NCBI GenBank assembly: GCA_020355325.1
Contig: CP070664.1
Coordinates: 1,057,802-1,090,300, forward strand
Source: Caldifarciminota bacterium
GTDB taxonomy: Bacteria > Hydrothermota > Tepidihabitantia > SM23-42
Direction: 5' to 3'
DNA length: 32,499 nucleotides
Shown piece after piece: positions 1 to 32,499 of this stretch (position 1 is the stretch's first letter; each line of letters opens with the position of its first letter). Under the pieces are notes generated by a model that was not told the origin of the DNA, did not search any database, and was given only the letters and a program-made list of their open reading frames with translations. The position numbers and the translations under genes are program-made.

Positions 1-1152
1 AAATGGAAAGAGGCCGCAGCAGTATACGAACCAGCCGTCCGAAAACTGTTGACTTCAAGCAATGACGTTGTGACCGTGGCATGGATCAATGGGCTTAAAA
101 ACAGGCTTCTCTCTTGCTATCGCAATACGCAAGATCATGAAAGCATCATCCTCACGTACCAGGAAATTTTATCAGAGAATCCTGCTGCTCCATCCGCGCC
201 GGAAGATCAGTATAATCTCGCCCAAGCCTACCTGGATATCAATGATACAAAACAGGCCGCCAAGAATTTTATCTTGGTCGTGGAGCGGTACCCGGTATCA
301 AATTACGCACAACGAGTAGAAACCGAACATGCCGATGTGTTGGATTCCGAACTCGGCTATGACTGGGTGCCATTTTCTACTTTTCGATCTGCATTGAGAC
401 TCAGCCAAACAGGACAATATGAAGAAGCTTTGGCCCAATTCGATGAGGTCATTGAGGTTAAACGTAATAAGGGAATGGCTTATGCGGCCAGATTCCAAAA
501 AGAATTAATTGAATACCGAAAAAACGGCGACGCGGCTGTGTTAAGAGAGAAATTAGCCGCAAACCGTGATGATTACCCCTATGGACTAGGAGGCGTACTT
601 GTTGACCAATTGAATAATCTTTTGGGAGGGATTATCGAGGCTCAAGAGGTGCTCGTCTCAAATCCTGAGGATGTTGGGGCGTACGTGCAAATGGGGCAAT
701 GCTATTATTTTACTCAAGCCTACTATCGCGCAATTGAGGCTTATAAGAATGGGGTAGGTATCGCGCCTGATAACTCGTATTTCCATAATATGCTGGGCTA
801 TAGCTATATGAGTTTACAACAGTATGATGAGGCCGTTTCTGCTTTTCAGAATTTGATTGATGTTGCTCCTGACGATCCCAATTCTTATGATAGTATGGCC
901 GAAGGTTACTATCTGAAAGGGGACACTACTACGGCCATTCAGTTCTACGAGAGAGCCCTTGCCACAGACTCAGGCTTTAGTAATCCCTATTACATGTTGG
1001 GGCAGATTTATTATGAACGTGGACAGAATGAAAAGGCTGTTGCGCATTTAGAGAGATACCTTGAAATCGACACTGGCGGTTTTCGGGCTCAGGACGCCCA
1101 AAATCTGTTAGACCAATTAAATCCACCTTCATCAAATGACGATGAGCCATAG
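1..1152 (+). CDS. TPR-repeat protein, 5' end outside window
   Basis: The reading frame is open from base 1 to the stop at 1150-1152, and the residues before the first possible start (TTG at 49) already read as helical TPR-like sequence. The gene therefore begins upstream of the window and the TTG is probably not the start. The visible 383 residues consist largely of tetratricopeptide units: one near the start, and a clear run of about four 34-residue units in the second half with the usual Gly/Tyr/Ala pattern (for example AYVQMGQCYYFTQAYYRAIE and PYYMLGQIYYERGQNEKAVA). Between them is a less regular helical segment. No membrane segment is visible in this part. TPR proteins serve as protein-protein scaffolds; no partner can be named. 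The next gene follows after 75 bases. Confidence 0.85.
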   Translation, partial: KWKEAAAVYEPAVRKLLTSSNDVVTVAWINGLKNRLLSCYRNTQDHESIILTYQEILSENPAAPSAPEDQYNLAQAYLDINDTKQAAKNFILVVERYPVSNYAQRVETEHADVLDSELGYDWVPFSTFRSALRLSQTGQYEEALAQFDEVIEVKRNKGMAYAARFQKELIEYRKNGDAAVLREKLAANRDDYPYGLGGVLVDQLNNLLGGIIEAQEVLVSNPEDVGAYVQMGQCYYFTQAYYRAIEAYKNGVGIAPDNSYFHNMLGYSYMSLQQYDEAVSAFQNLIDVAPDDPNSYDSMAEGYYLKGDTTTAIQFYERALATDSGFSNPYYMLGQIYYERGQNEKAVAHLERYLEIDTGGFRAQDAQNLLDQLNPPSSNDDEP

Positions 1153-1227
1153 TGTGATTCATCAGGTAAAAACAATAATGATAGATCATTAGTTGCTTCA
1201 ATGAGAAATTGAAATAAAGGAGTTAAT

Positions 1228-2148
1228 ATGGATAAGATATCGCGGAGGGAATTCTTGATTCGGGGAGCCGCGCTGGGGCTTGCATATGCGGGCTTGGGTC
1301 TGATCTCAACGCCAAAAATTTTGAAAGCAATGTCCGAGCCGACACCTTCAGGCGCGTTGGACCTCGCCATAGCCAGAGGAGGTACTCCAGCCGACAATAC
1401 CATAAAGGCTATTCAGTCCCTGGGTGGCATTGAAAGATTTGTCAAAAAGGGCAACAAAGTAGTACTGAAGCCCAATTGCCTCGCGGCGAACCCACCCGAA
1501 ATAGCATCTACCACGAATCCTGATGTGATGGAAGTGATGATAAAGATGTGTCTGCAGGCTGGCGCAAGTGAGGTGTTGGTTATAAGCCATGATCCAGAAA
1601 GGAGCTTTCAGATCAGCGGAATTACGGAGACATGTTCTCGGGCTGGAGCGAGGGTAGTAGCTGCGAATAGTAGAGACCTTTATCAGAGTGTACCCGTATT
1701 TCGAGGGAGATTGCTTCAGAATGTTGAAATTATCAAAGAAATTTTAGATGCAGATGTGTTTATTAATATACCGATTGCCAAACATCATAGTCAGACAGAC
1801 GTGACTCTCAGTATGAAAAATTTGATGGGCATTAATTGGAATCGAGGCTATTTTCATCAGAATGGATTGGATCAAGCTATTGCAGATTTGAACACGGTGG
1901 TCAGACCTAACCTTATTATTATGGATGCTAATCGGATTTTACTGACCAATGGTCCAGGTGGACCTGGTCAAACAAGAGACGACAAAACCGTTATTGCGGG
2001 TACTGATCCGGTTGCCATGGATGCCTATACCGCTACATTGTTCAATAGAACACCCCAGGACAAACAGCATATTCGCTATGCCTATGAATTTGGGGTGGGA
2101 GAGATGAATTTAAACAAGCTAAATATAAAAGAGATTCCGGTTAATTAA
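1228..2148 (+). CDS. Tat-exported DUF362 family protein
   Basis: The 306-residue product begins with a twin-arginine signal (SRREFLIRG followed by a hydrophobic stretch to about residue 28), so it is probably exported folded by the Tat system. The rest matches the DUF362 family as I know it: an early VVLKPN segment, a central DADVFINIPIAKHH segment, the SMKNLMGI motif and a late GTDPVAMDA motif. DUF362 proteins often accompany ferredoxin domains or cofactor-containing redox proteins, but this one shows no cysteine cluster and its reaction is unknown. The start is supported by an AAGGAG ribosome site about 6 bases upstream of ATG 1228. It is followed after 29 bases by the first AhpD-like gene copy. 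Confidence 0.85.
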   Translation: MDKISRREFLIRGAALGLAYAGLGLISTPKILKAMSEPTPSGALDLAIARGGTPADNTIKAIQSLGGIERFVKKGNKVVLKPNCLAANPPEIASTTNPDVMEVMIKMCLQAGASEVLVISHDPERSFQISGITETCSRAGARVVAANSRDLYQSVPVFRGRLLQNVEIIKEILDADVFINIPIAKHHSQTDVTLSMKNLMGINWNRGYFHQNGLDQAIADLNTVVRPNLIIMDANRILLTNGPGGPGQTRDDKTVIAGTDPVAMDAYTATLFNRTPQDKQHIRYAYEFGVGEMNLNKLNIKEIPVN

Positions 2149-2177
2149 TTTTTCATAATGAGAGGGGGAGGTCTCTG

Positions 2178-2453
2178 ATGTTACCGGAGAAACAGAAGTA
2201 GGCTTATTCCGATTTTTATGATTCGGCACGCAATAATAAAATATTAGAACCCAAAACAACGCTGATGATTCATCTGGCGAGTGCCTTAGCCATTGGTTGT
2301 ACTTCTTGAATGGAACATTACTTTGGCGTGGCCAAAGAACAGGGTCTAACCGATGATGAAATAGGTGCTGTGGAATCTATAGTAATGGCTATTGCCGGTT
2401 GCAGAATAGACACGCAGTTTCGAGAGGCATGTGCGAGAAACAAAAAGCACTGA
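2178..2453 (+). pseudogene. AhpD/CMD-like selenoprotein gene, copy 1 (UAG at codon 8)
   Basis: Read through its internal stops, this frame gives a 91-residue carboxymuconolactone decarboxylase/AhpD-like protein with the family active-site region GCTSUMEHYFG. A UGA (2307-2309, codon 44) replaces the second cysteine of the CxxC motif, three residues after Cys41, and a His follows at 47. A second stop, UAG at 2199-2201 (codon 8, AAG in the other copy), breaks the gene near its start, so this copy is probably decaying. It differs from copy 2 at 24 bases, about half of them synonymous. A GGGGGAGG ribosome site precedes ATG 2178. An in-frame ATG at codon 30 would give too short a protein. The UGA is followed by a perfectly paired hairpin (separate entry). 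Confidence 0.75.
2321..2337 (+). promoter_or_regulatory. SECIS-like hairpin after UGA, copy 1
   Basis: Exactly 11 bases after the in-frame UGA lies CTTTGGCGTGGCCAAAG, a perfect 7-bp stem closing a GTG loop, 17 nt in all. The E. coli fdhF SECIS places its minimal 17-nt SelB-binding hairpin at the same distance, 11 nt past UGA, with GU in the loop. The bulged U of the E. coli element is not seen here. The segment is also coding, so pairing alone is not proof. Confidence 0.55.
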
Positions 2454-2476
2454 AAAAGGATTGATGGAATCAAATC

Positions 2477-2506
2477 TTGACATTGACAATTTAAGGGTAT
2501 TATGCT
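2477..2506 (+). promoter_or_regulatory. Possible sigma70-type promoter for AhpD-like copy 2
   Basis: TTGACA at 2477-2482 is followed by TATGCT at 2501-2506 (18-bp spacing); an alternative -10 is TATTAT at 2498-2503 (15 bp). It lies in the gap between the two AhpD-like copies, about 105 bases before the start of copy 2. Match by eye only; promoter rules of this lineage are unknown. Confidence 0.35.
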
Positions 2507-2536
2507 CGTTTGAAATTTTAGAAAAGATAGAAGTTA

Positions 2537-2582
2537 TCTGCCTGACTATGTGCTTGTCAAATGTAAAGATTTGACCCCAAGT
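2537..2582 (+). repeat. 46-bp direct repeat, unit 1, with internal hairpin
   Basis: This 46-bp segment (tctgcctgac to ttgaccccaagt) recurs at 2889-2934 with one mismatch. It contains the perfect inverted repeat GTCAAAT-gtaaag-ATTTGAC. Each unit follows one AhpD-like gene copy, so the duplicated module is gene plus this tail. It could act as a terminator-like hairpin (no U tract) or be the scar of a mobile element. Confidence 0.8.
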
Positions 2583-2610
2583 GAGATCCCCAAGTGAGAG
2601 GAGTTCTTTG

Positions 2611-2883
2611 ATGTTACCAGAGAAACAAAAGAAGGCTTATTCAGATTTTTGTGATTCGGCACGCAATAATAAAATATTGGAACCCAAAACAACGCTGATG
2701 ATTCATCTGGCGAGTGCCTTAGCCATTGGTTGTTCTTCTTGAATGGCGCATTACTTTGGCGTGGCCAGAGAACAGGGTCTAACGGACGATGAAATAGGTG
2801 CTGTAGAGTCTATAGTAATGGCTGTTGCTGCTGGTAGAATAAAAACCCAGTTTCGAGAGGCATGTGCGAGAAGCAAGAAGTGA
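2611..2883 (+). CDS. Probable selenocysteine-containing AhpD/CMD-like protein, copy 2
   Basis: The frame from ATG 2611 to TGA 2881-2883 encodes 90 residues if the internal UGA at 2740-2742 (codon 44) is read as selenocysteine. The protein belongs to the carboxymuconolactone decarboxylase/AhpD superfamily: helical LASALAIGC, then the redox centre CSSU (Cys41, Sec44) with His47, then a LTDDEIGAVESIV helix. AhpD-type proteins are thiol reductase/peroxidase partners using a CxxC disulfide; Sec in place of the second Cys would sharpen that redox role. Every other codon is open, the neighbouring copy has UGA at the same codon, and a hairpin lies 11 nt downstream. Ribosome site GAGAGGAG precedes ATG by about 8 bases. 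An ordinary stop-read annotation would lose this gene. SelA/B/C genes are not in the window, so Sec insertion is inferred. Confidence 0.8.
2754..2770 (+). promoter_or_regulatory. SECIS-like hairpin after UGA, copy 2
   Basis: CTTTGGCGTGGCCAGAG forms the same 7-bp stem as in copy 1. The single base change (A to G) converts one U-A pair to U-G and so keeps the stem. The spacing from UGA is again 11 nt. Together the two copies show conservation of position, length and pairing. Confidence 0.6.
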
Positions 2884-2888
2884 TGGGG

Positions 2889-2934
2889 TCTGCCTGACTA
2901 TGTGCTTGTCACATGTAAAGATTTGACCCCAAGT
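2889..2934 (+). repeat. 46-bp direct repeat, unit 2
   Basis: Same 46-bp sequence as 2537-2582 with one base changed. In this copy an outer inverted repeat is also visible: GGGGTC at 2885-2890 against GACCCC at 2925-2930. The ribosome site of the next gene (AGGAGG) begins immediately at its end. Confidence 0.8.
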
Positions 2935-2946
2935 AGGAGGTAATAA

Positions 2947-4818
2947 ATGGGGAAAATGATAATTGTGGCCTTCACTATTGGTTTCATCATGGTTACGTGC
3001 GCAACGGTAGAATCCAGACAGGAAGGAATCAGCGTGCTCCTATTGGTGTCACGTAATTACGGCCTCAACTACTTTCTCATGAGGGATGTATTTGACCAAT
3101 ACGGTTGGAATGTAGTACATACTGGTGTCCTCGATACAATTACGCCGTGTCCGGCCGTTTACGAACGGCTCGGCATACAACCGATAATCCCTGACCTGCT
3201 CGTTTCGAAGATTACTGATATCACGAACTATGATTGTTTGGTCATCCCGCCCGGCACTGGCAATTATCTAGTTGTTCCAAACGCTTTTGGTGATATCATA
3301 GAAAGTCCTGAAGCTTTAGATTTGATATCGACCGCAGTACAAAGGCAGATTCCTGTTTTTGCGATGTGTGCTGGCGTGCGGGTCTTGGCTGCCGCAGATG
3401 TCGTCGATGGCAAACGCATCGTCGGCTCGCCACGATTTCGAGAAGAATACGAAGCAGCCGGAGCAATCTATGAGGGCAATGAGAGAAATGATACACCACC
3501 CCTCATAGACGGTAGCATCATAACTTCGGCAAGGGGTCAGACATATAATTATGCTAATTCGATGGCAATCGCGACGCTCATTGAAAATCGACAAAAAACT
3601 GGCAAGAAAAAAATGTCAGATGGAGCACATATTGTTGTTAAGGAAATAGATTTTGCTGATGAAGATATTACCTGGGCAAAAACCTATGGTGGTCCGGGTT
3701 CAGATGGAGGCAGGGTTTTGTGCGAGACTGCCGACGGCGGCTACCTCATTGCTGGATACACGTTCCCTCCGGGTTCGAGCGATGCCGACATAGTGGTGCT
3801 TAAAACCGACGCCAATGGAGACGTAGTGTGGGCTAAGACATTTGGCGGTGCCGGTACCGAATATGCGAATGGATGTACTGCTGTGCCTGCCGGATATTTG
3901 ATTACAGGCTATACCACATCGTTTGGGAATGGCTCAAAAGATGTTTATGTAATAAGTCTCGATAACGATGGGAATGAAGTCTGGTCGAAAACATATGGAG
4001 GCCAAAGCTGGGATGTGGGGACGTCTGTATGCGCTGCAGCGGAGGGGGGTTATTTTGTCTGTGGATTTACGCATTCTTATACGGCCGGCGAAGAAGATAT
4101 TTATCTGCTGAAGATTGATAAGGATGGCAATGAGATCTGGTCAAAAACATATGGCGGCGAGAGAATAGAGATGAGTAATTCTATAGCTCTTACCAGTGAC
4201 GGTGGTTGTATTATTGGAGCGACCAGTTTAAGTTACGGTGGAAGGAATACCGATTTTTATGTAATGAAAACAGACGCAGATGGTAATAAACTTTGGGCAG
4301 AATCCTACGCAGCACAAGGTCCAGCGGGTCATGGTTTTGACTGGTGCAAGGCATTCTATGCCACAAGCGACGGCGGGTATGTTATGACAGGCTATGCAGA
4401 CTGTATTGATTTGATGGATGGAGTCGTCATTAAAATCGATGCAGATGGAAATGAAATGTGGCAGAAGACATTCGGCAATAATCCGTATTATGATTATGGT
4501 AATTCTATCTGTGAGATGAAAGACGGTAGTATCGTGGTTGCAGGTATCACGAAATCGATGCGAGACGCATCGACGAAGTTTCAAAATATCTACGACAATG
4601 ATATATGTCTGACGAAGTTTGATAGAGAAGGAAACATTACGTGGCAAAAGACAATCGGCGGGCATGGTTCTGATTGGGCGAGTTCGGTTGTTGTGACGGA
4701 TGAAGACGAGATTTTCGTTCTCGGTCATACAGATTCGGATGGGAACGGTTCTCTTGATATGTGTCTTCTTAAAGTCAGCAGTCATGAGAAATCGAAACAA
4801 AAATCATTGAATAAGTAA
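2947..4818 (+). CDS. Secreted DJ-1/PfpI domain fused to seven-repeat beta-propeller
   Basis: The 623-residue product has an N-terminal hydrophobic signal (about 1-20, with a Cys near 18 that is a poor lipobox), then a DJ-1/PfpI-like class I glutamine-amidotransferase-fold domain at about 28-215. The nucleophile elbow VFAMCAGVR supplies the typical Cys. After a short linker come seven repeats of about 50 residues, each with a W-x-KTYGG start, a DGGY strand and a DIYLLKIDxDG end. Seven such units suggest a closed seven-bladed propeller. Such repeat proteins are usually extracellular; the DJ-1 domain is normally cytoplasmic, so the fusion is unusual. Function is unknown: perhaps an exported stress or binding protein. 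Ribosome site AGGAGG lies 8 bases before ATG 2947. Confidence 0.8.
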   Translation: MGKMIIVAFTIGFIMVTCATVESRQEGISVLLLVSRNYGLNYFLMRDVFDQYGWNVVHTGVLDTITPCPAVYERLGIQPIIPDLLVSKITDITNYDCLVIPPGTGNYLVVPNAFGDIIESPEALDLISTAVQRQIPVFAMCAGVRVLAAADVVDGKRIVGSPRFREEYEAAGAIYEGNERNDTPPLIDGSIITSARGQTYNYANSMAIATLIENRQKTGKKKMSDGAHIVVKEIDFADEDITWAKTYGGPGSDGGRVLCETADGGYLIAGYTFPPGSSDADIVVLKTDANGDVVWAKTFGGAGTEYANGCTAVPAGYLITGYTTSFGNGSKDVYVISLDNDGNEVWSKTYGGQSWDVGTSVCAAAEGGYFVCGFTHSYTAGEEDIYLLKIDKDGNEIWSKTYGGERIEMSNSIALTSDGGCIIGATSLSYGGRNTDFYVMKTDADGNKLWAESYAAQGPAGHGFDWCKAFYATSDGGYVMTGYADCIDLMDGVVIKIDADGNEMWQKTFGNNPYYDYGNSICEMKDGSIVVAGITKSMRDASTKFQNIYDNDICLTKFDREGNITWQKTIGGHGSDWASSVVVTDEDEIFVLGHTDSDGNGSLDMCLLKVSSHEKSKQKSLNK

Positions 4819-4847
4819 AACCCAAAGAATTAAATTAAAAAAGACTG

Positions 4848-5057
4848 GTGTTGGAACATAAATTGATCTTTATTGTGACACTATCGTCGGCTATCCTTTT
4901 TTTCAGCGGTTGTAACCGAAAGAGCCATTTTCCCAAATTGAAAGGAAATTATCTAGGACAGAAACCACCAGGTCTCATACCGGAAATATTTGCACCAGGA
5001 TTCATTTCGACGGGAAAATATTCCGATGACAAAAAAAGTTTACATGGTGGAGTGTGA
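4848..5057 (+). pseudogene. Truncated N-terminus of a propeller (PD40-like) lipoprotein
   Basis: This 69-residue frame starts with a lipoprotein-type signal (hydrophobic core then FFSGC) and continues with YLGQKPPGLIPEIFAPGF, a stretch I associate with the mature N-terminus of WD40-like/PD40 beta-propeller lipoproteins of several hundred residues. It stops after about 20 further residues, so only the head of such a protein remains. The only upstream start is TTG at 4848; an ATG may also have been lost. The remaining bases of the gap 4819-5148 show nothing recognisable. It could be an expressed small lipoprotein, but truncation is more likely. Confidence 0.5.
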
Positions 5058-5148
5058 TAATATACTTCAAAGGAATTTAGGAGTGTTATTAAACAGAAAT
5101 CGATAAAGCACGGGAATAAATATAGAGAGAATTATACAAGAATGTCCT

Positions 5149-5718
5149 ATGAAAGTTTTGGGTATTGTAGGAAGTCCTAGAAAACAAGGTAATACATACG
5201 AACTTATCAAATACACACTGGATAAAATCAAGTCTGGAGGATTTGACACCGAATTAGTACAACTTGCAGGAAAAAAAATTCAACCGTGTACAGCCTGCAA
5301 TACTTGCAAGGAGATAAAGAAGTGTTCGATTGATGACGACCTCTGGGAATTGTTTGAAAAGATGCTCTCGGCAGATGGAATACTGATAGGTTCTCCTGTA
5401 TACAGTGGAACAGCACCAGGATTATTAAAATCTTTACTGGAGAGAACGAGCTGGTTAACGTATACTACGGGACGTAAATTTGAACGCAAGATAGGAGCAC
5501 CAATTGTTGTTGCAGCAAGAGCGGGTCATAATTTCACCCACGCTGAACTCCTCATGTGGTTTCATGCGAAAGGGTTTTACATGGTAGGTTCAAATTACTG
5601 GAATATTGCATTCGGATGGGAAAAGGGTGATGTCGTAAATGATAAAACAGCCTACAGAACGCTCGATTGTTTGGCTGATAATTTTATTTATCTTTTGAAG
5701 CATTTAAAAGAAGCCTAG
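5149..5718 (+). CDS. Iron-sulfur flavoprotein / NADPH-dependent FMN reductase family
   Basis: The 189-residue protein has a flavodoxin fold: the FMN phosphate loop GSPRKQGNT at 9-17, and the GSPVYSGTAPGLLKSLLER segment typical of this family. Between them a compact cysteine motif (CTACNTC plus a Cys after five residues) matches the [4Fe-4S]-binding motif of Isf-type iron-sulfur flavoproteins. These proteins pass electrons between low-potential donors and acceptors in anaerobes. The start follows a weak purine stretch. The next gene begins 4 bases after its stop, so the two are probably co-transcribed. Confidence 0.85.
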   Translation: MKVLGIVGSPRKQGNTYELIKYTLDKIKSGGFDTELVQLAGKKIQPCTACNTCKEIKKCSIDDDLWELFEKMLSADGILIGSPVYSGTAPGLLKSLLERTSWLTYTTGRKFERKIGAPIVVAARAGHNFTHAELLMWFHAKGFYMVGSNYWNIAFGWEKGDVVNDKTAYRTLDCLADNFIYLLKHLKEA

Positions 5719-5722
5719 ATAC

Positions 5723-6208
5723 ATGGCCAAAGATCGAAAAAACACGGAAAAGGACATTGCGAAAAAAATCAAGCTCGAGCCGCCAACGTATTTCTTATTA
5801 TATTTGTTACTCGGGCTCGTTTTACATTTTGTGGTTCCTGTAAAAAAATTAATAATTTTTCCCTATACATTAATTGGGGTACTACTCATTGTTGTCGGGA
5901 TTTGGTTAAACGTCTGGGCAGATAGTTTATTCAAAAGGGCAAATACGACAGTTAAACCATCTGAAAAATCATCTACGTTAGTTTTAGAAGGTCCTTATCG
6001 TCTTAGTCGTCATCCTATGTATTTAGGTATGGTAATCGCTCTTTTAGGTGTAGCAATTATGCTGGGTTCGTTAGTGTCATTTCTTGGGACTATTGTGTGT
6101 TTCATTACTCTGCAGGCAATCTTCATCCCGCATGAGGAAAGAGCAATGGAAGAGACATTCGGCGAAGCGTATACCGAATATAAAAAACGTGTGAGGAGTT
6201 GGATATAA
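5723..6208 (+). CDS. Isoprenylcysteine carboxyl methyltransferase-like membrane protein
   Basis: The 161-residue protein has about four hydrophobic segments (roughly 22-42, 46-66, 90-115 and 117-130) and the SAM-methyltransferase signature of the ICMT/PEMT-like family: GPYRLSRHPMYLGM, followed by an EERAMEETFGEAYTEYKKRV tail. Bacterial members methylate unknown or lipid substrates; prenylated proteins are not expected as targets. It follows the flavoprotein gene by 4 bases and is followed by a meaB-like fragment beginning 2 bases after its stop. Confidence 0.8.
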   Translation: MAKDRKNTEKDIAKKIKLEPPTYFLLYLLLGLVLHFVVPVKKLIIFPYTLIGVLLIVVGIWLNVWADSLFKRANTTVKPSEKSSTLVLEGPYRLSRHPMYLGMVIALLGVAIMLGSLVSFLGTIVCFITLQAIFIPHEERAMEETFGEAYTEYKKRVRSWI

Positions 6209-6209
6209 A

Positions 6210-6308
6210 ATGAATTCTTGGAAAAAATTATTAACTGCTGATAAACGTGTCATTGCCTCAACAATGAGTGTAGTTGAACATGAAAGTAGCAATTCTTTAT
6301 TGGTCTAA
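6210..6308 (+). pseudogene. Relic of the 5' end of meaB
   Basis: A 32-codon frame starting at ATG 6210 encodes MNSWKKLLTADKRVIASTMS followed by VVEHE. This resembles the first 31 residues of the intact MeaB downstream ([20 protein letters not shown], then VVENE), about 15 of 31 identical. The DNA around AGTGTAGTTGA is shared as well. The similarity fades where the next gene, a flavodoxin in another frame, begins at 6280. It looks like a partial duplicate of meaB left at an insertion or rearrangement point; a translated leader is a less likely alternative. Confidence 0.6.
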
Positions 6309-6816
6309 ATCCGGTAATACAGAAAAGGTAGCGGCCGCTATTAAAGAATGCATGCAATCTATCGGTGCAGAAATTGATTATTTGCGTGTCAATGAGGCAA
6401 AAGAGTTAGATTTTTTTGATTATGACCTTATTTGTCTTGGGTTCCCTTCTTATCGTTGGCATCCCCCTCAACCAGTAGAAAATTTCTTAGTGGAGCATTT
6501 CAATAAGCATCAAAAACAAGGACGAATAAAAGTTGGGGCACCACAACTTCCAGGCAAGAGTGTGATTATATTCTGCACATATTCTGGACCTCATACCGGG
6601 ATAAATGAGGCAATTCCGGCGGGTAAATATGCTGCACAGTTTTTTGAACATATAGGTTTCAAAGTTTTAGATGAATTGTACGTCGTTGGCGAATTTCATG
6701 GTGCTGAAGAACTGAACACGCAGGGTAAGCTCGGAGATATTAGGGGAAGACCAAATGAAAAAGATTTAGAAGAAGTTAAAACGAGGGTCAAAAATTTGTT
6801 AAAACATAGAGCATAG
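6280..6816 (+). CDS. Flavodoxin-like protein
   Basis: The product of 178 residues from ATG 6280 has a flavodoxin start: MKVAILYWSKSGNTEKVAAA, with the SKSGNTEK loop binding FMN phosphate. A GFPSYRWHPPQPVENFL segment and a TYSGPHTG segment fit the other flavin loops. Long-chain or menaquinone-dependent-oxidase-like flavodoxins are the closest types. An in-frame TTG lies two codons earlier, but ATG gives the normal N-terminus. The start overlaps the meaB relic in a different frame. It may supply electrons to the surrounding metabolism; no partner is indicated by sequence. Confidence 0.8.
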   Translation: MKVAILYWSKSGNTEKVAAAIKECMQSIGAEIDYLRVNEAKELDFFDYDLICLGFPSYRWHPPQPVENFLVEHFNKHQKQGRIKVGAPQLPGKSVIIFCTYSGPHTGINEAIPAGKYAAQFFEHIGFKVLDELYVVGEFHGAEELNTQGKLGDIRGRPNEKDLEEVKTRVKNLLKHRA

Positions 6817-6891
6817 ATATCTTGTTCTATAATGAACATTTCATGCTAAACAAAATTCTTGAGACTATCTTCATGAAATAATTAGAATCGA

Positions 6892-7863
6892 GTGAAGGAA
6901 ACCCACAGACAAAAAATGATTTTTTTGAAGAAACTTCTAAAAGGCGAAAAACGTACTGTTGCTCAGACAATTAGTGTAGTTGAGAATGAAGGTGATACGA
7001 AGATTCTGGAAAATATTTTTAAATATACTGGCAAAGCATATCATATAGGTATCACTGGTCCTCCGGGCGCGGGAAAGTCTACGCTGGTGAATGCGATTGC
7101 TAAACAACTTCTCGAGAAGAACAAGAAGATTGGTATTATTGCTGTTGACCCAACCTCGCCATTTTCGGGTGGTGCGCTGCTCGGCGACCGCGTCAGAATG
7201 ACCGATTTAGCATTGAAAGAGAATGTCTTCATCAGGAGTATGGCATCCAGGGGTAGTCTTGGTGGACTTGCGCAGAAGACAAAGGACGTTGCATTGGTAC
7301 TCGATGCCTCTGGTATGGATTACATTTTGATTGAGACAATTGGCGTGGGACAGGTAGAGTTAGACATTGCACAAGTATGCGATACAACCGTTGTCGCATT
7401 AGTTCCCGAATCTGGGGATTCGATTCAGGCGATGAAGGCAGGGCTCTTGGAGATTGCCGATGTCATCGTCGTAAATAAGGGTGACCGCGAGGGCTGTGAT
7501 AGTCTCATCATGGAATTGAAGTTTGCTCTTGACTTACGACAGCAAAAGGCAGGATGGCATTACCCAATAGTGAAGACAATTGCAACTGAGGGTGTCGGTA
7601 TCGAGGAGCTCGTAGCAACCATACAATCACACAAGGAGTATTTAAAACGCAGTGGAAGATTTGAAAAAGACAGAAAAGAAAAATTGAAGTTACACATACA
7701 TGAATTGATTGAAGAAAAGATTAAATCACATCTCAAAGAGTTTGTCATTAAGGACGATGAACTCGAGAAGATAATAAACAGAGTCTATGAACGTAAACTC
7801 AATCCCTATCACATCGCTGACGAGATCACAAACAAAATATTTAAAGTCAGGGAGGATGTATGA
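6892..7863 (+). CDS. meaB: MeaB-family GTPase, mutase chaperone
   Basis: MeaB-type G3E GTPases load and protect adenosylcobalamin in B12-dependent acyl-CoA mutases. The 323-residue product has Walker [10 protein letters not shown] at about 56-64, the family block [19 protein letters not shown], a [12 protein letters not shown] segment with the Walker B-region residues, and NKGD for guanine recognition. Length is normal. Either GTG 6892 or ATG 6916 (codon 9) may be the start; a GAAGGAA stretch lies 15 bases before the ATG, while nothing precedes the GTG. Its stop overlaps the next start (ATGA), so it is translationally coupled to the isobutyryl-type mutase, mirroring the natural fusion of G-protein and mutase in IcmF. 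Confidence 0.93.
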
Positions 7864-9491
7864 CGAAAAAAGATTGGGAAGGAAAGCTAAAGATGCATAA
7901 AGAACGAGATAGCGAATTTACGACAGTTTCTGGCACACCCGTAAAATCACTCTACACTCCTGATGATATCCAAGACATGGATTACGGGAGAGACCTCGGT
8001 TATCCCGGTGAGTTTCCATATACGCGCGGCGTCTACACAAATATGTACCGCGGTCGGCTTTGGACAATGCGGCAGTTTTCTGGTTACGCAACACCGAAGG
8101 ATACGAATAAGCGTTACAAGTATCTTCTCAAACATGGTCAGACCGGGCTCTCGGTTGCATTCGACTTTCCGACATTATATGGCAGAGACTCTGATGATTC
8201 GTTCTCTCATGGTGAAGTTGGGAAATGTGGTGTAGCGGTCGATACACTCAGAGATATGGAAATTATTTTCGACGGTATACCACTCGATAAGATATCGACG
8301 TCAATGACCATTAATCCTCCTGCGGCAATGCTGCTGGCCATGTACATTGCAGTGGGAGAAAAACAGGGCGTTCCTGCACACGTGTTAACCGGTACCATTC
8401 AAAATGATATGTTGAAGGAATATCAAGCACAAAAGACCTGGATTTATCCACCAGAACCGTCGATGCGGATTATTACTGATATTCTTGCATACTGTACAGA
8501 CCACGTGCCGAAGTGGAATACTATATCCATCTCTGGCTACCATATACGAGAGGCTGGTTCCACGGCGCTTCAAGAACTCGCCTTTACCTTAGCAAACGGG
8601 TTTACGTATGTCGAACATGGTATGCAGGCGGGATTATCAGTCGACAAATTTGCACCGCGTCTTTCCTTTTTCTTCAATGCCCACTTAGATTTTTTTGAGG
8701 AGATTGCAAAATACCGCGCGGCACGAAGAATCTGGGCGCGTTTGATGCGAGGAAAATATGGAGCGCAGAGCCCACGCTCTTACTTAGTGAGGTTCCATAC
8801 ACAAACCGCTGGCTGTACGCTCACCGCACAGCAGCCTGAGAATAATATCATACGCACTGCATTTCAAGCGCTCTCTGCAGTGTTAGGTGGAACACAATCG
8901 CTCCATACCAATTCAATGGATGAGACATATGCACTGCCAACTGAGCAGGCAGTTAAGGTTGCCTTACGCACACAGCAGCTCATTGCCTACGAAAGTGGTG
9001 TTGCACAAGTTATAGACCCGCTCGGTGGTTCCTATTACGTAGAGTCATTGACTCGTCAGATGGAAAAGGGCGCATACGACTATTTTGAGAAGATTAATAA
9101 AATGGGTGGCGTTATTCCAGCAATTGAAAAAGGATTTTTCCAAAAGGAGATTTCCCGCAGTGCATACGAGTATCAGAAGGCATTGGAACAGCGAAAGAAG
9201 TTCCAAGTCGGCGTGAACATCTTTGAAGAGGAGGAGAAACCTGATATTGAGATTCTGAAAATTCCCGCAGCTGTTGAAAAGAATCAAATAAAAGAATTAA
9301 AAAAGGTAAAAAAACAGCGCAATAATGCTCGAGTTAAAGAAAAGCTAAAAGATCTTCGGAAGGCGGCGAGAAATGGCGAGAATGTAATGCCTCGAATTCT
9401 CGCATGCGTGAAGGTGTACGCTACGTTGGGAGAAATGTGTAATACCTTGAAAGAAGAATTTGGTGTTTATCATGAACCGATCATATTCTGA
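7860..9491 (+). CDS. icmA: Isobutyryl-CoA-mutase-like large subunit
   Basis: This 543-residue TIM-barrel subunit belongs to the B12-dependent acyl-CoA mutases. The substrate-specificity positions can be read directly: RQF at 71-73 (Phe73) and AQKTWIYPP with Gln191. The pair is 118 residues apart, exactly as Phe80/Gln198 of isobutyryl-CoA mutase and Tyr89/Arg207 of methylmalonyl-CoA mutase. Phe plus Gln is the isobutyryl-CoA pattern, and GRDSDD and [11 protein letters not shown] are also ICM-like. The expected reaction is isobutyryl-CoA to n-butyryl-CoA, a link between valine and butyrate metabolism. It lacks its own B12 domain; the carrier subunit gene follows at 9648. The start overlaps the meaB stop and has GGAGG just upstream. 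Confidence 0.87.
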
Positions 9492-9506
9492 TGAGGCATC
9501 GTTTTT

Positions 9507-9617
9507 CGTTTTACGGCATAGCAGCCCGTATCGTCTTTCGTTGTTGGTCATTGATAGCTTGATTTTTTGTCGTATAACGATGCCGAATGACGAAACGGGC
9601 CGCCATACCCATGAACG
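9507..9617. repeat. Type A palindromic element, copy A1 (short loop)
   Basis: Two 34-nt arms at 9507-9540 and 9584-9617 are inverted repeats (25 of 34 positions complementary) around a 43-nt loop. The arm sequence (cgttttacggcatagcagcc...) is shared with copies at 12.7, 19.2 and 27.5 kb. The motif CGTATAACGATGCC directly precedes the right arm. It fills the gap between the mutase large-subunit and B12-subunit genes, where it could form a transcript hairpin. Confidence 0.8.
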
Positions 9618-9647
9618 AGTAACAGATTTTCATTTGAGGAGGAATCT

Positions 9648-10121
9648 ATGGGCAAGAAAATACGCGTTTTAGTTGGCAAGCCTGGTCTTGATGGTCATGA
9701 CCGTGGCGCAAAGGTTGTGGCTGCGGCATTGCGCGATGCCGGGATGGAAGTCATCTACACTGGTTTGCATCAAACGTGCGAGAGTATCGTAGAGGCTGCG
9801 GTTCAGGAAGATGTCGATGTCATCGGTCTCTCAATCTTGTCTGGTGCTCACATGACGATATTTTCTAAGGTACTCAATTTACTCAAAAAAAGGCATGCCA
9901 CACAAATTCTTGTTATTGGAGGTGGTATTATTCCACTGGAGGACATGAAGAAACTTGAGAAGATGGGTGTGGGGAAACTCTTCGGACCGGGAACACCAAC
10001 AACAGAAATTGTGGATTGGATAAATGAATGCGCATTTGCCAAGACGGAGCAACCAAAGACAAAAAGAGTCAAAGCTAAAAAATCGCGAAAGATCAAAGTA
10101 AGGCGAAAAAGAAAAAAGTAA
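9648..10121 (+). CDS. B12-binding subunit of acyl-CoA mutase
   Basis: The product of 157 residues is a cobalamin-binding Rossmann domain with the DxHxxG signature (D15-G-H17-D-R-G20; His17 ligates cobalt), the [10 protein letters not shown] loop and a GGGIIP loop. Residues 1-130 are the standard length. A Lys/Arg-rich tail of about 25 residues ([20 protein letters not shown]) follows and is unusual. It is the only B12-domain gene in the window, while there are two mutase large subunits lacking that domain, so it may serve both. A strong GAGGAGG site precedes ATG 9648. Confidence 0.92.
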
Positions 10122-10146
10122 ACTGAAGCGAGAGATTAATTATCGT

Positions 10147-10998
10147 ATGCAACTTGGTACATTGAAACTGTCAACGGTTTCCGATGGTCGATTCTGGCTC
10201 GATGGCGGTGCGATGTTCGGCATTGTACCGAAGCCGTTGTGGAGTAAGCTCAACCCGGCTGATGAATATAATCGCATCGAACTAGGATTGAACTCTTTAC
10301 TCATTCAAGCGTCAGAAAAGAGGATTTTAGTCGATACCGGTATTGGTGAAAAATTTGATGAAAAATTGAGAGAGATTTATCGAGTCGAGAAGAATACTAA
10401 CCTTATCGACTCGCTGGGTAAGGTGGGTGTTACTCGAGAAGATGTCGATTTTGTCATTAATACACATCTTCATTTTGATCATTGTGGTGGTAATACATTA
10501 AAAGACGGTGAGAAGTTTGTTCCTACATTTCCCAAGGCAAAATACGTTATTCAGAAAAAGGAATGGTTTGATGCTACTCATGTTAATGAGAGAACAAGAG
10601 GAAGTTACTTAACCGAAAATTTTATACCGATTGAGGAGGCAGGACAACTTATATTGGCTGACGGTGATATCGAAATTACGCCGGGGATAAGTGTGATCGT
10701 AACAGGTGGACACACGCGTGGTCACCAATCGGTTATGCTTGCATCCGAGAGCAAAAAGGCAATATATCTCGGCGATTTGATTCCAACTACTTCTCATATA
10801 AAGATTCCTTACATCATGGGATATGACCTTTACCCACTTGATGTCATTGAAAAGAAGAAGCAGATTTTAGATCAGGCATTGAAAGAAAACTGGCTACTCA
10901 TTTTCGAGCATGACCCTCGAATTGCATTTGCTTATCTGGTTGAAGAAAATGGAAGACCAAAATTGAAATTGGGAAATTATAATGATGAGAAATTATGA
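10147..10998 (+). CDS. Metallo-beta-lactamase-fold hydrolase
   Basis: The 283-residue protein has the zinc-binding signature THLHFDH (His107, His109, Asp111, His112), a GGHTRGHQS motif with the next His, and a YLGDLIPTT motif with the bridging Asp. These place it in the MBL-fold superfamily, close to the lactonase-like group in overall layout. Position inside the acyl-CoA cluster, 25 bases after the B12 subunit, suggests hydrolysis of an acyl-CoA, ester or lactone, but the sequence does not tell which. No signal peptide is present. Confidence 0.85.
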   Translation: MQLGTLKLSTVSDGRFWLDGGAMFGIVPKPLWSKLNPADEYNRIELGLNSLLIQASEKRILVDTGIGEKFDEKLREIYRVEKNTNLIDSLGKVGVTREDVDFVINTHLHFDHCGGNTLKDGEKFVPTFPKAKYVIQKKEWFDATHVNERTRGSYLTENFIPIEEAGQLILADGDIEITPGISVIVTGGHTRGHQSVMLASESKKAIYLGDLIPTTSHIKIPYIMGYDLYPLDVIEKKKQILDQALKENWLLIFEHDPRIAFAYLVEENGRPKLKLGNYNDEKL

Positions 10999-11011
10999 TT
11001 TCTTAACATCT

Positions 11012-11066
11012 AAGTCTCTTAACCTCGTAAATTTTATTTTCTGTAGGTTAATGAGTTTCTTGAGAA
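11012..11066. repeat. Intergenic inverted repeat
   Basis: In the gap between the MBL hydrolase and the carboxyltransferase, TTAACCT and AGGTTAA form a 7-bp stem, flanked by less perfect complementary TAAG/CTTGAG tracts. It resembles the low-complexity palindromes in other gaps of this window. A regulatory hairpin is possible; there is no U tract of terminator type. Confidence 0.5.
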
Positions 11067-11094
11067 TTTGTAGTGTAATATGCGGGGAGGATGA

Positions 11095-12642
11095 ATGAAA
11101 AGCGAAGATAAAATAAAGCATCTTGAAGAACTGGAGCAGCAGGCATTCCTCGGCGGCGGTGAGAAACGGATTAAGGTTCAACACGATAAGGGTAAACTGA
11201 CTGCACGTGAGCGAATTGATTTATTGCTCGATGAAGGGTCATTTAGAGAAACGGATAAATTTGTGACGCATCGTTGTACTGACTTCGGTATGGAAAAAAC
11301 CAAAATTATGGGTGATGGTGTTGTAACCGGATATGGAAGAATAAACGGTAGGCCGGTCTGCATATTTTCCGAAGATTTTACCGTATTCGGGGGTTCACTA
11401 TCGAAGGCATATGCAGAGAAGATTGTTAAATTACAAGATATGGCACTTAAAATGGGTTGTCCAATCATTGGGCTCAAGGATTCGGGAGGTGCGCGGATTC
11501 AAGAGGGTGTTGATAGCCTAGCTGGCTATACGGATGTTTTCTTACGGAATGTTCTTTCGTCGGGCGTCGTGCCACAGATTTCTGCGATCATGGGTCCGTG
11601 TGCAGGAGGTGCTGTATATTCTCCAACAATGACTGATTTTGTAATTATGGTAAAGGGCTCTTATATGTTTTTGACCGGTCCCGACGTTGTCAAGGCAGCG
11701 ACACATGAAGACGTGACATTCGAACAACTCGGTGGCGCAATGGTTCATAATGAGAAATCTGGTGTAGCACATTTTGCAGTTGATACAGAAATAGAGTGCA
11801 TTGAATTAATTAAAAAACTGTTATCGTTTATCCCTCAGAATAATCTCGAAGATTCGCCGTCTACCGAACCAACCGATGATGTCAATCGTATGGACAAAGA
11901 ATTGAACAAAATAATTCCAGACAGCCCTCATAAACCCTATGATATGTGCGAAATAATAAATCACGTAATAGACCGTGATACATTCTTAGAAGTTCATAAA
12001 TACTATGCTACAAATTTGATTGTCGGTTTCGCGCGACTCAATGGTAAATCGGTTGGTGTTGTCGCTAATCAACCGGCCGTTCTCGCTGGTGTTTTAGATA
12101 TTGATTCTGCGATGAAAGGCGCTCGATTCGTCCGCTTTTGTGACTCCTTCAATATTCCAATTATTACATTTGTTGATGTCCCAGGATTTTTGCCTGGAAC
12201 TGCTCAGGAATGGGGCGGTGTCATTAAGAACGGCGCGAAACTTCTCTATGCATTTTGTGAATCAACGGTGCCTCGAATTACGGTAATTACGCGCAAGGCA
12301 TATGGTGGTGCATATTGTGTTATGAGTTCGAAACACACGCGTGCAGACATAAATTTTGCCTGGCCAAGCGCTGAGATTGCAGTCATGGGTCCTGACGGTG
12401 CAGTGAAAATTCTCTATCGAAAAGAAATTAAAGAGGCAAAGGAGCCGAAAGCACTGGAGAAGAAGTTGGTTGATGAATATATTGATAAATTTGCGAACCC
12501 ATTTGTGACAGCAAGTAAAGGGTATATTGACGCAATAATACGGCCATCGGAAACGAGACCAAGAATGATTGAGGCATTAGAACTCATTGACAGCAAACGC
12601 GATATAAACCCTGCGAGAAAGCATGGAAATATACCTTTATAA
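11095..12642 (+). CDS. Propionyl-CoA carboxylase-type carboxyltransferase
   Basis: The 515-residue protein is the carboxyltransferase (beta) subunit of a biotin-dependent acyl-CoA carboxylase. It has both crotonase-like halves: [16 protein letters not shown] in the N-half, and [20 protein letters not shown] with [16 protein letters not shown] in the C-half. These match propionyl-CoA carboxylase better than methylcrotonyl-CoA carboxylase. The usual Asp after GGAY (Asp422 in Streptomyces PccB, a known specificity position) is Cys408 here. With the biotin carboxylase and carrier that follow it would make methylmalonyl-CoA from propionyl-CoA. The membrane subunit needed for a sodium-pumping decarboxylase is not in the window. 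GGGGAGG lies 4 bases before ATG 11095. Confidence 0.88.
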
Positions 12643-12682
12643 AATTCCAAAATACCTAAACACCTAAATACCTAAAATAGAA
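12643..12682. repeat. Half of a type B low-complexity palindrome
   Basis: A run of degenerate TACCTAAA/CACCTAAA units directly after the carboxyltransferase stop, the same unit that forms the left arms at 16.7 and 29.1 kb. No matching right arm is present; the type A element follows instead, so it may have been truncated. Confidence 0.5.
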
Positions 12683-12703
12683 ATGTTTCAGTTATTGGTT
12701 TTT

Positions 12704-12862
12704 CGTTATACGACATCTCTCTCGACATCGAGTCTTCCCTCGAAACCGAGCCTCGGGACGAAGTGCGAGACGAGATGGAGGCCCGTATCGTTAGTCGTTG
12801 CTCGTCTTTTTGTGACGTATAACGATGCCCAAAAACGATACAGGCTGCCATGCCGAATAACA
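12704..12862. repeat. Type A palindromic element, copy A2, with nested insertion
   Basis: Left-arm sequence at 12704-12716 and 12777-12797 (together 34 nt) pairs imperfectly with the right arm at 12829-12862. The left arm is interrupted by a 60-nt insert (12717-12776) that is itself self-complementary at several levels, including CATCTC against GAGATG at its edges and CTCG-aaac-CGAG in the middle. The element ends 14 bases before the biotin carboxylase start. Confidence 0.75.
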
Positions 12863-12876
12863 TTTAACTAAAAACT

Positions 12877-14379
12877 ATGTTTAAGAAAATACTTGTTGCA
12901 AATCGTGGTGAGATTGCCGTGAGAGTACTCAGGGCGTGTAAAGAGATGAATATTTCTAGCGTGACGGTGTATTCTGATGCAGATAGAACGGCTCTCCACG
13001 TGCGTTATGCAGATGAAGTCTACTACTTAGGGCCGCCACCAGCTACAGAGAGCTATTTGAAGAGCGGTAAAATAATCGAAATTGCCAAACAATCAGGCGC
13101 CGAGGCCATTCATCCTGGTTATGGATTTTTGGCTGAAAATACAGAGTTTGCGAGAGCGTGCGAGGCAAATAATGTCGTTTTTATTGGTCCGGATTCAAAG
13201 GCAATTGAGCTCCTCGGTGATAAGATTGCCTCGAAAGAGACAATGAACAAAGCGGGTATTCCAACCATTCCTGGGAGTGACGGTGCCGTAAAACAAGAAA
13301 AAGAGGCCTTGGTTATTGCAGAACACATCGGTTTCCCAATTTTACTGAAAGCAGCAGGTGGTGGTGGTGGAAAAGGGATGCGCGTTGTGAGAGAAAAGAA
13401 AGAACTCGTGAGTCTGATGAAACAGGCAATGAGTGAGGCACAATCTGCTTTTGGAAACCCGATAATATTTATCGAAAAATTTCTCGAATCACCACGACAC
13501 ATTGAATTTCAAATTCTCGCAGACAATTATGGTAACGTAATCCATCTCTGCGAGCGAGAGTGTTCGGTCCAGCGTCGTCATCAAAAGCTCATCGAGGAGT
13601 CTCCGTCAGCGATCGTGACCCCTGAATTGCGTACAAAGATGGGTGAGGCGGCGGTAAAGGCAGTCAAGGCATCAAACTATACGAATGCCGGGACTGTTGA
13701 ATTTATGGTTGATAAGGATAGAAACTTTTATTTTCTCGAAATGAATACGCGTTTGCAGGTTGAACATCCTGTTACAGAATTAATCACTGGAGTTGATATT
13801 GTTAAAGAACAGTTAAAGATTGCCTCGGGCGAAAAGTTATCATTAGAACAGGAGAATATTAAAACATTTGGTTCGGCAATCGAATGCCGAATTTCGGCTG
13901 AAGATCCAGAAAATAATTTTGCACCCTCAACTGGTAAAATTGTTGAGCTCATTGAACCCGGTGGTCCTGGCGTCCGCGTCGAGAGTGGCATCTATGAAGG
14001 ATTTACAGTCCCAATATACTATGATCCTCTCATCGCAAAATTACTCGTTTGGGCGCCAACGCGAAGCGAAGCAATCACACGCATGGAGCGTGCACTACGA
14101 GAGTATCGAATAAGGGGGATTAAAACGTCGATACCTTTTCACCTGCTCGTCATGAATAATCCAATGTTCATTTCTGGTGACTATGATACGACGTTCATTG
14201 ATAAAGTCTTAGGTAGGATTGAATATAAAAAGAAGAATCATGAAATAGCCGCTCTTGCTGCTGCTATTGGGAAAATTCTGAAGGAAGAAAAAGCAGAGGT
14301 CTCGCATGCAAAAAAGGAAATAGGTATGAGTCCCTGGAAGCTGGCTGGACGCCCCATGAGATATCAAAAGGGTCGATGA
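12877..14379 (+). CDS. accC: Biotin carboxylase subunit, copy 1
   Basis: Biotin carboxylase carries out ATP- and bicarbonate-dependent carboxylation of carrier-bound biotin. The 500-residue product has the N-terminal ANRGEIAVRVLRAC, the ATP-grasp glycine loop KAAGGGGGKGMR, ERECSVQRRHQK, and the catalytic EMNTRLQVEHPVTE motif, ending in a standard C-terminal domain plus about 50 residues. It carries no biotin domain; the carrier is encoded separately at 14480. Position between the propionyl-type carboxyltransferase and that carrier assigns it to that complex. ATG 12877 has no recognisable ribosome site; the type A palindrome lies immediately upstream. Confidence 0.94.
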   Translation: MFKKILVANRGEIAVRVLRACKEMNISSVTVYSDADRTALHVRYADEVYYLGPPPATESYLKSGKIIEIAKQSGAEAIHPGYGFLAENTEFARACEANNVVFIGPDSKAIELLGDKIASKETMNKAGIPTIPGSDGAVKQEKEALVIAEHIGFPILLKAAGGGGGKGMRVVREKKELVSLMKQAMSEAQSAFGNPIIFIEKFLESPRHIEFQILADNYGNVIHLCERECSVQRRHQKLIEESPSAIVTPELRTKMGEAAVKAVKASNYTNAGTVEFMVDKDRNFYFLEMNTRLQVEHPVTELITGVDIVKEQLKIASGEKLSLEQENIKTFGSAIECRISAEDPENNFAPSTGKIVELIEPGGPGVRVESGIYEGFTVPIYYDPLIAKLLVWAPTRSEAITRMERALREYRIRGIKTSIPFHLLVMNNPMFISGDYDTTFIDKVLGRIEYKKKNHEIAALAAAIGKILKEEKAEVSHAKKEIGMSPWKLAGRPMRYQKGR

Positions 14380-14474
14380 GAGAAGATGAGTATACACTCG
14401 ACAACAGGAGTGACGTTAAAGAACAATCAGGAATCTTGTATCTATCGGAGAAGCCAGGTGATGATGCGTCGTAG
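14376..14474 (+). CDS. Possible 32-residue coupled small ORF
   Basis: An ATG overlapping the biotin carboxylase stop (ATGA) opens a 32-codon frame, MREDEYTLDNRSDVKEQSGI followed by 12 residues, ending 5 bases before the carrier start. It is acidic with no recognised motif. Some acyl-CoA carboxylases have small epsilon subunits, but no similarity is seen. It may simply be spacer sequence. Confidence 0.25.
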   Translation: MREDEYTLDNRSDVKEQSGILYLSEKPGDDAS

Positions 14475-14479
14475 ATGAG

Positions 14480-14974
14480 ATGGCGTACATAGTTAAAATC
14501 GACGATAAAGAATTTAAGATTGATATAAAAAGAGAAGGTGGCAAGTTCATAGTTTTTTTAGACAATAAAGAAATTCCGATTGAGGTCGTAAGGAGCGACA
14601 CGGCTTCACAATTTACATTAATTATCGATAAGAAACCGCATGACGTCGTTTTCGATGCTGACAACCTCGTATCAGTAGATGGAGAGGAATTCTCTACTGA
14701 AGTCTACGATGAGCAGGTACAGAAACTCCTGAAGAAAACACCGCAGGTAGGCGAGAAGAAAGAATTGACGGTCACTGCTCCAATGCCGGGATTGGTTATT
14801 GAAGTTGAGGTCGCTGAAGGAGATGTCGTAAAAGCTGGACAGGGACTTGTTATTGTTGAAGCGATGAAGATGCAAAATGAGATGAAATCGCCAGGTGATG
14901 GAGTTGTCAAAAAGATTCTGGTACAAAAGGGGCAAGCCGTGAACAGCAGAGATGTCTTGGTGGTCATCGGATAA
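14480..14974 (+). CDS. Biotin carboxyl carrier protein, copy 1
   Basis: The product of 164 residues ends in a biotinyl domain: PMPGLVIEVEVAEGDVVKAG, then VEAMKMQNEM with the biotinylated lysine at Lys130 in AMKM, and the mirrored second half DGVVKKILVQKGQAV. The first ~75 residues form a small beta-rich domain that probably docks onto the partner subunits. Length and arrangement match carriers of split propionyl/methylmalonyl-CoA enzymes. No clear ribosome site precedes ATG 14480, so translation may depend on coupling from upstream. Confidence 0.93.
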   Translation: MAYIVKIDDKEFKIDIKREGGKFIVFLDNKEIPIEVVRSDTASQFTLIIDKKPHDVVFDADNLVSVDGEEFSTEVYDEQVQKLLKKTPQVGEKKELTVTAPMPGLVIEVEVAEGDVVKAGQGLVIVEAMKMQNEMKSPGDGVVKKILVQKGQAVNSRDVLVVIG

Positions 14975-15038
14975 TTTACACACTCAAAAAATTTTTCAAT
15001 GGCTCATATCTACGAGAGTAATGAGAATTCTCTGAACA

Positions 15039-15150
15039 CAATGTCAAATTTCAAATGTCGAATGACAAAGGAAATTCAAATGTCTAATGATCAATTGTGT
15101 TATTGGGATTTTGGGCTTGAATTGACATTGGTTATTTGATTTTAGGCATT
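15039..15150. repeat. Type C low-complexity palindrome, copy C1
   Basis: The left half is built of degenerate AAATGTCAAATTT-like units and the right half of their complement (GAATTGACATTGGTTATTTG). It ends about 14 bases before the start of the mutase gene at 15164. Similar palindromes occur at 26.5 and 29.8 kb. Pairing is imperfect and judged by eye. Confidence 0.6.
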
Positions 15151-15163
15151 TATTAAGAAGGTT

Positions 15164-16714
15164 ATGTTATTTTCTCCAGACGATTTAAAAGACTTTGTCT
15201 ACGAACGGGACCTCGGCAACCCGGGAGAATACCCTTTTACCCGCGGTGTCTATCCAACGATGTACAGTGGGCGCCTCTGGACAATGCGTCAGTACGCAGG
15301 ATATGGCACTGCCGAGGAGTCAAACAAACGCTACAAGTATCTCCTTGCACACGGGCAGACTGGTCTTTCCGTGGCCTTCGATTTACCAACGCAGATGGGT
15401 TACGATTCAGACCATCCTCTCGCCGAGGGTGAGGTCGGTAAAACTGGGGTGGCTATCGATACCTTGGAAGATATGGAAATATTGTTTCGTGATATTCCTC
15501 TGGATCGCGTGAGCACATCGATGACGATTAATGCTACTGCAGCAATTCTTTTAGCAATGTATATTGCAGTTGCTGAAAAACAAGGTACGTCACCAAAAAT
15601 TCTTTCGGGCACTGTTCAGAATGATGTTCTCAAGGAGTATATTGCCCGTGGCACGTATATCTACCCGCCGGCCGCTTCTACCAAGATTACTGTTGATATT
15701 ATTTCGTATTGTAGTAAAAACTTGCCAAAATGGAATACGATCTCTATTTCTGGTTATCATATCAGGGAGGCTGGAGCAACTGCTGCGCAGGAAGTTGCCT
15801 TTACTCTTGCAAACGCTATAGCGTACGTTCAGGCCGTGATTGAACGTGCCGGTTTTGAAGTTGATTCATTTGCACCCCGTCTTTCTTTCTTTTTTAATTG
15901 CCACAATAATTTTTTGGAAGAAATCGCAAAGTTCAGGGCAGCTCGAAGATGTTGGGCACGAGTCATGAAACGAAAGTTTCAAGCGAAGGACTCTCGATCA
16001 TGCATGTTAAGATTTCACACGCAGACAGCAGGTTCGACCCTTACTGCTCAAGAGCCCAACAACAATGCAATACGTGTGGCGCTTCAAGCCCTCGCTGCCG
16101 TTTTGGGAGGTACACAGAGTCTTCATACCAATTCTTTTGATGAAGCACTCGCCTTACCTACTGAGGAATCCGTGAAATTAGCTCTGCGTACGCAGCAAAT
16201 CATCGCCTATGAGAGTAGTGTTCCCCAGATAAGTGATCCATTGGGTGGTTCGTACTGTGTTGAATCACTGACCAATAAGTTAGAAGAAGAAATAAATAAT
16301 TATCTTGAGAAAATTGAAGAAATAGGCGGCGCATTTAATGCGATCGAAAATGGATATTTTCAAAAGGAGATACACCTGAGTGCCTATCAATATCAAAAGG
16401 ATGTGGAGAGCAGGGACATTAAGGTCGTCGGTGTTAATTCGTTTGTGACAGAAAAGGGAATAAAGAAATATTTAACTTTGAAAGTTTCACCAAAAGCAGT
16501 AGCACAACAATTGAAGAAGTTAAAAATAATTAAACTGAAGAGAAACAGCAAAAAGATTAAACGTGTATTACAGAATCTAAAGCAAGCTGCAATAAATAAT
16601 ATGAATGTAATGGAACCAATTCTAGATTGTGTGAGACAGTATGCTACTGTTGGAGAAATATCAGATACATTAAGAGGAGTTTATGGCGAATATAGAGAAA
16701 GACCCTTGTTTTAA
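15164..16714 (+). CDS. Methylmalonyl-CoA mutase large subunit (catalytic domain)
   Basis: The 516-residue TIM-barrel subunit carries RQY (Tyr44) and ARGTYIYPP (Arg162), 118 residues apart, corresponding to Tyr89/Arg207 that hold the substrate carboxylate in methylmalonyl-CoA mutase. The reaction is (R)-methylmalonyl-CoA to succinyl-CoA, following the carboxylase and the epimerase at 19718. It is about 29 residues shorter at the N-terminus than the paralogue at 7860: it begins at LFSPDDL, which aligns to residue 31 there. An in-frame stop at 15143 and a palindrome lie just upstream, so the missing segment is not encoded. It has no B12 domain and probably uses the subunit at 9648. Confidence 0.9.
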
Positions 16715-16793
16715 ATGCCTAAATACCTAGACACCTAAATACCTAAAAATTATATTTAGGAATTTAGGTATTTTGGACTTTTAGGTATTTATT
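16715..16793. repeat. Type B low-complexity palindrome, copy B2
   Basis: The left arm of repeated ATACCTAAA/CACCTAAA units pairs with a right arm of TTTAGGTATTTTGG-like units across a short AT loop. It starts at the mutase stop codon and ends just before the AGGAAGGAGG ribosome site of the dehydrogenase gene. Confidence 0.7.
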
Positions 16794-16810
16794 CTGAGGA
16801 AGGAGGTTAC

Positions 16811-17899
16811 ATGATCTTTGGTGTTCCTAAGGAACTACCGCCTTTTAAAGATACGCCAGAATATCGGGTTGGTCTTTCACCAATGGGCGTGCAGGAGTTA
16901 CTGTTATTCGATGCAAAGGTTTATATTGAGACGAAGGCTGGTGAAGAAGCAGGTTTTTCTGATCGCGACTACGAGAAAGCAGGAGGTACAATCGTATATT
17001 CAAAAGAAGAGGCATATCGACGTGCCGATGTTGTTTTGAAAGTACGAAGACCTCAGCAAGAAGAATATTCTTACATAAAAGATGGACAGATAATAATGGG
17101 GTTTATCCACCTCGTTACAGCACGTAAAGAATTCTGCCAGATTGTGAAGGAGAAGAAGATCACGCTTGTTGGTTATGAGATAGTCCAGAAGGATGATGGC
17201 AGACTTCCTATCGTGATACCCATGAGTGAAATGGCGGGTAAGCTGTCCGTTCAATTGGCAGCGAAACTTTTAGAATCTCCCGGCGGTGGTCGTGGGATTT
17301 TGCTCGGTGGAGTACCAGGTATTCCGCCTGCAGAAGTAGTGATTCTGGGGGCTGGAACCTTAGGGTGTAATGCAGCGAAGACCTTTGCTGGCATTGGAGC
17401 AAATGTTTATGTAATGGACATAATTCGTGATAAACTGGATGACCTTGCATGCCACACGGCTCATTTAAAGGTTACAACGATGTTCGCGACGAAACACAAT
17501 ATCGAAAAGCTCGTCAAATTTGCCGATGTTTTAATAGGCGCTGTACTCATACCCGGGAAAAGGTCTCCTATTTTAGTGACAAAAGAGATGGTAAAAACAA
17601 TGAGAAAAGGATCTGTTATAGTAGACTTTTCAATTGACCAGGGCGGATGTATAGAAACATCAAAGATATCACCGAGTGGGAAATTTATTTATAGAGTTGA
17701 TGATGTAATACATTTTTGCATGCCGAATGCTACAACACTTGTAGCACGAACCGCAACACATGTCTTGACTTCATCCATTTTCCCCTATCTTCGGATTATT
17801 GCTGAGTCTGGTTTTGAGGAGGCGGTAAAAAAGAACAGCGACCTCAACCGAGGTATTTATGCAGAGAAAGGTAAAATCAGGCAGGAGTATCTACCATGA
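16811..17899 (+). CDS. ald: Alanine dehydrogenase family protein
   Basis: The 362-residue product resembles alanine dehydrogenase (NAD-dependent, L-alanine to pyruvate and ammonia) and the related transhydrogenase alpha domain. It has the N-terminal GVPKEL and YRVGLSP segments, catalytic candidates Lys77 (VLKVRRP) and His100 (GFIHLV), and a Rossmann motif GAGTLGCNAAKTFAGIGANV with VMD after it. The region DQGGCIETS and the late PNATTLVARTATH motif are also typical (usually PGAVPRTST). The substrate is not certain because the late motif differs from classical alanine dehydrogenases. AAGGAGG precedes ATG 16811. Its stop overlaps the CoA-transferase start. Confidence 0.8.
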   Translation: MIFGVPKELPPFKDTPEYRVGLSPMGVQELLLFDAKVYIETKAGEEAGFSDRDYEKAGGTIVYSKEEAYRRADVVLKVRRPQQEEYSYIKDGQIIMGFIHLVTARKEFCQIVKEKKITLVGYEIVQKDDGRLPIVIPMSEMAGKLSVQLAAKLLESPGGGRGILLGGVPGIPPAEVVILGAGTLGCNAAKTFAGIGANVYVMDIIRDKLDDLACHTAHLKVTTMFATKHNIEKLVKFADVLIGAVLIPGKRSPILVTKEMVKTMRKGSVIVDFSIDQGGCIETSKISPSGKFIYRVDDVIHFCMPNATTLVARTATHVLTSSIFPYLRIIAESGFEEAVKKNSDLNRGIYAEKGKIRQEYLP

Positions 17900-19191
17900 G
17901 CTGGTTTGATGACTACAAGAAGAAAAAGTGTGCGTTCGAAGAAGCAGTGTCAGTTGTGAAGAGCAAAGATCGCGTTTATGTCAGTGGTAATGCAGCAACA
18001 CCGTTTCAGCTCATGGAAGCACTTGCGCATCGTAAAGATGAATTACACGATGTTGAGATAGCGCATGTCTTACTATTTGGTGATGACCCTCTATCAAAAC
18101 CTGGAATGGAAGGACACTTTCGGCACAATTCATTATTCGTTGGGCCTGCCGACCGCGCAGCTGTAAACGAAGGCCGAGCCGATTACATCCCTGTTTTTTT
18201 GTATGAAATACCTAGTCTTTTCTACTCTGGACTGCTCCCCATTGATATTGCATTTATGCATCTGTCACCTCCCGATGAGCACGGCTTTATGAGTTTTGGA
18301 GTGGAATGTTTGGCGTCAAAGGCTGCAGCCGAGACTGCAAAGACTGTTGTTGCGCAGGTTAATGACAAGATGCCGAGAGCATTGGGTGACTCATTTATTC
18401 ATGTTTCTCGCGTTTCGAAGGTCGTTGAGATTTCTCAAGAACTGCCACAGTTGGAGCCGATTCCTTTTACAGAAGTTGAGGAAAAAATCGGAGCTCACAT
18501 TGCCGGCCTCGTTGAAGACGAATCGACACTTCAGTTGGGTATTGGTGGCATTCCGAACGCGGCGCTGAAGGCGATGTTTGATAAGAAAGATCTCGGTATT
18601 CACACCGAGATGGTGTCGGATAGTATTATTGAGGCAATCGAAGCGGGTGTTATAACAGGAGCAAAAAAGACACTGCATCCTTACAAAGTGATAGCGACCT
18701 TCTTTCTTGGTTCATCAAAGTTATATGATTTTATTGACAATAATCCAGTCTTCGAGACTCACCCAACCGAATATACCAATCATCCCTTTATCATTCGGCA
18801 GAATGAAAAAATGATTGCGATAAATTCCGCTATTGAAGTAGATTTGACCGGCCAGGTATGCTCAGATTCTATCGGCACGAGAATTTACTCAGGATTTGGT
18901 GGACAAGTTGACTTCATTCGTGGTGCAGCTCAGTCGAAAGGTGGTAAGCCGATTATCGCACTTCCCGCGACCGCGAAGGATGGAAAAATTTCGAAAATTG
19001 TTCCGACGCTCCAAGTCGGTGCTGGTGTGGTTACGACACGGGCCGATGTTCACTACATCGTGACAGAATACGGTGTCGCCTATCTCCATGGAAAGAACTT
19101 GCGTCAGCGAGCCGAAGCCCTCATTAGTATCGCTCACCCAGATTTTCGACCCGAGCTTGAAGAGGCAGCGAAGAAGAGAAGGTTACTATAG
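17896..19191 (+). CDS. Acetyl-CoA hydrolase/transferase family CoA-transferase
   Basis: The 431-residue product is a single-chain class I CoA-transferase of the acetyl-CoA hydrolase/4-hydroxybutyrate CoA-transferase group. It has the GIGGIPNAAL loop, HTEMVSD with catalytic Glu238, the YSGFGGQVDFIRGA motif, and a VTEYGVAYLHGKNLRQRA block near the end. Members exchange CoA between acetate and succinate, butyrate, propionate or related acids. In this cluster, recovery of energy from succinyl-CoA or release of short-chain acids are reasonable roles; the actual acid pair is not readable. Its start overlaps the preceding stop (ATGA), indicating coupling. Confidence 0.9.
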   Translation: MSWFDDYKKKKCAFEEAVSVVKSKDRVYVSGNAATPFQLMEALAHRKDELHDVEIAHVLLFGDDPLSKPGMEGHFRHNSLFVGPADRAAVNEGRADYIPVFLYEIPSLFYSGLLPIDIAFMHLSPPDEHGFMSFGVECLASKAAAETAKTVVAQVNDKMPRALGDSFIHVSRVSKVVEISQELPQLEPIPFTEVEEKIGAHIAGLVEDESTLQLGIGGIPNAALKAMFDKKDLGIHTEMVSDSIIEAIEAGVITGAKKTLHPYKVIATFFLGSSKLYDFIDNNPVFETHPTEYTNHPFIIRQNEKMIAINSAIEVDLTGQVCSDSIGTRIYSGFGGQVDFIRGAAQSKGGKPIIALPATAKDGKISKIVPTLQVGAGVVTTRADVHYIVTEYGVAYLHGKNLRQRAEALISIAHPDFRPELEEAAKKRRLL

Positions 19192-19203
19192 TTGATAGTT
19201 TTT

Positions 19204-19699
19204 CGTTATACGGCGTGGCAGCCTGTATCGTCATTCGTTTGACGGCATCGTAAATTAGGGGAAAAACAATAAAAAAAATTATAAAGAGTTTTAAGGACTT
19301 AGAAGTTTATCAAAATACTTATAAAGCTTCTATTGTTATCGCTACAAGCATATTACCAAAATTACCTGAGCACGAAAAATTCGATTTACATAATCAATTA
19401 GGTAAGTCTTCTAAGGCAATACCAAGATTAATTGCTGAAGGATTTGCAAAAAAACATCAAAAGTTTGGATTTCAGAAATACCTGGATGATGCTATGGGTG
19501 AATGTAATGAGATCATAGTTAGTCTTGAGCACGTCAAGGATATATATAAAATCGAAGTTGATTTGTGTAAGGAATTAGTCTACACATATGATAAGTCTGC
19601 ACGTCAACTTTTCAAGCTAGCTGAGGCTTGGGATTCGTTTAAAAACAGGAGAAGAAAAACGAAGCCGATGAACGATACGGGCCGCGATGCCGTATAACG
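19204..19699. mobile_element. Type A palindromic element carrying an IVP gene in its loop
   Basis: Arms at 19204-19237 and 19666-19699, 34 nt each, are inverted repeats with 27 of 34 positions complementary, and belong to the same family as those at 9.5, 12.7 and 27.5 kb. Here the loop is 428 nt and holds a four-helix-bundle (S23/IVP) gene. The arrangement recalls 23S rRNA intervening sequences, where a stem encloses an IVP ORF, but here it sits between metabolic genes. The element may be mobile; no transposase is visible and target duplications were not identified. Confidence 0.7.
19269..19697 (+). CDS. Four-helix-bundle protein of the S23/IVP (23S rRNA intervening sequence) family
   Basis: The frame encodes about 142 residues with the family start KKIIKSFKDLEVYQNTYK, followed by helices including LPEHEKFDLHNQLGKSSKAI, an IAEGFAKKH segment and KYLDDAMGECNEI. 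This matches the S23/IVP four-helix bundle family, also related to the Avd proteins of diversity-generating retroelements. There is no ATG at the family start: ATA at 19269, 5 bases after AGGGGAA, takes its place, and the in-frame stop TAA at 19251 bars anything longer. The first ATG (19494) would remove half the protein. The last ten codons lie inside the right arm of the palindrome. It could be expressed from a rare AUA start or be silenced. Confidence 0.7.
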   Translation: MKKIIKSFKDLEVYQNTYKASIVIATSILPKLPEHEKFDLHNQLGKSSKAIPRLIAEGFAKKHQKFGFQKYLDDAMGECNEIIVSLEHVKDIYKIEVDLCKELVYTYDKSARQLFKLAEAWDSFKNRRRKTKPMNDTGRDAV

Positions 19700-19717
19700 T
19701 TTGACGATTTTTTGTCT

Positions 19718-20110
19718 ATGAAATTACAGCATATCGGCATAGCAGTGAAAAACATTAAAGAGCGTCTGAAGATTTGGCGAGACGTGCTTGGACTTCATTT
19801 TGAGATGATTGAGGATGTGCCACAGCAAAAGGTGAGGGTGGCGGTATTGGACATCGGTGGGTTAAAGATCGAGTTGCTCGAGGCGCTCGAGGAAGGGAGT
19901 ACGATCGCTACATTTATAGAAAAGAAGGGCGAAGGTCTGCACCATCTCTGTCTCGAAGTTGAAGATATTGAGGATATGCTGTTAAAACTGAAACAGCAAG
20001 GTGTGAAACTTATCGATGAAGTTCCGAGAGAGGGTGCTTCAGGCAAAAAGATTGCCTTTATCCATCCGCGGGATATGGGTGGTGTATTGATTGAGCTGAC
20101 TCAGAAGTAA
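19718..20110 (+). CDS. mce: Methylmalonyl-CoA epimerase
   Basis: The 130-residue product from ATG 19718 is a VOC-fold protein with the methylmalonyl-CoA epimerase pattern: HIGIAV at the start (His5), GEGLHHLCLEV in the middle (His75/76) and a terminal GVLIELTQK (Glu126) as metal ligands, plus FIHPRDMGG. It interconverts (S)- and (R)-methylmalonyl-CoA between the carboxylase and the mutase. The TTG two codons earlier is unlikely to be the start. No ribosome site is visible; the IVP-bearing palindrome ends 18 bases upstream. Confidence 0.92.
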   Translation: MKLQHIGIAVKNIKERLKIWRDVLGLHFEMIEDVPQQKVRVAVLDIGGLKIELLEALEEGSTIATFIEKKGEGLHHLCLEVEDIEDMLLKLKQQGVKLIDEVPREGASGKKIAFIHPRDMGGVLIELTQK

Positions 20111-20277
20111 AAAAATGTATGGTTAATAATTTAAAAATTTTTGGAGAATCCGCCAGGCTCGATAGTGCTGGGGATCTTATCGGAAATTAAAACAAACGCG
20201 ACGTGAAATTGAAACAAGGAGTGCTGTACGATATTTACTTTGATGTTAATTAATAACCTCAAGGATTGGAGGTTAAG

Positions 20278-21672
20278 ATGAATGAAGGCGTTCAAAAATA
20301 CGTCGAAAAAGCCAAGAAAATGCTTGGCCAGCGCGAGCGTTATATCAAAGAAGAGACGAAAAAATGGAAGTTTGATACGATCGCCGTCCATGGTGCCTAT
20401 TCAGTGCAGGAAGCTATTGAAAATAATCAAGGAGCCATAATCGAACCTATATTCCTGAGCTCGGCACAAGCATATCGTGATACAGATGAAATGGAAGCTG
20501 CGCAGAGCTATTTAATTCCCTCCTGGGCTTACACCCGAATTCACAACCCATCAATCGGCTATCTAGAAGACACCTTAGCCTTGCTTGATGGTTACGGGTT
20601 CGATGGTGAAACAAATTGCTGCGCGGCCTCCTCAGGTCTTGCTGCTATTGCCAGTGCTACTGATCCATTTCTGGTGAAACTGACTCGGAAGGCCGATGAA
20701 GCGATAAATTTTGTTTCAAGTTGTCAGATATACGGTGGAACTTTTCAGCAGTTCAATATTCGCAAGATGCAGGAACGTGGTATTGAGTGCCGATGGGTTG
20801 TTGATCCGAATAATGTCGATGAATGGGCTTCGAAGATTGATAAGAATACCCGATTCCTCTTTGGTGAATTGCCTACTAATCCGGGACTCGTGTTTTTTGA
20901 CTTAAAAAAGATTATTGATTTAGCCCATGAACATGGCATACCTTTTATTGCTGACTCTACGATCGCCACACCGGCACTGCTGCGTCCTATCACTTTTGGT
21001 GCGGATATCGTTATCCATTCAGTAACCAAAACGATGACAGCAAGTGGTTTTAGTATCGCCGGAGCTGTTATTGCTCGCAAAAACATTATTACCAATATCG
21101 AAAATGATGAAATGAAGGCCGATTTCACAAACTACATCAAGTTTTTACCAAACCGGGATATAGGTTGGTGTTTATCACCAATCCAGGCTATCCTATCGTT
21201 AAACGACATCCGTACTCTACGTTCAAAAATTGATTTCTTGAGCCAGAGTTCTTTGAAGGTTGCGCGTTTTCTTGAAAAACATCCAAAAATTTCAAGCGTG
21301 AATTATCTTGGTTTAGAGAATCACCCGCTGTATGAGGTGGCGAGTAAGTACCTGTGGCTCGTTGATGCTGAGTATGATGACCAGTATAAGAAACCGATTA
21401 ACCGCTATGGTCATTTACTATCATTCCAGTTGAAGGGCGGTATTCAAGCTGCTCGAGTTCTATTGGATGGTTTAAAACGTATCTGGCGTGCTACTGATCT
21501 TGGACGTATCAAATCCATTGCAACAATCCCGTCTATCTCAACACACCAGCAGATGGGTGAAGAATCGCGCTCACTCGCAAGTATTCCAGCGGATTTAGTT
21601 CGATTGTGCGTCGGCGCCGAACACCCTGATGATATTATTAATGATTTAGAGCAAGCACTTGATAAAATATAG
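20278..21672 (+). CDS. Cys/Met-metabolism PLP enzyme (methionine gamma-lyase-like)
   Basis: The 464-residue product belongs to the gamma-family of PLP enzymes (cystathionine gamma-synthase, O-acetylhomoserine sulfhydrylase, methionine gamma-lyase). Features are FDTIAVHGAY, the YTRIHNPSIGYLE segment, the Asp226 of IADSTIATP that contacts the PLP ring, and Lys251 in HSVTKTMTASG, the Schiff-base lysine. It is longer than usual (about 400) because of an N-terminal extension of about 30 residues and an insertion near 350-380. Position next to propionyl-CoA genes suggests methionine gamma-lyase, whose product 2-oxobutyrate gives propionyl-CoA; biosynthetic sulfhydrylase is the main alternative. GGAGG lies 5 bases before ATG 20278. 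The 167-base gap upstream shows nothing recognisable. Confidence 0.82.
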   Translation: MNEGVQKYVEKAKKMLGQRERYIKEETKKWKFDTIAVHGAYSVQEAIENNQGAIIEPIFLSSAQAYRDTDEMEAAQSYLIPSWAYTRIHNPSIGYLEDTLALLDGYGFDGETNCCAASSGLAAIASATDPFLVKLTRKADEAINFVSSCQIYGGTFQQFNIRKMQERGIECRWVVDPNNVDEWASKIDKNTRFLFGELPTNPGLVFFDLKKIIDLAHEHGIPFIADSTIATPALLRPITFGADIVIHSVTKTMTASGFSIAGAVIARKNIITNIENDEMKADFTNYIKFLPNRDIGWCLSPIQAILSLNDIRTLRSKIDFLSQSSLKVARFLEKHPKISSVNYLGLENHPLYEVASKYLWLVDAEYDDQYKKPINRYGHLLSFQLKGGIQAARVLLDGLKRIWRATDLGRIKSIATIPSISTHQQMGEESRSLASIPADLVRLCVGAEHPDDIINDLEQALDKI

Positions 21673-21763
21673 TCTCTGGGTTATGGTTGAGATGTTCGAA
21701 ATAATTATATTTAATACAGTTTCATCACCCCGACCCAATAACTATCTTTAGAAAGGAGGTTTG

Positions 21764-22810
21764 ATGATTGGAATCGTTGGCTATGGTTCCTATTTGCCGC
21801 GATACAGAATTAAGGTCGAAGATATTGCCCATCAATGGGGTAAGGACCCGGAAACGATTAAAAGAGGGCTACTCCTAAAAGAAAAAACTGTTCCTGGTAT
21901 TGATGAAGATACAATCACGATTTCTGTCGAGGCGGCACGGAATGCGTTGAAGCGAGCAGGTATCGATCCTCGGGAGATTGGTGCTGTTTATGTTGGTTCA
22001 GAATCACACCCGTATGCTGTAAAACCTTCTGGAACAGTTGTCGCTGAAGCGCTTGGCATCGTGCCGGATGTACACATTGCTGACTATGAGTTTGCGTGTA
22101 AGGCAGGAACCGAGGCAATGTTTGTTTCATATAGTTTGGTCAAGGCTGATTTGATGAAGTATGCAATGGGCATTGGTTCAGATACATCTCAGGGAGCACC
22201 AGGGGATGCACTCGAGTTCTCTGCCTCAGCCGGTGGTTCGGCGTTTATTTTCGGCAAAGAAAACGTTGTAGCAGAGGTACTTGAAACGTATTCCTATGCC
22301 ACAGATACGCCTGACTTCTGGAGGAGAGAAGGTGCGTTTTATCCACTCCATGGTGGTAGATTTACGGGTCAACCAGCATACTTCAAACACATCATCGGCG
22401 CAGGGCAGGCAATCTTAGAAAAAAGTGGTTTTAAACCTTCAGAATTCGCGTATGCAATCTTTCATATGCCTAATGGCAAATTCCCGTTGACCGTAGGCAA
22501 GAAATTAGGTTTCAAAAAAGAGCAGTTAGAGCCCGGCTGGATTGTACCGCTCATGGGGAACACCTATTCGGGGTCATCACCAACAGGGTTTTCTGCTACA
22601 CTCGATGTCTCAAAACCGGGTGAACTGATACTATTGGTTTCGTTTGGCTCTGGAGCCGGGAGCGATGCCTTCATATTTAAAGTGACAGAGCGAATCAATG
22701 AGGTGCGGGACAGGGCAGAGAAGGTTAAGGATATGCTGGAAAATAATCGAATCTATCTTGATTATGGACAGTATGCAAAATTCCGTGGTAAGATAATCAT
22801 GGCTGAATAG
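21764..22810 (+). CDS. Archaeal-type hydroxymethylglutaryl-CoA synthase
   Basis: The 348-residue product is a thiolase-fold HMG-CoA synthase of the short archaeal type. It shows GYGSYLPRYRI at the N-terminus, Glu80 in YVGSESHPY, nucleophile Cys112 in DYEFACKAGTEA and His234 in IFHMPNGKFP, then GNTYSGSSPTGFSA. The enzyme joins acetyl-CoA and acetoacetyl-CoA to HMG-CoA; the archaeal type forms a channelling complex with thiolase and a DUF35 protein, and those two genes follow at once (10 and 33 bases apart). Context with methylcrotonyl-CoA carboxylase and methylglutaconyl-CoA hydratase suggests it may work on leucine-derived HMG-CoA. AAAGGAGGT precedes ATG 21764. Confidence 0.9.
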   Translation: MIGIVGYGSYLPRYRIKVEDIAHQWGKDPETIKRGLLLKEKTVPGIDEDTITISVEAARNALKRAGIDPREIGAVYVGSESHPYAVKPSGTVVAEALGIVPDVHIADYEFACKAGTEAMFVSYSLVKADLMKYAMGIGSDTSQGAPGDALEFSASAGGSAFIFGKENVVAEVLETYSYATDTPDFWRREGAFYPLHGGRFTGQPAYFKHIIGAGQAILEKSGFKPSEFAYAIFHMPNGKFPLTVGKKLGFKKEQLEPGWIVPLMGNTYSGSSPTGFSATLDVSKPGELILLVSFGSGAGSDAFIFKVTERINEVRDRAEKVKDMLENNRIYLDYGQYAKFRGKIIMAE

Positions 22811-22820
22811 GGGGTAAGCG

Positions 22821-23972
22821 ATGCGTGAAGTTGCAGTTATTGGTTGTGGTATGACGAGGTTTGGTGAACTATGGGAGAAATCTTTTAGAGATATCTTTGT
22901 GGAAGCCGCATTGAAAGCCATTGATGATGCTGGAGTTGATCATCTCGATTCACTGTACGTCGGTACTATGACGTCTGGTCTCTTTGTTGGGCAAGAACAT
23001 GTTGGTGCTCTCATGGCCGATTATTTGGGTGTCGCACCGGTCCCGGCTGTGCGCGTCGAGTCAGCCTGTTGTTCTGGAGGCATGGCGCTACGCTTAGGAT
23101 TTTTTGATATTGCTTCAGGGAATAGTGATATTGTACTCATCGGCGGCGTTGAAAAAATGACGGACGGTGCTGATGTAACGTATGCACTCGCTACCGCGGC
23201 TGACCAAGAGTACGAGGTCTATCAGGGTGTGACATTTCCGGGACTCTATGCAATGATCGCGCGGGCGCATATGCATCAGTATGGGACGACAAGAAAACAA
23301 CTTGCACATGTTGCGGTAAAGAATCACCATAATGGTTCACTCAACCCTCATGCCCAATTTCAGAATGAGATCACCGTTGAGCAGGTAATAGGAGCGACAA
23401 TGGTTGCTCATCCACTGACGGTTTTGGATAGTTCTCCTGTGTCAGATGGCGCAGCATGTGTTGTATTAGCATCCTCAGACGTGGCGAAGAAGTTAAAGAA
23501 GCCGCTCATAAAAATCGTCAGTTCAAGTGCGGCGACAGATGCACTTGCATTACACCAGCGTGAGGATATTACCACGTTAAAGGCAGTTAAGCATGCTGCT
23601 GAATCTGCTTATAAAATGGCAGGATTGAAACCTACTGATATACAGCTTGCTGAAGTTCACGATTGTTTCACCATTGCTGAAATATGTATTGTTGAGGAAT
23701 TGGGGTTTGTGAAGAAAGGCAAAGGTGGTGAGTTTACCGAAAAGGGGGAGACCGCGCTCGAGGGTAGCATTCCAGTTAATACCTCGGGCGGGCTCAAGGC
23801 GAAGGGTCATCCTGTTGGTGCTACTGGTGTGGCACAGGCAGTGGAAATTGTTGAGCAATTGCGCGGCAATGCCGGAAAGAGGCAGGTCAAGAATGCTACT
23901 ATTGGATTGACACAGAATATGGGTGGTTCAGGCGCATCATCGGTCGTACATATCTTCAAGAAAGAATCATGA
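22821..23972 (+). CDS. Acetyl-CoA acetyltransferase (archaeal/SCPx-type thiolase)
   Basis: The 383-residue product has the thiolase fold with acylated Cys83 in [20 protein letters not shown], and GHPVGATG near residue 340. The last classical thiolase cysteine motif is replaced by NMGGSGAS, as in SCPx-type and archaeal thiolases. Archaeal homologues of this type sit in a complex with HMG-CoA synthase and DUF35 and pass acetoacetyl-CoA between sites. Its gene lies 10 bases after that synthase. The reaction is 2 acetyl-CoA to acetoacetyl-CoA, or the reverse. Confidence 0.9.
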
Positions 23973-24005
23973 ATCAATTTTAGGGGAGGAAAATAAGGAG
24001 GAGAA

Positions 24006-24395
24006 ATGCCATCACCGAGATACTGGCGAGAAACACCACAACGGTACAGACTCGAGGCGGCAAAATGCAAACAGTGCGGTAAGATATCGTTTCCACCGCG
24101 TTTAGTCTGTCTTGGTTGTGGAAATAAAGATTTTGATACTGTAAAATTGTCAGACAAAGGGAAGATTGTAACCTTTACAACGATTTGCGTGGCGCCGACT
24201 CAATTTACTGAAGAGGCTCCGTACAGTATTGCAATCGTAGAACTGAGTGATGGTGTGCGGTTTACTACGCAAGTTGTTGACTGTACACCTGAAGATTTGG
24301 AGATTGGCAAACCAGTAAAAATCGTTTTCAGGAAGATCCAAGAGGAAGATAAAACTGGTATCATCTGTTACGGATATAAGGCAGTACTTACATAA
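24006..24395 (+). CDS. DUF35 zinc-ribbon/OB-fold protein, scaffold of thiolase-HMGCS complex
   Basis: The product of 129 residues has an N-terminal rubredoxin-like zinc ribbon (CKQCGKISFPPRLVCLGCG, two CxxC pairs) and a C-terminal OB-fold domain with GKIVTFTTI and FRKIQEEDKTGI segments. In archaea this protein bridges thiolase and HMG-CoA synthase, with its OB domain contributing to a shared CoA site. The gene order synthase-thiolase-DUF35 is the same here. AAGGAGGAG precedes ATG 24006. Confidence 0.92.
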   Translation: MPSPRYWRETPQRYRLEAAKCKQCGKISFPPRLVCLGCGNKDFDTVKLSDKGKIVTFTTICVAPTQFTEEAPYSIAIVELSDGVRFTTQVVDCTPEDLEIGKPVKIVFRKIQEEDKTGIICYGYKAVLT

Positions 24396-24473
24396 AAGTA
24401 GATAGTAGAAGGTAGCTAGTAGACAGTGAAAAATTCAATTTACTAACTACTGCCTACTTACTACTAACTACTC
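24396..24473. repeat. Type D low-complexity palindrome
   Basis: The left arm of TAGTAG/GGTAG units (gtagatagtagaaggtag) faces a right arm of CTACTAACTACTG units with a short A/T loop between. It fills the gap between the DUF35 gene and the carboxyltransferase and ends shortly before the AAAGGAG ribosome site. Confidence 0.7.
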
Positions 24474-24485
24474 TCAAAGGAGACT

Positions 24486-26093
24486 ATGTATAAAATCGAA
24501 TCGAAAATAAATTCTGGTAGCAAAGAATTCAAAGAAAACAAGGGTGCAATGGAAGAAGCGGTCAAGGTTCTCAAGGAGCGCTTGGCATTGGTGAAGAAGG
24601 GTGGGCCGGAATATATGCACAAAAAGCACAGAGACCGTAATAAGCTCTTTGTTCGAGACCGACTGCGATTACTTCTCGATCCTGATACACCTTTCCTCGA
24701 GTTGAGTCCATTGGCTGCCTGGGATATGTACAAAAATGAACATCCTTCGGCAGCAATCATCACTGGTATTGGTGTTGTTCACAATCGAGAAGTGATGATT
24801 ATTGCGCATGATGCTACTGTTAAGGGTGGAACCTACGTTCCAGAGACGATAAAAAAACATATCCGCGCTCAAGAAATTGCACTGGAAAACAGGTTACCAT
24901 GCATCTACCTCGTCGATTCGGGTGGAATATTTCTACCTCTTCAGGTTGGTACATTCCCTGATAAGTTTCACTTCGGCAGAATTTTCTATAACCAGGCGCG
25001 TATGTCTGCTCTCAATATCCCGCAAATTTCTGTCGTGATGGGTTTTTGCACAGCAGGCGGCGCCTATCAACCTGCGATGAGTGATGAAGTAGTGATTGTG
25101 AAAGGCGTAGGGACTATTTACATTGGTGGTCCTCCACTCGTGAAGGCTGCTACGGGTGAAATTGTATCCGAAGAAGAACTCGGGGGCGCTGATGTGCACT
25201 GTCGCATTTCAGGCGTTGCTGACCACTATGCGTTGCATGATGAAGACGCTATTGAAATGACACGAAACATCATAGAAAATATCATCTCACCACAGAAGTA
25301 CCCTCTGGAACGAATGGAGCCTCAAGAGCCTGCATATGATCCACGTGAATTGTACGGAATTGTACCGAAGGATCTTAAGAAATCGTTCGATATGAGAGAA
25401 GTCATTGCTCGCATTGTTGATGGTAGTGAATTTCATGAATTCAAAGAACTCTATGGACCTACCTTGGTGTGTGGTTTTGCACGCATCATGGGTTATCCGG
25501 TCGGTATACTGGCAAATAACGGTGTTCTGTTCTCTGAATCTTCTCAAAAGGGTGCCCACTTTGTTTCTATGTGTGCGGTGAGGAAAATACCCATTTTGTT
25601 CCTGCAAAATATCACAGGTTTTATAGTGGGTAAGCGATATGAGCACCAAGGAATCGCTAAGGATGGTGCAAAATTGGTGCATGCAGTTGCAAATGCTGAC
25701 GTTCCTAAGTTTACAATTATCATCGGGGGTTCTTACGGTGCTGGTAATTACGGAATGTGCGGCCGAGCATATGACCCAAGACTCTTGTGGATGTGGCCTA
25801 CGGCAAGGATTTGTGTTATGGGAGGAGAACAAGCAGCGAATGTTTTAACCGATATTAAGGTAAGGTCATTAATTAAAGAGGGGAAAAAACCTACGAAGAA
25901 AGAAGTCGAGGAGATCAGGAAACCGATACTAGCAAAATATGAAGATGAGTCGAGCGCTTACTTTTCAACGGCACGACTGTGGGATGATGGTATCATAGAT
26001 CCTCTCGACACGCGAGAGATACTGGGTCTCGCTATTTCGATGTCTCTCAATGCACTAATACCGGATCATAAGTTTGGCGTTTTCAGAATGTAA
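24486..26093 (+). CDS. Methylcrotonyl-CoA carboxylase-type carboxyltransferase
   Basis: The 535-residue product has the length and motifs of the methylcrotonyl-CoA carboxylase beta chain: [47 protein letters not shown], and the C-half [19 protein letters not shown] with [17 protein letters not shown]. This distinguishes it from the propionyl-type chain at 11095. It would convert 3-methylcrotonyl-CoA to 3-methylglutaconyl-CoA with the biotin carboxylase at 27587 and carrier at 29209. A geranyl-CoA carboxylase is possible, but the hydratase downstream favours leucine breakdown. Confidence 0.9.
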
Positions 26094-26141
26094 ATTCCTA
26101 AAATTTTAGGTAATTTAGGCATTTTGGACTTTTAGGTATTT
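26094..26141. repeat. Type B low-complexity palindrome, shortened copy B3
   Basis: CCTAAAATTTTAGG, a perfect small palindrome, is followed by TTTAGGCATTTTGG and TTTAGGTATTTG units like the right arm of copy B2. The left arm is mostly missing. It directly precedes the AAAGGAGG ribosome site of the cupin gene. Confidence 0.55.
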
Positions 26142-26161
26142 GCCTTTGGAAAGGAGGTTGA

Positions 26162-26488
26162 ATGACAAAAATTAGCTTGAAAAATCTCATCAAAGAGGTC
26201 CATGAACCATGGCAGCCTCGAGATGTTGCGTATATCAACGAATCCGCGGTTAGAATTGCAAAAATTGAAGGAGCATACAACTGGCATACACATCAAAATG
26301 AAGATGAGTTCTTTTTAGTCCTTAAAGGCAAGATTTTCATTGATACAGAAGAAGGGTCTGTGGAGCTTAAAGAGCATGAAGCATCTCTCGTTCGCAGAGG
26401 AACACGACATCGTTCACGCGCGGAGAAGCCGGCCTGGATAATGTTGATTGAGCCGATTAAGACGAAAACGAAAGGAGAAGAAGCTTGA
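26162..26488 (+). CDS. Small single-domain cupin
   Basis: The product of 108 residues has the two cupin motifs: NWHTHQNEDEFFLVLKG (two His and a Glu as metal ligands) and a later GTRHRSRAEKPA with the third His. It binds a metal; the substrate or role cannot be told from sequence. It sits between carboxyltransferase and hydratase genes, so it may be an isomerase, a regulator or a stability factor of that pathway. GGAAAGGAGG precedes ATG 26162. Confidence 0.85.
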   Translation: MTKISLKNLIKEVHEPWQPRDVAYINESAVRIAKIEGAYNWHTHQNEDEFFLVLKGKIFIDTEEGSVELKEHEASLVRRGTRHRSRAEKPAWIMLIEPIKTKTKGEEA

Positions 26489-26600
26489 TGTTAAATGCCA
26501 CAATCCAAATGTCAAATCAGTGTCAAAGTTCAAATATCAAATTTGGCATTGGTTATTTGGCATTCAATTGGACTTTGTAATTTGACATTTGGTATTGAAC
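26489..26600. repeat. Type C low-complexity palindrome, copy C2
   Basis: Left-half units AATCCAAATGTCAAATC and TTCAAATATCAAA are complementary to right-half TTTGGCATTGGTTATTTGG and AATTTGACATTTGG. It lies wholly in the gap before the hydratase gene. Confidence 0.65.
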
Positions 26601-26616
26601 AAATAGGGATACTAAA

Positions 26617-27420
26617 ATGCTAAATGATCAGTTTCAAACTATACTGTATAATATCGAAAAAAACACTGCTCGCGTGACATTCAATCGCCCTGAAGTACAT
26701 AACGCATTTAATGATACAATGATAAACGAACTAGCTATTGTCTTTGATGATATCGATAAGAATAAGGATATCAGGGTGGTAGTTTTAACTGGGGCAGGAA
26801 AATCATTTTGTGCTGGTGCGGATTTGAACTGGATGCGTCGGGTAAAGGATTACTCGTATGAAGATAATCTAAAGGAATCTTTAGATCTAGCGGAAATGCT
26901 TTACAAAATCTACGCTTCACCGAAACCTACCATTGCTCGTGTCAATGGAGCAGCAATCGGTGGCGGCACCGGCCTCGTTGCAGTCTGTGATATTGCTATT
27001 GCAGCGGTCAGTGCCAAATTTAGCTTTAGCGAAGTAAAACTCGGCCTTATTCCTGCATGTATTTCACCATACGTGCTGAAAAAATGTGGTGAGGGTAAGT
27101 GTCGTGAGTTCTTTTTAACTGGTGAACGATTGACTGCAGAAAAAGCGTGTGCTGCTGGGCTCCTCAATGCGGTTGTACCTCTCGAGGAAATTGATAGTAC
27201 AGTAGGAGATGTGGTGAATCAGTTGATCTCGAGTGGTCCTGAGGCAATAAAGAAATGTAAAGAGTTACTCCATAGTGTGCCCACGTTGTCCTTTGATGAT
27301 GTTAAAAAATACACCGCAGAGGTTATCGCGCAACTGCGCGTATCTGAAGAAGGCCAAGAAGGAATGGCGGCATTCTTAGAAAAACGTAAGCCCCGATGGA
27401 CGAAGGATTCAGAAAGATGA
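26617..27420 (+). CDS. liuC: 3-Methylglutaconyl-CoA hydratase-like crotonase
   Basis: The 267-residue crotonase-fold protein resembles the LiuC type of leucine degradation. It has CAGADLNWMRRVKDYSYEDN, the oxyanion loop NGAAIGGGTGLVAVCDIA, and catalytic Glu139 in SEVKLGLIPACISPYV. The first glutamate of ordinary enoyl-CoA hydratases is absent in the GGTGL segment, which is also the LiuC pattern as I recall it. It would interconvert 3-methylglutaconyl-CoA and HMG-CoA, joining the carboxylase to the HMG-CoA synthase/thiolase trio of the same cluster. Confidence 0.85.
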   Translation: MLNDQFQTILYNIEKNTARVTFNRPEVHNAFNDTMINELAIVFDDIDKNKDIRVVVLTGAGKSFCAGADLNWMRRVKDYSYEDNLKESLDLAEMLYKIYASPKPTIARVNGAAIGGGTGLVAVCDIAIAAVSAKFSFSEVKLGLIPACISPYVLKKCGEGKCREFFLTGERLTAEKACAAGLLNAVVPLEEIDSTVGDVVNQLISSGPEAIKKCKELLHSVPTLSFDDVKKYTAEVIAQLRVSEEGQEGMAAFLEKRKPRWTKDSER

Positions 27421-27467
27421 GAGGAGATGTACATCGATCATTTTATGATATTCTGTTATTCGTTGAT

Positions 27468-27571
27468 CGTTATACGGCGGTGCCGTCCGTATCGTTTTTC
27501 GTTTGTGGTTTATTGTTTTTTAGCCATATGACGATGCCCTACAACGATACTGGCCGCAATGTCCAATAACG
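27468..27571. repeat. Type A palindromic element, copy A5-like (short loop)
   Basis: Arms at 27468-27501 and 27538-27571, each 34 nt, complementary at 23 of 34 positions around a 36-nt loop. The motif CATATGACGATGCC precedes the right arm, as CGTATAACGATGCC does in the 9.5 and 12.7 kb copies. It ends 15 bases before the second biotin carboxylase, the same layout as the copy before the first one. Confidence 0.8.
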
Positions 27572-27586
27572 TGTAACAATGCTACT

Positions 27587-29092
27587 ATGTTTAAAAAAAT
27601 CTTAATCGCTAATCGCGGAGAGATCGCCGTACGTGTTGCTCGTGCCTGCCGCGAGCTCGGTGTGGCGACGGTTGGTGTTTATTCGACCACAGACAAGAGC
27701 GCGTATCATCTCCGTTTTATGGATGATGCAGTCTGGATTGGCGATTCGCCGCCGCAGGCGAGTTATTTGAATATTGAGAAAATCATTGATGTGACAAAAA
27801 AATCAGGTGCAGAAGCAATTCATCCTGGCTATGGATTTTTAGCAGAAAACGCACAGTTTGCTCGTGCGTGCGAGGATGCTGGAGTTGTTTTCATTGGTCC
27901 GAATTCTAAGGCGCTCGCCTTAGTTGGTGATAAGGTAGCGTCGCGTACTACAGTTAAGGCAATTGGTGTTCCGATTATTCCTGGAATGGAAGGTCTCACT
28001 GAGGAGATGAGTATATTTAAAAATATGGCGAAGGAGGTTGGCTATCCGGTAATCGTGAAGGCTTCGTTGGGAGGCGGAGGTAAGGGCATGAGAATAGTAT
28101 ACAACGACGAAGAACTGGAATCTTGCGTCGCAGCCGGCAGGAGAGAGGCGAAGAGTGCCTTTGGTGATGATTCGGTATATCTTGAGAAGTATGTAGATAG
28201 ACCACGGCACGTAGAATTTCAGGTCTTGCGTGATCATCAGGGTAATGTCGTACATTTGTTCGAACGCGAGTGTTCAATTCAACGGCGTCATCAAAAAATC
28301 ATTGAAGAAACTCCGTCGCAAGCCTTGGATGATAAACTACGTGCTAAAATGGGTGAGGCTGCAAAAAAGGTGATCGAAGCGGCTGATTACACGAATGCAG
28401 GAACAGTGGAATTTCTACTCGATGAGAATAAAAATTTCTATTTTCTTGAGGTCAATGCGCGTGTCCAAGTTGAGCATCCAATAACGGAGATGGTAACGGG
28501 AGTGGACTTAGTGCGTCATCAGATTATGATAGCCGCAGGTGAACGAATAACATTGAAGCAGGATGAGGTGTCACAACATGGCCATGCGATAGAGTCGAGA
28601 ATATATGCAGAGGATCCAGAGAATAATTTTTTGCCGTCGCCAGGCAAAATTTTGACCCTTGTCGAACCGAGTGGACCCGGCATCAGAGTAGATTCGGGTA
28701 TATATCAAGGTTGCGATGTGCCGCCTCAGTATGATCCAATACTCTCAAAGGTGATTGTATGGGCAGAAACGAGAAGTATGTCAATTTCCCGCATGTCACA
28801 TGCGTTACAACATTATATCATTTTAGGAATAAGAAACAATATTGGTTTTTTAAAACGCATTATGGATACACAAAAATTTATTGAGGGTAATTATCATACT
28901 CACTTTCTCGACGAAAACGAAGCCGATCTCATTTCAAAACACGATGATATTGGCATCGCATTAATTGCTGCGACGTTCATCGCTTCAGAAAAGAAGAGGG
29001 TATATGACGCCAGAGCTGGCACACGGGCCGAACTACAAAAAAGTATGACCCCCTGGCGGGAGCTTGGTCACTGGGAAATATGCGGACATTAA
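27587..29092 (+). CDS. accC: Biotin carboxylase subunit, copy 2
   Basis: The 501-residue product has the same architecture as the copy at 12877: ANRGEIAVRVARAC, the ATP-grasp loop KASLGGGGKGMR, ERECSIQRRHQK and EVNARVQVEHPITE. The two differ over much of their length, so the duplication is old. It has no biotin domain and is followed by its own carrier gene at 29209. Neighbours assign it to the methylcrotonyl-type carboxylase. No ribosome site precedes ATG 27587; the type A palindrome lies just upstream. Confidence 0.94.
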   Translation: MFKKILIANRGEIAVRVARACRELGVATVGVYSTTDKSAYHLRFMDDAVWIGDSPPQASYLNIEKIIDVTKKSGAEAIHPGYGFLAENAQFARACEDAGVVFIGPNSKALALVGDKVASRTTVKAIGVPIIPGMEGLTEEMSIFKNMAKEVGYPVIVKASLGGGGKGMRIVYNDEELESCVAAGRREAKSAFGDDSVYLEKYVDRPRHVEFQVLRDHQGNVVHLFERECSIQRRHQKIIEETPSQALDDKLRAKMGEAAKKVIEAADYTNAGTVEFLLDENKNFYFLEVNARVQVEHPITEMVTGVDLVRHQIMIAAGERITLKQDEVSQHGHAIESRIYAEDPENNFLPSPGKILTLVEPSGPGIRVDSGIYQGCDVPPQYDPILSKVIVWAETRSMSISRMSHALQHYIILGIRNNIGFLKRIMDTQKFIEGNYHTHFLDENEADLISKHDDIGIALIAATFIASEKKRVYDARAGTRAELQKSMTPWRELGHWEICGH

Positions 29093-29204
29093 AAAATGCC
29101 TAAACACCTAAACACCTACATACCTAAAATTTCTAATGATACTCATACTGCGGCTACGTTCGGTTTTTGTATTTCTAGGCATTTTAGAGTTTTTTGTGTT
29201 TAGT
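29093..29204. repeat. Type B low-complexity palindrome, copy B4
   Basis: Left-arm CCTAAACACCTAAACACC units face right-arm TTTCTAGGCATTTTAGAG and TTTTTTGTGTTTAG. The loop, which includes actgcggctacgttcgg, is different from copy B2. It reaches to within 5 bases of the carrier-protein start. Confidence 0.6.
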
Positions 29205-29208
29205 GGTT

Positions 29209-29706
29209 ATGGAATTTAAATTACAATATTTCGATAAACAATACTCAGTCACGTTAGAAAAAAAAGATGATTTGTACGGCGTCGTTATTAATGACGAGAT
29301 GAAATATCAGGTGAGTGATTTTGTAAGGCAGCAAAATATTATTTCATTTAGGCTGAACGAAACGATCTACAATATATACTTTGCTGAAGACAGGGATAAA
29401 GTATATGTAGCGTTTGGTGGTGATTCCTTTATCTTCGATTTAGAAAAAAGAACGACCGCCGGTGCTAGAAGACCTGTTGAAGAGAGGGGTAATAGCGTGA
29501 GCTCGCCCATGCCTGGATTGTTGGTTAAAGTACCTGTTTCCTTAGGAGATAAGGTGGCCGCCGGAGCGACGTTGGCGATTGTCGAGGCAATGAAGATGCA
29601 AAACGAGCTGCGTGCGCCCAGCGACGGTATTGTTAAAAAAATTAACTTCAAGGAAGGCGATCAGATAGATGCCTTTCAACCGATCGTTGAGTTAGATATT
29701 GAATAA
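29209..29706 (+). CDS. Biotin carboxyl carrier protein, copy 2
   Basis: From ATG 29209 the product has 165 residues; a TTG five codons earlier is an unlikely start. A biotinyl domain occupies the C-terminal 70 residues: SPMPGLLVKVPVSLGDKVAA, then VEAMKMQNEL with Lys129 as the biotin site, and DGIVKKINFKEGDQI. The N-terminal ~85 residues are beta-rich as in copy 1. With the second biotin carboxylase and the methylcrotonyl-type chain it makes a complete three-part carboxylase. No ribosome site is visible ahead of the ATG. Confidence 0.93.
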   Translation: MEFKLQYFDKQYSVTLEKKDDLYGVVINDEMKYQVSDFVRQQNIISFRLNETIYNIYFAEDRDKVYVAFGGDSFIFDLEKRTTAGARRPVEERGNSVSSPMPGLLVKVPVSLGDKVAAGATLAIVEAMKMQNELRAPSDGIVKKINFKEGDQIDAFQPIVELDIE

Positions 29707-29846
29707 AAACCGAAGCACTAAGTACGAAATTCTAAACAAATTCGAAATTCAAATGACCGAAATTCCAAAATATTGTTGATATAATTTGAATTTAGAAATT
29801 TGATATTGTTTAGTATTTAGATATTAGAATTTAGGATTTAAAAAAC
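29707..29846. repeat. Type C low-complexity palindrome, copy C3
   Basis: The left half (CGAAGCACTAAGTACGAAAT and AAATTCGAAATTCAAATG units) faces the right half (TTTGAATTTAGAAATTTGAT and GTTTAGTATTTAGATATT). It occupies the whole gap between the carrier and flavoprotein genes. I recall similar CCGAAGCAC...AAATTC palindromes in other uncultured bacteria, which is memory, not a search. Confidence 0.65.
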
Positions 29847-30665
29847 ATGCATTTAGTTACACTCGTTGCTTCTGAACGAAGAAATGGGAATTGCGATCTA
29901 CTCGGTCGTTATGCCGAGAGATATGCGAGCACATCTGATGTGAAGTCAGAACTCATATATCTGAAAGACTTTGAGATCAAACAGTGTCAGGGGTGTATGA
30001 GGTGTGTTTTGAACAACGAAAAATGTAAAATAGAAGATGATATATATACATTTATTGATGTGATACAAAATGGAGACGCGTTATTGCTTCTTGCTCCGAC
30101 CTATGTACTTACTGTGCCGGGCACATTAAAAATGGTAATGGATAGATTTTTGTGTATTTATGAAAAGGTGAAAGATAAACCTCTACGTCCAGGAATAAGT
30201 ATCGGTGTCTGTTCGCCCATTGATTGGAATCAATTCCAATTGCCGCTCATGAATCTTTTTTTACTCTCATTAGGTTATCGTGTCATCAATAGTTATTTTG
30301 TGTATGGTGCTGGACAGGGTGAGGTATTACTTGAAAATGGCGTGGAGACGATTGAGAATTCAATAAAAAATCTCGTGGAATATCGACCAAAACCTTATGC
30401 CTCTCAAATAGCTAAATACTGTCCAATTGATTTTTGTACGCTGTTTGAGCGGGTCGAAGGTGATAAATTTCGTTGTCCTGTCTGTCTGGCGCCCGCAGTC
30501 CTCAAAGGAGATGGTTTTTATTTTGAGGCAAAGGATTTGAACCACCACCGCTGGACGAAAGAAAATATACACGATCATTTTGTAAATTGGATTTTAAAAA
30601 CGAAACCGAGATACAAGACGATGCTCAAAGAAATTTTCAAAAAGAAGCGAGAGTTATGCCTCTAG
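29847..30665 (+). CDS. Flavodoxin-fold Fe-S flavoprotein with C-terminal Cys pairs
   Basis: The 272-residue product starts as an NADPH-dependent FMN reductase/iron-sulfur flavoprotein: the ASERRNGNCDLL phosphate loop, a CQGCMRC plus Cys cluster motif near 48-62, and APTYVLTVPGTLKMVMDRF. After the flavodoxin domain (about 1-180) it has an unusual tail with CPIDFC and FRCPVC pairs, probably a zinc ribbon or second metal site, ending in a basic helix. A redox role in electron transfer to or from acyl-CoA reactions is possible but not shown. Confidence 0.8.
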   Translation: MHLVTLVASERRNGNCDLLGRYAERYASTSDVKSELIYLKDFEIKQCQGCMRCVLNNEKCKIEDDIYTFIDVIQNGDALLLLAPTYVLTVPGTLKMVMDRFLCIYEKVKDKPLRPGISIGVCSPIDWNQFQLPLMNLFLLSLGYRVINSYFVYGAGQGEVLLENGVETIENSIKNLVEYRPKPYASQIAKYCPIDFCTLFERVEGDKFRCPVCLAPAVLKGDGFYFEAKDLNHHRWTKENIHDHFVNWILKTKPRYKTMLKEIFKKKRELCL

Positions 30666-30713
30666 TGATGAATCTTTATTCTGTGTTTAACATTGAATCA
30701 AGGAGGAAATAGA

Positions 30714-31130
30714 ATGTACAGTAAAAAGGTAATGGATCACTTTCTTAATCCGCGAAATGTTGGCGAAATTAAAAATGCAGATGGTGTCGGCACGGTTGGC
30801 AACCCCATATGTGGCGACGTCATGACCTTTTATATTAAGATTAAAGATAACAGCATCGAAGACGTGAAGTTTAAGACCTTTGGCTGTGGTGCCGCAATTG
30901 CTGTCGCTAGTATTGTGAGCGAAATGGCTAAGGGTAAGACCATTGACGAAGCGAAGAAGATTACGAATGAGATGGTCGTTACCGAACTCGATGGTCTGCC
31001 TCCACACAAATTACATTGCTCGAACTTAGGGGCTGATGCGTTGCATAAAGCACTTAGCAACTACGCAGCGAAGAGAAGGAAGAAGAAGAGAAGAACAGAG
31101 ACAAAGAAAAAGGGTAAAGGCAATAAATAA
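30714..31130 (+). CDS. IscU/NifU-like Fe-S scaffold with basic tail
   Basis: The 138-residue product from ATG 30714 (AAGGAGG 8 bases upstream; the TTG at 30693 is not the start) is an IscU/NifU N-terminal domain. It has YSKKVMDHFLNPRNVGEI, the first Cys in GNPICGDVM, the second in FKTFGCGAAIA and the third in LHCSNLG. These three cysteines assemble [2Fe-2S] or [4Fe-4S] clusters for transfer. The last 25 residues are almost all Lys/Arg, not part of the family. No cysteine desulfurase gene is adjacent. The neighbouring Fe-S flavoprotein may be a client. Confidence 0.9.
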   Translation: MYSKKVMDHFLNPRNVGEIKNADGVGTVGNPICGDVMTFYIKIKDNSIEDVKFKTFGCGAAIAVASIVSEMAKGKTIDEAKKITNEMVVTELDGLPPHKLHCSNLGADALHKALSNYAAKRRKKKRRTETKKKGKGNK

Positions 31131-31298
31131 GTGCACTATTCTGTCGGGCGTACTGAAGTTTTCCATTTTCGAGCAATACATGGAGGGTCAGGTGGTTGCA
31201 TACAGGGAGCGTTGTTATGGTCTTCATCGACGTTAACCCAATTGTATTTGATGCGTAAAAGAAAATGATTTCTATATAGAGAGACGAGGGAGGTGGAA
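31131..31298. other. Gap without recognisable feature
   Basis: This 168-base gap has no palindrome of the types seen elsewhere, no convincing ORF and no clear promoter. The ribosome site GAGGGAGG of the next gene is at its end. Confidence 0.6.
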
Positions 31299-32246
31299 AT
31301 GCAATCAGCTGATCATGATAAGGAAAAATTATTACAGAAGTACAACATATTATTTGAACAGGTACAGCAGGCCCCACATTCGCCTCAACTCTTGGTCCGT
31401 TTAGGAGATGTATGTATGGAATTAGGACGTCGCGATGAGGCTCTATTTTGTTATAAAAAGGCAATCAAGACGGATCCCGAGTTGGAAGATGTAGTTAAAA
31501 AGATAAAGGAAAACTATAGCGAAGAAGAACTCGAGGGTGTAGAAGTTACTGAAAAGGCGTTGCCTTTCTGGCAGAATATTGGGGCTGTAGCTCGTTACCC
31601 CTTTACAAAGCAGGGAAGCATTGTAATGTTGGTGGGAGCGGCGTTATTTGCTTTTATCAATATTATTCCATTGGTTGGCCCTTTCATATGTTTATTTTTT
31701 GTCTATCCGTATATAATAGCGTATATGTTGCGAATTATTCGGACTACTGCGAATGGACAAAAGGGGCTTCCTGACTGGCCTGAGTTCAGTGACTGGTGGG
31801 AAACCATAATCAGACCATGTCTTCAAGTGATCGTTGTTACGGCTGTATCTTTTGCACCAGCGATATTAGCGCTCATTATTGCATTATTTTCTTCAACAAA
31901 TCTTGGAAGTTCACTCTTGTTTTTTATCCTCATATTCGTAGGAACATTATACTACCCAATGGCATTGATTGCTGTGGCAGTGTATGATAATGCCTTTGTT
32001 GCTTTTAATTTCCCTCAGTTACTAGCGTCAATCTGGAAAATAAAGAAATCATATTTCCTTTCTCTCTTGACACTTTGGCTATTTGCATTTGTTGGTATAG
32101 TCGTTTCAACTTTTTTGGTACCGATATCTATACCAATCATCGGTCCCTTTATATCATGGGTTGTGACCATTTACTTTGCCATCGTGCAAATGGTTATCAT
32201 TGGTAATGTCTATTATATTAACAAAGCTACCTTGCGTTGGTTTTAA
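31299..32246 (+). CDS. TPR-DUF4013 multi-pass membrane protein
   Basis: The 315-residue product (ATG 31299; GTG 31293 is inside the ribosome site) has an N-terminal TPR pair at about 10-70 (LLVRLGDVCMELGRRDEALF) facing the cytoplasm, then a DUF4013-type membrane region with about six hydrophobic segments. The family-typical GLPDWPEFSDWWE amphipathic segment lies between the first two hairpins. The role of DUF4013 is unknown. It is probably co-transcribed with the RDD gene that begins 22 bases later. Confidence 0.85.
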   Translation: MQSADHDKEKLLQKYNILFEQVQQAPHSPQLLVRLGDVCMELGRRDEALFCYKKAIKTDPELEDVVKKIKENYSEEELEGVEVTEKALPFWQNIGAVARYPFTKQGSIVMLVGAALFAFINIIPLVGPFICLFFVYPYIIAYMLRIIRTTANGQKGLPDWPEFSDWWETIIRPCLQVIVVTAVSFAPAILALIIALFSSTNLGSSLLFFILIFVGTLYYPMALIAVAVYDNAFVAFNFPQLLASIWKIKKSYFLSLLTLWLFAFVGIVVSTFLVPISIPIIGPFISWVVTIYFAIVQMVIIGNVYYINKATLRWF

Positions 32247-32268
32247 CGAACACATGAAAGGAGGAAAC

Positions 32269-32499
32269 ATGGAGGCACAAGGTACACAGACCGGCTATGC
32301 CGGTTTTTGGAGAAGACTCGTTGCTTTAATAATCGATGCTGTTATTCTGAATATTGTTTTTTATATTCTTGCCGCAATATTCGCAGTACCGTACGGCATG
32401 GCTGGCCCGGCCGCCAGAACAGCGGGGTTTTTTAGTGGTTTTAATTTTGTGACGATAATAATCGCATGGCTTTACTATGCGTTAATGGAGAGTTCGGAA
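32269..32499 (+). CDS. RDD family membrane protein, 3' end outside window
   Basis: The first 77 residues are visible. The RDD signature GYAGFWRRLVALIIDAVIL at 9-27 opens a membrane segment, followed by a second hydrophobic stretch and the usual AWLYYALMESSE. RDD proteins are small multi-pass membrane proteins, some implicated in ion transport. AAAGGAGG lies 5 bases before ATG 32269. The frame runs off the window end. Confidence 0.88.
   Translation, partial: MEAQGTQTGYAGFWRRLVALIIDAVILNIVFYILAAIFAVPYGMAGPAARTAGFFSGFNFVTIIIAWLYYALMESSE

Follow-up and report, generated by a model that had tools for sequence, protein, structure and literature searches.

The S23/IVP gene in the analysed stretch, a window of 32,499 nucleotides (C1:1057802-1090300), is probably part of one copy of a mobile, selfish hairpin element resembling the intervening sequences (IVS) of 23S rRNA, in which the protein and its flanking arms travel together and which also exists as gene-less, MITE-like copies. 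In such an element, two inverted arms composed of short degenerate words would form the hairpin, and the S23/IVP gene would sit at its apex. The genome is a single contig of 2.85 Mb, with a completeness of 92%, and genome sampling used 400 kb, spaced evenly.

The IVP element of the window

The element extends over positions 19198-19707, where the S23/IVP frame, in a loop of 433 nt, is flanked by two inverted arms; it lies between two metabolic genes, those for an acetyl-CoA hydrolase and an epimerase. The left arm (19198..19253, forward strand) comprises an outer word-built arm (19204-19231) with the core GCCTGTATCGT, followed by an inner repeat ending in CGTTTGACGGCATCGT. The right arm (19656..19707, forward strand) comprises the inner AACGAAGCCGATGAACG and the outer ACGATACGGGCCGCGATGCCGTATAACG (19672-19699), and doubles as the code for the C-terminal tail of the IVP, the final codons and stop of which fall within it. 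The best gap-free alignment of the arms at 19204 covers 28 nt with 86% complementarity, and the arms extend to 31/32 nt when one gap is allowed. The genome-wide arm search that the preliminary description of this DNA had proposed gave 20 forward and 19 reverse matches to the 28-nt pattern with up to 3 mismatches. The reversed control pattern had 0 matches, as opposed to 39 for the real one, and the repetition of the arms is therefore not a matter of chance.

The terminal inverted repeats that give the 23S rRNA IVS their long stem are present in the element, and an RNA of 526 nt has a folding energy of -135.2 kcal/mol (z = -4.3 relative to shuffles). Rfam covariance models had 0 matches in the window at E<=1. 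When compared with the empty junctions of relatives, CTAT at 19188..19191 (4 bp, forward strand) and CTAT at 19716..19719 (forward strand, overlapping the beginning of the following gene) emerge as candidate left and right copies of a target duplication. The occurrence of CTAT at both ends here, with ATGA or TATGA in some relatives, is suggestive, and CTAT may represent such a duplication.

The frame itself (19254..19697, forward strand; 147 codons plus a TAA stop) is a true PF05635 member (58.9 bits, cut-off 33.8). Thus, the claim of an S23/IVP gene in the loop stands with respect to the family, but needs amending with respect to the gene: the frame ends inside the right arm and has no canonical start codon, with no ATG, GTG or TTG and with ATT AGG at 19254-19259, where the relative L138 has ATG. 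Because the start codon has been lost, the window copy is probably not expressed, or barely so, or else is started from a rare codon. Elsewhere the protein generally appears to be maintained by purifying selection, as indicated by the low dN/dS of most close IVP pairs (mostly 0.07-0.25, with two pairs at 0.44-0.51).

An alignment-based model of the IVP (22 homologues, pLDDT 86; single-sequence prediction was poor) matches the S23 structures 2GSC and 2RLD as well as the Avd structure 4DWL (best E 2.8e-3), with a TMt of 0.85 against Avd. This resemblance, together with the published likening of PF05635 to Avd (PMC10053308), would suit a retro-element akin to the diversity-generating retroelements, in which the IVP would partner, as Avd does, a reverse transcriptase that makes copies of the hairpin RNA. 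Such an origin is very improbable, given that RVT_1 is missing from the element's own, 92% complete genome, that it occurs in only 3 of 41 genomes as against 32 of 41 for the IVPs, and that the gene-less hairpins display no sense-strand excess of G.T.

Most IVP genes lie between inverted arms built of short words

The genome codes for 13 IVP genes. None of the other 12 has the window arms, and most are flanked by inverted arms built from different words, which include ACTAGGTACT, CCTAAATG, GGAAGTAGGA, CAGGGCATAG, GGCAATTGAG and more. The preliminary description, which saw the IVP as cargo of this one palindrome family and held that IVP genes without these arms would count against it, was thus too narrow: such genes do exist as far as these particular arms are concerned, and what has been strengthened is a general rule of inverted, word-built arms. 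We evaluated this rule on 131 distinct IVP genes, namely the relatives and 27 loci from other organisms, using 305 ordinary small ORFs as the control. At a score of at least 18, the two flanks match as inverted arms in 59% of the IVP genes compared to 0 of the 305 control genes; at a score of at least 15, they match in 79% compared to 8.7% of mispaired flanks, with matching arms being absent around about a fifth of the IVP genes. The arm words recur every 7-8 nt (self-match of 0.36 and 0.33, versus 0.285 in shuffled sequence), which was not found in coding or outer-flank controls.

The same layout recurs in named bacteria: on their plasmids, which come mainly from Cyanobacteriota but also from Azospirillum and Gemmatirosa, the arms match at 17 of 21 IVP genes (mispaired flanks, 17%), and many of these arms consist of heptamers, for example AGCAGGGG, AGGTGAC, GGGTGTA and GACGGAT. 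On cyanobacterial plasmids, three IVP genes (L221, L223, L229) are situated within CRISPR loci, in one case beside cas2, in another flanked by cas6 and cas4, and in the third flanked by cas10 and a Cmr3 gene, and five more (L214, L216, L217, L218, L225) adjoin tyrosine recombinase/integrase genes. A search for IVP relatives in phages recovered none.

The protein and its arms as a travelling unit

The 27 loci from other phyla, which encode close relatives of the window IVP, were picked by protein similarity to P0001 and not by their arms, and nearly all of them feature the arm core GCCCGTATCG or a near variant. Their hosts comprise Stahlbacteria, several Patescibacteria, Cloacimonadota, Bacteroidota, Omnitrophota, Desulfobacteraceae and others, a range that mis-binning could inflate since the loci come mostly from metagenome bins. 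In a tree of the 131 IVPs, the core GCCCGTATCG is found in both arms (at most 2 mismatches) in 27 of the 39 members of one clade, which has a support of 100/100 and spans several phyla, and in 0 of the 92 members outside it. Among non-syntenic sites, arm similarity climbs from 0.17 for IVPs less than 50% identical, which equals the reversed-arm control (0.17), to 0.24 at 50-65% and 0.43 above 65% identity; thus, the arms follow the protein lineage, yet evolve faster than it. Judged from these comparisons of sequence, the IVP and its arms demonstrably move as one unit among distant bacteria, into different intergenic sites.

Insertion sites and mobility

The junction that houses the window element has contrasting states among the relatives. 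First, G001, G010 and G025 show an overlap of the two genes, and only 4-24 nt separate them in G002, G005, G008, G013 and G016; the empty sites that the preliminary description had suggested looking for are thus found, exactly or almost so, in these 8 genomes. Second, the junction is occupied in G009 and G023 by an IVP from another lineage, which has arms of another kind. Third, gene-less relics bearing the window core are found in G003, G004 and G018. At three more junctions, one of them between tRNA genes, sibling species have IVPs that are only 24-34% identical. On this comparative evidence, the same operon junctions have clearly been reused by unrelated IVP members, and empty sites exist. 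At the acylphosphatase-apt junction, an IVP element is present in G018, and six siblings show no more than short remnants of words, or little at all, a pattern that gene loss fits as well as gain. No element copy was caught in motion among the genomes compared. The only near-identical pair, L028/L034, was considered as a case of transposition and rejected, both copies being in a 407-bp segmental duplication.

These junctions also bear on a quite unlikely alternative, under which the hairpins are currently immobile: slippage and template switching at hairpins would have formed the word arrays in situ, and these would regulate operon mRNA, with the IVP as a resident RNA-binding factor co-located with its target. 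The location of the hairpins near gene ends and between co-directional genes, the fast drift of the words and the repeated reuse of tRNA-operon and metabolic junctions are all in keeping with it, but it is at odds with the empty junctions, the presence of unrelated IVPs at a single junction, and the spread of gene plus arms across phyla into unrelated sites.

As the preliminary description had stated, no transposase is recognizable inside the window element, and we identified no moving enzyme. A MITE parent would carry a transposase sharing its ends; the parent form here carries the IVP only. It is nevertheless conceivable, if unlikely, that these are ordinary REP/MITE hairpins moved by the resident Y1 (RAYT-like) transposases, with the IVP an occasional passenger in the loop. 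In favor of this, Y1 and IVP counts correlate across 41 genomes (rho 0.78; size-corrected 0.64), as they do within the family (rho 0.60; corrected 0.43). However, the flanks of five Y1 genes read in the genome have other ends or none, and the window arms in no case; two of them have GGGGTCA ends, like published TIR-associated Y1 genes; G009 has 4 IVPs and zero Y1; and the arms track the IVP lineage, which is unexpected for a passenger. Three Y1 transposase genes (L044, L045, L047) have their own inverted ends, GGGGTCAGGCCTGACA, GGGGTCAAATCTCG and CACTCCCGAGGTGAATAG, unrelated to the IVP arms.

Gene-less hairpins

The four arm pairs of one family that had been reported for the window are indeed present. 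In addition to the IVP element, they comprise gene-less copies at 9498..9627 (loop 43), 12702..12868 (inner loop 41) and 27458..27580 (loop 46), all the hairpin features of the window being given without strand. The 34-nt arms and loops of 31-43 and 428 nt given previously agree, within the choice of alignment, with our arm lengths of 28 nt (gap-free) or 31/32 nt (gapped) and loops of 41-46 and 433 nt. The interpretation of the short copies as non-autonomous forms is likewise upheld, with about 25 gene-less copies of the window arm family in the genome, having loops mostly of 41-59 nt.

We scored the window hairpins by the match of their arms to those of IVP elements versus a reversed control. 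The copy at 9498..9627 has the window element as its best match (31 vs. 14), and that at 27458..27580 scores 26 vs. 14. Other word families are represented by gene-less hairpins at 16713..16790 (word CCTAAATA, 27 vs. 16; IVP-bearing forms L009, L118, L129), 24397..24475 (GTAGACAGTA, 20 vs. 16.5; IVP-bearing form L166), 26489..26600 (CAAATGTCAAAT, a weak 17.5 vs. 14; IVP-bearing form L126), 29078..29201 (CCTAAACA, 19 vs. 13) and 29707..29830 (CGAAATTC, 28 vs. 18; IVP-bearing form L123). A single arm with the word CCTAAATA is found at 12640..12685 (28.5 vs. 16), and an arm with the word TTTAGGTATT, the CCTAAATA dialect on the other strand, at 26103..26145 (28.5 vs. 16). Overall, 12 arms were tested, two of them from the family of the window element itself; nine score higher against an IVP-element arm than their reversed controls do, two of the nine by only 3.5. 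Most of the other hairpins in the window thereby have counterparts among the arms of IVP elements from relatives.

In the copy at 12702..12868, a nested repeat of ~60 nt (~12713-12774), which begins CATCTCTCTCGACATC, interrupts the left arm. Near-identical pieces of this repeat, 37-50 nt long, are common to L027, L030, L035, L200 and L203, and the relic of the relative G003 contains a similar one. Hairpins of one arm family (12702-12880 and 27458-27590) precede both paralogous biotin carboxylase genes, which may reflect either joint duplication or repeated targeting. Away from the hairpins, the window encodes an AhpD-like small protein in tandem copies (2178-2456 and 2611-2883); an in-frame TGA within a CxxU motif (GCSSU / GCTSU) makes it a candidate selenoprotein, and the first copy contains an in-frame TAG as well.

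Across the genome, the gene-less hairpins are located near gene ends, between co-directional genes, and have the profile of MITEs, that is, many short intergenic inverted-repeat copies with no gene. Consensus folding of 12 such copies was poor, with misaligned inner arms. Their mismatches (G.T 104 vs. A.C 121) lend no support to selection on the stem at the RNA level, while those of the IVP-bearing hairpins (G.T 189 vs. A.C 136) weakly favor it. Since one junction retains GGCAATT-type words without the gene in most of six siblings, the gene-less hairpins could be remnants left in place instead of transposed copies.

A proposed mechanism and its implications

For the IVS-like mobile element that we favor, we propose that the basic four-helix IVP, a pentamer in a solved relative, would bind the words of its own arms, as a consequence of which each lineage would keep its own word. 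The IVP would thereby act as the recognition factor, and a host enzyme would cut and join. This proposal of arm binding and enzyme recruitment draws on the link between lineage and word, on the fold and on the positive charge (net charge +9 for P0001; clade mean +4.7). Insertion between co-transcribed genes might be tolerated if the arm stem can be excised from the transcript, as by RNase III on the 23S IVS.

More tentatively, and with somewhat less than even confidence, we raise the prospect of a large mobile class in which the only gene is that for the IVP, a protein for which no catalytic domain is known, and in which the IVP recognizes lineage-specific arm words of 7-8 nt; the 23S IVS and many heptamer hairpins, among them the cyanobacterial STRRs and the GGGAATC pairs of Xanthomonas, would belong to this class or be remnants of it. 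If true, the rRNA intervening sequences would be a special case within a much larger family of mobile hairpins, and this one-family view leads to a direct question: does each IVP protein bind its own arm words? A literature search that included few subscription journals retrieved no paper tying IVP genes to such arms, and the literature found on the four-helix-bundle gene contained no description of these elements.

Comparison with known systems

The closest counterpart is the 23S IVS of Coxiella burnetii, in which a stem and tandem GACAGAT heptamers accompany the S23p ORF and which is excised by RNase III; where 23S IVS and S23/IVP proteins come from, and what they do, is described as unclear (PMC4990558). 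Both have one S23/IVP ORF, here a PF05635 member with the 2GSC/2RLD fold, in the loop of a ~30-bp stem, at a length of ~430 nt, and in both short tandem repeats adjoin the ORF (GACAGAT in Coxiella). The IVS layout in an intergenic setting that the preliminary description had recognized is thus supported. In contrast to the IVS, the window element lies between protein genes, has many copies, gene-less derivatives and many arm words, and belongs with IVPs that are mostly under purifying selection, whereas the Coxiella ORF is decaying. Given its location outside rRNA, we classify the element as IVS-like and not as an IVS. The shared layout of gene and stem might also be taken to mean that the IVP genes are 23S IVS that strayed to intergenic sites through recombination with rRNA genes. 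We find this hardly credible: inspection of the 23S genes of this genome, which the preliminary description had suggested, showed no IVP gene and no arm core; intergenic sites harbor many lineages and many arm words; and a move in the opposite direction is the simpler assumption. In L191, the main 23S rRNA match is only 2154 nt long, yet it covers all 2925 positions of the model and contains no N.

With MITEs, REPs and REPtrons (GTAG REPs with RAYT), the hairpins share the form of short intergenic palindromes in many, non-autonomous copies. They differ from these systems in having arms built from 7-8 nt words, in that no RAYT has these ends, none of the five Y1 genes read being flanked by the same repeats, and in that the linked protein is the IVP, which lacks a known catalytic domain. 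Avd of the diversity-generating retroelements is likewise a four-helix bundle (4DWL), but the reverse transcriptase of those systems is missing from this genome.

The cyanobacterial STRRs and the arrays of Xanthomonas and Nostoc are intergenic heptamer arrays, often in inverted pairs, and in Xanthomonas they closely follow the upstream ORF (PMC4692102, PMC2670836); these hairpins have no known function or mobile-element link (PMC4692102). For the Xanthomonas GGGAATC pairs, a link to the IVP is a prediction, and one large record examined had no IVP gene. The arrays resemble the IVP arms, but a link to S23/IVP is absent from both of these accounts (PMC4692102, PMC2670836), whereas the IVP genes of cyanobacterial plasmids are found here between just such heptamer arms.
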